Source of the DNA: Haloarcula rubra
GTDB taxonomy: Archaea; Halobacteriota; Halobacteria; Halobacteriales; Haloarculaceae
Direction: 5' to 3'
Length of the DNA stretch: 64,000 nucleotides
Assembly: GCF_019599465.1 (NCBI RefSeq)
Contig: NZ_RKLR01000002.1
Span: 310,001 to 374,000 of the forward strand
Shown here: one piece after another, positions 1 through 64,000 of the stretch
How positions within the stretch are numbered: position 1 is the stretch's first letter
Layout of the letters: the number at the start of each line of letters is the position of its first letter
Notes under the pieces: generated by a model
What the model was told of the DNA's origin: nothing
Database searches by the model: none
The model's input: the letters and a program-made list of their open reading frames with translations, nothing else
Position numbers and translations under genes: made by a program

Positions 1-1
1 C

Positions 2-796
2 TCCGGCGGCGTCGACTCGAGCGTGGTCGCTGCGCTGGCCCACGACGCCCTCGGGGACGACGCCGTCGCCTGTACCGCAAAGTCGGAGACCCTGCCCGCC
101 GAGGAACTGCAGGACGCCACCCGCGTCGCCGAGGAGATCGGCATCCGTCACGAGATAGTGGAGTTCTCCGAACTCGACAGCGAGGAGTTCATGCGCAACG
201 ACGACATGCGGTGTTATCACTGTCGCTCGATGCGACTGGGCGCCATGTACGACCGCGCCCGCGAACTGGGTATCGACGTCGTCTGTGACGGCACCAACGC
301 CTCCGACGTGGGCGAGGGTCACCGCCCCGGCCTCCGGGCCGTCGACGAACTCGACGCCTACTCCCCTCTGCTGGAACAGGACATCGAGAAATCGGAGGTT
401 CGGGAGATCGCCCGCGAGTACGACCTCTCGGTCGCCGACAAGCCCTCGATGGCCTGTCTCTCCTCGCGCATCCCGACCGGCCTCGAAGTGACCGAGGACC
501 GCCTCTCCCGCGTCGAGAAGGCCGAACGGCTCCTGCGGACGTGGGGCTTCGAGCAGTTCCGGGTCCGCGACCACGACGGCCTCGCCCGCATCGAGGTCGG
601 CGAGGACGAACTGGAGACGGCACTGGACCCAGACTTCGTCCGGGCGGCCCGCGACCACGTCGCGGACTGCGGGTTCGACCACGTGACGCTGGACCTCCAC
701 GGCTACCAGACCGGGAGCGTCAGTCCGGAGCAGGAAGACGACGAGGACGACGTCGTCTCGAACGTCTTCGACGCCGACTACCCGACCGCCGAGTAA
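2..796 (+). CDS. larE: ATP-dependent sacrificial sulfur transferase LarE, 5'-truncated
   Basis: LarE adenylates and sulfurates a pyridinium cofactor precursor in making the nickel-pincer nucleotide of LarA-type enzymes. The window begins inside the gene: the first complete codons read SGGVDSS, the PP-loop that binds ATP, so only a short N-terminus is missing. Downstream are CYHCR (around nt 212) and the MACLSSRIPTG segment, whose Cys (codon near nt 455) lines up with the sulfur-donating Cys of LarE. The C-terminus is acidic. It converges on the phosphatase gene with one base between the stop codons. No larA, larB or larC lies in the window, so the exact substrate is inferred from the family. 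It is distinguished from other PP-loop ATPases by these cysteine motifs. Confidence 0.86.
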   Translation, partial: SGGVDSSVVAALAHDALGDDAVACTAKSETLPAEELQDATRVAEEIGIRHEIVEFSELDSEEFMRNDDMRCYHCRSMRLGAMYDRARELGIDVVCDGTNASDVGEGHRPGLRAVDELDAYSPLLEQDIEKSEVREIAREYDLSVADKPSMACLSSRIPTGLEVTEDRLSRVEKAERLLRTWGFEQFRVRDHDGLARIEVGEDELETALDPDFVRAARDHVADCGFDHVTLDLHGYQTGSVSPEQEDDEDDVVSNVFDADYPTAE

Positions 797-797
797 C

Positions 798-1418
798 TCA
801 CTCGCGCCACGGCCGCACGCCTTCTGCGACGAGTTCCGCGTCCGACCCGTCCAGCCGTAGCTCCGTCACCGAGCAGTTCGGCGGCGAGTGGGCGGTGATG
901 GTCGCGTCCAGCGAGCGCTCGGTCACCGCGGCGAGCAGCACCTTGACGACGCCGCCGTGCGTGACCAGCACCACCGTCTCGTCCGGCCCGACCGTCGCCC
1001 GCAGGCCGGCCCACGCCGACGAGACCCGGTCACAGAACGTCTCGACGCTCTCGGCGTCCTCCGGTGTGGCGTCGAGCGACGACACGCTCTTCTCGGGGTC
1101 GTGGTCGGGGTGGCGCTCGAACAATGTCTCGGCCAGAAAGCCCTGATAGACGCCGAAACCCCGCTCTCGCCACGCGCTGTCGACGGTCGGGTCGGGCAGT
1201 TCCGCCGCCGTCTCACGCACCTGTTCGGTCGTCTCGCGGGTCCGCCGGAGGTCCGAGGTCACGAGGCGGTCTACCGTTCGCTCGTCGGCGAGCCACGACC
1301 CCAGCGCCCGCGCTTGCTCGCGGCCGTGGTCGGTGAGTCGCGTCGGGGCCCACCCCTGCACCCGCCCCTCGCGGTTCCAGTGTGTCTCGCCGTGTCGAGC
1401 GAGGAGAACGGTCGCCAC
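798..1418 (-). CDS. Histidine phosphatase (phosphoglycerate mutase-like) family protein
   Basis: Cytoplasmic phosphatase-superfamily protein of 206 residues. The N-terminal LLARHGETHWN holds the phospho-accepting His and Arg. TSDLRRTRET, WRERGFGVYQG and VTHGG supply the remaining phosphate-pocket Arg, acid and second His, so the catalytic set is complete. Homologues act on phosphoglycerate, cobalamin precursors or other phospho-esters, and the sequence does not decide between them. The start is six bases beyond the stop of the upstream tatC on the same strand, so co-transcription with tatC is likely, though no functional tie to protein export is evident. Confidence 0.85.
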   Translation of the reverse strand: MATVLLARHGETHWNREGRVQGWAPTRLTDHGREQARALGSWLADERTVDRLVTSDLRRTRETTEQVRETAAELPDPTVDSAWRERGFGVYQGFLAETLFERHPDHDPEKSVSSLDATPEDAESVETFCDRVSSAWAGLRATVGPDETVVLVTHGGVVKVLLAAVTERSLDATITAHSPPNCSVTELRLDGSDAELVAEGVRPWRE

Positions 1419-1424
1419 GGGGTG

Positions 1425-3086
1425 TCACTCCTGTGGTTCGGCCGTACTGCCGCCGCGGTACCGCGCGACCAGCAGGCCGCCCTCGAAGAGGACGACGAGG
1501 GCCGCGGCGACGCCGACGGCGGCCGTCGTCGCCAGTCCGAACTGGTTCACCAGTCGGAACAGCGTCGGGTCGGGACTGGAGAGGTAGCCGACGACGATGG
1601 CCACCGTCCAGACCGGCAGGCGGGCCTTCCGGAGGCCGCGCCACAGTTTCACGCTGCCGTAGTAGTTCTTGTTGACGTACGCGGTCAGTTCGAACAGCAC
1701 GATGAGGCCGCCACCGACGAGTATCGGCGGCGCGAGGCCGACCTCGGCGAGCGTGCTCGTGACGCTCGTCGGCAACTGCCCGTAGTAGCCCGTCGGCACC
1801 GGCGCGGGGCTGAGGACGTAGCCGACCAGCGCGAACAGGGCGTAGGCGTAGGGCCGCCGGTTCGCGAGGTCCTCGGCGGTCGGGACGGGCGAACTGCTCC
1901 CGGTCCACTTCAGCAGGAGGAGCGTCCCCTCGAACAGGCCGATCATCGTCACGGCGACCATCAGCGGCGCCATCCCCGTCGGGTCGGGGCTGAAGACGAA
2001 CGCGATGGCGGCGAACGCACCCCAGAAGTAGAGGCGCCGGTCGACGAGCCACCGTCTGGTCGTGACGCCCATCATGATGGCGAGCATCACGAACAGCGGA
2101 ATCTGGAAGACGAGCGCGAAGAAGCCCAGCATCAGGATGATGAGGTTGAACGTCTCACCGAGGCCGAACGCGAGGTCGGCGGCCCGGTCGGAGTAGGTGA
2201 TGAAGTAGTCGAACATCGCCCGCAGGACGGCGAAGTACGCGAAGCCGACGCCGATGGCCGCGAGCACCAGACTCGTCGGGACCGCCGCGAGGTAGTAGCG
2301 CCGCTCGCGGGGGTACAGCCCCGGCCGCATGAACAGGTACGTCTCGTAGACGAACACCGGGAGGGCGGCGATGAAGCCCACCAGCGAGGCGACCTTCAGG
2401 CGCGCGAGAATCAGCGCCAGCGGGCTGTAGACGTGCGGGCAGTCCGCACCGGAGACGGTGCTCTCGCCGCCGGGTTGGGCGTCGACGGCGAACTGCCCGC
2501 ACGCCTCGGCCGGGCCGTCGAGGAAGGAGTACCAGAGGAAGTTGATGAGTTCGTCGGACGCCGGGAGGGTCAACACGGCGACGGCGGCCATCACGCCGAC
2601 GACGATGAACAGGCGCGTCGCCATCTCCTCGACGTGGTCGGCCAGCGGCATCTCCTGGTCGTCGGGCGCGCCGCCGATGCCGGCCTCGCCGTCGGGGTCG
2701 TACCCCGGGTCACCGGCCCCCGCCGAACCGGTCGGCGATGGCGTCGCCGGGATGCCCCAGTCCGTCGGGACGTCGGCGGGCGTCGCGGCGCTAACCTCGT
2801 CCGGGTCGCGGTCGAACAGGCCCGCTCGGGTCGGCCCCGGGAGGCCGTGGGCGCCCGCCGTCGTCTCGTGGCCGCCGACCGGTCTGTCGCCCGGGCCGGT
2901 CACGTCGTCGGACGCGCCGTCGTCGGCCTGTCCGGGGTCGTCCTCGCTCGGGCCCATCTCGTCGGGACGACCGTGACGGTCGTGGCCGCGTTCCTCGGGG
3001 TGGACGTCACTGTCGCTCCGGTCGTCCGAGGACAGTAGCGGGTCCTCGGGCCGTGGGCGGTCGTCGTCTGCGTCCCCGTCCACCAT
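1425..3086 (-). CDS. tatC: Sec-independent translocase subunit TatC with long N- and C-terminal extensions
   Basis: Membrane receptor for twin-arginine signal peptides, 553 residues; ordinary TatC is about 250. Residues 1-145 are a hydrophilic, Asp/Gly/Pro-rich cytoplasmic extension. The TatC core starts at MPLADHVEEMATRL (146-159), keeping the glutamate of the HLxEL motif, and RPGLYPRERR (about 254-263) keeps the signal-peptide-contacting glutamate of the first cytoplasmic loop. The canonical final hairpin (SPDPT then LFEG, about 360-394) is followed by two further hairpins with the same pattern, near 419-473 and 497-543. It is divergent from the double-TatC gene across 124 bases, the haloarchaeal tatCo/tatCt arrangement. 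The extra C-terminal hairpins are the odd feature. Confidence 0.9.
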   Translation of the reverse strand: MVDGDADDDRPRPEDPLLSSDDRSDSDVHPEERGHDRHGRPDEMGPSEDDPGQADDGASDDVTGPGDRPVGGHETTAGAHGLPGPTRAGLFDRDPDEVSAATPADVPTDWGIPATPSPTGSAGAGDPGYDPDGEAGIGGAPDDQEMPLADHVEEMATRLFIVVGVMAAVAVLTLPASDELINFLWYSFLDGPAEACGQFAVDAQPGGESTVSGADCPHVYSPLALILARLKVASLVGFIAALPVFVYETYLFMRPGLYPRERRYYLAAVPTSLVLAAIGVGFAYFAVLRAMFDYFITYSDRAADLAFGLGETFNLIILMLGFFALVFQIPLFVMLAIMMGVTTRRWLVDRRLYFWGAFAAIAFVFSPDPTGMAPLMVAVTMIGLFEGTLLLLKWTGSSSPVPTAEDLANRRPYAYALFALVGYVLSPAPVPTGYYGQLPTSVTSTLAEVGLAPPILVGGGLIVLFELTAYVNKNYYGSVKLWRGLRKARLPVWTVAIVVGYLSSPDPTLFRLVNQFGLATTAAVGVAAALVVLFEGGLLVARYRGGSTAEPQE

Positions 3087-3210
3087 CTATCTGGAAGCGC
3101 TTTGGCGGTTGGTGGTTGTAAACTTTCTTTTCGAGCGGCCGCGCTGGGGCCGTGAACGCGCCCGTGTGATGAACAAATTGATAACGCAGAATCGGCTACC
3201 CTCACGGACG

Positions 3211-5415
3211 ATGGCGAGTGCAATCGACGAGGACACGGTCCAGACGGTCCAGAGTGGCCGTGCGACGCTGGGTGCGATGCTCAGTACCGCCCAGACCCAC
3301 CTCCAGAAGGTGTTCATCGTCTTCGTCGTCGGGATGATAGGGACCATCATGGCCCTCCAGTACGGGGCCTGGGACCGACTCCGACAGGACCTGCTGTACT
3401 CCCAGATGGACCTCACCACGCAGGAGGCGACCAGTATCGTCGCCGTCACCCCCTTCGACGTCATCCTCTTGCAGGTGAAGATAGGGGCCGTCGTCGGCAT
3501 CCTGATGTCGCTCCCCCTGCTCGTCTACTTCGGCCGCGACGGGTTGCGGCGTCGCGGGTGGTGGCCCGCCGAGAAGATTCCGCTCTGGAAGGGCGCGCTG
3601 TTCGTCGTCATCAGTCTGAGTCTGTTCGCCGCCGGCGTCGCCTACGCCTACGAACTGTTCTTCCCGCTGATGTTCAACTTCCTCGCCGGCAACGCCGACG
3701 CCGCCGGGTTCGTGCCCCAGTACTCCATCGTCAAGTGGGCACAGTTCGTCTTCCTGCTGGCGGCCTCGTTCGGACTGGCCGCGCAGTTGCCGCTGATGAT
3801 GACGGTCCTCTCGTACACGGGCATCGTCCCCTACGAGACGTTCCGCGACAAATGGCGCTACGCCGTCATCGCCATCTTCGGGTTCGGCGCGCTGTTCTCG
3901 CCGCCGGACCCCTTCACGCAGATTATGTGGGCCGCGCCGCTGTGTGGCCTCTACGCGCTGAGTCTCGCGCTCTCGAAACTCGCGGTGACGGTCAAACGCT
4001 CCAGCGACCTCGTCAGCACTCGCCGGGTCGCCGTCGAGCACTGGAACACCGTCCTCGGGTCGGCCGTCCTCGTCGGTGGGCTGACCTACTACGTGGTGAC
4101 GACGAGCGCGTTCCAGTACGTACAGGCCGTCGAGGCGGTCGCCGCACAGTACTCGACCCGACTCACCGGGAACCTCGCCCGGCCCGAACTGTTCGGCCTC
4201 TCCGTCGAGGGGACGGCCGTCCTGCTGGCCGCGGTGTTCGGGTCGTTCGCGACCGTCGCCGTCGTCTACTACCACGTCCTGCAGGCGCTCGACCAGAACG
4301 CGGTCGGGCCCGGCCGTCGCCACGGCGACCCGACGGCCATCGACATCGGCGAACTCAGTGCGTCGGCCATCGAAGTCGCGCCGCCGGAGGCCTTCGAGGA
4401 GATGACCGAGGAGGAGGCGCTGGCCCACGCCGACCGCGCCCTCTCCGAGGAGAACCAGGAGAAAGCCCAGTTGATCCTCGACCGGTGGGACATGGCCCAC
4501 GAGGACGACGGGCCCGAGGGGACGGCCACGGAGAGCGCCGACGGCGACGCCGAGGCGGACGAGGAAGAGGACGTCCTCGCCTCGACGACGGCGGGGATGG
4601 TCAACGCCTTCACCGACGACGAGACCACCGAGGACGACATCGGCGGCTACTACTACGACATCCGCTTCATCTTCGACGCCATCGCCTCGAAGGCGTTCTG
4701 GGTGCTGGGCGTGTTCGGCGTCGTGCTGTCGGCGGCGTTCCTGTTCCTGTACCAGGGCGGTATCGGCCGCATCCAGCGCATCTTCGTCAGCCGTCTCCCG
4801 GAAGGGATGGCGGAGGGCGTCAACATCGTGACGCTCCACCCGGTCGAACACCTCGTGTTCATCGTGAAGTTCTCGACCATCCTCGGCGCCATCTCGGTGG
4901 TGCCGCTGTTGCTGTACTTCGCGTGGCCGGCGATGCGCGAACGCGGCCTCGTCGTCGGCGACCGGAACGTCCTCCTCGTCTGGGGCGGGACGCTGTTCGT
5001 GGCGCTCATCGGCGGGAGTCTGCTCGGGTTCCTCTACGTCGCCCCGATGACCATCTCGGCCATCGCCTACGACCAGTTGCAGGCCAACATGGTCATCGCC
5101 TACCGCATCAGCAAGTTCGGGTGGCTGGTGTTCTTCCTCACCATCGGCATCGGTCTGCTGGCGGAGATCCCGGTGACGATGTTCCTGTTCCACCGCGCGG
5201 GCATCGTCCCGTTTCACCTGATGTACGAGCGCTGGCGCGAGGTGGTCATCGGCATCGTCGCCCTCTCGGCTATCCTCTCGCCGAACGGCATCTTCACGAT
5301 GTTCATCGTCGGCATCCCGACGGCGGCGGCCTACCTGCTGGGACTGGGCATCCTCTGGGTGTACACGCTCGGCGGCCGCCGGACGCCGAAGGGCCGGAGC
5401 GAACCGGCCGACTGA
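3211..5415 (+). CDS. tatCt: Tandem (double) TatC, haloarchaeal TatCt
   Basis: Integral membrane protein of 734 residues with two TatC-like halves, roughly residues 15-275 and 475-725. They are joined by two extra membrane segments and an acidic linker rich in Glu and Asp. Each half ends in the typical last hairpin (FSPPDPF in the first, LSPNGIF in the second). Haloarchaea route many proteins through Tat, and a fused TatC beside a single TatC is characteristic of them. In both halves the two glutamates that contact signal peptides in single TatC look replaced: THLQK in place of HLxEL, and Gly where RxGLxxxE has Glu. The ATG at 3211 was chosen because the preceding in-frame codons run through the promoter region and lack TatC character. 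Confidence 0.9.
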   Translation: MASAIDEDTVQTVQSGRATLGAMLSTAQTHLQKVFIVFVVGMIGTIMALQYGAWDRLRQDLLYSQMDLTTQEATSIVAVTPFDVILLQVKIGAVVGILMSLPLLVYFGRDGLRRRGWWPAEKIPLWKGALFVVISLSLFAAGVAYAYELFFPLMFNFLAGNADAAGFVPQYSIVKWAQFVFLLAASFGLAAQLPLMMTVLSYTGIVPYETFRDKWRYAVIAIFGFGALFSPPDPFTQIMWAAPLCGLYALSLALSKLAVTVKRSSDLVSTRRVAVEHWNTVLGSAVLVGGLTYYVVTTSAFQYVQAVEAVAAQYSTRLTGNLARPELFGLSVEGTAVLLAAVFGSFATVAVVYYHVLQALDQNAVGPGRRHGDPTAIDIGELSASAIEVAPPEAFEEMTEEEALAHADRALSEENQEKAQLILDRWDMAHEDDGPEGTATESADGDAEADEEEDVLASTTAGMVNAFTDDETTEDDIGGYYYDIRFIFDAIASKAFWVLGVFGVVLSAAFLFLYQGGIGRIQRIFVSRLPEGMAEGVNIVTLHPVEHLVFIVKFSTILGAISVVPLLLYFAWPAMRERGLVVGDRNVLLVWGGTLFVALIGGSLLGFLYVAPMTISAIAYDQLQANMVIAYRISKFGWLVFFLTIGIGLLAEIPVTMFLFHRAGIVPFHLMYERWREVVIGIVALSAILSPNGIFTMFIVGIPTAAAYLLGLGILWVYTLGGRRTPKGRSEPAD

Positions 5416-5462
5416 GGCGACGAGACGACCGATTTAAGCGGTGGTGTCGGTATGCTTTCGAT

Positions 5463-5639
5463 ATGCCCAAGATAAGCGTCGAGGTGCCCGCGGAACTGTT
5501 GGAGGACTTAGACGCCCACGTCGGCGAAGAGGGGAAGTTCGTCAACCGGAGCGAGGCCATCCGTGCCTCCGTCCGCAAGACGCTCGACATACTGGACGAC
5601 ATCGACGAGCGACAGGGACGACTCGACGATGAGCAGTAG
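5463..5639 (+). CDS. Ribbon-helix-helix (CopG/Arc-type) DNA-binding protein
   Basis: A 58-residue protein. The start, PKISVEVPAELLEDLDAHV, is the beta-strand plus first helix of a ribbon-helix-helix fold, and VNRSEAIRASVRKTL is the second helix with the usual N-R-S-E-A-I-R signature. Such proteins bind DNA as dimers through the strand. A TATA-like GATTTAAG lies about 30 bases before the ATG, suggesting a leaderless message. Its stop overlaps the start of the YhhQ-type transporter by 11 bases, so the two are translationally coupled. It may control this transporter or itself, but no target site has been shown. Confidence 0.82.
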   Translation: MPKISVEVPAELLEDLDAHVGEEGKFVNRSEAIRASVRKTLDILDDIDERQGRLDDEQ

Positions 5640-6330
5640 CGGCGAGCACCCGGTTCGCGTCGGCCTCGTCGCCCTGTTCGTGACGGCGCTGGTCGTCTCG
5701 CAGGTGACGGCGTCGAAACTGCTGGCCTTCGGTCTCCCGTTCTCCCTGCCCGTGGCCGGCGAGACGCTCGTCCTCCCCGGCGCGGCGCTGGCGTACGCGC
5801 TGACGTTCTTCGCCTCCGACTGTTACGCCGAACTGTACGGGCGCCGGGCCGCCACCGTCGTCGTCAACGTCGGCTTCCTGATGAACTTCGTGCTGTTGGC
5901 GCTGGTCTGGAGTACCATCCTCGCCCCCGGCCTCCCCGCCGCGGCCCAACCGGTCGACCCGGCGGCGTTCCGCAACGTCCTCGCCGCGAGTACCGGTATC
6001 GTCGCCGCCAGCCTCGGCGCGTACGTCGTCAGCCAGAACCTCGACGTGTTCGTCTTCCACGCGCTGCGCGACGCCACCGACGGCGAGGCGCTGTGGCTCC
6101 GGAACGTCGGGTCGACGGCCACGAGCCAACTCGTCGACACGGTCATCTTCGTCGGCGTCGGGTTCGTCCTCTTTCAGGGCGTCCCGCTGTCGGCGGCGCT
6201 GTCGCTCGTCGTCGGTCAGTACCTCCTGAAACTGCTCATCGCGCTGCTGGACACCCCGTTCGTCTACGCCGTCGTCGCGCTGGCCGGCGTCGAGGACGAC
6301 GAGGACGAGGCCACGCCGGCGGTGCAGTGA
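5629..6330 (+). CDS. Queuosine/archaeosine precursor transporter, YhhQ family
   Basis: Predicted 233-residue membrane protein with about six hydrophobic segments. TASKLLAFGLPF near the N-terminus, TFFASDCYAELYGRR, SQNLDVFVFHALR and GSTATSQLVDTVIF are hallmark segments of the YhhQ/DUF165 family, which takes up deazaguanine precursors such as preQ0 or preQ1. In archaea these feed archaeosine at tRNA position 15, so the role here is probably salvage of that precursor. The ATG at 5629 lies inside the 3' end of the ribbon-helix-helix gene and the hydrophobic part follows directly. An acidic C-terminal tail ends the protein. Confidence 0.88.
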   Translation: MSSSGEHPVRVGLVALFVTALVVSQVTASKLLAFGLPFSLPVAGETLVLPGAALAYALTFFASDCYAELYGRRAATVVVNVGFLMNFVLLALVWSTILAPGLPAAAQPVDPAAFRNVLAASTGIVAASLGAYVVSQNLDVFVFHALRDATDGEALWLRNVGSTATSQLVDTVIFVGVGFVLFQGVPLSAALSLVVGQYLLKLLIALLDTPFVYAVVALAGVEDDEDEATPAVQ

Positions 6331-6370
6331 GCGGGTGCCCGATCGCTGTCCGGCGGTGCAGTGCGCCGCC

Positions 6371-7165
6371 CTACTCCGCGGGTTGCGCGAAGGCGTACCG
6401 TGGTTTCACGTCGTCGACGCGCACCTCTAGCGTCTCGCCCTCGTCGACGCCGCTGACGAACAGCGTGAAGTTCTCCACTTTGGCGATGCCGTCACCCTCT
6501 TCGCCGACGTCCTCGATGGTCACCTCGACCACCTCACCCTCGCGGACGGGGGCCGTGAGGCGGTGTTTCGCGACGAGGTACAGTTCCGAAGACGAGTCAC
6601 GCGAGGCGTCGGGGCGGACCTCCCGGACGTACTCGAACTCCGGTTCGATGTCGGCTTTCAGGTCGTCGAGGTCCTGTCCGTCGAACACCTTCGCGGCGAA
6701 GTCCCCGCCCGACGAGAGCAGGTCCGTCGCCACCTCGAAGGCCTGCCGCACGAGGTGGACCGACCGGGCGTGGTCCAGGTCGTACTCGCCGGTCATGTTG
6801 GGCGCCATGTCCGAGAGGACCACGTCGACGGGACCGCCGAGTTCGTCGGCGTCGCCGCCGACCACGTCGCGAATCTCGGCTTTGGTGCTGTCCTCGGTCA
6901 TGTCCCCGCGGACGTACTCGACGGTCGGGGCCGGGTCGTCGAGAGGGTCGATGCGCTGGCGGTCGACGCCGACGACGGTGCCCCGGTCGCCGACGCGTTC
7001 GGCGGCCACCTGCAGCCAGCCACCCGGTGCGGCCCCGAGGTCCACGACGGTGCGGCCCTCACCCAGCAGTCCGGCCGTCTCGTCCAGTTGCTGGAGTTTG
7101 TAGGCCGAGCGGGCGCGATACCCCTCCTGTTTGGCTCGGTTGTAGTAGTCGTCTTTCCCGGACAT
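6371..7165 (-). CDS. rlmE: 23S rRNA (uridine-2'-O-)-methyltransferase RlmE/FtsJ with TRAM domain
   Basis: SAM-dependent 2'-O-methyltransferase acting on rRNA. The 264-residue protein opens MSGKDDYYNRAKQEGYRARS, supplying the first Lys of the K-D-K-E set, then VVDLGAAPGGW binds SAM and VLSDMAPNMTG holds the catalytic Asp. The final 60 residues (EGEVVEVTIEDVGEEGDGIA onward) form a TRAM RNA-binding domain, as in other archaeal members. The ATG at 7165 is the family start; the longer open frame upstream has no similarity. It converges on the YhhQ-type transporter gene. Confidence 0.92.
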   Translation of the reverse strand: MSGKDDYYNRAKQEGYRARSAYKLQQLDETAGLLGEGRTVVDLGAAPGGWLQVAAERVGDRGTVVGVDRQRIDPLDDPAPTVEYVRGDMTEDSTKAEIRDVVGGDADELGGPVDVVLSDMAPNMTGEYDLDHARSVHLVRQAFEVATDLLSSGGDFAAKVFDGQDLDDLKADIEPEFEYVREVRPDASRDSSSELYLVAKHRLTAPVREGEVVEVTIEDVGEEGDGIAKVENFTLFVSGVDEGETLEVRVDDVKPRYAFAQPAE

Positions 7166-7337
7166 GGTCAGGTCACCGTCCGGCGTGATACGCGTCGCGA
7201 CGCTGTGTCGCACGTCGTCTCGGTCATACCGGTACGGAGGCGGCCGACGCGGAAAGGCGTGCCGAATCGCGTACCGCGCCGTCGACGCCGACCGCGACGA
7301 CGTGCCTTTTCCACGTCGAGACACAACGCCGACGGGC

Positions 7338-8165
7338 ATGGTCTCCACCGCGAACGTCACGTCGGTTCTCCGCACCGTCGGGACCGAGTTCAGCGAGAAG
7401 AACGTCACGTTCCTCGCCGGGAGCATCGCGTACACCGCGTTCGTCTCGCTGGTGCCGCTCCTGTTGTTCGTCGTCCTCGCGCTCGCGCTCGTCGGTGCGG
7501 GCTGGGAACAGCGCTTCCTCGCGCTCGTCTCGGCGAACGTCTCGCCGGTCGTCGGACAGCTAATCGACCGACTCCTCCAGAGCCGGGGCGGGAGCGCCGG
7601 CCCCTCCTCGCTCGTCGGCGTCGTCGTCCTCGTCTGGGGGGCGCTGAAGCTCTTCCGTGGGCTGGACACCGCCTTCGAGGAGATTTACGAGGTGGACGCG
7701 GACGGCTCGCTGGTCCAGCAACTCCGCGACGGCGTCGTCGTCCTCGTCTCGCTCGTCCTCTCGGTCGGCGCGACCGTCGCGGTCACCACCGCGTTCGGCG
7801 CCGTCGCCAGCGAGGTTCCCGTTCTGGGTGTGCTGTTCCCGGTGGTGCTGGCGGCCGGCCTCGTCGTCGCGTTCCTCCCGATGTACTACGTCTTCCCGAA
7901 CACGGACGTGACCGCCCGAGAGGTGTTGCCCGGCGTCCTCGTCTCGGCGGTCGGGTGGGCGCTCCTGCAGGGGCTGTTTCAGGTGTACGTCGTCGTCGCC
8001 ACCGGCGGCGGTGGGGTCAGCGTCCTCACCGGCATCATGCTGTTGCTCACGTGGCTGTACTTCAGCGGCGTCGTCCTGTTGCTGGGCGCCGTCGTCAACG
8101 CCGTCCTCGGGGGCCACACCGACAGGGACCCGACCGCAGGCGGTTCGGCCGCGACGGCGGACTGA
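7338..8165 (+). CDS. YihY/virulence factor BrkB family membrane protein
   Basis: A 275-residue protein with about six membrane segments. FLAGSIAYTAFVSLVPLLLF near residue 30, WGALKLFRGLDTAFEEIY and the C-terminal GGVSVLTGIMLLLTWLYFSG are diagnostic for the YihY/BrkB family (formerly mis-called ribonuclease BN). No biochemical function is firmly established for the family; transport or envelope roles have been proposed. The ATG at 7338 gives a normal family N-terminus. The gene lies upstream of the nitrite reductase gene on the same strand, but a promoter separates them. Confidence 0.85.
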   Translation: MVSTANVTSVLRTVGTEFSEKNVTFLAGSIAYTAFVSLVPLLLFVVLALALVGAGWEQRFLALVSANVSPVVGQLIDRLLQSRGGSAGPSSLVGVVVLVWGALKLFRGLDTAFEEIYEVDADGSLVQQLRDGVVVLVSLVLSVGATVAVTTAFGAVASEVPVLGVLFPVVLAAGLVVAFLPMYYVFPNTDVTAREVLPGVLVSAVGWALLQGLFQVYVVVATGGGGVSVLTGIMLLLTWLYFSGVVLLLGAVVNAVLGGHTDRDPTAGGSAATAD

Positions 8166-8215
8166 GACGGAGTCCCGTTCCCCACCCGAACACGTTCACT
8201 CGTCTTCCTACGCCG

Positions 8216-8258
8216 TGAGAACACGTCTCAGGTCCTGAGAGTTCCCTTTCCGGTATAT
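8216..8258 (+). promoter_or_regulatory. nirK promoter with overlapping inverted repeats
   Basis: TGAGA-ACACG-TCTCA (8216-8230) and TCTCAG-GTC-CTGAGA (8226-8240) share a half-site, giving three alternating copies of one box. A TATA-like GGTATATG (8252-8259) follows 12 bases later. A Shine-Dalgarno GGAGGT at 8289-8294 supports the nirK ATG at 8302 and implies a short leader. The layout suggests a regulator binding just upstream of TATA; the factor is unknown. Confidence 0.5.
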
Positions 8259-8301
8259 GTGCGTCCGGTGCAGAGATACACCTGTAACGGAGGTCCCACT
8301 C

Positions 8302-9387
8302 ATGTCATCCATCCCGACGGCGACGCGGCGCCGCGTGTTGCAGGCGCTGGGCGTCGGCACGGCCGCAATCGCGGGCTGTGCCGGTGCTCCCGGTGCCCAG
8401 ACCGAACAGCCGACCGAACGGACCACCCCACAGGAGCCAAGCATGAACCCCGCCAAGCAGACCGACGTCGACCGTATCGCCGCCGACCCGACCGACATCC
8501 CGGCCCCCATCGAGCGGTCGACGCCGAAGACGGTGTCGGTCGAGATGACCACGAAAGAGCAGGTCGCCGAGGTCGAACCCGGCGTCACGTACACGTACAT
8601 GACCTTCGACGGCCAGATTCCCGGGCCGATGATTCGGGTCCGCCGCGGCGACACCGTCGAGTTGACCATCACCAACGAGGAGGGCAACTCGATGCCCCAC
8701 AACGTCGACCTCCACGCCGTGCGTGGGCCGGGTGGAGGTGCCGAGGCGTCGATGGTCACGCCCGGCCAGACCAAGACCTTCCGGTTCAAGGCCACCTACC
8801 CCGGGAGCTTCATCTACCACTGTGCGGTCCCGAACCTCGACATGCACATCTCCTCGGGGATGTTCGGCATGATACTCGTCGAACCGAAGGATGGCCTGCC
8901 GGAGGTGGACCACGAGTTCTACTTCGGCCAGCACGAACTCTACACCAAGGGCGAGGCCGGCGAGGAGGGACACCACGACTTCGACGTCGAGTCGATGCAG
9001 GCCGAAGAGCCGACCTACGTCCTCATGAACGGCGAGAAGTACGCTATCACGCCCGACGGCTACGGCGTCCCGAGCATGCAGACCGGTGAGACGGCCCGGG
9101 TGTACTTCGCCGTCGGCGGCCCGAACCTCGACTCGTCGTTCCACCCCATCGGCTCCGTGTGGGACGAGGTCTGGCCACAGGGGGCGGTCGCCAGCGACCC
9201 CCACCGGTTCGTCCAGACGACGCCCGTCAAACCCGGGTCGACCGTCGTGGCGACGTTGCACGCCGAGGTGCCCGGTCCCATCAAACTGGTCGACCACGCC
9301 CTCTCCCGCGTCGCTCGCAAGGGGATGATGGCGGTCATCAACCGCGAAGGGGAACCGAACCACGACGTGTTCCAGCCCGAAGTCTGA
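8302..9387 (+). CDS. nirK: Copper-containing nitrite reductase, Tat-exported lipoprotein form
   Basis: Reduces nitrite to nitric oxide in denitrification, outside the membrane. The 361-residue precursor has a twin-arginine signal (TATRRRVLQALG) and a lipobox ending at Cys26 (AIAGC), so it is probably exported folded and lipid-anchored. Two cupredoxin domains follow. Type-1 copper ligands are His133, Cys174, His182 and Met187. Type-2 ligands are His138, His173 and His332, with catalytic Asp136 and His281 in SSFHPIGS. All key residues are present, so it should be active. The ATG at 8302 is preferred over an upstream in-frame ATG at 8257 because it has a Shine-Dalgarno sequence and puts the Arg pair near the N-terminus. 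No other denitrification gene is in the window. Confidence 0.95.
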   Translation: MSSIPTATRRRVLQALGVGTAAIAGCAGAPGAQTEQPTERTTPQEPSMNPAKQTDVDRIAADPTDIPAPIERSTPKTVSVEMTTKEQVAEVEPGVTYTYMTFDGQIPGPMIRVRRGDTVELTITNEEGNSMPHNVDLHAVRGPGGGAEASMVTPGQTKTFRFKATYPGSFIYHCAVPNLDMHISSGMFGMILVEPKDGLPEVDHEFYFGQHELYTKGEAGEEGHHDFDVESMQAEEPTYVLMNGEKYAITPDGYGVPSMQTGETARVYFAVGGPNLDSSFHPIGSVWDEVWPQGAVASDPHRFVQTTPVKPGSTVVATLHAEVPGPIKLVDHALSRVARKGMMAVINREGEPNHDVFQPEV

Positions 9388-9413
9388 AGCGCCGCTGGGC
9401 CGCCCGTCCCGTC

Positions 9414-9983
9414 TCAGTCGTCCCGACTGCCACGGCGGGCACCGACGCCCAGTGCGGCCGCGAGCGCCGCGACCACGCCGAACCCTGCGCCACTCCCGCC
9501 GCTCGTCTCCGTCACGGCCTCGGCGTCGCCGCTGACGGCGGCTTCGAGTTGTCTCGAACCGAGTTGGACGAGTCTGACGCCGACGTAGCCGGTCGTACAC
9601 CGTTCCTGTGAGTTGACGACGTAGAGGTTTCCCGGCTGGAAGTCCGTCGAATCGGGGACGTACACCGTCCGCTCGTACTGCTCGTAGTCCGGTCTCGCAC
9701 GGTCGATGAGCGTCACGTCGTACGCCGTCGTCTCGTCGTCGGGCCAGTCGGCGAACCCACAGTCGGTCGCCGTCTGCGCTTCGACGGGGTTCGTCGACTG
9801 TCCGAAGTGGACGAAGAATCCGGTCAGGTCGCCGGTCCCCGACCCGTCGGCGACGACGGCCTTGGTCGTCGTCCGTGCCGACGCGCTGGTGGACGCGAGC
9901 AACGACCCACCGAGAACCGACGCGCTCGCACCCAGCACCGCCCGTCGGGAGTACGCGTTCGAGGCGCTGTCCGGTGTCGGCAT
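9414..9983 (-). CDS. Tat-exported protein with archaeosortase-like C-terminal anchor
   Basis: I do not recognise the central domain. The 189-residue precursor starts with a Tat signal ([20 protein letters not shown]) and an Ala-rich cleavage region. About 110 residues of mature protein follow, with two Cys (TDCGFADW and ERCTTGY) that could pair outside the cell. The end is a short Ser/Gly linker, [19 protein letters not shown] and a basic tail. That resembles the PGF-CTERM signal processed by archaeosortase A, except that Ala replaces Pro. The start ATG at 9983 places the Arg pair at residues 13-14. It converges on nirK with 26 bases between stops; a link to nitrite reduction is speculative. 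Confidence 0.7.
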
Positions 9984-10173
9984 CGTATCGACGACGTGGG
10001 TCGCCGCGCCACTGAACTGCAGGCTTGCACATACAAGTCGGCGACACGGCGGTCGCGTCCGCCTCCCCCACCGCCGGCCGGGCGCGGGCCCGCTGTCGGG
10101 CACACCGAGGGTCGCACGCGCACGCGGGTCAATGAGGGACTTTTTAATGCATGGGGGCGTAGCCCGGTTCAAG

Positions 10174-10917
10174 ATGTTCAACGCCATCGTGAGTGCGGAC
10201 ACGCTCAAATCGGCTCTCGATTCAGTGAGCGTGCTGGTGGACGAGTGCAAGATCCACCTCGAAGAGGACGGCCTCGAGATTCGGGCGGTGGACCCCGCCA
10301 ACGTCGGGATGGTCGACCTGCGACTGGAGGCGGCGGCCTTCGAGTCCTACGAGACCGACGGCGGCCTCATCGGCGTCAACCTCTCTCGACTCGAGGACAT
10401 CGCCGGCATGGCCGACGCCGGCCAGTTGGTCCACCTCGAACTCGACGAGGAGACCCGCAAACTCCACATCGCTATCGACGGGCTAGAGTACACGCTGGCC
10501 CTCATCGACCCCGACTCCATCCGACAGGAACCGGACCTCCCGGACCTCGACCTCTCGGCACACATCGTCATCGAGGGGAAAGACATCAACCGCGCGGTCA
10601 CCGCCGCCGACATGGTCAGCGACCACATCGCACTGGGGGTCGACGCCACCGACGAACTGTTCTACGTCGACGCCGAGGGTGACACCGACGACGTCCACCT
10701 CGAACTCACCCGCGACGACCTCATCGACCTCACCGCCGGGAACGCCCACTCGCTGTTCTCGCTGGACTACCTGAAGAACATGAACAAGGCCATCCCGAAG
10801 GACGCCGAGGTCGAGATGGAACTGGGCGAGGAGTTCCCGGTCAAGATGCACTTCAACTTCGCCGAAGGCGAGGGCCGCGTCACCTACATGCTGGCCCCGC
10901 GCATCCAGAGCGAGTAA
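10174..10917 (+). CDS. pcn: DNA polymerase sliding clamp PCNA
   Basis: Ring-forming clamp that tethers DNA polymerases, ligase and nucleases at the replication fork. The 247-residue length is exactly that of haloarchaeal PCNA. It begins [20 protein letters not shown] and contains the helix [20 protein letters not shown], the interdomain connector and the C-terminal [12 protein letters not shown]. The surface is very acidic, as expected in a halophile. A TTTTTAAT box at 10141-10148, about 28 bases before the ATG, indicates a strong near-leaderless promoter. hjc and priL lie within 5 kb, giving a loose replication and repair neighbourhood. Confidence 0.97.
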
Positions 10918-11051
10918 CGTCGCCGTCGAACTGGATTTCGACACCGGTCGCCCGCGATGGCCCGTGGGCCCCTGAGACCGCCGCTCCGGCCGTCTCGGGT
11001 CCGACGCACGTCTGACGCATCGTTTTGTGGGGGCAGGACGAACGGAGGGGC

Positions 11052-11666
11052 ATGGAGAGTCTCGGAGACGCATACGGCGGTGACTCCCGCTTCGCGGGGC
11101 GTGACCCCCGCCGCGTCTACGCCGGCGCCGCCCTCGGTGTCGTGGGAGCGCTGGCCGTCGTCGTCGCCATCCTCGTGGTGACGACGCCGCTGTCGGCCGT
11201 CTTCGGCGCGAACGACCTCCGGGCCGCCGAGAAACTCGCCGGGACGCTGGGCGGACTGGGTATCCCCGCGATGTTCCTCTCGGTCGTCGCCGTCCTGCCG
11301 TCCTCGAAGCGCGAACAGGCCGGCGTCGTCCTCGGCACCGGCCTCTGTCTGGTCGGTATCGTCCTCTTCCAGCGAGCGTATCCCGCCCGCTGGACGACCG
11401 GGGCCGAGACGATGGCCTTCGAGACCACGATGGCGTACTTCCTCGGGGCCGGCCTCGCCTTCTGGTTCGTCTTCACCGCGATGGCGAGTTTCCGCGCCCG
11501 GAACGACCCCCAGGGGATGGTCCGACTGGAACTCACCCACCGGGGCGAGTCGAAGACGGTGCAGGTCTCGCCCGAGGAGTACCAGCGCTACGCGAAGGCG
11601 ATCCGGAGCGACGGCGGCGAGAACGAGGCGATCATCCGCGAGATAGAGTCGCGAGCCGAGGACTGA
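11052..11666 (+). CDS. Uncharacterized four-helix membrane protein next to pcn
   Basis: A 204-residue protein with four predicted membrane helices: VYAGAALGVVGALAVVVAIL, then around GGLGIPAMFLSVVAVL, VVLGTGLCLVGIVLF and YFLGAGLAFWFVFTAMASF. A soluble tail of about 50 residues follows (RLELTHRGESKTVQVSPEEY), which may form a small beta-rich domain. I do not know a function. It lies downstream of pcn on the same strand with about 130 bases between, and its stop is two bases from the convergent DUF4382 gene. The ATG at 11052 leaves a short cytoplasmic N-terminus before the first helix. Confidence 0.75.
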   Translation: MESLGDAYGGDSRFAGRDPRRVYAGAALGVVGALAVVVAILVVTTPLSAVFGANDLRAAEKLAGTLGGLGIPAMFLSVVAVLPSSKREQAGVVLGTGLCLVGIVLFQRAYPARWTTGAETMAFETTMAYFLGAGLAFWFVFTAMASFRARNDPQGMVRLELTHRGESKTVQVSPEEYQRYAKAIRSDGGENEAIIREIESRAED

Positions 11667-11668
11667 GT

Positions 11669-12532
11669 TCAGTTCCCGGACTGTCCCTGCGTCCGGTTGC
11701 CCGACTCGCCGGCGGCCCCGTCGTCGGTCTCCGAGGCCACTTCCGTCTCGGTCGTCTCGGCGTCCGACGATCGCTCGACTTCCTCCACTTCGACGTCTCT
11801 GCCGGCGACACCGCTCTCGCTGATGACCGGCAGGAGGTTGTAGCCGTTCGGTCCCTTCTTGACGACGTTGATGTCGAAGACGAACTCGACGCCCTCGCCG
11901 GCGGTCACCTCGAACGGCTTGACTATCTGGAGCTTCTCGCTCGGCACCTTCACCGGGACCGTCTCGCCGTCGACGACGCCCTCGACGTCCGAGACGGAGA
12001 GCTCTATCTTCGCGTACCGGCCGGCCTCCAGTCTACCGTCGAGGACGCCGACGGCCTTGTCGCCGACGACTTCCGTCAGGTCGACCGTCGGGTCGTCGAG
12101 GTCGAACACCTCGAAGTCACCCTCGCCGTCGTCGCTGTCGTCACCGTCGTCGGCTTCGTCCGTTTCGTCGGTCTCCGTCTCCGATTCGGTCTCAGCCTCG
12201 GTCTCCGATTCGGTTTCGGCCGTTTCTTCTGTCTCCGTCTCGGTCTCGGCCTCGGTCTCTGATTCGGCTTCTGTCTCTTCGACCGACTCGGCACTGAACA
12301 CGCGTGCCTCGTCGAACGTCACGTCGAGCGAGTCGAAGTCGCCGATGGCCGCCGGCCGGTCGCTGACGAGCAACCGGAACGTCCCCGTCGTCGACTCGGT
12401 CGTCGCCGCGCTGTCGGTCGCGTCGCCGTCGGTGCTCCCGCCGCCAGACCCGCCGCCGCTCGTCCCGCCGCAACCGGCGACGACGGTGGCTCCGAGCGCG
12501 CTGGTCGTACTGATGAATGTTCGTCTGTCCAT
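11669..12532 (-). CDS. DUF4382 domain lipoprotein with a Thr/Glu-rich insert
   Basis: A 287-residue exported lipoprotein. MDRRTFISTTSALGATVVAG followed by Cys is a Tat signal with lipobox, so the mature protein is probably lipid-anchored at Cys21. The domain TFRLLVSDRPAAIGDFDSLD matches DUF4382, a surface beta-domain of unknown function. It is interrupted at about residues 82-139 by a highly acidic Glu/Thr/Ser then Asp run, after which the domain resumes (FEVFDLDDPTVDL). A second Thr/Glu/Gln-rich stretch ends the protein. The promoter is clear: TATATAAA at 12557-12564, 29 bases before the ATG. It is divergent from hjc. Confidence 0.82.
   Translation of the reverse strand: MDRRTFISTTSALGATVVAGCGGTSGGGSGGGSTDGDATDSAATTESTTGTFRLLVSDRPAAIGDFDSLDVTFDEARVFSAESVEETEAESETEAETETETEETAETESETEAETESETETDETDEADDGDDSDDGEGDFEVFDLDDPTVDLTEVVGDKAVGVLDGRLEAGRYAKIELSVSDVEGVVDGETVPVKVPSEKLQIVKPFEVTAGEGVEFVFDINVVKKGPNGYNLLPVISESGVAGRDVEVEEVERSSDAETTETEVASETDDGAAGESGNRTQGQSGN
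12116..12289 (-). repeat. Low-complexity TE/SE-coding repeat inside the DUF4382 gene
   Basis: About 170 bases of near-hexameric GAG/ACC/TCG-type repeats encode alternating Glu-Thr and Glu-Ser, then an Asp-rich run. The repetition makes length changes by slippage likely between strains. The reading frame is maintained across it. Confidence 0.75.
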
Positions 12533-12539
12533 ACCCACC

Positions 12540-12652
12540 CGTCAGGACCACCATTGTATATAAAGGACCGTTCGTTCAGGCGCTCGACGGCGGATGAACG
12601 GAATGAACGACGGACCTGAACGGTTTTACCGCGGAGGGCCTACCACCGGGCA
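12540..12652. promoter_or_regulatory. Divergent promoter region of DUF4382 gene and hjc with GAACGG boxes
   Basis: TATATAAA (12557-12564) serves the leftward DUF4382 gene and GGTTTTACC (12622-12630) serves hjc, both at leaderless spacing. Between them are CCGTTCGTTCAGG (12568-12580), TGAACG at 12595 and 12604, and CCTGAACGG (12615-12623), the first and last being inverted relatives. They could be regulator sites controlling both genes. Confidence 0.45.
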
Positions 12653-13171
12653 ATGGCAAACTCGAACGCGAAGGGGGACCGCCGCGAGCGGGAGTTGGTC
12701 AACGCCCTCGACGAGGCCGGGTTCGCGGTGATGCGCGCGCCGGCCAGCGGTAGCGCTACCGAGCGGGAACTGCCGGACGTGCTCACCGGCGACGGCGAGA
12801 CGTTCTACGCCATCGAGGCGAAGTCCAGCGCCGGCGACCCCATCTATCTGACCGGCGAGGAGGTCGAGGCCCTGCTGTTCTTCGCACGGAACTTCGGCGC
12901 GAAACCACGCATCGGCGTCCGCTTCGACCGCGAGGACTGGTACTTCTTCCACCCCGGCGACCTCTACACGACCGACGGCGGCAACTACCGTGTCAAGAAG
13001 GAGAAGGCCCTCTCGGAGGGGACGGACTTCGAGGAGTTCGTCGGTCACTCCGAGAAGGTCACGCTGGACGAGGTGGCCGACGACGGCCCGGACGAGGCTG
13101 TACTCGACATCCTCTCGGCGTTCGAGCGGGGCGATTTGGACAAAGACGAAGCGGCGGCGATGCTGGAGTAG
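12653..13171 (+). CDS. hjc: Archaeal Holliday junction resolvase Hjc
   Basis: Structure-specific endonuclease that cuts four-way DNA junctions in recombination. The 172-residue protein has the Hjc active site: Glu in [12 protein letters not shown], Asp in LPDVL and the ExK of YAIEAKSS, a PD-(D/E)XK fold, plus [12 protein letters not shown]-like DNA-contacting segments. The C-terminal 60 residues extend past the minimal Hjc core and end in a helix ([15 protein letters not shown]). A TATA-like element sits 27 bases upstream of the ATG. It is divergent from the DUF4382 lipoprotein gene. Confidence 0.93.
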
Positions 13172-13201
13172 CGAGGGACGCGACCGGAGAGTGGCCCTCG
13201 G

Positions 13202-13834
13202 TCATTCGACGAGTTGCTGGTCCGTCCGCGAGAGCCGACTGTACGGGAACGCGTACCGGCGCGGGTCGTCCCGACGGGTCGCGTCGGCGAGGTAGGTCAC
13301 TTCGACCACGACGTCGTCCTCGGGATAGCCCTCGTTGGTGTCGTGGGCGGCGACGGTCCGGCCGGTCGCCGGGATGACGTACTCGTCGGCACGCTGGTCG
13401 GCCACGCCGGCGACGACGAGGCTGTCGCCCGTCTCACGGTCGACCACGACGTCGCCCGGCGACACCCGGCAGTGTCCACAGAGGTGCGGCGGGTCGGCGT
13501 CCGCGTCGACGAACGTGACGGCGCCACAGACGTCACAGCGGGCGCGCTGGTGGTGTGGCGGTGCCACTCTGCGGGCCGTAATCTCGATAGCGATCCGGCG
13601 GAGGTGTTTGCACCGCTCGCCGCGAATCTGGTGGTCGGGACAGGTACAGGAGTGGTCTGTGAGGTCGACGAGGTACGTGTGGCCGCTCTCGGAGGTGACG
13701 GCGTAGGTACTCCCGTCGCGGGGCCGGACGGCCATGCGCTCGGTCCAGGCCCGGAGGGCCCGGGAGTCGAGTCTGCTGGGGTCCGGTGCGAGTGCAGTGC
13801 GCTCCGAGTCGGCGGATGGCTCGATGAGTGTCAT
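13202..13834 (-). CDS. SWIM zinc-finger protein with a second zinc ribbon
   Basis: Predicted 210-residue cytoplasmic protein. The SWIM motif CTCPDHQIRGERCKHL (CxC-xn-CxH) lies near residues 75-90, inside the strand context HTYLVDLTDHS. A second probable zinc site follows in CDVCGAVTF and HLCGHC. SWIM domains mediate protein or DNA contacts and occur in haloarchaea near recombination proteins, which fits hjc as neighbour, but no function is proven. The ATG at 13834 was chosen because the upstream extension is Arg-rich and looks non-coding. The rest (VVVDRETGDSLVVAGVADQ) may be a small beta domain. Confidence 0.78.
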   Translation of the reverse strand: MTLIEPSADSERTALAPDPSRLDSRALRAWTERMAVRPRDGSTYAVTSESGHTYLVDLTDHSCTCPDHQIRGERCKHLRRIAIEITARRVAPPHHQRARCDVCGAVTFVDADADPPHLCGHCRVSPGDVVVDRETGDSLVVAGVADQRADEYVIPATGRTVAAHDTNEGYPEDDVVVEVTYLADATRRDDPRRYAFPYSRLSRTDQQLVE

Positions 13835-13981
13835 GGCGGGCGGACACGGCTGTGTTTCTCGGTGTGTCCAGTGGAAACGTAGGGCCTCCACGGAGGTAAA
13901 CGTCTCGGCCAGCACGCCGCTGCGTGGGTCGTCTGGGGCCGCTTCGACACCCTTTTGCCCGGGCCACCGATATCGCGCCAC

Positions 13982-14191
13982 ATGGAAATCGACCGGGAGG
14001 CCATCGTGCAGATAGTGGTCTCGACCATCGCGCTCGTGACGTTCGTCGCCGCCGCCGTCTTCGTCTCGCTGAACTACTCCAGCAACGGTGGGCTCACCGA
14101 CCAGGGTGGCATCGCGATAATCGGCGCTATCGGGCTGTTCATCGTCGTGATGCTCGCCGCTGGCATCTGGATGGAACGGCAGGAGTTCTAA
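13982..14191 (+). CDS. Small two-helix membrane protein
   Basis: A 69-residue protein with two predicted membrane helices (IVVSTIALVTFVAAAVFVSL and IAIIGAIGLFIVVMLAAGIW) separated by a polar loop with NYSSNGGLTDQGG. The N-terminus MEIDREAIVQ is charged and the C-terminus is WMERQEF. I do not recognise a function. The stop codon overlaps the end of convergent priL by three bases. Codon use is typical of the window, with third positions mostly G or C, supporting it as a real gene. Confidence 0.68.
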   Translation: MEIDREAIVQIVVSTIALVTFVAAAVFVSLNYSSNGGLTDQGGIAIIGAIGLFIVVMLAAGIWMERQEF

Positions 14192-15273
14192 GCGTCGGCC
14201 TCGTCCTCGCCGCTCTCGCCGTTCTCCTCGCGCCAGTCGACCAGTTCGTCGTCCTCGGCGTCGTCTAACTTCTGCTCGTAGTAGGCCATCGGGTGCGAGA
14301 TGCGCTCACAGAGGTCGTCTTTGTTGACGCAGTCGCCGTAGGACACCATCGTCGAACACGCCGGCGTCGAGTACTCGGTTGGGCTGGTGTCGCCGCGGAT
14401 GTGGTCGACCTGATAGCGGGTGGCCTCCTCCCCGAAGCCCGGGTTCACCTGAAAGAGGTCGACGATCTCGTCGGTCGTCATCCCGATGCTGGTGAGGAAG
14501 GCGGCGATGGCGAAACGGGAGTGGTGTTCGAGGTGGTCGCCTTGCTGGACCTTGTCCAGCAACGCCTGCATGCAGGGCGGGAACATCTCGGGGACGACGG
14601 TGTCTATCTCCCGGGTCAGGTCGAGTTCGGCGAGTATCTCCCGTAGCCGTTCGACCTCGGCGTCGAGTTCGGTCGCGATGGCGTCGGGCACGTCGAACGG
14701 CAGGCCGTCGGCGACGCGGTGCCGGATGGCCTGTTTCAGCAGGACGTGCAGTTCTTCGGCGGCGACGCGAACCCGACCGTCGGCCAGCGGCCGGTTGACC
14801 AGCCGCCACTGGTCGCCCCGCTGGTCGGCCGCCAAATCGAGGTACGCACCGACGTCGACCCAGTAGCCCGTCTCGGCCTCGTGGACCGCGCTCGCGAGGT
14901 CGAACTCCGCCAGCAGGTCCCGCAACTCGACGCGCTCGCTCTGGGTCGACTTGAACTCCGTCGTCGCCTCGAACTCCTCGCCGAACCGCTCCCGGGCCGT
15001 CTCGGCCTCCGCACGGGCGTACTTGCGGGTGCAGACGTGCTGGTCGACCAGCGAGACGAGGACGCGGGCCACCGGATAGGACAGCAGTTCCACCCGCGTC
15101 CGCCGGTGTGGTTCGCCGACGGTGCCGTCCGTGATGGCGTGTTCGACCCGCTCCAGCGCCCGCTGGGTGACCGCCTCGTCGGTGGCGACGACCTCACCGA
15201 GGTCGACCGCGGCGGCCTCGACGGCCTCCCGGGCGGCGGCGAGGAACGGATAGCGTGCGTGGAGCGGCTGCAT
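14188..15273 (-). CDS. priL: DNA primase large subunit PriL
   Basis: Regulatory, iron-sulfur subunit of the archaeal/eukaryotic-type primase that makes replication primers with PriS. The 361-residue protein begins MQPLHARYPFLAAAREAVEA, as the family does. The Fe-S ligands are in the second half: FPPCMQAL, then STPACSTMVSYGDCVNKDDLC, giving the four expected Cys. The C-terminus is acidic. A TTTTATTC box 27 bases before the ATG at 15273 supports the start. It is divergent from the first MATE gene; priS is not in the window. Confidence 0.95.
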   Translation of the reverse strand: MQPLHARYPFLAAAREAVEAAAVDLGEVVATDEAVTQRALERVEHAITDGTVGEPHRRTRVELLSYPVARVLVSLVDQHVCTRKYARAEAETARERFGEEFEATTEFKSTQSERVELRDLLAEFDLASAVHEAETGYWVDVGAYLDLAADQRGDQWRLVNRPLADGRVRVAAEELHVLLKQAIRHRVADGLPFDVPDAIATELDAEVERLREILAELDLTREIDTVVPEMFPPCMQALLDKVQQGDHLEHHSRFAIAAFLTSIGMTTDEIVDLFQVNPGFGEEATRYQVDHIRGDTSPTEYSTPACSTMVSYGDCVNKDDLCERISHPMAYYEQKLDDAEDDELVDWREENGESGEDEADA

Positions 15274-15368
15274 GGACTGGCGTTGCGCGTGTGGCCGAAT
15301 AAAATCCTCGTTCCGCCCCGCTTCGAATCCCGACGAATTATCACCTCGTATATCGTTGGACCTGCTAC

Positions 15369-16862
15369 GTGCCAGCGACCGACCGCTCAGTCGACCTGAC
15401 CGAGGGACCGCTCTTGCGGCCACTGCTCGCTCTCTCCCTGCCGCTCGTGGGGACACAGCTCCTGCAGGTCGCGTACAACCTCGTCGACACGTTCGTCGTC
15501 GGCCGACTGGGCGACGGGGCCGTGGCGGCGCTGACCTACTCGCTCCCGTTCATCTTCCTCACTATCTCGCTGGGGAGCGGGCTCACCGTCGCCGGCACCG
15601 TCCTCGTCTCACAGCACCGCGGCGCGGGCAACGACGACCGGGTGCGGGCCGTCGCCGGCCAGACCATCGCCGTCACGGCCGTCGTCTCGGGGTTCCTGTC
15701 GGTCGTTGGCTACCTCTTGACGCCGACGCTGTTGCCGTACATCGGGACGACGCCGGGGACGGCGATTCACGCCATGGCCGTCGAGTACACCCGCATCGTC
15801 TTCGCGGGGACGGCGTTCATGTTCGGCGCGTTCGCGTTTCAGGCCATCCTGCGCGGGTGGGGCGACACGAAGACGCCGATGTACCTCATGTTCGGGAGCG
15901 TCGTCGCCAACGCCGTGCTGGACCCGTTCTTCGTGCTGGGCTTCGACGGCAACGTCGTCTTCTCGCTACTCGGCCTCGGCGGCCTCGAAGCGACGCTGTA
16001 CGCGCTGACTGGCTTCTCGGGGATGGGCGTCGCCGGGGCGGCCGTCGCCACCGTCATCTCGCGGGGCGGGGCCGCACTGGCCGGGTTCTGGCTCCTCTTC
16101 TCGGGCCGCCTCGGCTTCGCGCTCTCGCTGTCTGACCTCTGGCCCGACCGGGAGACGGTCTGGAAGATTCTGGACGTCGGCGGGCCCGCCGGCCTCGAAC
16201 GCTCGGCGGACTCGCTGGCCTACACCGGGATGACCGTCCTCGTGGCGATGGTCGGGACGAACGCCGTGGCCGCCTACGGCGTCGGCAACCGCATCAACAC
16301 GCTCGTCTACCTCCCGGCGGTGGGCCTCGCACAGGGCGTCGAGACGGCCGTCGGGCAGAACCTCGGGGCCGACCAGTCGGGCCGCGCCCGCCGGGCCGTC
16401 CTGCTGGCGGCGGGCCTCGGCGGTGGGGTCTTCCTGCTCGCGAGTCTGAGCGCGTACGCCTTCGCCGCGGCCATCGTCGCCCTCTTCTTCGACGTGAGCA
16501 AGACCGCTCCGGAAGTGCTGGCGATGGGCGCCGACTACTTCCGAATCATCGGGCCGACGTACGTGTTCATGGGCCTCTTTCACCTCCTGAACGCCGCATT
16601 CCGCGGGGCCGGCAGCACCCGGACGGCGCTGGGGTTCTCCATCGCCTCGCAGTGGTTCTTCCGCATCCCCCCGACGCTCGTCCTGATAACCGCCGTCGGG
16701 ATGGGTGCCATGGGCGTCTGGTGGGGCATCGCCGTCTCGCACGTGGCCGCCGCGGCCCTCGTCGGGGTCTGGTTCCTCGTCGGCGACTGGGACGAGTCCG
16801 TCGTCGACGAGGACGACCGGGAGGACCGGTCGGACGACGAGGCGGCCGCTACCGCCGACTAA
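15369..16862 (+). CDS. MATE family efflux transporter (first of a tandem pair)
   Basis: Multidrug and toxin extrusion type exporter, 497 residues and 12 predicted helices, probably driven by a Na+ or H+ gradient. Signatures include PLVGTQLLQVAYNLVDTFVV at the N-terminus, SQHRGAGNDD, ILRGWGDTKTPMYL between the fifth and sixth helices, and AFRGAGSTRTALGF in the second half. The start is GTG at 15369, with an ATTATC element about 28 bases upstream. Closely related to the next gene along its whole length, so the pair probably arose by duplication. The acidic C-terminal tail is hydrophilic. Confidence 0.92.
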   Translation: MPATDRSVDLTEGPLLRPLLALSLPLVGTQLLQVAYNLVDTFVVGRLGDGAVAALTYSLPFIFLTISLGSGLTVAGTVLVSQHRGAGNDDRVRAVAGQTIAVTAVVSGFLSVVGYLLTPTLLPYIGTTPGTAIHAMAVEYTRIVFAGTAFMFGAFAFQAILRGWGDTKTPMYLMFGSVVANAVLDPFFVLGFDGNVVFSLLGLGGLEATLYALTGFSGMGVAGAAVATVISRGGAALAGFWLLFSGRLGFALSLSDLWPDRETVWKILDVGGPAGLERSADSLAYTGMTVLVAMVGTNAVAAYGVGNRINTLVYLPAVGLAQGVETAVGQNLGADQSGRARRAVLLAAGLGGGVFLLASLSAYAFAAAIVALFFDVSKTAPEVLAMGADYFRIIGPTYVFMGLFHLLNAAFRGAGSTRTALGFSIASQWFFRIPPTLVLITAVGMGAMGVWWGIAVSHVAAAALVGVWFLVGDWDESVVDEDDREDRSDDEAAATAD

Positions 16863-16904
16863 ATCGCTTGTGTGGGGAAGAGTCACAGACTCACGGAACG
16901 GCTA

Positions 16905-16928
16905 TACTGACTGACCGACCAGTCAGTA
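16905..16928. promoter_or_regulatory. TetR-type operator before the second MATE gene
   Basis: Perfect inverted repeat with nine-base arms TACTGACTG and CAGTCAGTA around a six-base ACCGAC spacer. Such palindromes built on ACTGACTG are typical targets of TetR-family repressors of drug exporters. It overlaps the TATA-like CTATAC, so binding would block initiation. No TetR gene lies in the window. Confidence 0.75.
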
Positions 16929-16930
16929 CC

Positions 16931-16975
16931 ATGTCGGTCCCCTTCTCTTCCCCTCCCCGGAGGTGTCGACGATGA
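16931..16975 (+). CDS. Possible 14-codon leader ORF upstream of the second MATE gene
   Basis: ATG at 16931 sits about 25 bases after the TATA-like element, the position expected of a leaderless start, and encodes MSVPFSSPPRRCRR. Its TGA (16973-16975) overlaps the MATE ATG (16972) as ATGA. This is the arrangement of a translationally coupled leader peptide, but chance cannot be excluded: it is short and has no known relative. Confidence 0.3.
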   Translation: MSVPFSSPPRRCRR

Positions 16976-18459
16976 CGGCGACGAGCGAGCAGTCCGAGCG
17001 GTTCACGCAGGGTCGCCTGCTCTGGCCGCTGGTGACGCTGGCCGCGCCGCTGGTCGCCACACAGCTCCTCCAGACGCTGTACAACCTCGCCGACACCTTC
17101 TGGGTCGGCCGCCTCGGGCAGGACGCCGTGAGCGCCCTCTCCTTCTCGTGGCCCATCGTCTTCCTGCTGGTGAGCGTCGGCGGCGGGATGACCGGTGCCG
17201 GCACCATCCTCATCTCACAGCACACGGGTGCGGAGAACGACGGCCGCGTGAGCCACGTCGCCGGCCAGACGCTGGTGTTCGTCACCGCCCTCTCGGTGGC
17301 CATCTCCGTCGTGGGCTACCTCCTGACGCCGACGCTGTTGCAGGTCATCGGCACCGAGGCGGGCACGCCAATCCACGAGATGGCCGTGACCTACACCCGC
17401 TACGTCTTCCTCGGCCTGTACTTCATGCTCGGCTTCTTCGTCTTTCAGGCGCTGTTGCGTGGCTGGGGCGACACGAAGACGCCGATGTACCTGATGGTCG
17501 GCAGCGTCGCGCTCAACGTCGTGCTGGACCCGCTACTCATCCTCGGCTTCGCCGACAACCCCCTGTTCGCGTGGTTCGGTCTAGAGAGCCTCGCCGCGAG
17601 CGCGCTGGCGGCGACGGGGTTCACCGGCCTCGGCGTCGAGGGCGCCGCCATCGCCACGATATTCTCCCGCGGGCTGGCCGCCGCGGTGGGCCTCTGGCTG
17701 CTGTTCTCGGGCCGGGTCGGCATCGAACTCTCGCTGTCGGACCTCCGGCCCGACCTGTCGGAGATTCGCAAAATCGTCGGCGTCGGCGCGCCCCTCAGCG
17801 TCGAGACCAGCACGCAGGCGCTGTCGGTGACGGTGATGACCGCGCTGGTCGCGCTCGTCGGCTCCGACGCCGTCGCCGCCTACGGCATCGGCGGCCGCCT
17901 CACCTCGTTGGTGTGGCTCCCGATGATAGGGATGGGGATGGCCGTCGAGACTGTCGTCGGCCAGAACCTCGGCGCCGGGGAGCGCGCTCGGGCCCGCCGG
18001 ACGGTCCTGCTCGCCAGCGGCATCCTCGTCGCGGTGTTCCTCGTCGCCAGCGTCGTCGTGACGTGGTTCGCCCCAGCCATCGTCGGCGTATTCATCACCG
18101 GCGAGGGTGCCGCCGCCGTCGTCGACCACGGCACGGCGTTCCTCCGCATCGTCGCGCCGACGTGGGCCGTGATGGCCGTCTTCCACATGATAAACGGCGC
18201 GTTCCACGGTGCGGGGTCGACCCGCCTCTCGATGGCGCTGGGCCTGCTGACGCTGTGGGGCTTCCGCATCGTGGTCGCCGCGGCGCTCGTCGTCGTGGTC
18301 GGCATGGGCGCGCCCGGCGCGTGGTACGGTATCGCCGCCTCCAACGTCGCCGCCGCCGTCGCCGGCGTCGCGTTCTTCCTGCGCGGCGGGTGGCTGGACG
18401 ACGTCATCGACGAGGAACAGGGTGAGGCCGAGACGAGCGACGCTGCTGTGGCGGCGTAG
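16972..18459 (+). CDS. MATE family efflux transporter (second of a tandem pair)
   Basis: A 495-residue exporter with 12 predicted helices, paralogous to the preceding gene; shared blocks include SQHTGAENDGR, LLRGWGDTKTPMYLM and GAFHGAGSTRLSMAL. The start at 16972 is chosen over GTG 16963 because GGAGG ends eight bases before it. Expression is probably under the TetR-type operator at 16905-16928. Like its twin it should expel cationic or other toxic compounds; the substrate cannot be read from sequence. The tail is acidic. Confidence 0.92.
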   Translation: MTATSEQSERFTQGRLLWPLVTLAAPLVATQLLQTLYNLADTFWVGRLGQDAVSALSFSWPIVFLLVSVGGGMTGAGTILISQHTGAENDGRVSHVAGQTLVFVTALSVAISVVGYLLTPTLLQVIGTEAGTPIHEMAVTYTRYVFLGLYFMLGFFVFQALLRGWGDTKTPMYLMVGSVALNVVLDPLLILGFADNPLFAWFGLESLAASALAATGFTGLGVEGAAIATIFSRGLAAAVGLWLLFSGRVGIELSLSDLRPDLSEIRKIVGVGAPLSVETSTQALSVTVMTALVALVGSDAVAAYGIGGRLTSLVWLPMIGMGMAVETVVGQNLGAGERARARRTVLLASGILVAVFLVASVVVTWFAPAIVGVFITGEGAAAVVDHGTAFLRIVAPTWAVMAVFHMINGAFHGAGSTRLSMALGLLTLWGFRIVVAAALVVVVGMGAPGAWYGIAASNVAAAVAGVAFFLRGGWLDDVIDEEQGEAETSDAAVAA

Positions 18460-18620
18460 ACGGCTTAGAAAAGGCGTTCTCGGCTCTTTCTCGCGGCTTC
18501 CTGCGGTCGCCGCTCGCGTTTTCCGAAATCTTCGCTTCGCTCGGCTATCGCTACTGCTCGCGGGTCGTTACACTCCCCGCTGCGCGTCTGGCGGGCCACT
18601 CGCTCCGCTCGTGCCCCGCC
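18460..18620. other. Intergenic spacer with short degenerate repeats
   Basis: Between the MATE gene and ahcY lie 161 bases with no convincing gene. The stretch is built from short imperfect repeats of the type CGCTCGGC/TTCGCTTCGCTCGG (for example 18530-18545 and 18600-18610). A weak T-rich run (TTTTCC at about 18518) might end transcripts of either convergent gene, but no clean hairpin is seen. Confidence 0.4.
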
Positions 18621-19898
18621 CTACGTCCCGTGCTGCCAGGAATCCATGTACTCGGCCTGAGTATCCGTCAGCGAGTCGAACGCGACGCCCTCCGCGTCCA
18701 GTTTGATCTCCGCGACTTCCTTGTCCAGTCTGTCGGGCACGTCGTGGACGCCGGCGTCGTAGGCGTCGCCGTTCTCCAACATCTCACGGACGCAGACGGC
18801 CTGAATCCCGAAGCTCTGGTCCATCACTTCGACGGGGTGGCCGAGCGCGATGGGCGTCGCGAGGTTCACGAGACGACCCTCCGCGAGGACGTTCAGGCGG
18901 CGGCCGTCGGCCATCTCGTAGGCCTGCACGCCGTCGCGGGCCTCGTAGGTGTCCACCGCGAGGTCCGAGAGGGCATCGAGGTCGACCTCCACGTCGAAGT
19001 GGCCGGCGTTGGCGAGCAAGACGCCGTCCTGCATCTTCTCGAAGTGCTCCTCGACGACGACGTCGCGGTTGCCCGTCGTGGTGATGAACACGTCGCCCTC
19101 TTCGGCCGCTTCCGCCATCGGCATCACGTCGTACCCCTCCATGTGGGCCTCTAAAGCCCGGCGGGGTTCGACTTCGGTGACGACGACGTCGGCGTTCTGG
19201 CCGCTGGCCTTCTTCGCGACGCCCTTCCCGCAGTGGCCGTAGCCGGCGACGACGACGGTCTTGCCGGCCCACGAGAGGTTGGTCGTCATGGCGATGGAGG
19301 CCAGCGAGGACTCGCCGGTGCCGTGGACGTTGTCGAACAGGCGCTTCATCGGCGTGTCGTTCACGGCGAAGACTGGGTAGTCGAGTTCGCCGTCCTCGTC
19401 CATCGCGCGCAGGCGGTGGACGCCGGTGGTCGTCTCCTCGCACCCGCCGACGATGGTGTCGACGAGTTCGGGGTAGTCCTCGTGGATGGCAGCGACGAGG
19501 TCCATCCCGTCGTCGACGGTAATCGTCGGTTCGTGGTCGATGACGGCCTCGATGGCGGCGTAGTACGCCTCGTCGTCGACGCCGCGTTCGGCGTAGGAGG
19601 TGACGCCGTCGACGGCGTCCAGCGCCGCCGACACGTCGTCGTGCGTACTGAGCGGGTTACAGCCGGTGATGGCGACTTCCGCGCCGCCTTTCGCCAGCAG
19701 TTCGGCGAGAATCGCCGTCTTCGCTTCGACGTGCATCGCCATGCCGATGCGCTCGCCGGCGAAGGGCTGGTCGGCCTCGAAATCCTCGCGCAGCGAGGCA
19801 CAGATGGGCATGTGCTGTGCTGCCCAGTCCATCTTCCGCCGGCCCGACTCGCGGGCGGCCTCGACGTCGTCGAGTCGCTCCGAAATGGGCGTGGTCAT
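18621..19898 (-). CDS. ahcY: Adenosylhomocysteinase
   Basis: Hydrolyses S-adenosylhomocysteine to adenosine and homocysteine, relieving product inhibition of methyltransferases. The 425-residue protein has the substrate domain (MAMHVEAKTAILAELLAKGG, CNPLSTHDDVSAAL, VFAVNDTPMKRLFDN), the NAD-binding VVVAGYGHCGKGVAKKA and the C-terminal GHPVEVMDQSFGIQ and AEYMDSWQHGT. It lacks the mammalian insertion, as archaeal forms do. A GTTTTACG element about 28 bases before the ATG indicates leaderless expression. The deaminase at 21285-22586 could handle the released nucleosides, making a small methyl-cycle neighbourhood. Confidence 0.96.
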   Translation of the reverse strand: MTTPISERLDDVEAARESGRRKMDWAAQHMPICASLREDFEADQPFAGERIGMAMHVEAKTAILAELLAKGGAEVAITGCNPLSTHDDVSAALDAVDGVTSYAERGVDDEAYYAAIEAVIDHEPTITVDDGMDLVAAIHEDYPELVDTIVGGCEETTTGVHRLRAMDEDGELDYPVFAVNDTPMKRLFDNVHGTGESSLASIAMTTNLSWAGKTVVVAGYGHCGKGVAKKASGQNADVVVTEVEPRRALEAHMEGYDVMPMAEAAEEGDVFITTTGNRDVVVEEHFEKMQDGVLLANAGHFDVEVDLDALSDLAVDTYEARDGVQAYEMADGRRLNVLAEGRLVNLATPIALGHPVEVMDQSFGIQAVCVREMLENGDAYDAGVHDVPDRLDKEVAEIKLDAEGVAFDSLTDTQAEYMDSWQHGT

Positions 19899-19946
19899 GC
19901 CCGACAGAAAGCGGAGAGTTCGTAAAACGCTACCGAAGGCGTCCGG

Positions 19947-21158
19947 TTATCGGCCCTTCGCGTTCCCGTTCGCGTGGTCCGGCGGCCCGCTCTCGCCGTC
20001 CTCGTCCGCTTCGTCGTCGTCATCGTCGTCGTCCTGTTCGGGCTCTTCGTCCTCGGTCTCCGCGTCCTCGGTCTCCTCCTCGGTTTCTTCCTCGGTCTCA
20101 TCTTCGTCCGCGTCGTCCTCGTCGTCGCTCTCGGTCTCGTCCTCGTCGTCCTCGTCAGGGCCACGGTCCTCGGGCGGGCCCGCGTCGTCGGGGGCGTTCC
20201 CGGGGTTGTTCTGGGTGACGTACTCGGACACCTCCGGCCCGATGCCGGTGGCGCCGTTCTCCAGCAGGTAGTGGACGAAGGCGGAGACGCCGTCGAACTC
20301 CTCGTCCTCGGCGGTCTGGTTGACGTATTCGAGTGCGAGCGTGGTGGAATCGGCGGCGTCGTCGGCGCTGGCGTTCACCTCGACAGTGACGTTCTCGCTG
20401 GGGGCGGCCAGCGACACCTCGCCGTCGGCGTCGGTCTCGTAGTCGCCGGTCCCCTCGTAGGTGGCGTTGCCGTCGGTCGAGACCGAGACGTTGGCGTCCT
20501 CGATGGCCGTGTCGTTGCGCGTCACGTCGACGGTGACGGTCCCGTCGTCGTTCTGGGCCGCCGAGACGTCGATGTCGTCGACCAGCGTGACGTTCAGTTC
20601 GGCGGTCTCGCCGTCGGTCACGGTCAGGGTCACGGGTTCGTCGTCCTCGGGCGTCGGGAGGACCACGGTGCCGTTCGCGTCCGTCTCGTAGCTCCCGGTG
20701 CCGTCGTAGTCGCTGTTGGCCTCGCGCGTGCTGACGTTGACCGTCGCGTTCTCGACGGCGGCGTCGTCCCGCGTGACCGTCACGACGACGTCACGGTTCT
20801 GTTCGACGTCGACCGCGAAGTCGGGGTCGAGCTCGGCCGTCGTCGCCGCCGTCTCGCCGTCGTCGCTGGCGGTGACGGTGACGTTCACGCGCTCGTCGGG
20901 CGTCGGGAGCGCGACGGTGCCGTTCGCGTCCGTCTCGTAGCTGCCGGACCCGGCGTAACTGCCGTCGACGGTGGCGACGGTCACCGTCGCGTTCTCGACG
21001 GTGGAACCGTTCCGCGTTACTTCGACGGTCACGTCGTCGTCCTGTGTGACGGTCACGGCGATCGATTCGTCGGCGGTGTCGGCGGCGGCCGCCGCCGGCG
21101 CGAGCGCAGCGCCGAACAGTGCGGCGACCGTGAGGAGGGCGATCACTTGGTTTCGCAT
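19947..21158 (-). CDS. Secreted protein with three Ig-like repeats and an acidic tail
   Basis: A 403-residue protein with a Sec-type signal peptide (MRNQVIALLTVAALFGAALA, then Ala-rich cleavage region). Three tandem repeats of about 80 residues follow, each with T-V-x-V-T-R-(N/D), (E)NATV-(N/T)V and GSYETDANGTV-type cores, typical of carboxypeptidase-regulatory or bacterial Ig-like folds. The last 75 residues are mostly Asp and Glu, ending PPDHANGNAKGR, with no membrane anchor. Many N-x-T/S sequons suggest glycosylation. The ATG at 21158 is preferred over an in-frame one six codons upstream because it starts the signal peptide cleanly. Function is unknown; a surface adhesin or stalk role is possible. 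Confidence 0.78.
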   Translation of the reverse strand: MRNQVIALLTVAALFGAALAPAAAAADTADESIAVTVTQDDDVTVEVTRNGSTVENATVTVATVDGSYAGSGSYETDANGTVALPTPDERVNVTVTASDDGETAATTAELDPDFAVDVEQNRDVVVTVTRDDAAVENATVNVSTREANSDYDGTGSYETDANGTVVLPTPEDDEPVTLTVTDGETAELNVTLVDDIDVSAAQNDDGTVTVDVTRNDTAIEDANVSVSTDGNATYEGTGDYETDADGEVSLAAPSENVTVEVNASADDAADSTTLALEYVNQTAEDEEFDGVSAFVHYLLENGATGIGPEVSEYVTQNNPGNAPDDAGPPEDRGPDEDDEDETESDDEDDADEDETEEETEEETEDAETEDEEPEQDDDDDDDEADEDGESGPPDHANGNAKGR

Positions 21159-21284
21159 TACGTCCCAGTCGTCCACCGGATACCCCTCTAAACCCCCCTC
21201 TCGTTCACACCGTTCAGTCCGATTCCCACGTTCGAATATACCGGCGTAGAACGCCCGATACGGTTCAAGACTCGCTCTGAACGT

Positions 21285-22586
21285 TTAACTCTCCTCGGCT
21301 CGCTCGACGAGCGCCGTCGCGTGCTCGCTCGCTCGCTCGCGGACCGCCGCCTCGTCGAACACCGTCAGGTCGCGGTCGCGCATCAGCACCGCGCCGTCAC
21401 AGACGGTGTGGCGCACGTCGCTCCCGCGGGCGGCGTAGGCCAGATGCGAGACGAGGTCGTGGGCCGGCGTCAGGTGGGGCGCGTCGAGGTCGAGGACCGC
21501 GAGGTCGGCGTTCGCGCCGGGTTCGATACGGCCGCCGTCGAAGCCCAGCAGGTCGGCCCCGTTCTCGGTGGCCATCCGGACGACCGTCTCGGCGGCGACG
21601 GCGCTGGCGTCGTCGGCCGCCAGTTTCCCGAGCATCGCCGCGTCGCGCATCTCGTCGAACATGTCGAGGTCGTTGTTCGAGGCCGCGCCGTCGGTACCCA
21701 GACCGACGGTGACGCCGCCGTCTAGCAGCCGCTGGACCGGGGCCATCCCGCTGGCGAGTTTCATGTTCGATGCCGGGCAGTGGACCGCGCCGGTGCCCGT
21801 CTCGGCCAGCCGGTCGATCTCGTCGTCGTCGACGTGGACGCAGTGTGCGAGGAAGGTGTCCTCGCCGAGTAGCCCCACGTCGTCGGCGTATTCGAGCGGG
21901 CGCATCCCGTGTTCCTCGACGATGGGGGCGACCTCGGCTTCGGTCTCGTTGGCGTGGAGGTGCATCGGCAGGCCCGCCTCGACGGCTTCGGGGACGAACT
22001 CCCGCAGGTACTCCTCGCCGACGGTGGTGAGGCTGTGGGGCTGGAACGTCGTCCGAACCCGGCCGTCGGCCGCGCCGTCGAGTTCCAGCGCCACGTCCAG
22101 ACTCTCCTGCACGTCGGCGCGAGCGCCCTCGTCGTCCTTCCCGACGGTGACGGCGGTGTGGCCCAGCACGGCCCGCACGCCGGCCTGCTCGACGGCCGCC
22201 GCTATCTCGTCGACGTGGAAGTACATGTCCGAGAGCGCCGTCGTGCCCGACTTCACCATCTCGACGAGGCCGAGTTCCGCGCCGACGCGGACGTCCTCGG
22301 GGGTGAGTTCGGCCTCGACGGGCCAGATGTCCTCCTGCAACCACGCGTCCAGCGGCTTGTCGTCGGCGTAGCCCCGCAGGAGGGTCATCGCCACGTGGGT
22401 GTGGGCGTTGACCAGTCCCGGGATGACGAGGCCACCGCTGGCGTCGAGTTCGTCGTCGCCCGCGAGTTCGCCGGGGGCCTCGACGGCCAGTATCTCGCCG
22501 GCGCTCTGGTCGACGAGGACGTCGGCGCGTTCGACTGTCAGGTCCGGACGGAGGACCCGTCCACCGCTCACGAGGAGTTCGCTCAT
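21285..22586 (-). CDS. Amidohydrolase: 5'-deoxyadenosine / SAH / MTA deaminase type
   Basis: A 433-residue member of the TRZ/ATZ/MtaD amidohydrolase family, which deaminates adenosine derivatives such as S-adenosylhomocysteine, methylthioadenosine or 5'-deoxyadenosine. Metal-binding motifs are complete: [50 protein letters not shown] and [20 protein letters not shown]. Proximity to ahcY supports a role in SAM by-product salvage. The exact substrate preference within this group cannot be read from the motifs. It is divergent from the MFS gene. Confidence 0.87.
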
Positions 22587-22684
22587 GGCCGGCGGTTGGG
22601 TGGCCCCGCTCTTAGTTCGGCCGGGTCCGCCGTCGCCCCTTCCGTCACCGTCTTATCGGTCGCGCGCCTTCGCTCGGTACTCCG

Positions 22685-23884
22685 ATGGCCGTCACCGACA
22701 CCGTGCGTCGCGCCGTCAGCGGCCTCCGCGAGGGCCATCCCGGCAGCCTACTCGGGGCCGTCGCCGCCGGGTGGTTCCTCGTCCTCGGGATGCGGTTCGT
22801 CGTCCCGGCGGTGTTGCCGACCATCAGCGAGGAGTTCGGCCTCTCGAACGCGGCGGCGGGGCTGGCGGTGACGGTGCTGTGGCTCACCTACGCCGCGATG
22901 CAGTTCCCGACGGGGGCGCTCATCGACCGCGTCGGCGAGCGCACTCTGCTGGTCGCCGCGGCCGTCCTCTCGGGGGCGGGCCTGCTGGCGTACTTCGTCT
23001 CGACGACCTACGCTCTGTTCCTGCTGGCGACGGCCGCGTTCGGCCTCGGGACCGGACTGTACGGTCCCACGCGGGGGACGGTCCTCTCGCGGACGTTCGA
23101 CGCGAACGAGGGGACTGCCTTCGGCGCGGTGATGGCCGCGGGCTCTATCGGTGCCGCCGCACTCCCGTTCGTCGCCAGCGTCGCCACCGCCCGGTACGGC
23201 TGGCGGGTCGCGCTGGGCGGCGTCGCGCCCCTCTTTCTGGTCGTGGCGCTCGCCCTCTGGCTCTCGGTTTCGGACCGGCCGACGGCGACGGACGGCCGCC
23301 GTCTCCGCGAGGACCTGCGGGCGGCCGTCGCCGGGATTCGCCAGCGACGGCTCCTGTTGGCCGTCGCCGGTGCGACCGTCATGCTGTTCGTCTTTCAGGC
23401 GGCGACGGCGTTCCTGACGACCTACCTCGTCACGGTGAAGACGCTGGACCAGAGCACCGCCGGGGCCGTCCTCGCGGCGCTGTTCGTCGGCGGCGCCGTC
23501 TCCCAGTTCGTGACCGGCCGCCTCGCCGACCGCTACGGCTCCCCACCCGTGCTGACCGCCGTGGCGCTCGTGAGCGCGGTGCCGCTGGCGTTGCTGCCCC
23601 GACTCGACGGAACCGTCGCGCTGGCCGCCGGCGCGGCTGCCATCGGTATCCGGATGAGCGCCGGCCCCCTCTCGAACGCCTACGTCGTCGACGTCCTCCC
23701 CGACGACGTGCAGGGGACCGGGTGGGGCTTGCTTCGCTCCGCCTTCTTCGCCGTCGGGTCGCTCGGGTCGACGCTGGTCGGACTGCTCGCCGACGCCGGC
23801 CTGTTCGACGCCGCGTTCTACCTGATGGCCGGGCTGACGGCGCTGGCGGCGCTGGCCTACCTCGCGCTCCCCCACCGGGCGTGA
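22685..23884 (+). CDS. MFS transporter
   Basis: A 399-residue permease with 12 predicted helices. The N-terminal half has [20 protein letters not shown] and the loop motif [13 protein letters not shown], the major facilitator signature between helices two and three. The second half repeats it as [14 protein letters not shown]. The substrate is not evident. A CTTATCGG element lies about 32 bases before the ATG. Its end is 44 bases from the hisG start on the same strand, so read-through is possible without implying shared function. Confidence 0.88.
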
Positions 23885-23928
23885 CCCGCGAGGGAAAGAC
23901 AGTTGGCCCGCCGCCGCCCAGAGGGCGT

Positions 23929-24777
23929 ATGCGCATCGCCGTCCCCAACAAGGGCCGCCTGCACGACCCGAGCGTCGAACTACTCGAACGGGCCGGCCTC
24001 CACCTCGTCGACGGGGCCGACCGCCAACTGTACGCCCAGACGGTCGACCCCGACGTCACCGTCCTCTACGCTCGCGCCGCCGACATCCCGGAGTACGTCG
24101 CCGACGGCGCCGCCGATATCGGCATCACCGGCCTCGACCAGGTGCGAGAGGCCGAGGTCGACCTCGTGGACCTGCGCGACCTCGACTTCGGCCGCTGTCG
24201 CCTCGTCCTCGCGGCGCCCGAGGACGACGACAGCGTCACCGCCGTCGCCGACTTCGAGGGCGGCCGCGTCGCCACGGAGTTCCCGAACATCACCCGTCGG
24301 TTCTTCGAGGAACAGGGCGTCGACGTCGATATCACCGAAGTCTCCGGTGCCACGGAACTGACTCCCCACGTCGACATCGCCGACGGCATCGTCGACATCA
24401 CCTCCACCGGGACGACCCTCCGGATGAACCGTCTCGAAATCGTCGCCGAGGTGCTCCAGAGTTCCGTGCGCCTGTTCGCGCGCGAGGACACCGCCGACGC
24501 CGAGAAGGTCCAGCAGGTCGATATGGCGCTGGGCTCGGTCCTCTCCGCGGAGGACAAGCGCTACCTGATGATGAACGCGCCCGAAGACGCCTTAGACGAC
24601 GTGAAAGAGGTCCTGCCGGGGATGGGCGGGCCGACGGTGATGGACATCGCCGGCTCCGACGACGTGGCCGTCCACGCCGTCGTCGAGGAGTCGGCCGTCT
24701 TCGAGACTATCAACGACCTCAAGAGCGTGGGCGCGAGCGACGTCCTCGTCACCGAAATCGAGCGCCTCGTCGAGTGA
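23929..24777 (+). CDS. hisG: ATP phosphoribosyltransferase, long form
   Basis: First enzyme of histidine synthesis, joining ATP and PRPP. The 282-residue length and the C-terminal ACT-like regulatory domain ([20 protein letters not shown]) show the long HisG form, which works without HisZ and is feedback-inhibited by histidine. The catalytic part has [20 protein letters not shown], the [12 protein letters not shown]-type loop and [13 protein letters not shown] for PRPP binding. ATG at 23929 starts the canonical N-terminus. hisH is 36 kb away, so the his genes are scattered, as is usual in haloarchaea. Confidence 0.96.
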
Positions 24778-24795
24778 CGTAGCTGTTCTCCCGAC

Positions 24796-26421
24796 TCAGT
24801 ACACGTCGACGGTGCCGTCCTTCCGTGGTTCCGTCGCCCCCGAAAGCGTCCCGTCCTCGTATCGCGCTATCTGTGCGCCGCCGAAGTAGAGGGGGACGTC
24901 CACGCCGACGTCGTGTCCGCGGCGGGCCAGTTTCGAGGCCACGTCCTCGTCGAAGCGGGCCTCCGTCGCCAACGTCCCGTCCTCGCAGTAGCGCCAGCGC
25001 GGTTCGTCCAGCGCCGCCTGCAACGGCATCTCGCGGTCCAGGAGGTTCGAGAGCACCTGCACGTGGCCCTGCGGTTGCATGTACCCGCCCATCACGCCGA
25101 AGGCCGCCCAGTCGTCGGCACCGAAGCGCGCGAGGCCCGGAATCAGGGTGTGGAACGGCCGCTTGCCCGGTGCGACGACGTTCGGATGGTCGGCGTCCAG
25201 CGAGAACGACGCGCCGCGGTTCTGGAGCGTGAGACCCGTCTCGCCCGCCACGAGGCCGCTCCCGAACCCGTTGAACAGGGAGTTGATGAAGGAGACGACG
25301 TTGCCCTCCCCGTCGGCGACGGTCAGCAGGACGGTGTCGGCGTCCTCGGCCGGCGAGTCGAGCATCCCCACCTCGGCGTTCTCGATGGCCTCCGGACCCA
25401 CTGCTTCGGCCCGTCGCTCGGCCCACTGTTTCGACGCCAGCGGCGGGACATCCTCGTACTCCGGGTCGGTGATGTAGTGGTGGCCGTCGGTGAACGCGAG
25501 TTTCGTCGCCTCGGCCAGCAGGTGCGTCCGTTCGACGGGGTCCTCGGTGTCGGGGACGCCGAGGGATTCGGCGACGTTCAGCGCCTCCAGCGCGACGAGG
25601 CCCTGATTGTTCGGCGGGAGTTCGTACACCTCGCTCCCGCCGTAGGTGGTCGAGACGGGGTCCGGGTACTCCACCTCGAACCCGGCGAGGTCCGAGCGTT
25701 CGAGGAGGCCGCCCTCGGACTGGACCGTCTCCGCGATAGCGTCGGCGATGTCGCCCTCGTAGAACGGGTCGGCCCCCTCCTCGGCCAGCGTCTCGAGCGT
25801 CGACCCGAGTTCGGGCAGGCGAACCCGTTCGCCCACCTCGGGCGCTCGTTCGCCGTCGACGAGGTACTGCTCGCGGGCGGCGTCGTTGCGCAGTTCCGGT
25901 TCACAGAGGCCCCACGCCGACGCGATGACCTCGCTGACGGGGAACCCCTCGGTCGCGTAGTGGACGGCGTCGTCGAGGACGGCGTCCATCGAGAGGCGCC
26001 CGAACCGCTCGACGGTGGCCTCCCAGCCACGGGGCGCGCCGGGCACCGTCACCGCCAGCGGGCCGCGGTCGGGCATCTCGGCGTCCGCCGGTGCACAGCC
26101 CTCGCGGTCGGCGACGCGCTCCCGCACCGTCTCCAGCGTCGCCGTCTCGGGCGCGCCGCCGCAGGCCCGCATCGCCCCCACGTCGCCGTCGGCAGTTCGA
26201 TACAGCGCGAAGGCGTCCCCACCCAGTCCCGTACTCATCGGTTCGACGACGTTCAGCGTCGCCGCGGTGGCGACGGCCGCGTCGAAGGCGTTGCCGCCCT
26301 CGCGCAGGACGTCGATGCCCGCCTCGGCGGCGAGCGGTTGGCTCGTGGCGACGACGCCGCGGGTCCCGTAGGCCGTCGACCGACGGGAGGTAAAGCGGTC
26401 CAGATTCGGCTCGCTGTCCAT
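24796..26421 (-). CDS. Gamma-glutamyltransferase family protein
   Basis: N-terminal nucleophile hydrolase of 541 residues that self-cleaves into two subunits. Signatures: REGGNAFDAAVATAATLNVV, STGLGGDAFALYRT, then DTVLLTVADGEGNVVSFINS, where Thr363 would be both cleavage site and nucleophile. GFGSGLVAGETGLTLQNRGA and GGYMQPQGHVQVLSNLL follow. There is no signal peptide, so it is probably cytoplasmic. Haloarchaea use gamma-glutamylcysteine in place of glutathione, which could be a substrate, but related acylases share the fold. It converges on hisG. Confidence 0.9.
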   Translation of the reverse strand: MDSEPNLDRFTSRRSTAYGTRGVVATSQPLAAEAGIDVLREGGNAFDAAVATAATLNVVEPMSTGLGGDAFALYRTADGDVGAMRACGGAPETATLETVRERVADREGCAPADAEMPDRGPLAVTVPGAPRGWEATVERFGRLSMDAVLDDAVHYATEGFPVSEVIASAWGLCEPELRNDAAREQYLVDGERAPEVGERVRLPELGSTLETLAEEGADPFYEGDIADAIAETVQSEGGLLERSDLAGFEVEYPDPVSTTYGGSEVYELPPNNQGLVALEALNVAESLGVPDTEDPVERTHLLAEATKLAFTDGHHYITDPEYEDVPPLASKQWAERRAEAVGPEAIENAEVGMLDSPAEDADTVLLTVADGEGNVVSFINSLFNGFGSGLVAGETGLTLQNRGASFSLDADHPNVVAPGKRPFHTLIPGLARFGADDWAAFGVMGGYMQPQGHVQVLSNLLDREMPLQAALDEPRWRYCEDGTLATEARFDEDVASKLARRGHDVGVDVPLYFGGAQIARYEDGTLSGATEPRKDGTVDVY

Positions 26422-26463
26422 AGACGAACCCGGTGGCTTGGCCGGAAAACTGTTTGGCCGGCC

Positions 26464-27714
26464 CTACTCGTCGAGCCGCCAGAGCGTCACCGCGAACACG
26501 AGTCCCAGCGCGGGGAACACGGCCAGTCCGAGGAAGGTGCCGCTCACGCCGACGGCGGCGAGGAGGTAGCCCGAGACCGCCGCGCCGGCGGCGCCGACCC
26601 CGAAGTTCGTCAGGTACGTGTAGCCGTAGGAGAGCCCCCGGTCGCCGGGCGGGCTGTACTCGGCGATGGTGGCCTGATACAGCGGCTGGAGCGTAAAGAG
26701 CAGGAAGCCCAGCAGGACGCTCGCCGCGAGGAGCGGCGCCAGTCCCGCTTCGGCGGCCGGGACGAACAGCAGGGCGACGACGGCGAGGCCGCCGAACACC
26801 GCCGCGAGTCCCGTCGTCGTCTCGATGCGGTCGGTGAGTTTCCCGCCGACGTACTGGCCGGCGATGCCGACGGTCAACAGGCCCGAGTACAGGTAGAAGG
26901 CGAGGTCGAACTCCTCGGCCAGCGGGCTCCCGGGTTCGAACACCCGCACGAACTCGGTGACGGGCGGGAGGAAGCCGCCGAGGATGTCCGGCAGGAACGT
27001 CAGCGTCCCGCGATAGAACAGGCCGTTCGTCGTCACGACGAGCATCGCGAGGGCGAAGCCCGTGGTGAAGAGCGCGCGACTGTCGGCGAGGAACTCGCCG
27101 ACGGAGGCCGGCGGGCCGTCGTCGCCGTCCCTCGCCTCGCCGCCGTCGGTGCTGACCGCCGCCGTCTCGTCGAACTCGGCAGTGAGCGCGTACGCCACCG
27201 CACCGACGGCCGGGACGACGAGCAGGGCGGCGACGACGCGCCAGTCGAACGCGAGCAAGAGGAGCGCGGTCAGGAGCGGTCCCAGCGCGATGCCGGCGTT
27301 GCCGGCCATCCCGTGGTAGGCGAACCCGGTACCGCGCTCCTCGACGCCGGTGGAGATGAGCGCGAGGCCAGCCGGGTGGTAGACGCTGGCCGCCAGTCCC
27401 CAGAGCCCCAGCGCGATGGCGATGGTGAGGACGCCCGGCGCGACGCTCAACAGGAGGAAGGAGGCCCCCATCCCGACCAGACAGGCGGTCACGAGCAGGT
27501 TCGAGCCGTAGCGGTCCGCGAGGACGCCGCCGGGCAGGGCGCCCGCGCCGAACAGGCCGTAGCCGACGGCGACGACGGTTCCGAGAAGCGCCGTCGTCAC
27601 CGGGAACTCGGTGAGCCAGACGACGACGAAGATGGGGATAGAGAGTTCGTACGTGTGGACCAGTCCGTGTGCCAGTCCGGTGAACGTCACGATGGCGCGG
27701 TCGTTATCTCGCAT
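26464..27714 (-). CDS. MFS transporter
   Basis: A 416-residue permease with 12 predicted helices. It begins MRDNDRAIVTFTGLAHGLVH and carries GALPGGVLADRYGSNLLV, the facilitator loop motif, and GGKLTDRIETTTGL in the second half. HGLVHTYELSIPIF recalls the fosmidomycin-resistance branch of MFS exporters, but the substrate is unknown. Its ATG directly follows the stop codon of the 129-residue membrane gene upstream, so the two form an operon. Confidence 0.87.
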   Translation of the reverse strand: MRDNDRAIVTFTGLAHGLVHTYELSIPIFVVVWLTEFPVTTALLGTVVAVGYGLFGAGALPGGVLADRYGSNLLVTACLVGMGASFLLLSVAPGVLTIAIALGLWGLAASVYHPAGLALISTGVEERGTGFAYHGMAGNAGIALGPLLTALLLLAFDWRVVAALLVVPAVGAVAYALTAEFDETAAVSTDGGEARDGDDGPPASVGEFLADSRALFTTGFALAMLVVTTNGLFYRGTLTFLPDILGGFLPPVTEFVRVFEPGSPLAEEFDLAFYLYSGLLTVGIAGQYVGGKLTDRIETTTGLAAVFGGLAVVALLFVPAAEAGLAPLLAASVLLGFLLFTLQPLYQATIAEYSPPGDRGLSYGYTYLTNFGVGAAGAAVSGYLLAAVGVSGTFLGLAVFPALGLVFAVTLWRLDE

Positions 27715-28104
27715 CTATACGGGTCCGAAGATGTTGAACAAAGTAATTCCAAGCACTGTCGCGAACGCGAAGTGCAGAGCCACGAGCGGCGCGGTCGACC
27801 GGGTCGACAGCCGATACACCGAACTGATGGCGATGCCGTCGGCCAGCAACGTCGCGGCGACGACGACGAGGACGCCGAGACTGGGCGAGACGAGGCCAGA
27901 CTCGACGCCCCACCGCTGGAGCAACAGCGAGACGACGGTGGGAACGATGGCGGCCTTCGCGGCCAGTTGGCTCGGCGTCTCTCCGATGAAGAACGTCGCC
28001 GCCAGATGGAGTGTGATGGCGTAGAACAGCCAGGTGAGCAACAGGGTGACGACGACGGCGAGGACGCCACCGCCAGTCAGACTCGGCGTACCGGCCTGGA
28101 GCAT
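27715..28104 (-). CDS. Uncharacterized four-helix membrane protein
   Basis: A 129-residue protein with four predicted helices: VLAVVVTLLLTWLFYAITLH, KAAIVPTVVSLLL, GVLVVVAATLLADGIAI and VALHFAFATVLGITLFNIFG. It ends without a soluble tail. No family function is known to me. Its stop codon abuts the MFS start, so the pair is probably translated together; a role assisting the transporter is possible but unsupported. Codon usage matches that of the neighbours. Confidence 0.72.
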   Translation of the reverse strand: MLQAGTPSLTGGGVLAVVVTLLLTWLFYAITLHLAATFFIGETPSQLAAKAAIVPTVVSLLLQRWGVESGLVSPSLGVLVVVAATLLADGIAISSVYRLSTRSTAPLVALHFAFATVLGITLFNIFGPV

Positions 28105-28179
28105 ACCTGTGGTTGGTCGTGGCGGCGCTAATGCGTTGTGTTCCCGACTGCGCGGGCGGTCCCGCGGCGAGCCGGGTCC

Positions 28180-28740
28180 CTAGTCGAGGAGGCCGAGTTC
28201 CTCGAGGCGGGAGACGATCTTGTCGACGGCCTCTTCGGCGTCTTCGGGCTTCTTGCCGCCGGTGATGACGAGTTTCCCGGAGCCAAAGAGGAGCGCGACG
28301 ACGTCGGGTTCGTCGAGCCGATAGACGAGGCCGGGGAACTGCTCCGGTTCGTACTCGATGTTCTCCAACCCGAGGCCGATGGCGATGGCGTTGAGGTTGA
28401 GATTCCGACCGAGGTCCGCGGACGTGACGATGTTCTGGACGACGATTTCGGGGTCGTCGTCGACCTGTATGTTCAGGTCGCGGAGTTTGTCGAAGACGAT
28501 ACGCAGGCTCTGGTGGACGTCGTCGGTCGACTTCGCACCGGTACAGACTATCTTCCCGGAACGGAAGATGAGCGCCGCGGACTTCGGGTCCTGTGTGCGG
28601 TAGACGAGTCCGGGGAACTGCTCGGGGTCGTAGTCGGCACCCTCGAGGTCCATCGCCACGCTCTGAAGGTCGAGCTCCTGGCCGATACCGGTCGAGGCGA
28701 CGACGTTTTCGATGTTGATGGTCTCCTTGGGGTCAACCAT
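28180..28740 (-). CDS. tbp: TATA-box-binding protein
   Basis: General transcription factor that binds and bends TATA promoters and recruits TFB and RNA polymerase. The 186-residue protein is two direct repeats: NIENVVASTGIGQELDLQSV and VQNIVTSADLGRNLNLNAIA, each followed by EQFPGLVYR and a strand ending in GKIVCTGAKS or GKLVITGGKK. Haloarchaea usually have several tbp genes; this one has a full-length canonical form. The upstream region is AT-rich with several TATA-like boxes. Confidence 0.97.
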   Translation of the reverse strand: MVDPKETINIENVVASTGIGQELDLQSVAMDLEGADYDPEQFPGLVYRTQDPKSAALIFRSGKIVCTGAKSTDDVHQSLRIVFDKLRDLNIQVDDDPEIVVQNIVTSADLGRNLNLNAIAIGLGLENIEYEPEQFPGLVYRLDEPDVVALLFGSGKLVITGGKKPEDAEEAVDKIVSRLEELGLLD

Positions 28741-28776
28741 GTCTCGATTTAAATCACGTATTTAAGGCTTATAAAG
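28741..28776 (-). promoter_or_regulatory. tbp promoter with multiple TATA-like boxes
   Basis: Three AT-rich boxes precede tbp: GATTTAAATC (28746-28755, a perfect 10-base palindrome), TTTAAGG (28761-28767) and TTATAAAG (28769-28776). The last two fall 24-32 bases before the ATG, the normal TATA position of a leaderless message. The palindrome lies where the start site would be, so TBP or another factor could feed back here. Confidence 0.55.
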
Positions 28777-28902
28777 GTTCATGGCATCGACTGACAGGTC
28801 GCACAGCTAAAACGTCGCTGAGCTGATTTATTCGGCGTAAATAGGGACGCGTAGTGGCCATCGACCGGCACGCTATTACCGGCACGGACGTACGATATCG
28901 GC

Positions 28903-29934
28903 GTGTACGTCCTCGAACTAGGCGGACAGGACGACGCCTTCGCGCGCACGGAGGCCGCGAGCGCGGCGAGCGACGTCACCACGCTCGCGCCGGGACTGGC
29001 CACCGCGCGCGGTGTCTCGGAGCGCGCGCGCCATCTCGCGTTCACCCATCGGGTCTGCGAACTGGTCGGGACGGGCGACCCGACGGTCGAGAGCGCGCAC
29101 GCGCTACTCGACGCCGCGAGTATCGACCGCGAGGGGAGCGTCGCGGTGCGGGCCGTCGACGTGCGAGCGAGTACGGGTATCGATACCCAGCGTGCGGAGC
29201 GGGTGCTGGGCGGCGTCCTCACCGACCGTGGCTTCGGCGTCGACCTCGACTCGCCCGACAACACGCTGTACGCGTACTTCGCCGACCCGGCCGGCGACGA
29301 GGAGGCGGGCGCGGGCGAGGCCTGCTGTGCGCTGGGGTGGGACCACCTCGCCAGCGTCCGTGACTTCGGCGATCGACAGCCCACGAAACGGCCGTTCTTC
29401 CAGCCCGGGAGCATGGACCCACTGGAGGCCCGTGCGCTGGTCAACATCGCCGGCGCGCGGCCCGGCGCCACCGTCGTCGACCCGATGTGTGGCACCGGCG
29501 GCATCCTGCTGGAGGCGGGACTGGTCGGCGCGCGCTCGGTCGGCGGCGACGCACAGGATAAGATGGTGCAGGGCACCCGCGAGAACCTCACGTACGCGCT
29601 GGACGGCGACGGCCACCCGGACAGGGCGGCCTACCCCGAGGCCGGCCGCTGGGACGTCTGTCGGTCGGACGCAGCCCGACTCCCGCTGGCAGACGACGCG
29701 GCAGACGCCGTCGTCTTCGACGCGCCCTACGGCCGACAGTCACGCATCGAAGGCGAACTGCGCCCCCTCGTTTCCGGTGCGCTCGCCGAGGCCCGCCGCG
29801 TCGCACCGCGCTGTGTGCTGGTCGCCGACCGCGACTGGGGCGACGCCGCCCGCGACGCTGGCTGGACCGTCGTCGAACGGTTCGAGCGACGGGTCCACCG
29901 GTCGCTCGTCCGCCACGTCCACGTGCTGGAGTGA
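28903..29934 (+). CDS. trmG10: tRNA (guanine10-N2)-dimethyltransferase, THUMP type
   Basis: Archaeal Trm11-like enzyme methylating N2 of G10 in tRNA. The 343-residue protein has an N-terminal THUMP region to about residue 135, the linker motif RPFFQPGSMDPLEARALVNI (164-183), SAM-binding DPMCGTGG (193-200) and catalytic DAPYG (273-277), a D/N-P-P-Y variant. The start is GTG at 28903 with a CTATTACC element about 30 bases upstream. It is divergent from tbp. Fit to the family is end to end. Confidence 0.92.
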   Translation: MYVLELGGQDDAFARTEAASAASDVTTLAPGLATARGVSERARHLAFTHRVCELVGTGDPTVESAHALLDAASIDREGSVAVRAVDVRASTGIDTQRAERVLGGVLTDRGFGVDLDSPDNTLYAYFADPAGDEEAGAGEACCALGWDHLASVRDFGDRQPTKRPFFQPGSMDPLEARALVNIAGARPGATVVDPMCGTGGILLEAGLVGARSVGGDAQDKMVQGTRENLTYALDGDGHPDRAAYPEAGRWDVCRSDAARLPLADDAADAVVFDAPYGRQSRIEGELRPLVSGALAEARRVAPRCVLVADRDWGDAARDAGWTVVERFERRVHRSLVRHVHVLE

Positions 29935-29938
29935 CCGA

Positions 29939-29966
29939 ACGTCCAGTTTTCTTGGACGTACGTCCA
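29939..29966. promoter_or_regulatory. Tandem palindromic sites upstream of the 51-residue zinc protein
   Basis: ACGTCCA (29939-29945) is followed by the perfect 14-base palindrome TGGACGTACGTCCA (29953-29966), giving three alternating half-sites. TTTAAG at 29989-29994 is the likely TATA box of the next gene, so the palindromes sit just upstream of its promoter. This looks like an operator; T residues lie in the loop, not after a hairpin, so a terminator is less likely. Confidence 0.6.
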
Positions 29967-30022
29967 CCTTTGTGACGTGGTAACAAGGTTTAAGCGAGCA
30001 GACTGACCATACAGCCACACGG

Positions 30023-30178
30023 ATGCCTCGATGGTCAGACCCAGCACCCTGTGACGACGACGAACAACTGTTCGAGTGCCCGTCCTGCGGGAAACGGCTC
30101 TGCAGTGACCTCTCGACAGTCACCTGTGACCGATGTGACGAACAGATGCAGAACCTCAGCGTCCCGCGACCCGAGTAG
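30023..30178 (+). CDS. Small rubrerythrin-like zinc-ribbon protein
   Basis: A 51-residue protein with two CxxC pairs, FECPSCGKRL and VTCDRCDEQM, the rubredoxin-like or zinc-ribbon knuckle pattern, ending MQNLSVPRPE. This matches small haloarchaeal proteins named rubrerythrin-like for that knuckle; the oxidase part of rubrerythrin is absent. It probably binds zinc or iron and may contact nucleic acid or protein. TATA-like TTTAAG is about 30 bases before the ATG. Its stop touches that of the convergent dephospho-CoA kinase gene. Confidence 0.8.
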   Translation: MPRWSDPAPCDDDEQLFECPSCGKRLCSDLSTVTCDRCDEQMQNLSVPRPE

Positions 30179-30715
30179 CTACCGCACCACGTCGAGCGCC
30201 GCTTCTGTGTCGCCGTCCATCCGGTCGAGTAGCGACCGGACTCGCTCACGGGTCGCCTCGTCCGGCGTGACCAGCACCATCCCCTCGTCCGGCTGGCCGT
30301 AGACGACGCTCCCGCTCTCGGGTACCGCCAGTACTGCCGGGAGCGCCGCCAGGTCCTCCTCGCCGTCGACGTCTAGCAGGGTCGTCGCGCCGCTGTCGAG
30401 TCCCTCGCGCAGTGCCGTGAGCAACGCCCGAGTGAGCGTCGCCGCCGGGTTGGCGACGTCTACGCGGCGGTCGAACCCCTCGATAGCGGCGGCGACTTCG
30501 GCGTCGACGGCCGAGCGTTTGGTGCGCTCGTCGACGAGTGCCACGTCCGGGACGCGGCCCGCTTCTAACAGGTGGTAGGTGACGATGTCGCCGACGGCGA
30601 CGATAGGGTCGCCCGCGTCGGCCAGCAGCGCCGCTGGGTCGGTGTACAGCCGTCCCATCGGCTCTTTGAGATCGGCGCGCAACCCGTCGGGCAGTTCGAG
30701 AACGACGTCGGACAC
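30179..30715 (-). CDS. GTP-dependent dephospho-CoA kinase
   Basis: Final step of archaeal coenzyme A synthesis, phosphorylating dephospho-CoA with GTP. The 178-residue protein shows the DUF359 signature: VGDIVTYHLLEAGRVPDVAL followed by VDERTKR (residues 41-67), and later LLDVDGEEDLAALPAVLAVP and VYGQPDEGMVLV. The acidic residues in these motifs are those of the characterised enzyme. It is the last gene of the tight operon after spt4, with one base between stop and start. Its link to transcription and translation genes is a conserved archaeal arrangement, not a known functional one. Confidence 0.92.
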   Translation of the reverse strand: MSDVVLELPDGLRADLKEPMGRLYTDPAALLADAGDPIVAVGDIVTYHLLEAGRVPDVALVDERTKRSAVDAEVAAAIEGFDRRVDVANPAATLTRALLTALREGLDSGATTLLDVDGEEDLAALPAVLAVPESGSVVYGQPDEGMVLVTPDEATRERVRSLLDRMDGDTEAALDVVR

Positions 30716-30716
30716 G

Positions 30717-30914
30717 TTAGCGGACTTTCAGCGCGTACTGGCCCGGTTCGGTCACTTCCATCTCGCGGGCGATTTCGGACTGCTCGGGGTGGGCGATGAC
30801 GACGTAGCCCGCCCAGTCCTCGGTGAGCGAGGTCCCACCGCAGGCCTCGCACTGACTCTCGATCTCGGCGCCCTGCACCCGGTGACAGTCGCGGCAGACG
30901 AGTCGGTCCGCCAT
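30717..30914 (-). CDS. spt4: Transcription elongation factor Spt4 (RNA polymerase subunit E'')
   Basis: Partner of Spt5 in the elongation clamp complex on RNA polymerase. The 65-residue protein has four zinc ligands, Cys7, Cys10, Cys22 and Cys25, followed by DWAGYVVIAHPEQSEIAREM, which forms the Spt5-binding strand. Its ATG shares one base with the stop of rpo7 (TGATG), so translation is probably coupled. Position after rpo7 is conserved in archaea. Confidence 0.95.
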   Translation of the reverse strand: MADRLVCRDCHRVQGAEIESQCEACGGTSLTEDWAGYVVIAHPEQSEIAREMEVTEPGQYALKVR

Positions 30915-31492
30915 CAGCTATCACCGACTTCCGCCGTGCCTTCCCGTTTCTCGCGCTCCTCCTGGAGCCAGCCGTGCTTGCCGAGGCCGACCTGTTTGGC
31001 CGTGAGGCCGATCTTCGAGTCGCGGGGGTTGCGCTCGTCGATGCTCTTCGTGACGATGCGGGCCCGGACGGCGTCGCCGACGGTGAGCGTCCGGTTGGAC
31101 TCCCGGGAGGCGAGTTGCTGGTTCTCCTCGTCGTAGGCCAGATACTCGTCGGAAATCTGGGAGACGTGCAGCAGGCCGTCCACCGGACCGATGCCGACGA
31201 AGGCACCGAAGTTGACGACTTCGACGACTTCCCCGTCGACCACTTCCTGCATCTGCGGGTCGAAGGTCAGCGCGTCGAACTCGGCCTCGTAGTAGACGCC
31301 GGGCTTGTTCGGCAGGACGGCCCCGTCGCCGATGTCGTGGACCTCGATGACGGAGACGACGCTCCCGACGTCCTCGTCCATCCGGCCCTCCAGTTTGTCC
31401 TGCAGGAGCTTCTTGACCATCCCCGGACTGACGTCCGCGAGGTGGCGTGGCGGCACTTCGACCGTATCGCGTAGGCGTACCCGTTTGTACAT
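30914..31492 (-). CDS. rpo7: DNA-directed RNA polymerase subunit E' (Rpo7)
   Basis: Forms the RNA-polymerase stalk with Rpo4 and contacts nascent RNA. The 192-residue protein begins MYKRVRLRDTVEVPPRHLAD, has the N-terminal tip domain (PGVYYEAEFDALTFDPQMQE) and an S1/OB RNA-binding domain (VVEVVNFGAFVGIGPVDGLL, near residues 88-107), ending in a charged tail. One base separates it from the PIN gene upstream. The tail past the S1 domain is acidic and probably unstructured. Confidence 0.96.
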   Translation of the reverse strand: MYKRVRLRDTVEVPPRHLADVSPGMVKKLLQDKLEGRMDEDVGSVVSVIEVHDIGDGAVLPNKPGVYYEAEFDALTFDPQMQEVVDGEVVEVVNFGAFVGIGPVDGLLHVSQISDEYLAYDEENQQLASRESNRTLTVGDAVRARIVTKSIDERNPRDSKIGLTAKQVGLGKHGWLQEEREKREGTAEVGDS

Positions 31493-31493
31493 A

Positions 31494-31883
31494 TTATGGT
31501 TGAGTGATACCGAGTTTGTTCCGGCCCCTTAAACTAATTACTGGAACGCCTGCGTCGAGCAGGCGGCGTTTGAGGGGTTTGTCGTTCGTCACCGCGTGTG
31601 TCGCGTCCGGTCGTGTCGCGAGTTCGAGGACGGCGTCGTCGGCGTAGTCGGCCTCGGTATCGACGACCGAACACCGTTCGAGCAGGTCCCGTCCGACCGC
31701 GGCGGCCGTCGCCTCCGCACCGGCGCCGTCGGCCAGTTTCTCCAGTTCGTCGCGGACTGCCTCGGGGACGACGTAGTCGCGGCCCGCGTCGACTACGCCC
31801 GACAGCACCCTGTCGAGTTCCTCGAACACGCGGACGTTACATTCGACCGGCATCATGAGCGCGTTCGTGTCCAGGACTATCAT
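31494..31883 (-). CDS. PIN-domain ribonuclease-like protein, Fcf1/Utp24-related
   Basis: A 129-residue PIN-fold protein with the acidic active-site set: Asp in [14 protein letters not shown], Glu in [13 protein letters not shown], and Asp residues in [15 protein letters not shown]. Short archaeal relatives of the Fcf1/Utp24 rRNA-processing nucleases have this size and sit between aIF2 gamma and rpo7. It could process rRNA, but no substrate is shown. ATG 31883 overlaps the aIF2 gamma stop by four bases; a longer frame upstream lies inside that gene and is rejected. No antitoxin-like partner is adjacent, so it does not look like a VapC toxin. Confidence 0.85.
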
Positions 31884-33112
31884 CCACGCAGCGTGCCGAC
31901 GCCGATGAGTCGCCATCGGGCACCGACACGGCGGTTGATAGCTATCTTCGCACCGGCTTCGGCACACACCGGCCGTTTGAGGGCGAGTTCACACTCGCCG
32001 TCGCGGGCGCTCGTGACCGACCCGACGGTGGTGGCGGTGCCGATGGTGAGCATCAGCGGTTCGCCGGTCGAAATCTCCTCGACCTCGCCGCCGTCGTCGC
32101 CGACGATACGTTCGAGCAGGTCCACGTCCATCGTGAACTGCTCGTGGGTCGGCGGGAGACTGCCGGGCGGGCCGGCGACCTGCCCGGCCAGCGCGTCGCC
32201 CTTCGTAATCGCGGGGTCGAGTCCCGTCCCGACGCCCAGCAGGCCACCCGGCGTGACCTCGTCGACGAAGTCGCCGCCGGCCTGCAGCGAGCGGACGTCC
32301 GTGGTGACGGGCCGCCACTCGGTCTTGCCGCCCTCCTCTACCTCGCGGCCGGGGCGGAGTTCTATCTCGTCGTCGTCCTCGAGTTTCCCCTGGACGAGCG
32401 ACCCGCCCAGCACGCCGCCCAGCAGGTCCTCCCACGTGGTGCCGGGGCGGTTGATGTCGAACGAGCGGGCGACCATCATGCGGGCGTCCGCGTCGGGGTC
32501 CCGTTCGGGGGTCGGAATCTCGCGTTCGACGGCGTCGATGAGCAGGTCGATGTTGGCCTCCTGCTGGGCGCTGATGGGGACGATGGGGGCGTCCTCGGCG
32601 ACGGTCCCCTCGACGAACTCCTGAATCTGTTCGTAGTTCTGCATCGCCCGCTCCTCGTCGACGAGGTCGACCTTGTTCTGGGCGATGACGATGTTGTCGA
32701 TGCCGATGATGTCGAGCGCCGAGAGGTGCTCTTCGGTCTGGGCCTGCGGGACGGGTTCGGTGGCCGAGACGACGAGGACGGCGCCGTCCATGATGGCCGC
32801 GCCCGAGAGCATCGTCGCCATCAGCGTCTCGTGGCCGGGGGCGTCGACGAACGACACCGTCCGGAGGTAGTCGGTGTCGGCGTCGTGGTCCTCGCAGCGT
32901 TCGTCGACGGTGAAGGCGTCCGGTTCGTCCTCCTCGGGACAGCGCCGGAACGTGGCGTCGGCGTAGCCGAGCCGGATAGAGATACCGCGCTTCATCTCCT
33001 CGGAGTGCTGGTCGGTCCATTCGCCGGACAGCGCCTGTACCAAGGTGGTCTTCCCGTGGTCGACGTGGCCGACGAGTCCGATGTTCACCTCCGGTTGTTT
33101 GTTCGATGTCAT
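31880..33112 (-). CDS. eif2g: Translation initiation factor aIF2, gamma subunit
   Basis: GTPase carrying initiator tRNA to the small ribosomal subunit. The 410-residue protein has [10 protein letters not shown] (G1), the DAPGHE of G3, NKVDL of G4 and SAQQ of G5, then two beta-barrel domains ending [12 protein letters not shown]. The zinc knuckle that often lies between G2 and G3 is degenerate: only two Cys remain, in RRCPEE and DERCED. A TTTATCAG box about 45 bases before the ATG suggests a short leader. It heads the operon running through PIN, rpo7, spt4 and the CoA kinase. Confidence 0.96.
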
Positions 33113-33441
33113 TTCGAGAGTAATCTTGGTGGAGATTCGCCGCGTGCGACTGATAAACCTACTGTTTGCGGGTCGTGGGCGGTGGGGCGGTCCGGTTTCT
33201 CGTCCTCCGGATTCTCCGCGGACGCCCCCGCTGTCCGGGCGTCACTGGCCGCTGAGGGCGGCGACGGGTCTGGCGGGGGCCTCGCCACGGCCTGCGAGGG
33301 CGCCCGTACGCGCCGATGTGGTCCCGGCCGACGCCCAGCGACCGCGTGGGTCGCTGGCACGACCGGCGCGAAAAGCATGAGGTCGCTTACAGGAACTCGT
33401 TTCTGCGAACTCTTTTGTCCGAGTGGTCAGACGTCTCACAC
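33113..33441. other. 329-base divergent intergenic region with one stem-loop
   Basis: Between aIF2 gamma and the ArsR-like gene. The left end holds the aIF2 gamma promoter (TTTATCAG on the minus strand near 33152-33160). CCAGCGACC (33335-33343), GCGTG and GGTCGCTGG (33349-33357) form a perfect nine-pair stem-loop, about 85 bases before the ArsR-like start. The middle is GC-rich with open frames that look like chance; I see no gene or RNA. Confidence 0.5.
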
Positions 33442-34326
33442 ATGGCTCGCGCAGACGACAGACCGGGCGACGAGGGCGACGTCGACCCGGCGACGGCGTT
33501 CGGCGTCGTCGCCAGCGAGACGCGCCTCGACATCCTCGAAGCCCTGTGGCGGGCGGACGCGACGCCCGTGGCGTTCTCGACGCTGTTCGACGCGGTGTCG
33601 CTGACCGACAGCGGCCAGTTCAATTACCACCTCCAGCAACTCACCGGCCAGTTCGTCGCCGACGTCGAGGGCGGCTACCGCCTCCGACACGCCGGCGCGC
33701 AGGTCATCCGCGCGCTCCGCGCCGGCACGTTCACTCACCGGCCCGACGTCGACCCGTTCGCCGTCGACGGGGCCTGCACTCGCTGTGGCGGGTCGCTACT
33801 GGCCCGTTACGCGGACGAGCAGTTCGCCATCGACTGCGCCGACTGCGGGAAGGCCCACGGCGAGTACCCGTTCCCGCCGGGTGGACTGGTTGACCGGAGC
33901 GAGGCCGAAATCGCCACGGCGTTCGCCGAACGGGTACGCCACCTCCACTGTCTGGCCGCCGACGGGGTGTGTTCCGAGTGTGCCGGTCGGGTTCGGACGG
34001 TCATCTCACGGGACGGCGACTGCTGTCTCGACGTCTCGGTGCGGGCGGAGTTCGTCTGTGAGCGGTGTCGCCACGAACTGTGTTCGCCGGTCGGTCTCTC
34101 CCTGCTGGACGACTCGACGGTCGCGGCGTTCTACGCGGACCACGGCGTCGACCTCGCGGCCCGCCCGTACTGGACGCTCCCGTGGTGCGTCGACGACGAG
34201 TACACCACCGTCGAGTCGACCGACCCGTGGCGGGTCCGGGTCCGCATCCCTGTCGCGGACGAGGCGCTGCACGTCACGCTCGACGGCGACCTGCAGGTCG
34301 TCGAGACGGCCCGCCGGCAGTGCTAA
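33442..34326 (+). CDS. ArsR-like winged-helix protein with zinc ribbons
   Basis: A 294-residue putative transcriptional regulator. Residues 15-80 (FGVVASETRLDILEALWRAD, then FNYHLQQLTGQFV) form an ArsR-type winged helix. The rest carries three cysteine clusters: CTRCGG with CADCGK, CSECAG and CERCRHELC, suggesting two or more zinc ribbons, and a C-terminal beta-rich segment (WRVRVRIPVADEALHVTLDG). The cysteines could sense metal or redox state or be structural. Its stop overlaps the end of the convergent TrkA-type gene by four bases. The ATG at 33442 directly precedes the winged helix. Confidence 0.82.
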   Translation: MARADDRPGDEGDVDPATAFGVVASETRLDILEALWRADATPVAFSTLFDAVSLTDSGQFNYHLQQLTGQFVADVEGGYRLRHAGAQVIRALRAGTFTHRPDVDPFAVDGACTRCGGSLLARYADEQFAIDCADCGKAHGEYPFPPGGLVDRSEAEIATAFAERVRHLHCLAADGVCSECAGRVRTVISRDGDCCLDVSVRAEFVCERCRHELCSPVGLSLLDDSTVAAFYADHGVDLAARPYWTLPWCVDDEYTTVESTDPWRVRVRIPVADEALHVTLDGDLQVVETARRQC

Positions 34327-34973
34327 CCGCGCAGGAGGTTCATCACCTCGTCGGTGACGGCCCCCTCGACGGCGACGAGGAACCGCTCGCCCGGCGTGAG
34401 TTCCGTCTCGGGGCCGCCGATTCGCTCGCCCTCGGCGTCGACGATGATGAGACTGCCACGCGGCAGCCTGACCTCCGCGAGCGTCTTGCCGGCGGCGGGC
34501 GCGTCCTCGGCGATTTCGACGTCCAGAATCTCGACTTTGCCACCCACCTCCTCGATGCTCCGGACGCCGCCGCCGACGACTTCGTTGACGGCGACGCGGG
34601 CCGTCAGACTCGCCGTCGAGACGATGCCGTCGACGTACTGCGGGTACAGCTCGTCCGGGTCGCCGTCGATGCGCATGACGGTGTGGAGTTCGCCCATCCG
34701 CTGGGCGGCCATGCAGATGGCGAAGTTGGTCGACTCGCTGTCGGTCAGCGCCGCGATGGCGTCACAGCGGTCCGGCTGAGCCTGCCGCAACACGGCCGGG
34801 CGGGCGGCGTCGCCCTCGATGATGCTGGCGACGTACTCGGCGGCGACCCGTTCGCTCTGGTCGGGGTCGCGTTCGATGAGGACCACGTCGTGGCCCCGGT
34901 CGTGGAGCAGTTCTGCGGTTCTGAGGCCGACGGTGCCGCCGCCGGCGACGATGACGCGTAGTGATTCTGGCAT
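34323..34973 (-). CDS. TrkA-type K+/ligand-gating (RCK) regulatory protein
   Basis: A 216-residue soluble protein: a Rossmann domain binding NAD or adenine nucleotides (RVIVAGGGTVGLRTAELLHD, then VVLIERDPDQSERVA) and a C-terminal TrkA-C domain (EIAEDAPAAGKTLAEVRLPR). Such proteins gate potassium transporters, but here the gene follows an APC amino-acid permease after three bases on the same strand, so it may regulate that permease. No K+ channel or TrkH is in the window. Its 3' end overlaps the ArsR-like gene in convergent orientation. Confidence 0.88.
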   Translation of the reverse strand: MPESLRVIVAGGGTVGLRTAELLHDRGHDVVLIERDPDQSERVAAEYVASIIEGDAARPAVLRQAQPDRCDAIAALTDSESTNFAICMAAQRMGELHTVMRIDGDPDELYPQYVDGIVSTASLTARVAVNEVVGGGVRSIEEVGGKVEILDVEIAEDAPAAGKTLAEVRLPRGSLIIVDAEGERIGGPETELTPGERFLVAVEGAVTDEVMNLLRG

Positions 34974-34976
34974 GGG

Positions 34977-36368
34977 TCAATCCTCCGTCGACACGGTGAC
35001 TTCCGGCTCGCTTATCTCGGGTTCCGGCTCCCGCGTCGGAACGCCCGGTTCGCCCCGGCGACGGGAGAGCAACAGGTAGACGACGGCGCCGACGACCAGC
35101 CACCCGACCGCCAGCGCCCACGTCTGGAAACTGATGAACGCCCCGAGCAGGAGGTTGAGGACGATACCGAGGACGGGGGTCGCCGGGTAGAACGGTACCT
35201 CGAACGGCCGGCGGAGATCCGGTTGCTGGCGGCGCAGGCGGACGACGCTCAGGTTCACGATGACGAACCCGAGCAGGGAGAAGAGGCTGGCGAGGTTGCC
35301 GACGAGTCGGATGGGGACGACGGCGACGGCGACCAACATCACGACGGCGGAGGCGGCGATGGCGACCAGCGGCGTCCCGAAGCGGTGGTGCAGGCGACCC
35401 AACCGGGCCGGGAGTTGGGCCTCCCGCCCCATCGCGAAGGCCACCCGACTCGACCCGATGATGACCGCGTTGAGCGCGCTTATCGTCGAGAACACCGCGC
35501 CGAAGGCGATGAGCGCCGCCCCGCTACCGAGGAGCGGGAACGACGGCATGAACCCCTCGGCGGCCTCCGCGATGGCCGTCTCGCCGGCGCCGGCCAGTCC
35601 CTCCGCGCCCAGCGTCCCGAGTGCGACGAACACCACGAAGAGGTAGACGACGACGGTGGTCGCCACCGACAGCAGGATGGCCCGCGGGATGTTCTTCTCG
35701 GGGTCCTCGACTTCCTCGGTCACCGTCGCGATGAGGTCGTATCCCTGAAACGCGATGAACGTCAGTCCCATCGCCGGCAACACGGTGATGGGGTTCCCGC
35801 GCTGGAAGAACGGGGAGAACTCGCCGACGTCGACGAACTGGAGGCCGAAGGCGACGAACACCACGAGGATGAGTATCTTCACCAGCGTGATGAGCGTCTC
35901 GGCGCTCCCGCTGGCGGCCGTCGAGACGGCGTTCAGCGTCACGAAGACGACGACCACCGTCGCCGCCCAGAACAGCACGTTCCCCGGCAGGTCGACCCCG
36001 AAGATGTGGCCGAACTCGATGAAGTTCGAGGCGAATCCCAGGGCATAGAGCGCCCCCGCAATCATGTACGTGAACCACCGGGTCCACCCCATGACGAACG
36101 CGATGGGGGCCGAGAATACCTCTCGGACGTAGGCGTAGCCGCCGCCGTTACGCGGAATCGCCGAGGCCAGTTCGGCGTACGAAAGCGCGGTAAAGGTCGT
36201 CACGCCGCCGTTCAGGGCGAACACGAGGATGGCCGCCGGGCCGGCCGTCTCGACGGCCAACCCCGTCAACACGAAGATGCCCGCGCCTATCATCGCGCCG
36301 ATGCCGACCATCGTCGCGTCCAGCAACGTCAGCGTCGCCGCCGGCGAGCGGTCGCCGGCGTGACTCAC
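34977..36368 (-). CDS. APC superfamily amino acid permease
   Basis: A 463-residue transporter with 12 predicted helices. GIGAMIGAGIFVLTGLAVET is the substrate-binding first-helix motif of APC permeases, followed by SYAELASAIPRNGGGYAYVR and FQGYDLIATVTEEVEDPEKN in helix six and the next loop. Likely substrate is an amino acid or polyamine. The start is GTG at 36368 with Shine-Dalgarno GGAGGG seven bases before it. The C-terminus is a hydrophilic acidic tail. The TrkA-type gene follows immediately. Confidence 0.9.
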   Translation of the reverse strand: MSHAGDRSPAATLTLLDATMVGIGAMIGAGIFVLTGLAVETAGPAAILVFALNGGVTTFTALSYAELASAIPRNGGGYAYVREVFSAPIAFVMGWTRWFTYMIAGALYALGFASNFIEFGHIFGVDLPGNVLFWAATVVVVFVTLNAVSTAASGSAETLITLVKILILVVFVAFGLQFVDVGEFSPFFQRGNPITVLPAMGLTFIAFQGYDLIATVTEEVEDPEKNIPRAILLSVATTVVVYLFVVFVALGTLGAEGLAGAGETAIAEAAEGFMPSFPLLGSGAALIAFGAVFSTISALNAVIIGSSRVAFAMGREAQLPARLGRLHHRFGTPLVAIAASAVVMLVAVAVVPIRLVGNLASLFSLLGFVIVNLSVVRLRRQQPDLRRPFEVPFYPATPVLGIVLNLLLGAFISFQTWALAVGWLVVGAVVYLLLSRRRGEPGVPTREPEPEISEPEVTVSTED

Positions 36369-36405
36369 GCGTCACCCTCCGCTCGGAGCGCGTGGTTGCC
36401 GTATC

Positions 36406-36420
36406 GTGTCATCCTGACAC
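36406..36420. promoter_or_regulatory. Inverted repeat in the APC permease leader
   Basis: GTGTCA-TCC-TGACAC is a perfect repeat with six-base arms. It lies about 40 bases upstream of the permease GTG and just downstream of where a transcript from the TATA-like TATAAAA at 36449-36455 (read on the minus strand) would begin. GTATC occurs on both sides as a direct repeat. It may be a repressor site or an RNA hairpin in the leader. Confidence 0.5.
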
Positions 36421-36503
36421 ACGTATCAGACAGTTCACAGACCAGCAGTATAAAATTTCGACCGGGCGCACCCCTTTTGTCGCCGTCGCCCCTGTCTAGG
36501 GCC

Positions 36504-37454
36504 GTGCGGGAGTTCGGCTTCGAACTGGCGCTGTGTGCGGCCCTCGAACGCGAGGGCCACCTCGTGAGCCGCCAGCTCGGCGGCCACGTCCACGGCCGCC
36601 GCGTCCTCGACACCGTCGTCGTCCACCCGACCGAGGCCGTCGCCGACCGAGCGGCCATCACGCCCGATCGCATCCCGACGGCGGCCATCGAGTCAGACGT
36701 CGGGCCGGGCCGGGCCCGCTACTGGAAGGACGCCTTCGACTGTCACCCCGACCACGCCGAGCGAGCGACCGAACTGGCCGTCGAACGGGGCTTCTTCGAG
36801 CGCGAGCGACGCGGCGGGCGAACCTACGTCCGCCAGACCGCCCGCTACCCCGACTGGGTCGCGGGCATCACTGCCATCGAGAACAAACCGGACCTCGACC
36901 GGCCGGGCGACCTCCACGCGCAGTTACGTACCGACGTCTCGCTGGCGCTGGTCGACCGGGTGGTGTTGGCGACCGCCGACTACGTGACGCGGGCCCACCT
37001 CAACCGCATCCCCGCGGAGGTCGGCGTCTGGCGGTTCGACCCCGAGAGCGGCGACCGCGAGGTCGTCCGCGAGGCGACCGACCTGCCCACCGACGGGGGC
37101 GGCGTCGAACTGCTGGAACAGTCGCCCGCGCGAACGGACGTGCGGGTGGTGACGGCCGCCGAGAAGGCCCGCGCCCGGACCCGTCTGGCCGAACGGGCCT
37201 ACGCGAAGGGGTGGCGGAGCTTCGAGTACCCGGCGTGTGCGCGCTGTTCGCCCGACGACGACGGCCTCCCCCACTGTGCGTGGAAGGGTCGGCCGGTCCG
37301 GGCGACCGAGGAGTGCGGGGCCGACTGCGACGGGTACGAGGACGCGACCCCGCCCACCGTCGACGGCGAGGCCCGTCGCGCCGAGCGCACGCCGTGGGAC
37401 CCCGACCCCGACGGCCGTCGCCGGCGGCAGTCCGGCCTCGACCGGTTCCTCTGA
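36504..37454 (+). CDS. DUF5787 protein, likely PD-(D/E)XK nuclease with a C-terminal Cys cluster
   Basis: A 316-residue haloarchaeal DUF5787 protein from a GTG start. The order of motifs suggests a PD-(D/E)XK nuclease fold: a Glu-containing first helix (REFGFELALCAALE), Asp36 in GRRVLDTVVVH, Glu126 and Lys128 in GITAIENKP, and Gln140 in the next helix (LHAQLRTDVSLALV). A helical insertion occupies 70-115. Residues 245-275 hold five Cys (CARC, HC, ECGADC), placed like the iron-sulfur cysteines of Cas4 or AddB nucleases. These assignments are inference from motif order; the family has no established function known to me. It is divergent from the APC gene. Confidence 0.75.
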   Translation: MREFGFELALCAALEREGHLVSRQLGGHVHGRRVLDTVVVHPTEAVADRAAITPDRIPTAAIESDVGPGRARYWKDAFDCHPDHAERATELAVERGFFERERRGGRTYVRQTARYPDWVAGITAIENKPDLDRPGDLHAQLRTDVSLALVDRVVLATADYVTRAHLNRIPAEVGVWRFDPESGDREVVREATDLPTDGGGVELLEQSPARTDVRVVTAAEKARARTRLAERAYAKGWRSFEYPACARCSPDDDGLPHCAWKGRPVRATEECGADCDGYEDATPPTVDGEARRAERTPWDPDPDGRRRRQSGLDRFL

Positions 37455-37455
37455 C

Positions 37456-37653
37456 TCACCCGGCGCGTCCCGCGGTCCGGAACTGGCGGTCGACTGCCAG
37501 TGCCAGCGCGAACGCGATAGCCACGTCCAGTGTCCACGACACCTCGCCGGTGGCGACGAGGTCACCGCTCACGGAGACGAGCAACGCCACCATCCCGGCC
37601 ACCAGCGGGTACGGCCACGAACGGTTCACGGTGGCCGATAGCGTCGTACTCAC
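37456..37653 (-). CDS. Small membrane protein
   Basis: A 65-residue protein starting with GTG at 37653 and having two hydrophobic segments (YPLVAGMVALLVSVSGDLVA and LDVAIAFALALAVDRQF). The start directly abuts the stop of the 99-residue membrane gene upstream, so they are probably translated together. I know no function. It is supported by position and codon usage rather than by recognisable similarity; a spurious frame is possible. Confidence 0.55.
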   Translation of the reverse strand: MSTTLSATVNRSWPYPLVAGMVALLVSVSGDLVATGEVSWTLDVAIAFALALAVDRQFRTAGRAG

Positions 37654-37953
37654 TTACGAGATGCGGTCGCGCTCGGCGTCGGTCCGGTCGTCCGCGAGGG
37701 TTCCGCCGTCGCCCGCGGCTTGCGTGTGGTCCTCGTAGGTGTCGGCGGTGGCGTCTGGTGCCTCGGTCGCGACGTTCTCGGCGTGGCCCGTCCGGGCGCG
37801 GTAGTTGGCGGCCGTGGCGATGGCGACGCCGGCCGCGAGGCCGACGACGAGCACCCAGTCGACGTAGCCGGCGAACAGCCACAACCCGGCGACGGCGAGG
37901 CCCGCGCTCACCAGTGCCCCGCCGACGGTCTCCGCGACGCCACGTCTGTCCAT
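37654..37953 (-). CDS. Small two-helix membrane protein with polar tail
   Basis: A 99-residue protein with two hydrophobic segments (GALVSAGLAVAGLWLFAGYV and VDWVLVVGLAAGVAIATAAN) and a hydrophilic C-terminal half rich in Ala, Asp and Thr. The N-terminus is MDRRGVAETVG. No recognised family. It forms a two-gene unit with the following 65-residue membrane protein and is downstream of the PhnP-like hydrolase gene on the same strand. Confidence 0.62.
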   Translation of the reverse strand: MDRRGVAETVGGALVSAGLAVAGLWLFAGYVDWVLVVGLAAGVAIATAANYRARTGHAENVATEAPDATADTYEDHTQAAGDGGTLADDRTDAERDRIS

Positions 37954-38019
37954 GCCTCCGTGTGTGGTGTACTCTCACAAAAGTGTGCGGACGCTTTCAC
38001 GTAGCCGAACCGGCCGCGC

Positions 38020-38895
38020 TCACAGCGAGAACCGCTCGCCGTCGACGGCGATGTCGTCGGCGAACGCTCGGTCGGCGGGGACGTAGTGGGCAGTGTGGAC
38101 GATGCGGTAGGCGTCGGCGTCGACGTCGTCCGCGAAGTCCCGGGCCCCGGGGAGGGTCATGTGCTTCGTGCCGAAGGTGCGCGGGACGCCATTCTCGTCG
38201 TGGTGAGCCCCGCCCTTCGGGTGGAACTCGCAGGCCTCCTCGTGGACGATGCCCTCGACGAGTGCGAGGTCCGCGCCCGAGAGCGCGGCCTTCGAGCGCT
38301 CGGGAATCTCGTAGCAGGTGTCGCCGGAAATAGCGAGGACTGCGCCGCTCGATGGCTCCTCGATGCGGAGGCCGTAACACAGCAGCGGCGGGTGTTCGAC
38401 GGGGACCAGCGTCACGTCGAACCCGGCGACCGTGAACGTCTCGTAGGGCGTCTGGGCGTGGACGGAGACGGTGTCGAGGTAGTCGTATCGGCTCCGTATC
38501 CCCTCGGCGACGCTCTCGCCGGTCACCGGGTCCGTCTCGTCGGCCGCGTGGACCGGCAGGTCGTCGAACAGGCGGTAGGCGTTGCCCAACCCGTCGAGGT
38601 GGTCGAAGTGGACGTGCGTGACGATGGCCGCGTCGGGGAGGCCCACGTCCTGTGTCAGAAACTGGTGGCGGAAGTCCGGACTGGCGTCCACGAGGAGGGA
38701 CTCGCCGGTCTCCTCGTTCCGGACGAAGACCGAGAACCGGGAGCGCTCGACGCCGTCGCTCGGGTCGACGCCCCGGTCGCGCATCCGTTCGCGCAGTGCC
38801 GCGTCGGGGTCGCGGGCGCGCTCGCAGGTGTCACAGTCGCAGTCGACCGTGGGCGTCCCCGTCGTGTCGCCAGTGCCCAGCAGCGTGACCTCCAT
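38020..38895 (-). CDS. MBL-fold hydrolase, PhnP-like phosphodiesterase
   Basis: A 291-residue metallo-beta-lactamase fold protein. The metal-binding motif HVHFDHLDG is at residues 94-102, with later ligands in SGDTCYE, TKHMTLPGA and HTAHYV. The N-terminal GTGDTTGTPTVDCDCDTCER, with three Cys, is the zinc knuckle seen in PhnP and related cyclic phosphodiesterases. The likely substrate is a cyclic or linear phosphodiester, not determined here. The gene starts from ATG 38895, leaving 49 bases to the 90-residue gene upstream on the same strand. Confidence 0.85.
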   Translation of the reverse strand: MEVTLLGTGDTTGTPTVDCDCDTCERARDPDAALRERMRDRGVDPSDGVERSRFSVFVRNEETGESLLVDASPDFRHQFLTQDVGLPDAAIVTHVHFDHLDGLGNAYRLFDDLPVHAADETDPVTGESVAEGIRSRYDYLDTVSVHAQTPYETFTVAGFDVTLVPVEHPPLLCYGLRIEEPSSGAVLAISGDTCYEIPERSKAALSGADLALVEGIVHEEACEFHPKGGAHHDENGVPRTFGTKHMTLPGARDFADDVDADAYRIVHTAHYVPADRAFADDIAVDGERFSL

Positions 38896-38944
38896 CGCTT
38901 GGCCCTCGGACGGCGACGTGGGTAAGTCCCGCGCTTTCCCGGCC

Positions 38945-39217
38945 TCACTCCTCGGTGACGAGGTCCTCGGAGTCCAACCCGTGCCGCGTGGCGGTGTCGG
39001 CGATTATCTCCTTCGCTCGCTCCTCGGCCACGTCGTCGACCAGACACTCGATGAACCCCGAGAGCAGGGCCGGGCGGATGCGCAGGTCGACGAACTCCAC
39101 CTGCCCCTCGGCGACGACCACGTCGATGTCCCACTCGCCCTCTTCGGGGTCGGTCATGCGGACGTCGACCCAGTCGTCGTCGGACTCGTCGGTGTCTGTG
39201 AACACGTCACTTGCCAT
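38945..39217 (-). CDS. Uncharacterized acidic 90-residue protein
   Basis: A very acidic soluble protein. The core is a strand-like stretch (EWDIDVVVAEGQVEFVDLRI) and two helices (PALLSGFIECLVDDVAEERA and KEIIADTATRHG). I do not recognise the fold. The promoter is clear, an ACTTATAG element about 30 bases before the ATG. It precedes the PhnP-like hydrolase gene and may be co-transcribed with it. Codon use is like its neighbours, so it appears real. Confidence 0.68.
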   Translation of the reverse strand: MASDVFTDTDESDDDWVDVRMTDPEEGEWDIDVVVAEGQVEFVDLRIRPALLSGFIECLVDDVAEERAKEIIADTATRHGLDSEDLVTEE

Positions 39218-39368
39218 ACCCGTACCTGACGGTACCGAGGCCTATAAGTATCGACTCGGAAACGTATCGCGTCGGTACCGCCGCGCTGTGGCGACTACCG
39301 GGCGATACGACCGCGCGACGACGCCGAGATGGTGGTCGTCGTCCGCCGCCTGCCAGAGCGCTAGCCGG

Positions 39369-40724
39369 TCAGTGGTCGTGGTCGTGGCTGTGGCCGCCGT
39401 CGCTCGCCGCGTCGGCCCCTTCCGAGAAGTCGCCACCGGCCACGAGGGCGTCGTGGTCCCCGTCTATCATGTCCATGTTCTTCAGGTTGTCACGCTCCTC
39501 GAAGTCCTTGATGGCGTCTTCGAGGTCCTGCTGGGTGAGCGTGGTCCGCTCCTCGGTCAACGCTTCGAGGACGGCCTCGCGGAGCACCATCCGGAGGTCG
39601 CTCCCGGTGAGGCCCTCGGTGAGTTCCGCCAGCGTCTCCGGGTCGAAGTCGGTGATGTCCATCTCCCGGGTGACGATGCGGAGGATGTCCGCGCGCATGC
39701 TGTGGTCGGGCTTGGGGAAGTTGACGATTTCGTCGAAGCGCCGCCACGCCGCCGCGTCGAGTTGGTCGGGGTGGTTGGTCGCGCCGATGAGCAACACCTC
39801 GTCCTGAATCAGCGAGATCTCGTCGATGCTCTTCAGCAGGGTGTTGACGGCGCGCTTGATGGCGGCGTGTTCGTCCGAGGAGCGCGTCTTCGCGACGAAG
39901 TCGAACTCGTCCATGAAGAGGATACACGGCGAGAGTCGTTTGGCCACCTCGAACACCTTCTCGACGTTCTTGGCCGTCTCGCCGAGGTACTGGCTCGTAA
40001 TCATGGAGAGTTTCACCTCGACGAACGGGAGGTCGAGGTCGTGGGCCAGCGCCCGCGCGACGCTGGTCTTCCCGGTGCCCGGCGGGCCGACGAACAGCAG
40101 TTTCCCGATCTCGCGCAGGCCTATCTGGGCGAGGTAGTCCCGGTGTTCGATGGCCTTCACTATCTTCTGAATCTCGCCCTCCTGGTCGGGCGTCAACACG
40201 AGGTCGTTCAGCGTCGTCTCGACTTCGGCGGGGGCGCGCACGTCGACGAGGTCCAGCATCTCCTCGTCGTCCTCGTCGTCGCTGTCGAACGCCTCCTCCA
40301 GCATCGCGTCGATGAACGCACGGTCGGCCCGCGCCGGTCGGTTCGTGGCCCGTGCCTTCTCGTAGTCCACGTCGAGTTCGTCGCCGTAGGCCGCCGCGAG
40401 GACGGGGTTGCGTGCGAGTCGGTCCGCGTCGACCCGCTCGAGGTACCACTCCTCGGCCATCTCCTGATCGGTGAAGGAGATACTGCCGGAGAAGTCGTCG
40501 CGGTCGGTGAACATCAGGCCCGAGACGGCGCTCCACGGCCGTTCGACGCCGGTCGCTTCGCTCGCCGTCGTGTTGGTCGCCGACAACGGTCGCTCGATGT
40601 CGCCGTCGCTCCAGAACACCTCTCGGTAGGCAGGGGGTAGGTCGTCCGGGTCGAGGTCCCGTCGGTCGCTGTAGACGGCTGTCGTCAACAGGAACTCGAC
40701 GACGTCCAGTTCCGGGTTGCTCAT
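39369..40724 (-). CDS. AAA family ATPase with a histidine-rich C-terminus
   Basis: A 451-residue ATPase. After a unique N-terminal domain of about 200 residues, which includes an acidic run at 148-157, come Walker A GPPGTGKT (213-220), Walker B CILFMDEFD (267-275), sensor-1 GATNHPDQLD (314-323) and arginine-finger WRRFDEIV (328-334), then the helical lid with GLTGSDLRMV. It resembles the proteasome-activating and Cdc48-like class but with one AAA module and a different N-domain, so the substrate is unknown. The last residues are GGHSHDHDH, a potential metal-binding tail. ATG 40724 is chosen over GTG 40730. A CACTTATCC promoter lies about 30 bases upstream. Confidence 0.87.
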   Translation of the reverse strand: MSNPELDVVEFLLTTAVYSDRRDLDPDDLPPAYREVFWSDGDIERPLSATNTTASEATGVERPWSAVSGLMFTDRDDFSGSISFTDQEMAEEWYLERVDADRLARNPVLAAAYGDELDVDYEKARATNRPARADRAFIDAMLEEAFDSDDEDDEEMLDLVDVRAPAEVETTLNDLVLTPDQEGEIQKIVKAIEHRDYLAQIGLREIGKLLFVGPPGTGKTSVARALAHDLDLPFVEVKLSMITSQYLGETAKNVEKVFEVAKRLSPCILFMDEFDFVAKTRSSDEHAAIKRAVNTLLKSIDEISLIQDEVLLIGATNHPDQLDAAAWRRFDEIVNFPKPDHSMRADILRIVTREMDITDFDPETLAELTEGLTGSDLRMVLREAVLEALTEERTTLTQQDLEDAIKDFEERDNLKNMDMIDGDHDALVAGGDFSEGADAASDGGHSHDHDH

Positions 40725-40820
40725 TCCCACTTAGGTTGCCACGCGATTGGGATAAGTGACTCGAAGCGCCGGCGTCGAGGGGGCTCGGACCCCTTCGGCT
40801 ACTTCCCCGCCGACACGCTC

Positions 40821-40874
40821 GTATTTAAACAGACAGGTCTGGATTTATATGTATAGCATGTGTGTATATATTTC
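40821..40874 (+). promoter_or_regulatory. AT-rich promoter of the five-domain YegP gene
   Basis: GTATTTAAAC (40821-40830), TTTATATGTATA (40844-40855) and TATATATTT (40865-40873) precede the ATG at 40875. The middle box is centred near -26, the leaderless TATA position. Such AT-richness is exceptional in this window and implies a strong or tightly regulated promoter. Confidence 0.6.
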
Positions 40875-42440
40875 ATGACATCGGATGGTGTTCTCACGCG
40901 GTGGTATCGCGGTCGTATCGGCACGCCGACCACGGACGACGAAGTGTACGGGTACTGGCTGTTCGTGGTCGGGTTGGTTCTCGGGACGCTCGGACTGGCG
41001 CTGTTCTACGCCGCCGCCCCGCGCTCGGGGCTTCGTGAGGTCGGCTACGTCCTCGGCGCCCTCGGGTTCGCGTCGCTGTTCGTCGGCCCGACGCTCCGGC
41101 TCCCGCTCTCACGACGCGCGCTGTTCGCCTCGTACGCTGGCGCGGTCGTCTGCCTCGTCGCGACGATATGGTTCACGACCATCTACCCGGCAGGGTGGAA
41201 CGGTCCCGAGGGGAACCCGGCGGTCACGCTGTACGTCGTCGGCCTCGCGCTGGCGGCCATCGGCGCGGTGTTCGCACCGCTGTTGACCGGGCGACAGGAG
41301 GAGTACGAGCGGGTCACCGAGGAGGCGGCGGCCGCCACCGAGACGGCCGAACGGGCGACCGAGACGGCCGAACGGACGGCCACCGAGCGCGACTCGCTGG
41401 CCGACGAACTGGTGACGAGCGAGTCCACCCGCGACGCCCTCTCGACGGCGCTCGACGCCACCGAGGGAGAACTGGCCGCCGCGCAGGCGACCATCGCCGC
41501 GGCGATGGACAGCAAGGCCACCTTCGAGATGTACGAGGACAAGGCCGGCAAGTACCGCTGGCGACTCCGCCACCGCAACGGCAACGTCGTCGCCGACAGC
41601 GCACAGGGGTACTCCAGCAGACAGAAGGCCATGCAGGGGCTCCGCAGCGTCCAGACGAACGCCGCCGGCGGCGCCGTCGTGTTCTTCGAGTCGGCCACCG
41701 AGGACGACACGGCCGAAGACGTGCCCGAAGTCCCGGCCCCCGAGAGTCAGGGGACGTTCGAACTGTTCGAGGACAAGGGCGGCGAGTTCCGCTGGCGGCT
41801 CCGTCACGACAACGGGAACGTCCTGGCCGACAGCGGCGAGGGGTACGTCTCGAAGTCCAACGTCCGCCGGGCGCTCGAGAGCGTCCGGACGTACGTCCCC
41901 GGTGCGGCCTACCTCAGAGTCGACCCCGTCGCCTTCGAGGTGTACGCCGACCGGGCCGGGCAGTACCGCTGGCGACTCCTCCACAAGAACGGCGAGATTC
42001 TGGGCGACAGCGGCGAGGGGTACCCGACCCGGGCGAAGGCCCACAGAGCCGCCGAACAGGTCCAGTTCGTCGCCCCCAACGCCGAGGTGGGCGCGGAGTT
42101 CGAGGTGTACGAGGACAACGCCGGCGAGTTCCGCTGGCGCCTGTTCGACGGCGAGGACATCATCGCCGACAGCGGCGAGGGCTACACCGAACGCAACAAG
42201 GCGGTCCGCGCGGTCGAACGCGTCCAGTCCTACGCCGCCGAGGCCGACCTGCTGACGATCGGGAGCGCGGCCTTCGAGATATACGAGGACCGCGCCGAGG
42301 AGTGGCGCTGGCGACTCCGCCACCGTAACGGCGAGATTATCGCCGACAGCGGCGAGGGCTACCCCAAGCGAAGCGGGGCGGTCGCGGCCATCGAACGGGT
42401 CAAGCGCCACGCGCCGGGTGCAGACCAGCAGGAAGCGTAA
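40875..42440 (+). CDS. Membrane protein with a coiled coil and five YegP (DUF1508) domains
   Basis: A 521-residue protein. Four predicted helices (27-47, 56-72, 84-104, 117-137) are followed by an Ala/Glu/Thr-rich coiled coil (141-212). Five YegP/DUF1508 repeats then lie at about 217-262, 295-342, 354-400, 409-455 and 467-513. Each has the core F-E-x-Y/F-E-D-x-x-x-x-(F/Y/W)-R-W-R-L followed by I-x-x-D-S-G-E-G-Y. Single or double YegP domains are common small proteins of unknown function; five in one membrane-tethered chain is unusual. ATG 40875 lies directly after the promoter boxes. It is divergent from the AAA ATPase gene. Confidence 0.85.
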   Translation: MTSDGVLTRWYRGRIGTPTTDDEVYGYWLFVVGLVLGTLGLALFYAAAPRSGLREVGYVLGALGFASLFVGPTLRLPLSRRALFASYAGAVVCLVATIWFTTIYPAGWNGPEGNPAVTLYVVGLALAAIGAVFAPLLTGRQEEYERVTEEAAAATETAERATETAERTATERDSLADELVTSESTRDALSTALDATEGELAAAQATIAAAMDSKATFEMYEDKAGKYRWRLRHRNGNVVADSAQGYSSRQKAMQGLRSVQTNAAGGAVVFFESATEDDTAEDVPEVPAPESQGTFELFEDKGGEFRWRLRHDNGNVLADSGEGYVSKSNVRRALESVRTYVPGAAYLRVDPVAFEVYADRAGQYRWRLLHKNGEILGDSGEGYPTRAKAHRAAEQVQFVAPNAEVGAEFEVYEDNAGEFRWRLFDGEDIIADSGEGYTERNKAVRAVERVQSYAAEADLLTIGSAAFEIYEDRAEEWRWRLRHRNGEIIADSGEGYPKRSGAVAAIERVKRHAPGADQQEA

Positions 42441-42498
42441 CCCAGCCACGCTCCGTTCGGCGAACGCTTATGCTCCGGAGCGACGAAGTTACACTTGC

Positions 42499-42981
42499 AT
42501 GACAGTTGAGGACATGGAACAGTACGGTCTCACGCAGATGAGCGACACGGAGATGCGGGACTTCGTCACGAACCAGCGGATGGGCGTCCTGGCGCTCCCC
42601 GCCGCCGACGCGCCGTACGTCGTGCCGATGTCGTTCGGTTACGACGGCGCGTCGACGCTGTACTTCACGTTCGTCGGCGGGCCCGATAGCCGCAAGCGGG
42701 CCCTGATGGAGCGAGCGGAGGCGGTCAGGTTTCTCACCTACGCCGCCCAGTCCCCGTTCAACTGGGAGAGCGTCCTCCTGACGGGAACTGCCGAGCGCGT
42801 CCCGGAGTCCGAGTGGGACGAGTTGGCGGCGGTCCTCGAGACGGCGTGGCGGCCGGACGTGTTCGAGGCCGCCCGCGAGTCCGAAGCGGTGACGGTCTAC
42901 CGGTTCGCCGTCGACGACTGGGCGGGCATCAAACACACGGGCCTGCCGCCGGGGTTCGACCCCGACCAGTCCCCGGCCTGA
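42499..42981 (+). CDS. Pyridoxamine 5'-phosphate oxidase-like flavoprotein
   Basis: A 160-residue split-barrel protein. TVEDMEQYGLTQMSDTEMRD opens it, then RMGVLALPAADAPYVVPMSF and YFTFVGGPDSRKRALMERAE match the FMN- or F420-binding barrel of the PNPOx family. The shortness and lack of the full substrate-pocket motifs mean true pyridoxamine oxidase activity is unlikely; FMN or F420 oxidoreductase or flavin binding is more probable. The ATG at 42499 precedes the family N-terminus. It lies between the YegP and thiolase genes on the same strand. Confidence 0.85.
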   Translation: MTVEDMEQYGLTQMSDTEMRDFVTNQRMGVLALPAADAPYVVPMSFGYDGASTLYFTFVGGPDSRKRALMERAEAVRFLTYAAQSPFNWESVLLTGTAERVPESEWDELAAVLETAWRPDVFEAARESEAVTVYRFAVDDWAGIKHTGLPPGFDPDQSPA

Positions 42982-43053
42982 CCGAGGGACAACTCGGGTC
43001 CCGCGGTTCCGAGTTTGTGAGCTTTTAACACGAACGGTGGCGTTGTCGCGTCC

Positions 43054-44187
43054 ATGCCGACACCGGTCATCGTAGACGCAGTTCGGACGCCACAGGGCAA
43101 AGAGGACGGCGCACTCGCAGGCGTGCGCAGCGAAGACCTCTCGGTGCCGCTGGTCAACCAGTTGCTCGCGAGCACCGGCGTCGAGAGCGACGAGGTCGAC
43201 GACCTGCTGTGGGGGTGTGCCCAACAGCGCGGCGAACAGGGCAACAACATGGCCAGGGTCGTCGCTCTGCTGTCGGACCTCGGCGAGGGCGTCCCGGGGT
43301 CGACCATCAACCGCTGGTGTGCCTCCTCCGCGGAGGCGCTGATGCGGGCCGCGGACGCCGTCGCGGCGGGCCAGCGTGACGTGCTCGTCGCCGGCGGCGT
43401 CGAGTCGATGTCCCGCGTCAAGATGGGCGAGAACACCCACAACGTCCACCCGCGACTCGCCGAACTCTACAACATCGGCGAGCTCCAGATGGGGATGACC
43501 GCCGAGAAGGTCGCCGAGGAGAAGGAGGTCGCCCGGCGCGAACAGGACGAGTACGCCGTCCGAAGCCACCAGCGGGCCGCCGAGGCGACCGACTCCGGCC
43601 GGTTCGACGACGAACTCGTCCCCGTCGACACGGACGAAGGCCGCGTCGAGGAGGACGAGGGCATCCGCCGGGACACCGACGTCGAGACCCTCGCCGGTCT
43701 CCCGACGGTGTTCAAGTCCGACGGGACGGTCACGCCGGGCAACGCCTCGCAGGTCTCCGACGGTGCGGCCGGCCTGCTGGTCACCTCCCGCGAGTTCGCC
43801 GAGGACCGGGGCCTCGACGTGATGGCCGAAATCGGCGCCCACGAGGTGGCCGGCGTCGACCCGACGGTGATGGGTATCGGCCCGGTGCCCGCGGTGCGCC
43901 AACTGGCCGAGCGAACCGGCCGTGACACCGACGCCTACGACCTCGTGGAACTGAACGAGGCGTTCGCCTCACAGTGTCTGTACTGCCAGCGCGAACTCGG
44001 CTTCGACGACGACGTCTACAACGTCAACGGCGGCGCCATCGCCATCGGCCACCCCCTCGGCGCGTCGGGCGCGCGCCTCCCGGTGACGCTCGTCCACGAG
44101 ATGCAGAAACGCGACGCCGACCTCGGCCTCGCCACGGAGTGTGTCGGGTTCGGGCAGGGTGCGGCCATCGAGTTCCACCGGCCGTAA
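43054..44187 (+). CDS. Acetyl-CoA C-acyltransferase (thiolase)
   Basis: Cleaves or condenses acyl-CoA with acetyl-CoA; the 377-residue protein fits beta-oxidation or acetoacetyl-CoA formation. The acyl-accepting Cys is Cys89 in [11 protein letters not shown], with the catalytic His in [16 protein letters not shown] and the second Cys in [10 protein letters not shown]. The N-terminus [12 protein letters not shown] is typical. An acyl-CoA ligase and a hotdog thioesterase lie within 6 kb, consistent with fatty-acid metabolism, though not in one operon. No DUF35 partner is adjacent. Confidence 0.92.
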
Positions 44188-44205
44188 CGTGGGGTAGCGG
44201 CCGGC

Positions 44206-45246
44206 TCAGTCGCTCTGCTCTCGAATCGTCAGCGACTTCACCGAGTAGTCTTCGACGAAGGCCCCGGGCCCGCCGACGGTGACGCGTTCCCCGTCGACGT
44301 CGAGGACGAGCGTGTTCTGGACCGGGAAGTCGTAGGTGGTCGGTTCCAGCAGGCCCTGTTTGATTTCGACGACAGTCCCGGTGAGCGTCGCGTGGTCCTG
44401 CCCCGGGAAGAGGTCGGCCGTCACTTCGATGTCCGTCTCCGCCGCGTGTTTCGTCGCGACGAAGACGCCGTGGCGGAACGAGAGGCCCTCGGCCGGCAGG
44501 GGGCGTGGGTCCGCGCTGGCGACTTCCTCGCCGGCGGCCCAGAAGTTGAACCACTGGGACCCGATGGCCCCGGCGGTCTTCGGACTCTGTTCGAGGACGA
44601 GGCCGTAGTCGCCGTCGCGGTGCTCGCCACGCAACAGCGAGGAGTCGCTGGTGACCGCGGCCTCGTCGTCTATCACCACGAGACTCTCGACCGGTGGTTC
44701 CCACGTCCTGACGACGCTCGCGACGTCGGTCGCCCGTTCGACGGCCTCGCTGTCCCCGCCACCGAGCAAGAGGGCGACGAACACCCCGCGGTCGCGGGCC
44801 CGCTCCAGCGGTCCGGTGAGGCGGTCGGCGACGGGAGCCGGAACCATCATGAATATCTCCGCTTCGGCGTCGTCGATGAGCGTCTCCAGTCGCTGGTACA
44901 GCGTCTGTCTCGCCCGGACGAGTTCGATGGCCGGGTAGTCACGTTCCGTGTCGGTGAACCGCTCCGAGAGGTCCGACTCGAGGTCGGTCAGTTCCTCGGT
45001 CATCGACTCGATGGCCGACTCGGGGTCGACGGCGCGAACCTGCGTCGGCGTCCGGTGGTCGTCGACGACGACGAGGCCGCGGTCGGCGAGACTCTCGACC
45101 AAATCGTAGACGTACCCCGTCGAGATGTCGGTCGCAGAACCCACGTCTGCGACGGTCGCAGACCCCCGTTCGAGAACCGCGAGATAGGTCTCTGCCTCCG
45201 TCTCGGAGAGGCCGAACTGCGTCAGTCGGTCGACTGTCGAATCCAT
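44206..45246 (-). CDS. TrmB family transcriptional regulator
   Basis: A 346-residue regulator. Residues 8-75 form a winged helix ([40 protein letters not shown]). The middle region ([15 protein letters not shown]) is the TrmB effector domain, and the C-terminal beta-rich part probably binds sugar. TrmB in haloarchaea controls glucose and central metabolism; this may be a paralogue rather than the global regulator. It converges on the thiolase gene. I did not locate a convincing binding site for it nearby. Confidence 0.85.
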
Positions 45247-45759
45247 TTACCCCGTCCGAGGACAGCGACCCTCTTTACTGCACCGCTCACGCGCTCTCTC
45301 CGGCAGGTCGGCGGCGCTCACCGAGTCGCGACCGGCCGCGCCCCGTCGCCGTCGCGACCGACGGGCCGACGACAGTCGGCTCGCACTCGGTCGGTCGTCG
45401 TAGGGCTATATATCGGTCATAGTAGCGTTTTCAACCCCCATTCGGAAACTGTTCGGTGATGGCAACACCGACGGCCGAGTACGCCGACCACACCTCGTGC
45501 CCGCAAGTCACCGATTGCTCCGTAGGCGTACCTTTTCGAGAGGGTCGTCGCATGTCTCACGAGCGGAACAATAGAAACGTTCACAGTTACTGGCTGTCAC
45601 ATACGAGTGCCGGGTACTGGGCTGTCAGAGGTCCGTCGCCGTCCACGACGGCGGCGGACGACGAGGCATGGTGCCGTCGGTGGCCACTCCCACCGACCAC
45701 GTCTCTTCGGTTGTCTCCCGTTCGCTGTGACTTATACCGGCGGCGACACACTCCACGGT
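45247..45759. other. 513-base gap with an orphan TATA box
   Basis: No convincing gene. CTATATAT at 45406-45413 is a strong TATA-like sequence facing right, and the following 150 bases (to about 45610) are less GC-rich than coding DNA. An ATG at 45459 opens a frame that continues into the thioesterase gene in a different phase without a stop, so it is probably not coding. TTATAC at 45732-45737 is the thioesterase promoter. A non-coding RNA from the first promoter is possible. Confidence 0.45.
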
Positions 45760-46209
45760 ATGAGCCTGCAGGCACTGTTCAACGACATCCCGTTCGTCGA
45801 GGAACTCGGGATATCGCTCACGGACGTCGGCGACGGACACGCCGAGGCCCGTCTCCCCTTACGAGCGGAACACTCCTCGAACCCGAACGCGCGCATCGCC
45901 CACGGCGGGGTCACCTACTCGCTGGTCGACACCGTCGGCGGGGCGGCCGTCGTCTCCGTGTCGGGGACCATCTCCCCGACGGTGGACATGCGCATCGACT
46001 ATCTGGCGCCCGCGACGGACGACCTGCGAGCGACGGCCGACGTCGTCAGGAACGGCGGGAGCGTCGCCGTCGTCGACGTCGAGGTGTACGACGCCGACGA
46101 CCACCACGTCGCCAGCGCTCGCGGGACGTACAAGACCGACGGCGACGGCGGGCAGTCGCCCTGGACCGAAGGTGTCGACGCCGACACCGTGGAAAAGCTC
46201 TCTGACTAG
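45760..46209 (+). CDS. Hotdog-fold thioesterase (PaaI family)
   Basis: A 149-residue acyl-CoA thioesterase of the hotdog fold. Motifs include NARIAHGGVTYSLVDTVGGA, with the HGG and Asp of the PaaI active site, and SPTVDMRIDYLAPATDDLRA. The likely substrate is an acyl- or aryl-CoA. A TTATAC box 26 bases before the ATG gives a leaderless start. The 3' end overlaps the antiporter gene by four bases in convergent orientation, and the fatty acyl-CoA ligase is nearby. Confidence 0.9.
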   Translation: MSLQALFNDIPFVEELGISLTDVGDGHAEARLPLRAEHSSNPNARIAHGGVTYSLVDTVGGAAVVSVSGTISPTVDMRIDYLAPATDDLRATADVVRNGGSVAVVDVEVYDADDHHVASARGTYKTDGDGGQSPWTEGVDADTVEKLSD

Positions 46210-48152
46210 CCGTCGCCGACGAGTTTCATCCCGTCGCGCACCGACTCGCGGCGACCCAGTAGCGTCACCATGTCGCCCTCTCGCAGGACGTAGTCGGCGG
46301 TCGGCACCTGCGACTCCGTGTGTTCGCCGCCGCTGACGAGGGCGATGAGACAGGCCTCCGGGAGCATCGGCCCGACGTCACGCACCGCTTTGCCGACGAG
46401 TTCGGGGTTGCGCACTTCGACCTCTTGTACGTCGCCGGTCCGGCCCACGTCGGTCATCCAGTGGGCGATGGCCGGCCGCTCTATCTGGTTGTCGATGGCC
46501 CACGCCGTCGCCATCGCCGAGGAGATGGTGCGGACCCCGAGGTCCTCGAACGCCTCGACGTTGTCCGGGTTGTTCGCCCGGGCGATGACGTGGTCGATGT
46601 CGAACTTCGAACTCGCTAGCTGTGAGACCAGCAGGTTCGCGTCGTCGTCCCCGGTCGCGGCGACGACGGTTTTGGCGTTGTCCGCGCCTGCAGAGCGCAA
46701 CACGTCCGTGTCGGTCCCGTCGCCGATTTCGACGGTGTACCCCTCGTTGCGCCCTCGTTCGACTATCTGTTCGTCCTCCTCGATGATGACGACGTTCTCG
46801 CCCCGGTCTTCGAGGCGCTTGGCGAGCGCTCGGCCCACCTGTCCGCCGCCGACGATGATGACTCGCATTGGTATCACGTCCAGTTTTTCCGCGATGTATC
46901 GCGCCGACCCGCCTTCCAGCAGGGCCGTCGCGAAGATGACCAGAAACACCGTGCCGAGCAGAATCTCGGCCTGCGTGGTCAGCAGGTCCGCCTGCGCCAG
47001 CAGTTCGGTCGCCTCCTGTCCGCTCACCTCGGCCGCCTCCGTCCGCAGTTCTTCGGCGACGCTGTTCAGTTCCACCGCAAAGAGCGTCGCGACGGAGGCC
47101 GGGATGATGCCGCGCGGGCCGACGAAACTGACGAACAACTTCTCGGCGCGCGTGAAGCGGTCGCCGACCGTCGAGATGAACACCAGTAGCGGCCGGATGA
47201 CCAGTGCGACGGCCAGCACCACGACGATACCGGCCAGTCCCACGTCGATGAGCGCGCCGAGGCTCAGTTGGGCCGCCAGTGCGATGAAGACGAACGAGAG
47301 GACGAGCAGCGTGATGTCGCCCTTGAACGCCTCGATGTCCTCCTCGTAGGGGTGGTCGACGTTGCCCAGCGCTATCCCGGCGGTGGCGACGGCGGCGACG
47401 CCCGCCTCCGTCGCGATGGTGTTGGCGGCGGCGTACGCCACCAGCGCGCCGGCGAGCACCAGCAGGCGGGAGTTCCGCGGGGCGTCGCCCGGCGAGAGGT
47501 CGATGTACTGCAGGAGGTAGTACAGCAGGCCGGCGACGACGAGGCCGACGAGCAGGCCGGTGCCGAGTCGGAGCGCGAACGCCTGCAACAGGCCGTTACT
47601 GCTCGCGCCGGGGTTGACCGTCTCGAAGACGACGACGGCGATGATGGCCGCCGTCACGTCGTTGACGATGCCCTCCGTCTCCAGCGCCGTCGCGACCCGG
47701 TCCCGGACCGGCACGACGTTCAGGATGGGCGTGATGACCGTCGGCCCCGTCGCGACCAGCAAGGCCCCGACGAGGAACGCGAGGTTCCACGAGACGGCCT
47801 CGTCGGCGAACGCGAACTTCACGGCGACGGCCGTCCCGACCAGCGCGATGGCGGCCCCCAGCGTCACCAGTCGGAACGTCGCTGTCGGCGCTTCGCGGAT
47901 GCGCTCGAACCGGAGGTGGTACGCCCCCTCGAAGACGATGATGGCGACGGCGAGGCCGACGATAGCCGACAGCGCCCCACCGAACGTCTCGCTCCCGACG
48001 AGGCCGAGTCCCGGTTGGCCGATGACGACACCGACCAGCAGGTAGAAGATGATACTCGGGACCTGCAACCGGGCGGCGAGTACCTGTGCGAGAACACCCA
48101 GTCCGATGATACCGGCGACCAACGGAATCAGGAGTGTCGAGCTACCAGCCAC
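46206..48152 (-). CDS. Cation:proton antiporter with C-terminal RCK (TrkA) domains
   Basis: A 648-residue Na+(or K+)/H+ antiporter of the CPA1/NhaP type. About 12 helices run to residue 400; the exchange segment is in GALLVATGPTVITPILNVVP, and FVSFVGPRGIIPASVA is typical of CPA1. A soluble RCK part follows: RVIIVGGGQVGRALAKRLED (NAD-binding) and a TrkA-C domain. The start is GTG at 48152: GGAGG lies six bases before it, whereas an upstream GTG at 48206 would make the TATA box part of the coding region. It probably maintains ion balance and pH in high salt. Confidence 0.9.
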   Translation of the reverse strand: MAGSSTLLIPLVAGIIGLGVLAQVLAARLQVPSIIFYLLVGVVIGQPGLGLVGSETFGGALSAIVGLAVAIIVFEGAYHLRFERIREAPTATFRLVTLGAAIALVGTAVAVKFAFADEAVSWNLAFLVGALLVATGPTVITPILNVVPVRDRVATALETEGIVNDVTAAIIAVVVFETVNPGASSNGLLQAFALRLGTGLLVGLVVAGLLYYLLQYIDLSPGDAPRNSRLLVLAGALVAYAAANTIATEAGVAAVATAGIALGNVDHPYEEDIEAFKGDITLLVLSFVFIALAAQLSLGALIDVGLAGIVVVLAVALVIRPLLVFISTVGDRFTRAEKLFVSFVGPRGIIPASVATLFAVELNSVAEELRTEAAEVSGQEATELLAQADLLTTQAEILLGTVFLVIFATALLEGGSARYIAEKLDVIPMRVIIVGGGQVGRALAKRLEDRGENVVIIEEDEQIVERGRNEGYTVEIGDGTDTDVLRSAGADNAKTVVAATGDDDANLLVSQLASSKFDIDHVIARANNPDNVEAFEDLGVRTISSAMATAWAIDNQIERPAIAHWMTDVGRTGDVQEVEVRNPELVGKAVRDVGPMLPEACLIALVSGGEHTESQVPTADYVLREGDMVTLLGRRESVRDGMKLVGDG

Positions 48153-48266
48153 TGCTGTCCTCCATCTAGCCCGCACAACGGTACCCCCCTGTATAAACGC
48201 ACTCACTCCAGACGGGCGTGCCGCCGTCTGGTTATCCTGAGCAGGCCGACACGCCGCCGGTGGCGG

Positions 48267-50246
48267 TCAGTCGTCGTCGGCGGTCTGTCCGCCGACCCGC
48301 CCCTCGCCGACGAACGCTTGCTCGTCGTAGATACGGCCGATGCGGTCGGCGTACCGCTCCTTGATGGCCGGGCGCACCTTCTTCATCGTCGGCGTCAGCA
48401 GGTCGTTGTCCTCGGTGAACCCCTCGGCGAGGAGTTCGAACCGCTTGACCGTCTCGTGGGACTCCAGCGACTCGTTGGCTCGCTCGACCGCCTGCTCGAC
48501 GAGGCCGTGTGCGGTGTCGTCGGCCGCGAGACGCTCGGGGTCGCCGGGTATCGACACGCCCTCGTCGGCCGCTCGCTCGGCCAGTCTGTCGACGTCGGGG
48601 ACGACCAGCGCCCCGACGAACTTCTCGCCGTCGCCGAGCGCCATCGCCTGGTCTATCTCGGGTCGGTTCTCCATCGCCTCCTCTACGTGCTGGGGGGCGA
48701 CGTTCTTCCCCGTCGAGAGGACGAGCAACTGTTTTGCCCGTTCGCGGAAGACGACGTAGCCGTCCGGACGCTGGGTGACGATGTCGCCGGTCCGGAAGTA
48801 GCCGTCGTCGGTGAACGCGTCCGCTGTGGCCTGTGGCATGTCCCAGTAGCCGTCCGTGACGTTCGGTCCCTTCACGAGCAGTTCGCCCGTCTCCCCCATC
48901 ACGCCGCCGAGGTTCTCCTCGGGGAGGACGTGGGTGTCCAGTTCGAAGTCGATGTGTGGGACTGGCGTGCCGATGGTGCCCACTTTCGGCTGCTCGATCG
49001 GGTTCGTCGTGACCACCGGCGCGGCCTCGGTCAACCCGTAGCCCTCGTAGATAGGCAGTCCCATCCCGTGGTACAGTTCCGCCAGTTCCTTCGAGAGCGT
49101 GCCGCCGCCGCTGACCAGCATCTCGACGTTGCCCCCGAGCGCGTTCCGGACCTTCGAGAACACCAGTCGGTCGGCGACGGCGTACTTCGCTCGCAGTGGG
49201 ACGCCGGGCAACTCCTCGCGGTGATAGCGCCGGCCGACGTCCACCGCCCACTCGAAGACCCGCTCGCCGACGGCGGACTCCTCGGCGTCCTCGCGGATAG
49301 CGTCGTATATCTTCTCGTACACCCGCGGGACGCTCGTGGCCACGGTCGGCTCGACCGACTGGAAGTCCTCTTTGAGCGTGTCGACGCTCTCGGCGTAGGC
49401 GACACAGCCCCCGAGCGAGAAGATGAAGAAGTGGCCGGTCAATCGCTCGAAGACGTGTGCCAATGGGAGGTACGACACCGTCTGCGTGCTGGCGTCGATT
49501 CGTGGCTCGCCCGGCGGGAGGTCGGCCGACGGGCCGTACCCCGCCTCGCACTGGGCGGCGTTGGCGGCGAAGTTCCGGTGGGTCAACTGGACGCCCTTCG
49601 GCTTCCCGGTGGTCCCCGACGTGTAGACGAGACTCGCGAGGTCGTCGGGGTCGCGCTCGGCTATCCACGTCCGATACCGGGGCTCGTCGAACACCTCGTC
49701 GCCGCGCTCGTACACCTCCGCGAGGCCGTAGACGTCCTCGCGGTCGCTCTCGGTCTCGTCCATCACGACGTACTGCTCGACGGGGACGTCGTCCTCGACG
49801 GCGAACACCCGCTCTAGCAGGTCGTCGTTCTCGACGACGACGGCCGTCGCCTCTGGGTCGGCGAGCAGGTGTCGTGCCTGCTCCGGCGAGGAACTCTCGT
49901 AGACGGTGGTGACGACGGCCCCGGCCGCCAGCAGGGCGAAGTCACACTGCGCCCACTCCATGCGAGTGTCGGCGAACAACCCGACCCGGTCGTCCGGACC
50001 GATACCGATGTCGCGGAACCCCGCGGCGAGTCTGCGGACGACGCCCGCCATCTCGTCGTAGGACAGCACGGCGAAGTCGCCGTCCGGCGCCGGGTCTACG
50101 GCGACCCCCGCGAGCGAGCGGTCGTACACCCCACCCTTGTACCGCTGTGCGGGCCGGTCGCCGTGTGTCTCGACGGTCGACTCGAACAGTTCACCCAGTG
50201 TTTGGTTCCCGATTTCCCCGTACGTTTCTACCCCTTGGTCTGGCAT
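48267..50246 (-). CDS. Long-chain fatty acyl-CoA synthetase (AMP-forming)
   Basis: Activates fatty acids to acyl-CoA using ATP. The 659-residue enzyme has the AMP-binding loop VYTSGTTGKPKGVQ (208-220), motif EGYGLTEAAPV and GDIVTQRPDGYVVF with RAKQLLVLSTGKNVAP. These are the long-chain FadD-like signatures, with HVFERLTGHF preceding. It starts at ATG 50246 within a small inverted repeat. The length is normal for archaeal long-chain ligases. It is upstream of the antiporter gene on the same strand, but a 114-base gap and a TTTATAC promoter separate the two. Confidence 0.92.
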   Translation of the reverse strand: MPDQGVETYGEIGNQTLGELFESTVETHGDRPAQRYKGGVYDRSLAGVAVDPAPDGDFAVLSYDEMAGVVRRLAAGFRDIGIGPDDRVGLFADTRMEWAQCDFALLAAGAVVTTVYESSSPEQARHLLADPEATAVVVENDDLLERVFAVEDDVPVEQYVVMDETESDREDVYGLAEVYERGDEVFDEPRYRTWIAERDPDDLASLVYTSGTTGKPKGVQLTHRNFAANAAQCEAGYGPSADLPPGEPRIDASTQTVSYLPLAHVFERLTGHFFIFSLGGCVAYAESVDTLKEDFQSVEPTVATSVPRVYEKIYDAIREDAEESAVGERVFEWAVDVGRRYHREELPGVPLRAKYAVADRLVFSKVRNALGGNVEMLVSGGGTLSKELAELYHGMGLPIYEGYGLTEAAPVVTTNPIEQPKVGTIGTPVPHIDFELDTHVLPEENLGGVMGETGELLVKGPNVTDGYWDMPQATADAFTDDGYFRTGDIVTQRPDGYVVFRERAKQLLVLSTGKNVAPQHVEEAMENRPEIDQAMALGDGEKFVGALVVPDVDRLAERAADEGVSIPGDPERLAADDTAHGLVEQAVERANESLESHETVKRFELLAEGFTEDNDLLTPTMKKVRPAIKERYADRIGRIYDEQAFVGEGRVGGQTADDD

Positions 50247-50304
50247 TATATGCCGTTTAGTAACATATCACAAATAACTGCTGCCCGAATTGTCACCCGA
50301 AACG

Positions 50305-51207
50305 CTACTCGTCTCGGTCCAGTGCGACGAGGACCCCGCGGACGTTCATCGCTACTTCCGCGCTGGCCTTGCTCTCGCCCCAGACGTCGGGCGTCTCGAC
50401 CGTCTCGACGAAGTGGTCGATCACCGCGTCGTCGTCGCCCAGTTCCGACCGCTTCTCGTCGACGGCGGCCACCCAGTCGGTGAGTATCTCGGCGTAGACG
50501 TCGAGTTTGTCGCCGGTCGGTGCCGGGCCGAAGTGGCCGAACAACAGCGTCTCGGGGTCCAGTTCGGCGATGGTCTCGACGTCCGCAAGCGCCTGTTCGA
50601 GGTCGAAGTTCACCGGCGGCGTCGTGACGTGCATCTCGTCGGTCGAGGGGGTGTAGATACCCGCGGCGTCGGCCGTGAACACGCCGTCTATCGTCGGGTC
50701 GTAGAAGACCACCTGATGCGGGGCGTGACCGGGCGCGTGGACCACCTCGAAGGTGTGGTCGCCGAGGTCGATCTCGTCGCCGTCGGTTACCTCGACGATG
50801 CGCTCCTCGGGCACCGGTTTCGGTTCGGTGTAGTGCCGTATCTGGTCGCCGACGGCGCCCTTCGTCCCCTCCCAGATTCGCTCGGGGTCGACGAGGTGGC
50901 GCGACCCCATCTCGTGGACGTACACCGTCGCGTTCGGACACGCGTCGACCAGCAGTCCCGTGCCGCCCGCGTGGTCCAGATGGATGTGCGTGAGCGCGAT
51001 TACTTCGAGGTCCTCTGGTTCGACGCCGGCCTCGGCCATCGCGTCGAGGACGCGTTCGTGGTTGGTGCCGAGTCCGGCGTCGACCAGCGCCGGGCGCTCG
51101 CTGTCGACGACGTACACCGTCCCGTACTCCGGGACGGCGTACGCGCCCGTATCGACGTAGTAGACGTCCTCGCACCTCTCGGCCTCGTACACGTCACCGA
51201 TTGCCAT
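50305..51207 (-). CDS. MBL-fold metallohydrolase
   Basis: A 300-residue metallo-beta-lactamase fold enzyme. THIHLDHAGG (His74, His76, Asp78, His79), then APGHAPHQVVFY and FGHFGP supply the remaining ligands. GLGTNHERVLDAM and GVFTADAAGIYT fit the glyoxalase-II/flavoprotein-like subgroup. There is no cysteine-binding or rubredoxin domain. A thioester hydrolase role is possible given the acyl-CoA ligase next door, but this is not shown. The ATG at 51207 precedes the canonical first strand; the longer upstream frame is Arg/Pro-rich and unlikely. Confidence 0.87.
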   Translation of the reverse strand: MAIGDVYEAERCEDVYYVDTGAYAVPEYGTVYVVDSERPALVDAGLGTNHERVLDAMAEAGVEPEDLEVIALTHIHLDHAGGTGLLVDACPNATVYVHEMGSRHLVDPERIWEGTKGAVGDQIRHYTEPKPVPEERIVEVTDGDEIDLGDHTFEVVHAPGHAPHQVVFYDPTIDGVFTADAAGIYTPSTDEMHVTTPPVNFDLEQALADVETIAELDPETLLFGHFGPAPTGDKLDVYAEILTDWVAAVDEKRSELGDDDAVIDHFVETVETPDVWGESKASAEVAMNVRGVLVALDRDE

Positions 51208-51449
51208 AGGTAGGCTGGCGACTGGTGGCGGCAAAACGGTTGTGTTCGCTGGGAACGGGTGGCTCCAGTCACCGTCCCGACGACACGACGCCGAACGGCG
51301 GGAACGCTCCGGGCCGCTCGGTTGCCGCGGGAGCGTCGCCCGCCGGGGCTCTCCGGTCGTTCTGGCCGGGCCCAGCGACGTCACCTACGCGGGGCCTCAC
51401 TCCTGCTAGGACCGACACGCCTAATTTCCGCCGTCGAGAACCGTCGCCC

Positions 51450-52832
51450 ATGTTATCGAGACAGTTCGTCCGGGAGAACCCCGAGACGGTCCGGGACGCC
51501 ATCGAACGCAAGGGCGTCACGGGCGTCGACCTCGACGAGATTCTGGCTATCGACGAGGAGTGGCGCGAACTGAAGGCGAGAGGCGACGGCCTGCGACAGG
51601 AGCGCAACGAGATATCCAGCAAGATAGGCGAGTACAAGCAGGCGGGCGAGGAGGAGAAAGCTCAGGAGGCCATCGAGCGCTCGCAGGAGTTGAAAGACGA
51701 ACTGCAGGACGTCGAGGACCGCGCCGACGAACTGGAGTCCCAGTTAGAGGCGGCCCTGCTGGAACTGCCGAACGTCCCCCACGAGTCGGTGCCGACCGGG
51801 GAGGACGAGAGCGACAACGTCGAGGCCTACCGCGAGGGGTTCGACGACCTGCGTGACCTCCCCGAGGAGGTGATTCCCCACTACGACCTCGGCGAGGAAC
51901 TGGACATCTTAGACTTCGAGCGGGGCGCGAAGGTCACCGGCGGCGGCTACCAGTTCGTCAAGGGCGAGGGCGCGCGCCTCGAACACGCGCTCATCCAGTT
52001 CATGCTGGAGGTCCACCGCGAGCAGGGGTACTCGGACATCCTCCCACCGATTCCGGTCAACTCCGCGTCGATGGAGGGCACCGGCCAGTTGCCGAAGTTC
52101 GACGACGACGCCTACCGCGTCGGCGCGCGACAGGGCGACGACTACGACGAGGACGACCTGTGGCTCCTGCCCACGGCGGAGGTGCCGGTCACCAACATGT
52201 ACCGCGACGAGATTCTGCTCGACGACGACCTGCCGGTCAAGCATCAGGCGTTCTCGCCGAACTTCCGGCGGGAGGCCGGCGAACACGGCACTGAGACGCG
52301 TGGGTACGTCCGCGTCCACCAGTTCCACAAGGTCGAACTCGTCAACTTCGTCCGCCCGGAGGACAGCTACGACCGCCTCGAAGCCCTGCTGGAGGAGGCC
52401 GCCGAGGTGCTCGACCGCCTCGAACTCCCCTACCGCGTGCTGGACATGTGCACCGGCGACATGGGCTTTACGCAGGCCAAGAAGTACGACATCGAGGTGT
52501 GGTCGCCCGGCGACGACATGGAGGACGGCCCCGATATCGGCGGCCGCTGGCTGGAGGTCTCCTCCGTCTCGAACTTCGAGGACTTCCAGGCCCGGCGTGC
52601 CGGCCTGCGCTACCGGCCCGAGCGCCACGAGTCCGCCGACTACCTCCACACGCTCAACGGCTCTGGCCTCGCGGTGCCGCGCGTGATGGTCGCCATCCTC
52701 GAGTACTACCAGAACGAGGACGGCACCGTCACCGTGCCCGAACCGCTCCGGCCGTACATGGGTGGGCAGGAAGTCATCGAGGGCTCCGAACCGGTTGGCG
52801 AGAGCGCCCTCGGCGCCGGCGAGAAGGAGTAA
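51450..52832 (+). CDS. serS: Seryl-tRNA synthetase
   Basis: Charges tRNA-Ser. The 460-residue enzyme is the common (not methanogen-type) form: a long coiled-coil tRNA-binding arm occupies about residues 30-105 ([20 protein letters not shown]), followed by class-II motifs 2 ([18 protein letters not shown]) and 3 ([18 protein letters not shown]). The C-terminus is a short acidic tail. A CTAATTTCC element about 28 bases before the ATG suggests a leaderless message. The 242 bases upstream hold no other gene or obvious leader structure. Confidence 0.96.
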
Positions 52833-52835
52833 CGG

Positions 52836-53315
52836 TCAGTCGTCGGACGCCGCCGACGGCGACGACAGGTCGGCGACGTGCCGACAGACGTGACGGACCT
52901 GCGGGAGCGTCGACGCCGGGAGCGTCTCGGGGTCGACCCAGCGACACTCGAAGACGCCCTCTCGCTGGTCGGCGTCCGGTTCCGAGAGCAACGCGCAGTC
53001 GAACACCGTGTACGCCGAGACGGTGTCGTCGAGGCTGTCGTGGGCGTACCAGAACGTCGTCACGGGCCGGCCGATGTGGGCCCGACAGTTGAGTTCCTCG
53101 GCCAGTTCGCGGCGTAGTCCCTCCGTCGGACACTCGCTCCGGTGGACGCCGCCGCCGGGGAGGGTCCAGAACGGCGTGCCGTCCGCGTGGCGCTCTCTGA
53201 CCAGCAGCACCTTCGACGCCGACGTCACCAGCCCCTTCGCCCCGTCTCTGAGGCGGAAGGGGCCGGCCCGCAGGGCCGTCTCTGGTTCCAGTCGGGGACT
53301 CGACCGTCCTGCCAT
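52836..53315 (-). CDS. Nudix hydrolase
   Basis: A 159-residue enzyme with the Nudix box GGVHRSECPTEGLRRELAEE near residues 55-75 (the usual final Gly is Asn), which binds Mg and cleaves diphosphates linked to a nucleoside. The preceding strand TPFWTLPGG and the following WVDPETLP are typical. The substrate is unknown; nucleotide sanitation or sugar-nucleotide hydrolysis are possible. It converges on serS after three bases. A TTTATTTATG promoter lies about 30 bases before the ATG at 53315. Confidence 0.88.
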   Translation of the reverse strand: MAGRSSPRLEPETALRAGPFRLRDGAKGLVTSASKVLLVRERHADGTPFWTLPGGGVHRSECPTEGLRRELAEELNCRAHIGRPVTTFWYAHDSLDDTVSAYTVFDCALLSEPDADQREGVFECRWVDPETLPASTLPQVRHVCRHVADLSSPSAASDD

Positions 53316-53554
53316 GCGTTACGTAAACCGGTCTGAGGGGCATAAATAAACACCTCCTAATCCCTCGCGCGTCGGACCGCACGGTGGCTTCGACGGACGA
53401 CAGTGTAGCGCTCGTACTGGGATATAGATACTCGTTAACTGGTGGCAAACATCGGAAAGGCGCCACTTCTCACGAGGCCCGAGGCCACCGGGTACTGGCG
53501 GTCGACCCCAGTTCGGGCGCCGTCGCCGTGGCACGCGATCACGGCGTCGACCGC
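53316..53554. other. 239-base gap with no clear gene
   Basis: TTACGTAA (53319-53326) and the AT-rich TTTATTTATG box read on the minus strand belong to the Nudix promoter. The rest shows no Shine-Dalgarno-led start, no ribosomal or tRNA features and no clear hairpin. A GTG-led frame from 53384 is rejected because it only continues through the antisense of real genes. Confidence 0.4.
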
Positions 53555-53902
53555 TCAGCCCGTGTACGTCTCGATACGCTCGATACGTCCGTCGTCGAAC
53601 TGGAACACGTCGACGAAGCGGGCGATGGGGTCGCCGTCGGCGTCGAGCAACCGCCCGCGCACCGCCACGCCGTCGCCGTCCGGCCGTCGGAAGAGGCCGT
53701 CGATGGGGTGGCTCGTGTCCGTCTGGGGCCGCTCCTCGCGCATGAACCGGACGAACCGCTCGCGACCCTCGATGGTCCGGTCGGGCCGGTCGTGGACGAA
53801 CTCCGGCGCGAGCAGTCGCGTCAACAGGTCGTAGTCGCCCTCGTCCAGCGCCAGGTAGTACGCGCGGGCGTGGTCGGCCGGCGTCTCGTCGGCGTCAGTC
53901 AT
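53555..53902 (-). CDS. Nuclear transport factor 2-like (SnoaL-type) protein
   Basis: A 115-residue protein of the NTF2-like superfamily. It opens MTDADETPADHARAYYLALD, then LAPEFVHDRPDRTIEGRERF and the C-terminal sheet FVDVFQFDDGRIERIETYTG. These folds bind small molecules or act as isomerases or dehydratases, and no specific activity can be read. ATG 53902 overlaps the end of the redoxin gene upstream by eight bases, so the two are translationally coupled. Confidence 0.85.
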   Translation of the reverse strand: MTDADETPADHARAYYLALDEGDYDLLTRLLAPEFVHDRPDRTIEGRERFVRFMREERPQTDTSHPIDGLFRRPDGDGVAVRGRLLDADGDPIARFVDVFQFDDGRIERIETYTG

Positions 53903-55247
53903 CGTCGTCACCGTCGGCCTCTCGCTCGCCGGCCACGGGGTCGGTCAGGTCCAGGTCCCCGTCGACGGCCGCGGCGTCGTCGCCCGGCGCGTCCTCTCCG
54001 TCCTCGGCGTCGGCCTCGGCCTCGGCCTCTCCCGGCAGTGTCTCGACCATCGTGGTCGGTTCTTCGGTCACCGCCTCCGTCGGCGGTTCGGTATCGGGGT
54101 TACTCGCCGCCAGTTCGGCCTGTATCTCGGCCAGTTCGTCGTCGCCGATTTCGTCGTCGCCCTCGTCGTCACCGTCCGCAGACGCCGCCGTACCGGGGTC
54201 GCTCGTCGCCGTGGCGTCGTCGGTGGTGTCCGCGGACGCCGTGGTTTCGGCCTCCGTGTCGTCCGCCTCGGCCATCTCGTCGTCGATGTCCACGCCCAGT
54301 GCCACGTCGTCGGGGTCCGGGTCCGTCGGGAGGATGGTCGACAGTTCGTCCGGCGCCTTCTCCAAATCGTCCTCCGCCGGCGGCCACTCGCCGTCCGGGT
54401 CCGGCGGTTCCTCGTAGCCGCGAGCGGTCTCGAGCGGTCGCTCGGCGTCGTCCCGCAGGTCCTGCCCCTCCGCACCGCTCCCGCTGGAGTAGGCGCTCGC
54501 GGCCTGTGTCAGCCAGTCGGCGGCCTGCCACAGCGAACTGGCCTTCGTCCGCGCCCCGTCGTAGATGGGGGCCAGCGACGCGTCGTCGCCGAACCGGACC
54601 GCAGTGTCGAACTGGGCTTCCGCTTCCTCGAACTCCTCGCGGGCGCGCTGGAAGTCCGACTGGGCCAGCATCCACTCGGAGTCGCCGAACTCGTTCATCG
54701 CCGCGGTGAACGCCCGTCGTCCCTCGGTGTAGTGAGCGTGGCCGATGCGGTAGCGGGCGAAGGCGGTGTCGTCGCCGCCGGTGTCGGCGATGGCGTCTTT
54801 GAGTTCGTCGACGCGAGGGAGTTCCGTCGGGTCGTCGGTGTGCCACGCGTACCGGACGACGCCGTCGTGGTCGACGACGGCGACGGCCCGTTCGACCAGT
54901 CGCTGACCGATGTCGTCGACCATCGTCAGGTCGTACTGCTCGGCGACGTCGCCGGCGGTGTCGGCGAGCAACGGCACCTTCAGGTCGTACCGGTCGGCGA
55001 ACGCCCGGTGGCTGTACACCGAGTCCGGACTGATACCGAGGATGGTGACGTCCTTCTGCATGGTGAAGAGGTCGAGTTCGTCGAGGTCACACGACGCCTC
55101 GTCGCAGGCCTGATTGAAATCGGCCGGGTAGAACGCGAGGATGACGACGTCGTCGCCGACGTACTCATCGAGGGCGACTCGCCTGCGCTCGCCGTCGACG
55201 AGCGCCGGTAACTCGAACGTCGGCGCCACCGTCCCCTCCCCAATCAC
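53895..55247 (-). CDS. Redoxin (peroxiredoxin-like) domain protein with long acidic C-terminus
   Basis: A 450-residue protein. Residues 1-155 are a peroxiredoxin of the Bcp/AhpC type: FYPADFNQACDEASCDLDEL carries Cys48 and Cys53, then DVTILGISPDSVYSHRAFAD and LPLLADTAGDVAEQYDL-like strands. The usual Thr before the first Cys is Gln. Residues 165-285 are helical and TPR-like (HYTEGRRAFTAAMNEFG, FQRAREEFEEAEAQFDTAVR). The remainder is a low-complexity Asp/Glu/Thr tail with repeated acidic blocks. The helical part may bind partners. The next gene overlaps it. Confidence 0.82.
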   Translation of the reverse strand: MIGEGTVAPTFELPALVDGERRRVALDEYVGDDVVILAFYPADFNQACDEASCDLDELDLFTMQKDVTILGISPDSVYSHRAFADRYDLKVPLLADTAGDVAEQYDLTMVDDIGQRLVERAVAVVDHDGVVRYAWHTDDPTELPRVDELKDAIADTGGDDTAFARYRIGHAHYTEGRRAFTAAMNEFGDSEWMLAQSDFQRAREEFEEAEAQFDTAVRFGDDASLAPIYDGARTKASSLWQAADWLTQAASAYSSGSGAEGQDLRDDAERPLETARGYEEPPDPDGEWPPAEDDLEKAPDELSTILPTDPDPDDVALGVDIDDEMAEADDTEAETTASADTTDDATATSDPGTAASADGDDEGDDEIGDDELAEIQAELAASNPDTEPPTEAVTEEPTTMVETLPGEAEAEADAEDGEDAPGDDAAAVDGDLDLTDPVAGEREADGDDDD

Positions 55248-55336
55248 AGTTGCATCTATACCTACCGATACTTAAGGGTGATTGACATCGGCCCGCCGAG
55301 CGAGCCGTTTTTGACGGCTGAGGTGGAACTGACGGT

Positions 55337-55852
55337 GTGGAACTGCACGTTCGCTACGAGGGCGACGACGACCCCGACAAGTGTAGCGCCCGGAAACTCG
55401 CGCGCTTCGACCTCGCCGAGTTGCACCGGGCGACGCGGTCGACGCCGCCGGGCATCGTCCTCAACCCCTTCGCCGAGCAAGCGCTCTCGCCCGCCGACGC
55501 CCCGACGGTCGGCGACGGCGCCCGTCACGAGCGACTGGTCGCGCTGGACTGCTCGTGGGAGACGGCCGAACGCGAGGCCTTCGACCTACAGGGCGTCCAC
55601 CGCTCGCTCCCCTTTCTGGTCGCCGGCAACCCCGTCAACTACGGGACGGCCTTCCAGTTGAACACCGTCGAGGCCTTCGCCGGCGCACTGTGTATCCTCG
55701 GCGAACGCGACCACGCCGAGGAGATTCTCTCGAAGTTCTCGTGGGGCCACACGTTCCTCGAACTGAACGAGGAACCGCTCCGGCGGTACGCGGACTGCGA
55801 GGACTCGAGCGACGTCGTCGCCGTGCAGGACGACTATCTGGCCGCGGAGTGA
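55337..55852 (+). CDS. tsr3: 16S rRNA aminocarboxypropyltransferase Tsr3
   Basis: Transfers the aminocarboxypropyl group of SAM to the hypermodified uridine of small-subunit rRNA. The 171-residue protein has the Tsr3 set: [19 protein letters not shown] near the start, [10 protein letters not shown], then [20 protein letters not shown] and [20 protein letters not shown]. Start is GTG 55337. It is one base away from the small zinc-protein gene on the opposite strand. Archaeal members act on N1-methylpseudouridine-like positions; only transfer of the acp group is inferred here. Confidence 0.93.
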
Positions 55853-55853
55853 G

Positions 55854-55961
55854 TCAACTGATGACCGGGTCGCGAAGCGACGCGTCGCAGTGCGGACACG
55901 TCTTGCGGACCTCTGCTTCGACGACGTCGGTGATTCGTTCGCCGCAGTTCGGACAGCGCAT
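55854..55961 (-). CDS. 35-residue double-CxxC zinc protein
   Basis: A very small protein, MRCPNCGERITDVVEAEVRK followed by TCPHCDASLRDPVIS. Two CPxC motifs (CPNC, CPHC) make a zinc ribbon of the kind found in many haloarchaeal micro-proteins. ATG at 55961 and TGA at 55854-55856 are separated from the convergent Tsr3 stop by one base. A role in nucleic-acid or protein binding is likely, but no specific function is known to me. Short size keeps confidence moderate. Confidence 0.65.
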   Translation of the reverse strand: MRCPNCGERITDVVEAEVRKTCPHCDASLRDPVIS

Positions 55962-56000
55962 GTGTATAGCTACCACGCCACGCGTCTTGTAGTTTGACCA

Positions 56001-57299
<1,299 letters not shown>

Positions 57300-57379
57300 G
57301 ACAGTCTCACTTCTCACTCGCCGCCCGTCTCGGGTCGGCACTCGCCGCGAGTCGACCAGCGGCGGCTATCGTGTCGGTC

Positions 57380-57991
57380 TCACTCGTCGGGGTACTTCGG
57401 TTCGCGGCGCTCGGCCCGTTCGAGCGCTCGCTCGACCACCGCGCGCACGTCGCCGTGGAAGACGCTCCCGTGGCCCGAGTACATGTGTTCGACGCCGTCG
57501 GGCATCCGTTCTAACAGCGTCCTGATGCTCTCGATGAGTCGCTCGCGGGACTGACCGGGGTAGTCCGTGCGGCCGAACGACCCGTCGTCGAACGCGCCGT
57601 CGTCGTGGACCACCACGTCGCCCGAGAACAGCGAGTTCGCCGAGACCAGCGAGACGTGGTCCTCGGCGTGGCCGGGCGTGTACACCACGTCGCAGGCCTC
57701 GTCGCCGACCAGTATCTCCTCGCCGTCCACGAGCGCGTTGTCCCGGCGTGCGTGGTCGCCGTAGGCGTACAGCGGCGCGTCGAACGCGTCGAGCACCGCG
57801 TCCAGTCGCTCGACGTGGTCGCCGTGCTGGTGGGTCAGGACGACGGCGTCCAGCGTGTCGGTGTGCTCGCGAATCACGTCGACCACGCCCTCCATCGCGC
57901 CCGCGTCGACGAGCGTGGTCCGCTCGCCGATGGCGAGGTAGGCGTTACAGGTGAACGTCTCGGCGTCGGCGGTGACGTTGTGGACCTCCAT
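57380..57991 (-). CDS. MBL-fold metallohydrolase (glyoxalase II-like)
   Basis: A 203-residue compact metallo-beta-lactamase fold protein. Metal ligands THQHGDH (His54, His56, Asp58, His59), [13 protein letters not shown] and MYSGHGS are complete. Size and motif spacing match small glyoxalase-II-like hydrolases acting on thioesters such as S-lactoyl or CoA derivatives. A bacillithiol or gamma-glutamylcysteine substrate is possible in haloarchaea, but nothing here fixes it. It converges on L40e. Confidence 0.87.
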
Positions 57992-58099
57992 GTCCGTGTC
58001 GTGTGGCGCTACTCGCTTGAGTGTACTGACGAGGCGGTGGCGTCGCGTCTGTCCGTGTCAGTCGCCGAAGCTATACGTCGAGCGGCGGAGGTCCTGCAC

Positions 58100-58819
58100 A
58101 TGGCATCCGTTACGGTCTGGAACGAGTACGTCCACGAACGCGAGGGCGGGGACGCCGCCGAGGTGTACCCCGACGGCATCCACACGGCTATCGCAGACGC
58201 GCTCTCCGAACGCGGTCACGACACTCGGACGGCGACGCTCGACGAGCCGGAGCACGGCCTCACCGAGTCGGTACTCGACGAGACGGACGTGTTGCTGTGG
58301 TGGGGCCACGTCGCCCACGACGAGGTCGACGACGACGTGGTCGAGCGAGTCGCCGACCGCGTCTACGACGGGATGGGGCTGCTCGTCCTCCACTCGGCAC
58401 ACGCCTCCAAGCCGTTCAAGCGACTGCTCGGGACACCCTGTGACCTGACGTGGCGCGAGGTCGGCGAGCGCGAACGGTGCTGGGTCGTCGACCCCGGCCA
58501 CCCCATCACCGACGGACTGGACGACTCGCTGGTCATCGAGGAGGCCGAGATGTACGGCGAACCGTTCGGCGTCCCGGAGCCCGACAGGCTCGTGTTCACC
58601 TCGTGGTTCGAGGGCGGCGAGGTGTTCCGAAGCGGGTGTTGTTACCACCGGGGTCGCGGGAACATCTTCTACTTCCGGCCGGGCCACGAGACGTACCCCA
58701 TCTACCACCGCGAGGACGTCCAGCAGGTACTGGACAACGCCGTCCGGTGGGCCACGCCGAACGAGGGGGCCGACGCTCACGCCGGCAACCGGAACGTCGA
58801 CGCGCGCGAGTCGCTGTAA
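58100..58819 (+). CDS. ThuA-domain protein (trehalose utilization-like)
   Basis: A 239-residue protein of the ThuA/glutamine-amidotransferase-like fold. [20 protein letters not shown] opens it, with [40 protein letters not shown] and the C-terminal [20 protein letters not shown]. ThuA proteins act on disaccharides, such as 3-keto-trehalose in bacteria; the activity in archaea is not established. ATG 58100 was chosen because the residues from it match the family and the 5' sequence is not conserved-looking. Confidence 0.87.
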
Positions 58820-58940
58820 TCCGTCCTCGTCAACTGGTCGTAAACGGCCGGTTCACGCGCCCACGCGCATGAAGCGGAACAGAGCGGGGTGGGACCGGCG
58901 AGTGATTTTTCACTGTGAACTGCATAGTTGTACACGTACC

Positions 58941-59132
58941 ATGGGGTTCGGGAGCTACGACGAGTCGGAACAAGACAATCAGGAGTACGACACAGAGTTC
59001 GACGACGAGGATGGACTCGACGCCGAGGAGAACGCCCACGAGGGTGACGTCGAATACGAGTTCACCGCGTCGAACGACGAACTACTCGACCGGCTGAAAG
59101 ACATCAAGGAGGACGAGAGCCAGAACACGTGA
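58941..59132 (+). CDS. DUF5786 small acidic protein
   Basis: A 63-residue haloarchaeal protein with the DUF5786 signature MGFGSYDESEQDNQEYDTEF followed by an acidic linker and a helix ASNDELLDRLKDIKEDE. It is found widely in halophiles, but function is unknown to me; the acidic, soluble nature suggests a protein-binding role. The last codons overlap the GTG of the DUF99 gene (GTGA), so the two are translated together. An ATTTTTCA box about 30 bases upstream may be the promoter. Confidence 0.85.
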   Translation: MGFGSYDESEQDNQEYDTEFDDEDGLDAEENAHEGDVEYEFTASNDELLDRLKDIKEDESQNT

Positions 59133-59680
59133 AAGCCGGCGTTCGCGCGCTCGGCGTCGCCGAATCGTATCGCGAGTCGACTAGTCACCTCGCGGGAACT
59201 GTCGTCCGTGCCAGCCGCGTCGTCGACGGGTTCGTCTTCGACACCTGTACCGTCGGCGGGCGCGACGCCACCGAGACTGTCTGTGCGATGGTCGACCGAC
59301 TGGACCGCGAGGACGTCCGCTATCTCTTGCTCGCCGGCATCGCTCCCGCGTGGTTCAACGTCCTCGATTTGCACGCGATACACGACTGGACGGGACTGCC
59401 GACTATCTCGGTCACGTTCGAGTCCTCGCCGGGGCTCGAGGGGGCCATCCGCGAGGCGTTCGACGACCCCGACATTGTCAGGGGCCGCCTCGACACATAC
59501 CGCGCCCAGCCAGACCGCCGCCCGGTCACGGTCAACGACGAGACGGTGTACGTCCGCGCGGTCGGTATCGAGGACGACGCGGCCGCCGACGTGGTCCGCG
59601 CGTTCACGCCCGAGGGCGGCCGCCCGGAACCGCTCCGGGTCGCCAGACTCGCCGCCCGGGGACTGGTCGACAGGGAGTGA
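59129..59680 (+). CDS. DUF99 (UPF0215) family protein
   Basis: A 183-residue protein with the DUF99 pattern: VKAGVRALGVAESYRESTSH at the start, then GTVVRASRVVDGFVFDTCTV and LLAGIAPAWFNVLDLHAIHD, a conserved strand and helix of the family. Start codon is GTG at 59129, overlapping the DUF5786 stop. The family resembles endonuclease V in fold, but nuclease activity is not shown and the sequence alone does not decide it. No other function is known to me. Confidence 0.87.
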   Translation: MKAGVRALGVAESYRESTSHLAGTVVRASRVVDGFVFDTCTVGGRDATETVCAMVDRLDREDVRYLLLAGIAPAWFNVLDLHAIHDWTGLPTISVTFESSPGLEGAIREAFDDPDIVRGRLDTYRAQPDRRPVTVNDETVYVRAVGIEDDAAADVVRAFTPEGGRPEPLRVARLAARGLVDRE

Positions 59681-59724
59681 GCGGCGACCGCCGGCCTTGA
59701 TACGACCCGGGCCGAACGACGGGT

Positions 59725-60312
59725 ATGGAGCAGATGGACGGGCTGGACGTGGTCGCCTGCGAGCGCTGCGAAGAGCTCTGTGCGTCCCGGTCGCGCATCG
59801 TCAACGGCGTCGGCCCGGCCGACGCGGACCTCCTGTTCGTCGGCGAGGCGCCGGGCGCCAACGAGGACGAACGGGGCGAACCGTTCGTCGGCCGCAGCGG
59901 CGACGTGTTGGACGACGGCCTGCGCGAGGTGGGGCTGGACCGCGGCGACGTACGCATCACCAACTGCGTGCGCTGTCGCCCGCCGGAGAACCGCGACCCG
60001 AGGAAGGGAGAACTGGCGAACTGCCGCGAGTATCTGGAGACCGAAATCGACCGCGTCGACCCGGAACTCGTGATTACGCTCGGGAAAGTCCCTGCCGAGC
60101 ACCTACTGGGCCGGGACGTCGCTGTCACCGGCGAGGCCGGCGACGTGGTCGACGTGGCTATCGAGGGCCAGCCCCGGCGCGTGATGGTCTGTGTCCACCC
60201 GGCGGCGACGCTGTACGACCCGAGTCAGAAGGAGACGTTCGCGTCGACGTTAGCGAAGGCGGCCGACTTCACGGACGGCGAGAGCGGACAGCGACGGCTC
60301 GGGGACTTCTAG
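59725..60312 (+). CDS. Uracil-DNA glycosylase, family 4 (4Fe-4S)
   Basis: Removes uracil from DNA in base-excision repair. The 195-residue protein has GEAPGANEDERGEPFVGRSG (40-59), the catalytic and binding motif, and the C-terminal HPAATLYDP (158-166). Cys12, Cys15, Cys81, Cys84 and Cys100 (in ACERCEEL, NCVRC and LANC) supply the iron-sulfur ligands. This is the thermostable-type UDGa also seen in halophiles. It starts at ATG 59725 and is 44 bases after the DUF99 gene on the same strand. Confidence 0.93.
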   Translation: MEQMDGLDVVACERCEELCASRSRIVNGVGPADADLLFVGEAPGANEDERGEPFVGRSGDVLDDGLREVGLDRGDVRITNCVRCRPPENRDPRKGELANCREYLETEIDRVDPELVITLGKVPAEHLLGRDVAVTGEAGDVVDVAIEGQPRRVMVCVHPAATLYDPSQKETFASTLAKAADFTDGESGQRRLGDF

Positions 60313-60414
60313 GGACGCCGCGCGTCGGACGGGTTCGGTGACATCGCTTTGCACCCGCCGGCGAAACCTGTCCGAAGGGGAACGCACTTAGCCCGCCTCG
60401 GCCTACTCGCGCAC

Positions 60415-61065
60415 ATGAACGTGAGACAGACGGCCGCCGACGTGGTCGTCGTCGACTACGGGTTGGGGAACCTCCGGAGCGTCACGCGCGGCCTCGAACG
60501 TGCCGGCGCGAGCGTCACGCTCTCGGAGGACCCGGCCGACTTCGACGCCGCCGACGGCATCGTCCTCCCCGGCGTCGGGGCCTTCTCGGAGGGCATGGAC
60601 AACGCCGGGCCGTTCCGCGACGCACTCGTCGAACAGGCCGAGGCGGGCAAACCGCTGTTCGGTATCTGTCTCGGGATGCAGATGCTCCTGACCACCAGCG
60701 AAGAGGCCGACCACGCCGGGCAGGGCGACGCCGAGGGACTGGACCTCGTCCCCGGGAAGAACGTCCGCTTCAGCCGCGACCAGACGGTGCCCCACATGGG
60801 CTGGAACGAACTGCACGTCGAACGCGACCACCCCCTCGTCGAGGGCGTCGACGGCGAACACGCCTACTTCGTCCACTCGTACTACGCCGTCCCCGACGAC
60901 GAGGAGAGCGTCGTCGCCACCACCGACTACGGCGTCGACTTCGCCTCCATCGTCGCCAACGAGGCCGGCAACGTCTTCGGCACCCAGTTCCACCCGGAGA
61001 AGTCGGGCGAGACGGGCCTGCGTATCCTGCGGAACTACGTCGACTACTGCGTCGACCAGCGGTAG
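60415..61065 (+). CDS. hisH: Imidazole glycerol phosphate synthase glutaminase subunit
   Basis: Supplies ammonia from glutamine to HisF in histidine synthesis. The 216-residue class-I glutaminase has VVVDYGLGNLRSV at the start, the nucleophile Cys85 in GICLGMQML, and the catalytic His and Glu in GTQFHPEKSGETG. ATG 60415 begins the domain. A GCACTTAG element about 28 bases upstream is a weak TATA-like candidate. It converges on the SWIM gene across a region of strong hairpins; hisF is not in this window. Confidence 0.95.
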   Translation: MNVRQTAADVVVVDYGLGNLRSVTRGLERAGASVTLSEDPADFDAADGIVLPGVGAFSEGMDNAGPFRDALVEQAEAGKPLFGICLGMQMLLTTSEEADHAGQGDAEGLDLVPGKNVRFSRDQTVPHMGWNELHVERDHPLVEGVDGEHAYFVHSYYAVPDDEESVVATTDYGVDFASIVANEAGNVFGTQFHPEKSGETGLRILRNYVDYCVDQR

Positions 61066-61148
61066 CGGGTCGCGTACGGTCGCGGTGGCCGGGAGCGCGC
61101 TCCGTCGCGCGACGACGGGGGAGGGCAGGAACACCACCGAAAGCATAC

Positions 61149-61201
61149 CGCGCCGGAGGCGCGGTTTCACCGGAATCGCCGTGGGCGATTCCGGCTTTTT
61201 T
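61149..61201 (+). terminator. Tandem hairpins with T-run downstream of hisH
   Basis: CCGCGCC-GGA-GGCGCGG (61149-61165) is a seven-pair hairpin. CCGGAATCGCC-GTG-GGCGATTCCGG (61171-61195) is an 11-pair perfect hairpin followed by C and five T (61197-61201). It looks like an intrinsic terminator for hisH, though the same sequence could be the 3' end of a small RNA. Confidence 0.7.
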
Positions 61202-61209
61202 AGCGTAGA

Positions 61210-61272
61210 TTTTTGCGAGGTGGGTGCCCACAGCGCCGCGTAGCGGCGCGAGGACACCCGCCGAAGCAAAAA
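61210..61272. repeat. 63-base near-perfect palindrome between hisH and the SWIM gene
   Basis: Outer arms TTTTTGC and GCAAAAA enclose GGTGGGTGCCC pairing with GGACACCCGCC (9 Watson-Crick pairs, one wobble and one mismatch), and GCGCCGC-GTA-GCGGCGC at the centre. Nearly every base is paired, so it can form a long hairpin in either strand. It may be a bidirectional terminator for the convergent genes or one copy of a dispersed repeat family. Confidence 0.6.
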
Positions 61273-61276
61273 GGTA

Positions 61277-61624
61277 CTACAGGAAGTCCCGGACGTCCGA
61301 GTACCACATGTCGTGGTCGTCGACGGCGTCGATGGCCTCGGCGATACGGACGGCGATGGCGTGCCAGCACAGGTCGTCGGGGTCGTCGCTGTCGAGGTTG
61401 TACTCGGCGTCGGCGCAGTGACAGCCGCCGTCCTCGACGATGTACTCGTCCTCGTAGCCGACGACGACGGTGAAGTCGCGATAGCCTTTCACGCGACTCT
61501 CGCCGACGGCCTCGATGGCGCGCTGGCCCCGGTCGCCGTGGGCGTCGACGATAGCTGTCACTGCCTCGGGGGTGAGTCCCCCCTCCGATTCCAGCAGCGA
61601 CACCCACTCGTCGACGGCGGTCAC
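61277..61624 (-). CDS. Small SWIM zinc-finger protein
   Basis: A 115-residue protein starting with GTG at 61624. The zinc motif is CHC followed by CWH (GGCHCADAEYN and DLCWHAIAVRIAEAI), the SWIM pattern CxC-xn-CxH. Preceding strands are RDFTVVVGYEDEYIVEDG. It probably binds protein or DNA; the family is common in haloarchaea, and another SWIM protein is at 13202-13834. The upstream longer frame from 61711 begins with a GTG inside the promoter region and is rejected. Confidence 0.78.
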   Translation of the reverse strand: MTAVDEWVSLLESEGGLTPEAVTAIVDAHGDRGQRAIEAVGESRVKGYRDFTVVVGYEDEYIVEDGGCHCADAEYNLDSDDPDDLCWHAIAVRIAEAIDAVDDHDMWYSDVRDFL

Positions 61625-61689
61625 ACGATGGCTAGGCAGAGGTGTGACAAAACAGCGTCGTCTCTCTCGGTCGGCGAGCGCCCCGGAAC

Positions 61690-61700
61690 CATAAACAGGG
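61690..61700 (+). promoter_or_regulatory. TATA-like promoter of the histidine kinase gene
   Basis: CCATAAACAGG at 61690-61700 lies about 26 bases before the ATG at 61720, a leaderless spacing. Read on the other strand the same TTTATGG could serve the SWIM gene with a leader of about 40 bases. Confidence 0.5.
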
Positions 61701-61719
61701 AGCGGGCCCACGACACGTC

Positions 61720-63405
61720 ATGGTCGGCGCTGTCCCCTGGCTCGCGCTGGGGTCGTTCGCCTCGGGGGTGGGGTCGCTGTACCTGTTGGCCCAACTCCGC
61801 GACCACTGGGACAAGCCCGGCGCGAAGTGGTTCGTCGCCACCATCGCGACCATCACGGTCTGGTGTGGGACCTACGGCGTCGCCGTGCTCGTCTCGACGC
61901 CGCTCGTCCGCCGGGGACTGGAGGCGGTGACGTGGGTGTGTCTGGTGTGGATAGGGTTCTTCTTCCTCGCGTTCGCGCTGGGGTACACCGGTCGGACGAC
62001 GATACTGGAGAGTCGGCTGTTCCGCGGGCTGGCGGCCGTCCCGGCCGTGGCATCCCTGCTGGCGTTGACGAACCCGCTGCACGCGTTGCTGTGGGACGGC
62101 GTCCGCCTGACGACGGTCGACGGGGCCTCGCTCGTCCAGTACACGTTCCAGCCGCTGGGGTACGTCGTCGTCTTCGTCGCCATGCTGTTCGTCGTGTTCG
62201 GGACGGTGCTGGTGTTCGACACCGTCATCAGCTACGGCCCGCTGTACCGCCGCGAGGCCATCGCCGTCGGGCTGAGCCCGGTCCCGCCCGGCCTCGCGGT
62301 GCTGGTGTGGGCGCTGGGCATCGGCCCGACGGCGAACCTGACGACGCTGGCGTTCCTCCCGCACATCGCGCTGGACGCCTACGCCTTCGTCCGGAGCGAC
62401 ATGTTCGAGTTCCATCCGGCGACCCGGCGGGCGGGCGAGCGAGCGGCCATCGACGACATCGCGACGCCGGTGGCCATCGTCGACGTCGACGGCCGCATCG
62501 TGAACCTCAACCCGGCCGCCGAGCGGATGCTGGCCGTCGAGAAGCGGTCGGTGCTGACCGACCCGCTGGACGGCCTCCTGGTCGGCGAGGCGTTCGCCGT
62601 CGGCGAGGCCTACGACCGGTTCGCCGTGGAGAACGGCGGCCGGCGGGACGTCTACAAGGTCCAGCAGACGGAGTTGCGCGACGAGAGCGACACCCATCTG
62701 GGGTACACCGTGGTCTTTCAGGACATCACCGACGAGATACAGCGCGAACGTCGGTTGGAGGTGCTCAACCGCTTCCTGCGGCACAACGTCCGCAACGAGA
62801 GCGTCGTCATTCAGGCCCGCGCGGAGTTGCTGGCCGCCGAACTCGACGGCGACGAGGCAGACCACGCCGCGACTATCGAGCGGGCCGTCGACCGACTCGT
62901 GGAGTCCGGCGACAAGGCCCGCACCCTCTCGGAGGCCAGCGTCGACGCCGACGACGTCGAACCGGTCGACCTTCGCGAACGCGTCGCGGACGTCACGTCG
63001 GCGCTCGCCGAGGAGTACGGGGGGACCGTCGACGTCGACGTTCCGGCCGCCCTCACACTCCGGACCCAGCCGGTCCTGCTCGGCGTCGTCGTGACCAACC
63101 TCGTCGAGAACGCACTCCAACACGTCCCCGGCGCCGCCGTCTCCGTCTCGGCCCACGCCGACGGCGACGACGTGGTGCTCACGGTCGCCGACGACGGACC
63201 GGGCGTCCCCGACCACGAACTGTCGGTGCTGGCCCGCGGCCGAGAGACGGACCTGGACCACGGGAGCGGTATCGGCCTGTGGCTGGTCCACTGGGCGGTG
63301 CAGACGCTGGAGGGGGACCTCGACTTCGACACGAGCGACGGGACGACGGTGACGGTCCGACTCCCACGCGACCGCGCCGTCGCCAGCGACCCCGCGGCGG
63401 CCTGA
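61720..63405 (+). CDS. Histidine kinase with 7TM sensor and PAS domain
   Basis: A 561-residue membrane sensor kinase. Residues 1-225 form seven helices of the N-terminal 7TM sensor domain common in haloarchaea. A PAS domain lies at about 240-340 (TPVAIVDVDGRIVNLNPAAE). The phosphorylated His355 is in NRFLRHNVRNE, and the ATPase part has NLVENALQH (N-box) and ADDGPGVPD (G-box). The signal is unknown. No response regulator is next to it, so it is an orphan kinase. A leaderless promoter precedes it. Confidence 0.93.
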   Translation: MVGAVPWLALGSFASGVGSLYLLAQLRDHWDKPGAKWFVATIATITVWCGTYGVAVLVSTPLVRRGLEAVTWVCLVWIGFFFLAFALGYTGRTTILESRLFRGLAAVPAVASLLALTNPLHALLWDGVRLTTVDGASLVQYTFQPLGYVVVFVAMLFVVFGTVLVFDTVISYGPLYRREAIAVGLSPVPPGLAVLVWALGIGPTANLTTLAFLPHIALDAYAFVRSDMFEFHPATRRAGERAAIDDIATPVAIVDVDGRIVNLNPAAERMLAVEKRSVLTDPLDGLLVGEAFAVGEAYDRFAVENGGRRDVYKVQQTELRDESDTHLGYTVVFQDITDEIQRERRLEVLNRFLRHNVRNESVVIQARAELLAAELDGDEADHAATIERAVDRLVESGDKARTLSEASVDADDVEPVDLRERVADVTSALAEEYGGTVDVDVPAALTLRTQPVLLGVVVTNLVENALQHVPGAAVSVSAHADGDDVVLTVADDGPGVPDHELSVLARGRETDLDHGSGIGLWLVHWAVQTLEGDLDFDTSDGTTVTVRLPRDRAVASDPAAA

Positions 63406-63449
63406 CCCACCTTCGAACGACTTAACGGCGCCCGCACGGAGAGTCGGGT

Positions 63450-64000
63450 ATGCGCGTCAGCGAGGGGCAGGTCACCGTCTCGGTCCCCGAACAACCGGAC
63501 GCCGGCAAGGGAGCGGACGTGTTCTTCAACCCCGTGCAGGAACTGAACCGAGACCTCACCGTGGCGGCGCTGCGGGCCTACCGGGAGCGTGACGACCGCG
63601 TCGAGAGCTATCTGGACGCCACCGCCGCCAGCGGCATCCGCGGGGTCCGGGCGGCCGCCGACGGGTGGGAGACGACGCTGTGTGACGTCGACGACGACGC
63701 CGTAGCGCTCTGTGAGGCGAATCTGGAACGGAACGACCTCGCGGCCGAGGTCCGCCACCAGAACGCCAACGTCCTCATGCACTCGGAGGCCTTCGACGTG
63801 GTCGACGTCGACCCGTTCGGCACGCCCATCCCCTTCGCCGACGCCGCCGTGCAGGGGACCAAACACCTGCTCTGTGTCACCGCCACCGACACCGCACCGC
63901 TGTGTGGCGCTCACTTCGAGAGCGGCGTCCGGAGTTACGGGGCCGTCCCGCGCAACACCGAGTTCCACGCCGAGATGGGGATGCGCGTGCTCCTCTCGGC
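63450..64000 (+). CDS. trm1: tRNA (guanine26-N2)-dimethyltransferase Trm1, 3'-truncated by window end
   Basis: Methylates G26 of tRNA with SAM. The visible 183 residues begin [20 protein letters not shown] and include [36 protein letters not shown] (SAM-binding) and [12 protein letters not shown], the D-P-F-G catalytic motif. The rest lies beyond the window. ATG 63450 fits the family start, with a CTTAACGG element about 30 bases upstream. It follows the histidine kinase gene on the same strand by 44 bases. Confidence 0.95.

Follow-up and report, generated by a model that had tools for sequence, protein, structure and literature searches.

In Haloarcula and some other haloarchaea, TatC, normally a six-helix protein, appears to have ten helices. 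Comparisons of alignments and profiles support a tandem duplication of TM5-TM6 within the gene, which would have given three hairpins (A, B and C) facing the same way. The gene was analyzed in a 64,000-nucleotide stretch of Haloarcula DNA, referred to as the window. tatC lies at 1425-3086 on the minus strand and encodes a 553-residue protein with a Pfam TatC domain (PF00902), predicted to have ten helices. Beyond TM6 the protein continues for about 155 residues, here called the tail, which form two units resembling TM5-turn-TM6. By sequence the tail is nearest, among named matches, to Haloarcula pellucida (93%) and to seven further species of the genus.

The tatC gene and its three hairpins

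PF00902 matched residues 150-379 of the 553-residue TatC (E=4e-45; 154.6 bits against a cut-off of 25.1), and no significant Pfam match was found outside these residues, tail included. Scores against the two NCBIfam TatC equivalogs fell below the curated whole-protein cut-offs (TIGR00945, 121.1 bits against 132.7; TIGR01912, 79.2 bits against 192.6). The canonical six-helix core covers residues 150-397 (1896-2639, minus strand), as placed by Pfam and by Foldseek matches to 9e01, 4b4a, 9dzz and 4hts. The HVEEM and YPRERR motifs of the core align with E. coli TatC, and their glutamates, invariant in 39 sequences, correspond to E15 and E103 of the E. coli twin-arginine binding site. Ahead of the core, and of the Pfam match starting at residue 150, the translation has a long acidic N-terminal extension (residues 1-137; 2676-3086, minus strand). 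This extension is of low complexity, and the open frames upstream of the core vary greatly in length among homologues.

The Haloarcula genome carries two TatC genes and one clear TatA gene. The second TatC gene, a double TatC of the TatCt type with two PF00902 matches (3109-5415, plus strand), is the divergent neighbour of the first; it probably begins downstream of the TTG given in the ORF list. The two genes stand head to head with their listed ORFs nearly abutting, an arrangement also seen in relatives (e.g., G043, G060 and G061). Seven bases past the tatC stop begins a histidine-phosphatase-like ORF with a ARHGETHWNREGR motif (798-1418, minus strand), which is possibly co-transcribed with tatC.

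The initial annotation had described three hairpins in this protein, each with an SPxP turn and an LFE end, and all three were located, on the minus strand. Hairpin A, the canonical TM5-TM6 (residues 347-397; 1896-2048; FSPDPTGM...LFEG), was placed by alignment to E. coli TatC (9dzz_A) and by the model helices; its turn, S366-P-D-P-T370, is at 1977-1991. The two extra copies were delimited by hhalign and the model helices. Hairpin B spans residues 405-470 (1677-1874; LSPAPVP...LFEL), with its turn, S426-P-A-P-V-P431, at 1794-1811. Hairpin C spans residues 480-543 (1458-1649; SSPDPT...LFEG), with its turn, S504-P-D-P-T508, at 1563-1577. The core of the linker joining them, residues 471-479 (1650-1676), lies inside a strongly basic loop predicted to be cytoplasmic. 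The extra units are thus real as first described, with numbering for B and C that was about three residues too low; their GY pairs are at 422-423 and 500-501.

Hairpin self-alignment with BLOSUM62 gave scores of 58 (A-B), 69 (A-C) and 52 (B-C). None of 2000 shuffles scored as high (means of about 24, SD 4.5), and the TM1-2 and TM3-4 hairpins of TatC gave no match to A, B or C. Profiles built from 39 sequences for A and 26 each for B and C were compared by hhalign, with P values of 6.4e-8 (A-B), 1.3e-8 (A-C) and 1.8e-8 (B-C); against TM1-2 or TM3-4, P was 0.24-1 throughout. Column shuffles that preserved composition and conservation, including versions preserving local hydropathy, reached maxima of 17, 22 and 32, as compared to observed scores of 44, 46 and 42 (A-B, A-C and B-C, respectively). 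Taken together, the self-alignment, the profile P values and the column-shuffle controls place the homology of the three hairpins far above chance. When the tail was used as a query in tail-less genomes, it weakly matched hairpin A of the TatC there. A tree of single units, in which few columns leave the order of branching unreadable, placed A, B and C each in its own cluster. Hairpins of the double TatC matched A more weakly than B and C did (D1A-A, E=0.004; D2A-A, E=0.015), and its inter-domain linker showed no homology to any of the three hairpins. Because B and C lie nearer to A than do the hairpins of TatCt, they derive from TM5-TM6 of the same gene.

The distribution of charged residues was assessed in 26 sequences. 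Mean R+K was 3.5 before TM5, 2.9 after TM6 and 6.6 between B and C, as compared to 0.0, 0.1 and 1.0 in the turns of the three hairpins; the B-C loop (residues 472-490) combines its mean of 6.6 R+K with 0.4 D+E. Since the inside loops are basic and the outside turns are almost without Arg or Lys, hairpins A, B and C are predicted to share one orientation, with the turn outside. An AlphaFold2 model of residues 138-553 (mean pLDDT 81.9, pTM 0.69) placed helices at 351-365 and 372-395 in A, at 411-425, 440-449 and 453-476 in B, and at 479-502, 508-515 and 520-546 in C. The turns of B and C are longer than that of A and contain short additional helices in the model. From the charge pattern and this model, TatC is predicted to have ten helices, four beyond the canonical six.

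Foldseek searches with the 138-553 model returned TatC structures as the only significant PDB matches (E about 1e-5), and the sequence match to known TatC structures was confined to the core. The tail modelled alone had the same helices as in the longer model and gave no significant match in a fold search of the PDB. The fold likeness of B and C to TM5-TM6 therefore comes from sequence and from helix-turn-helix elements in matching register (e.g., A 351-365 and B 411-425) rather than from superposition. The tandem TM5-TM6 duplication put forward in the initial annotation is upheld by the homology of the units, their separate clusters, their common predicted topology and the helix-turn-helix models.

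Distribution, conservation and transfer of the tail

Rather than being a general haloarchaeal feature, the tail occurs mainly in one family, that of the window. There, the TatC core was found in 140 of 146 genomes and the tail in 70 of 146. The tail search had given 76 matches in this family, six of which were removed as short-TatC genomes of g68 and g70 that match via hairpin A. In this survey of haloarchaeal TatC, the extension was recovered in 9 of 22 genera of the window's family and in g36 and g185; in the remaining genera examined in the family, TatC stops at TM6. Order-wide, 69 of 392 genomes have the tail, and these belong to the window's family, g36 (family f4) and g185 (family f7). 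A 70th order-wide match (G106) belongs to an M48 peptidase rather than a TatC and shows where the background lies. In its C-terminal membrane part (G106:C1:2270046-2270282; L159), this peptidase resembles hairpin B (RPVVWGAALLGGYLLSSA, E=2.7e-7), a resemblance taken as background.

A search of 393 genomes across the phylum recovered no tail beyond the order or outside haloarchaea; matches in Methanoperedens and an uncultured archaeon are the normal hairpin A and were rejected as tails. Intermediates with a single extra hairpin were not seen among the proteins examined, and none of eight loci with short TatC genes had a tail relic beside the gene, the best matches being hairpin A. The suggestion that the ordinary length of haloarchaeal TatCo might already include the tail is refuted, as most haloarchaeal TatC finish right after TM6.

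Fixed positions in every hairpin are R351/R411/R489, F363/Y423/Y501, S366/S426/S504, P369/P429/P507 and E386/E466/E535. All units share one spacing, with F/Y 12 residues after the Arg and Ser three residues further on. The Ser position is Ser in 29 of 39 sequences in A and in 25 of 26 in B, and C has 21 Ser, 3 Thr and 2 Asn among 26. D368, P369 and E386 of hairpin A are invariant (39/39). Aligned with E. coli TatC, F363/Y423/Y501 correspond to M205, S366/S426/S504 to T208 and E386/E466/E535 to E227. In E. coli TatC, M205, T208 and Q215 face a polar residue in the helix of TatA or TatB (PMC5201420). At the Q215 equivalent, hairpin A has Met or Pro, and Gln is not retained in A, B or C. The turn acid is Asp in 39 of 39 sequences in A and Asp (18) or Glu (3) at position 506 in 21 of 26 in C; it is found in 0 of 26 in B, where P429 and P431 are invariant. 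The turn acid of E. coli TatC, D211, is essential (PMC13186574), and its pairing with D368 could be off by one or two residues. With B lacking the turn Asp and C usually acidic there, the three copies are probably non-equivalent.

In conservation the tail falls well short of the core (57% compared to 76% for the mean majority residue). The M205 and T208 equivalents are among its few near-invariant residues, and 12 of its columns are invariant over 25 diverged sequences. Within Haloarcula, hairpin A had a median dN/dS of 0.11, hairpin B of 0.30 and hairpin C of 0.40, as compared to 0.18 for TM1-4, so that values for the tail are about three to four times that of A. Selection on the tail is purifying, and more relaxed than on the core.

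Trees of the core and the tail were compared for the carriers in other families. The g36 core falls within its own family, f4 (100/99), and also clusters with a tail-less g36 member, the two cores being 84% identical; the g185 core groups with f7 (98/88). The tails of g36 group instead with those of g4, a genus in the window's family (97/97), and the tails of g185 with those of Haloarcula (100/99). A constraint tree uniting the tails of the window's family was rejected (AU p=0.00018). This conflict between core and tail shows that the 3' segment moved by itself at least twice, from different donors. Contamination is unlikely, since each recipient genus has several tail-bearing genomes that are 98-99% complete. 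Deep branches of the core tree are weak, and the tail may have arisen once or more than once within the window's family. The conflicting trees show the tail to be a 3' gene segment passed between haloarchaeal families independently of the TatC core.

Possible roles of the extra hairpins

TatB docks at rest to TM5/TM6 of E. coli TatC, and TatA is also able to dock there (PMC5201420). The same hairpin is a tilted, probably mobile domain of the E. coli TatBC ring, in which the TatB helix, bound to TM5 of one TatC, lies over the signal-peptide site of the next (PMC13186574). The idea of an "exit hairpin" at a channel mouth, as first proposed, finds no support in these descriptions of a docking site and mobile domain (PMC5201420, PMC13186574). 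The extra hairpins may, as was also proposed, alter contacts within the oligomer. Archaea have TatA and TatC and no TatB, and Tat is the main secretion route in haloarchaea (PMC2910488). The key helix position of TatA, equivalent to Q8 of E. coli TatA and E8 of TatB, is Glu in 22 of 22 haloarchaeal sequences from 11 genera, and no difference at this residue is linked to the tail. Most tail carriers in the window's family have one TatA gene, and carriers in f7 have two or three. An association of the tail with a single TatA gene was suggestive in the former, was reversed in the latter and was dropped. Short-TatC genera with at least two TatA genes, some in adjacent pairs, were seen in G043, G246, G232 and G311 (L196-L200).

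As a tentative reading, possible rather than probable, we propose that hairpins B and C are added, non-equivalent TatA-docking surfaces in a two-component TatAC translocase. Each would present the Glu-bearing TatA helix with a docking surface like that of TM5/TM6, but weaker or specialised. More than one TatA could then be held by, or handed on from, a single TatC next to the signal-peptide site, which might ease assembly of the TatA oligomer. Copy A would retain the full essential function, its turn Asp included. The match of the invariant positions of B and C to the M205/T208 patch, with a partner Glu in all 22 TatA sequences examined, argues for docking. Against it stand the missing Q215 Gln in all three hairpins and the missing turn Asp in B, the faster evolution of the tail relative to A (about three to four times in dN/dS), a TatA gene number that does not consistently track the tail, and a tail-only model with no significant PDB match. 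In addition, the conserved positions could maintain the hairpin fold instead of binding TatA, and so they are compatible with the main rival as well: that B and C fill the space which TatB or resting TatA takes up in the TatC ring of other systems, or bridge to a neighbouring TatC or to TatCt, thereby stabilising oligomers, and do not bind TatA. We consider this structural role a real, if somewhat doubtful, possibility. Archaea have no TatB (PMC2910488), the E. coli TatB helix spans neighbouring TatC (PMC13186574), and, in the window as in relatives, tatC and the double TatC are divergent neighbours; loss of Asp in B and the faster evolution of the tail also suit such a role. However, near-invariant positions equivalent to M205 and T208 in a fast-evolving tail exceed what a filler needs.

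Other explanations give the tail no part in the translocase or a different origin. A relaxed, nearly neutral by-product of duplication, tolerated and functionless, would agree with dN/dS values above those of the core (0.30-0.40 compared to 0.11-0.18) and with the many relatives that live without it. Purifying selection and repeated acquisition make this improbable: dN/dS is well under 1, the 12 invariant columns persist across the 25 diverged sequences, neither reduction to a single hairpin nor a relic beside short TatC was seen, and other families gained the tail at least twice and retained it in several species. We give hardly any credence to the tail being an unrelated membrane domain of four helices, fused to TatC and similar to TM5-TM6 in composition only. 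The tail-only model found no significant fold match and Pfam stops short of the tail, but the profile comparison with shuffled-column controls favours homology, as do the weak match of the tail query to hairpin A in other genomes and the invariant positions at the same spacing.

Combining docking with transfer, we suggest with some doubt that the tail may be a horizontally mobile Tat add-on, in which two TatA-docking hairpins would give a one-site TatC several docking sites, alter TatA:TatC stoichiometry or gating, and be exchanged among haloarchaea as a 3' gene segment independently of the core.

Comparison with known Tat systems

TatC is given as a six-helix protein, for example in a 2026 structure paper (PMC13323110). 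No account of extra TM5-TM6 copies was found in the literature searched, a weak negative because few haloarchaeal Tat papers were among it. The number of TatA that gather at TatC, and the docking surface they use, form a central open question of Tat transport. Here the docking-site hairpin itself seems to have been multiplied by nature, in Tat-dependent secretors, and then shared across families. The extra copies could allow docking to be separated from the essential function of TM5-TM6, which is impossible in a six-helix TatC.

Enlarged TatC proteins are known in other forms. The TatC of Myxococcus xanthus, solved in a TatBC complex (PDB 9e03), is also enlarged, but by large periplasmic loops rather than hairpin copies (PMC13186574). 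The adjoining double TatC of the TatCt type (3109-5415) is likewise enlarged through duplication of a TatC part; there, the entire six-helix domain is duplicated, and the linker is unrelated to A, B and C. Other single TatC proteins of haloarchaea (TatCo type) have cores about 51-68% identical to that of the window, as measured with the short forms aligned, and many share the long N-terminal extension. Unlike the TatC of the window, their chains end 0-14 residues past TM6. Canonical TatC (PF00902; E. coli 9dzz, Aquifex 4b4a) has in common with the Haloarcula protein the six-helix core, the signal-peptide glutamates and the TM5-SPxP-TM6-LFE hairpin. Whereas canonical TatC reaches its C-terminus soon after TM6, the Haloarcula TatC adds four helices, with TM5-TM6 repeated twice.

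Follow-up and report, generated by a model that had tools for sequence, protein, structure and literature searches.

The window, by which we mean the whole 64,000-nucleotide stretch of Haloarcula rubra DNA that was analysed, carries on its forward strand an open reading frame (36504-37454, stop codon inside these coordinates) that starts with GTG and encodes 316 amino acids. The same start codon is found at this position in 70 of the 80 fetched relatives. The protein is assigned to the Pfam family DUF5787 (PF19100) with E 5.9e-96 over residues 20-279, the match scoring 321.8 bits against a curated cut-off of 25 and covering positions 1-277 of the 278-position profile. The designations DUF5787, PF19100, PF19110 and DUF5797 have no mention in the PMC open literature, where most subscription papers are absent. 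The features of the gene and its product are collected in Table 1.

Table 1. Features of the DUF5787 gene and of the protein it encodes, in window coordinates
Feature	Position	Strand	Basis
DUF5787 clade-B gene, 316 aa, GTG start	36504..37454	+	ORF, Pfam, alignment, start comparison
Helix alpha-1 (residues 3-16), bearing Glu15 (invariant) and Cys11 (nearly so)	36510..36551	+	Alignment and predicted model
Strand beta-2, residues 34-42, with invariant Asp36	36603..36629	+	Alignment and predicted model
Predicted winged-helix insert separating the Asp and ExK strands (approximately residues 54-112)	36663..36839	+	Model, 2mh2 matches
Strand beta-3 (119-127) and E126-N127-K128, ExK motif	36858..36887	+	Alignment and predicted model
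Helix alpha-2 (residues 137-147), bearing Gln140 and Asp144, both invariant	36912..36944	+	Alignment and predicted model
Cys cluster: Cys245, 258, 271 and 275 conserved, Cys248 not conserved	37236..37328	+	Alignment
PIP-box-like motif Q309-S-G-L312-D-R-F315-L316, C-terminal, tail pLDDT <50	37428..37451	+	Model, motif counts

The relatives considered here are the best 80 of 294 obtained in a scan with one genome per species, and all of them are haloarchaeal by record title. The genome of Haloarcula rubra itself contains a second DUF5787 copy, 38% identical to the window protein, and the family as a whole falls into two clades, A and B, about 36% identical to each other; a tree built from an identity-thinned set of 33 sequences from clade B and 21 from clade A separates them by a branch with 100/100 support, for which one old duplication is the simplest history. 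Among 294 genomes drawn across the phylum, 53 have DUF5787 matches, and 52 of these belong to the order of the window, Halobacteriales, each listing two or three matches (in two genomes, G161 and G259 in our numbering, a single gene in pieces accounts for two of three). The remaining match, from genome G227 outside Halobacteriales, is weak (E 2.9e-4), covers profile positions 206-276 and falls on the Cys pairs of an apparent methionyl-tRNA synthetase ORF; it was set aside as a chance hit. A larger draw from the order revealed the family in 383 of 392 genomes and in 343 of the 345 having at least 90% completeness and at most 5% contamination, with a single match in ten of the 383 positive genomes (counted from the table). 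The nine negative genomes (families f5, f36 and f39) are mostly small or incomplete; two that are neither, G134 (98% complete) and G389 (92%), may represent lineages from which DUF5787 is absent. Haloferax volcanii, used as a control in the genome scan, carries the family. Phage records gave no DUF5787 relative at E 1, none of nine DUF5787-like stretches in viral contigs was confirmed, and the plasmid search returned one haloarchaeal replicon.

Across the 68 clade-B loci with full flanks, the gene is accompanied by a convergent metallo-beta-lactamase (MBL) gene in 51, by aIF2-gamma in 46, PIN in 45, RpoE in 44, DUF359 in 42 and an AAA gene in 42, while the genes immediately upstream in the window recur at one locus (APC permease) or at none (TrkA); the names aIF2-gamma, RpoE and APC were read from sequences, and PIN, DUF359, MBL, AAA and TrkA come from Pfam. 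In the window all six of the recurrent neighbours lie on the strand opposite to the DUF5787 gene, which is therefore probably transcribed alone. No repair gene was found among the checked neighbours. Reasoning by operon was rejected for clade B: with neighbours mostly on the other strand, the synteny marks core chromosome and not function. Near aIF2-gamma the window also encodes a Cys-rich helix-turn-helix protein (DUF7347 plus DUF7351; 33316-34323, forward strand), which is present in 23 of the 68 clade-B loci. Upstream of the clade-A gene a NUDIX gene lies on the same strand at 16 of 20 loci, and at 17 of 20 a DUF5797 gene converges on the clade-A gene, often almost abutting it. Locus L115 (5428-7753) exemplifies the arrangement, and no function follows from these neighbours. 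In Natronorubrum bangense the clade-A-linked NUDIX gene is annotated as bis(5'-nucleosyl)-tetraphosphatase.

Conservation was counted in an alignment of 111 sequences, 81 from clade B (80 loci plus the window) and 30 from clade A, after exclusion of the record of the window itself (L081), of L082, which represents the same gene as L093, and of a 78-residue fragment in L039. A preliminary description of the window gene had read the succession of a Glu helix, Asp36, an IENK stretch with Glu126 and Lys128, and a Gln140 helix as the catalytic core of a PD-(D/E)XK nuclease, and the alignment bears this motif series out, E15, D36, E126, N127, K128 and Q140 being identical in 111 of 111 sequences of both clades; the acidic residues on which the proposal had been made to depend (E15, D36 and E126) are thereby kept throughout. 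Further invariant residues include R23, Q24, R33, R49, R110, Y115, W118, the P129-D130 of E126-N-K-P-D130, L137 and D144, and the invariant set is unchanged in 71 thinned rows. Five C-terminal Cys had likewise been put forward as possible ligands of an iron-sulfur cluster. Four of them stand, Cys245, Cys258 and Cys271 being identical in 111 of 111 sequences and Cys275 in 110, and the fifth, Cys248, drops out, occurring in 46 of 81 clade-B and in none of 30 clade-A sequences. The conserved tail Cys follow the spacing C-x12-C-x12-C-x3-C, with no conserved CX2C, and suggest a bound metal, either an iron-sulfur cluster or zinc. An additional Cys11 in the first helix is present in 104 of 111 sequences (three have Ala, one has Ser, and three rows were trimmed before that point), and the four sequences with Ala or Ser at this position still keep the four tail Cys. 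Cys11 goes beyond the earlier description, as do the predicted winged-helix insert, the PIP-box-like C-terminus, the two-paralogue pattern and the spread through the order.

Modelling with AlphaFold was reasonably confident for both proteins, giving a mean pLDDT of 86 and a pTM of 0.80 for the window protein, and 80 and 0.75 for the clade-A paralogue. The window model consists at its N-terminal side of helix 3-16, strands 20-26, 34-42 (with D36) and 119-127 (with E126), helix 137-147 and strand 152-157, which is the PD-(D/E)XK layout of an alpha-beta core whose second strand carries the Asp and whose third strand carries E/D-x-K. A Foldseek search of the PDB with this model returned no match at E 0.001 or better. 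Fold lists were obtained by realignment of the top Foldseek PDB chains, 998 of 1000 being aligned, and both are headed by 3dnx, with Z 10.5 and rmsd 4.3 over 138 aligned residues for the window model and Z 11.8 and rmsd 3.8 over 141 for the paralogue. The next chains are XisH 2inb (Z 7.9) and PaqCI (Z 7.5) for the former and PaqCI (Z 10.6) and XisH 2inb (Z 9.2) for the latter; for the window model 3dnx is the sole chain at Z of at least 8 among the matches listed, and its rmsd exceeds 4. Card1 and SfsA stand lower in the lists of both models and NucS/EndoMS in that of the window model; XisH, PaqCI, Card1, SfsA and NucS have PD-(D/E)XK cores. The PaqCI match of the paralogue model spans residues 3-184 and should fall where the endonuclease domain of PaqCI lies, which the available excerpt of PMC10201449 places N-terminal to the target recognition domain. 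The title of 3dnx says only 'protein of unknown function', and we take it as a relative of MmcB because a search with a phage MmcB recovers it at E 3.6e-7. Against viral models, the first match of the window model is an MmcB-like protein (E 1e-4), and the paralogue has none at E 0.001 or better, its best match having E 1.1e-3 and the next, at 1.2e-3, bearing an MmcB name. Sequence search of the PDB yielded apparent chance matches only (best E 0.0043, a designed protein), and so did the search with a profile, where CDGSH proteins came best at E 0.23. Both predicted models match nuclease structures, 3dnx first, and show, as a prediction, the restriction-endonuclease core on which the preliminary description had staked its proposal. 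A nuclease core in DUF5787 is likely on these models, and the nuclease reading, which draws on the invariant motifs, the fold matches of both models and a moderate profile match to MmcB, is well supported, nuclease activity itself being what we infer from them.

PaqCI and Card1 in the fold lists, together with the PADLOC model 'cll' recovered by 6 of 71 members (best E 5e-4), would agree with a nuclease engaged in defence or restriction. Such a role is most improbable for a family that has members in 343 of the 345 Halobacteriales genomes of good quality, shares six neighbour genes in 42-51 of 68 loci and has no relative found in phage records or viral contigs.

Profiles were compared by means of hhalign. 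The DUF5787 alignment (111 rows) scored 42% with a pairwise E of 2.6e-4 against 13 rows of MmcB, which is an SOS-regulated endonuclease of Caulobacter, 20% against five sce7726-like rows and 0.2% against 30 haloarchaeal Cas4, five unrelated neighbour families giving 0.1-0.7%. Either clade taken alone reached 14-15% against MmcB and 0.3-0.8% against the sce7726-like rows, and with the direction of comparison reversed MmcB reached 1-7%. In the MmcB alignment E126 and K128 come to stand opposite the E and K of the MmcB ExK, and the profile match may be taken as moderate support for kinship with MmcB, not as proof. The MmcB family PF06319 is absent from the 13 Pfam families listed for 71 DUF5787 members at E 1 and has no match at E 0.001 in the Haloarcula rubra genome or in 294 phylum genomes. 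Besides DUF5787 itself, the best Pfam result for the 71 members was E 0.0013 (DUF7140, nine members), and the best PHROGs result was E 0.005 among the matches listed (25 of 33 families).

The likeness of the Cys cluster to Cas4 and AddB, which had been part of the preliminary description, was not sustained. The iron-sulfur motif of Cas4, AddB and EXO5 combines one N-terminal Cys with a C-terminal CX2C...C triad, and DUF5787 does not display it. An exonuclease of this type, with a RecB-like core digesting DNA ends and an iron-sulfur cluster stapling the domain, would account for the succession of motifs E, D, ExK, Q, which resembles that of RecB-like nucleases, and for the coexistence of Cys11 (104 of 111) in the first helix with the C-terminal Cys. 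We regard it as quite unlikely, given that the strictly kept Cys are all C-terminal and spaced 12-12-3 without a conserved CX2C, and that Cys11 gives way to Ala or Ser in four sequences keeping the others. The hhalign value of 0.2% against Cas4 is inside the range of the unrelated controls, in a test of low sensitivity: MmcB against Cas4, both taken as one superfamily, gives only 1.2%, so that a distant link to Cas4 would be missed. The 30 Cas4 ORFs were chosen by this Cys motif and thus provide no independent check of it. Neither fold list has a Cas4, AddB or EXO5 title among the best 50 rows listed, and 4ic1_B (SSO0001), presumably a Cas4, appears in the Foldseek PDB list of the window model at just E 0.79 with a probability of 0.04.

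In the window model 76 residues separate strand 34-42, with Asp36, from strand 119-127, with the ExK motif, and they hold four short helices and a beta hairpin, the elements including helices 59-63, 74-77 and 82-94 and hairpin 98-103/106-111. The structure 2mh2 aligns with residues 59-112 of the window model (Z 6.8, rmsd 1.9, 54 aligned) and with residues 65-122 of the paralogue model (Z 8.5, rmsd 1.9, 58 aligned), Z values of this size being common for small domains. Most other rows of the clade-A fold list, among the matches listed, are winged-helix proteins on the same stretch; the clade-B list has many winged-helix rows that are loosely aligned, with rmsd 4-11 over scattered ranges. A winged helix appears to be inserted inside the predicted nuclease core between Asp36 and Glu126, the support coming mainly from secondary structure, 2mh2 and the clade-A list, and it remains a prediction because the clade-B rows align loosely and small domains often reach such Z. 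To our knowledge, a winged helix within the core would be an unusual build for the PD-(D/E)XK fold. Since winged-helix regulators make up much of the fold lists, one might consider a DNA-binding regulator or structural protein that works through its winged helix, with the nuclease core as an inactive scaffold; a dead core would hardly keep its catalytic positions identical in 111 of 111 sequences, and we find this explanation improbable.

The window protein ends with QSGLDRFL (tail peptide RRRRQSGLDRFL), which fits the consensus QxxLxxFx given for Haloferax PCNA clients in the part of PMC7776575 available. The pattern Qxx[LI]xx[FYW] occurs near the C-terminus of 81 out of 81 clade-B proteins, the third residue after Q being L in 80 and I in one and the sixth being F in 76, Y in three and W in two. 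Exactly one residue follows the motif in 63 of the 81 and 14 follow it in one protein; a stricter test allowing at most four trailing residues retains 79 of 81 clade-B and none of 30 clade-A sequences. Fen1 of the same genome (PF00867) terminates in QTGLDRWT. As a control within the window, 434 stop-to-stop ORFs of at least 80 codons were taken, most of which are not genes, and Qxx[LIM]xx[FYW] with at most four further residues ends two of them, the DUF5787 gene and a uracil-DNA glycosylase. The latter (59725-60312, forward strand; PF03167, E 3.8e-33) has the PIP-box-like C-terminus GQRRLGDF. At the genome level, a DNA pattern for QxxLDxF, which misses W, has 46 matches versus 6 for the reversed pattern. 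All 46 loci (48 occurrences, two sites lying close together) were read, and the reading frame stops eight residues from the Q in two of them, the DUF5787 gene and the translesion polymerase PolY (PF00817, E 4.5e-38), and after 14 residues in a third. The tail has pLDDT below 50 in the window model, as expected of a peptide that would fold on its partner.

The same tail could be another conserved C-terminal element, leaving the nuclease independent of PCNA. The motif is missing in 30 of 30 clade-A proteins, which are about as widely kept, and conservation of a short tail motif can have other causes. The clade-B tail has further highly conserved positions (R292, W298, P302, G304 and G311), so another role of the tail is conceivable. 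Given these other positions, the clade-B tail may do more than present a PIP box. That it is no PIP box at all is unlikely in view of Q, L/I and F/Y/W each being kept in 81 of 81 sequences within a disordered tail, of the nearly identical octapeptide closing Fen1 of the same genome, and of the two motif searches having also picked out, among others, the uracil-DNA glycosylase and PolY. Judged by its sequence, the putative clamp-binding tail is the strongest new clue on DUF5787, and we infer from it that the clade-B protein binds PCNA.

The gene, its conservation, the two-paralogue pattern and the sequence of the PIP box are established by computation, and the reading that we prefer, at a probability of about 0.68, is that of a clamp-tethered winged-helix PD-(D/E)XK nuclease acting at replication forks or repair patches. 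The clade-B gene would encode a metal-dependent DNA nuclease with a catalytic site formed by E15, D36, E126 and K128 and supported by Gln140; the inserted winged helix would grip and orient DNA for the nuclease site to cut, the four-Cys cluster would stabilise the C-terminal part, and the PIP box of the disordered tail would dock the protein on PCNA. Its place of work would be the replication fork or the repair patch, as for Fen1, NucS/EndoMS or PolY, and the clade-A paralogue, having no such tag, presumably works away from the clamp. DNA cleavage and a part in repair would both belong to this proposal. MmcB protects Caulobacter against mitomycin C and has a hypothesised role in interstrand-crosslink repair (excerpt of PMC9578287); on that analogy, crosslinks or blocked forks would be the first candidate substrates. 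A wider picture, which we put forward tentatively as somewhat short of an even bet, is that of an undescribed pair of nucleases shared by haloarchaea as part of their core gene set, with a winged helix inside the catalytic core. One of the two would be placed on PCNA and act on a lesion or branched intermediate handled elsewhere by MmcB, NucS or MutS/MutL-type systems, and would thus be a haloarchaeal enzyme of replication-coupled repair that annotation has missed. If the preferred reading is true, a family of unknown function that almost all genomes of the order carry would turn into a defined and testable part of archaeal replication and repair. A knockout, an active-site mutant and a PIP mutant are feasible in Haloferax volcanii, which is a DUF5787 carrier.

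Among known systems, MmcB (PF06319), for which a PD-(D/E)XK core is described (excerpt of PMC9578287), shows the closest set of likenesses: its relative 3dnx/SPO1766 is the best PDB match of both models, an MmcB-like protein is the top viral match of the window model, its profile is the best among those compared, and, as in DUF5787, its E/D-x-K strand leads on to a helix, a strand and then a G-V/I strand. The phage MmcB proteins differ in being 147-184 residues long, without the inserted winged helix, the Cys tail or the PIP box. Three large phages (L176, L181 and L182) have a thymidylate (dTMP) kinase gene next to the MmcB-like one, which in phage PaBG also neighbours a SprT/Spartan-like gene. 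The sce7726 family (NF033832) is weakly matched by 21 of 71 DUF5787 members, with a best E of 0.0027 and all matches below the curated cut-off. Distant ORFs from archaea of the same phylum (L137, L138, L140 and L141; about 285-295 residues, weakly sce7726-like, L138 having no Pfam family above cut-off) resemble DUF5787 in a long, Cys-bearing insert before an EFK motif, but the insert of the sce7726-like ORFs (L136-L138, L140 and L141) differs from that of DUF5787, and their ends RQSTLKF, RQKTFDD, RQKTLF and KQSRLF resemble QxxLxxF but do not fit it. The archaeal nuclease NucS/EndoMS (2vld and 5gke) is found in the window-model fold list at Z 6.7 and 6.6, in the range of chance matches, and we know of no winged helix or Cys cluster in it. 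In Pyrococcus it is described as a PCNA partner (excerpt of PMC3820547). Cas4, AddB and EXO5, finally, may belong with DUF5787 to one nuclease superfamily and likewise carry Cys at the C-terminal end; DUF5787 departs from them in Cys spacing and, for Cas4, also in profile score.
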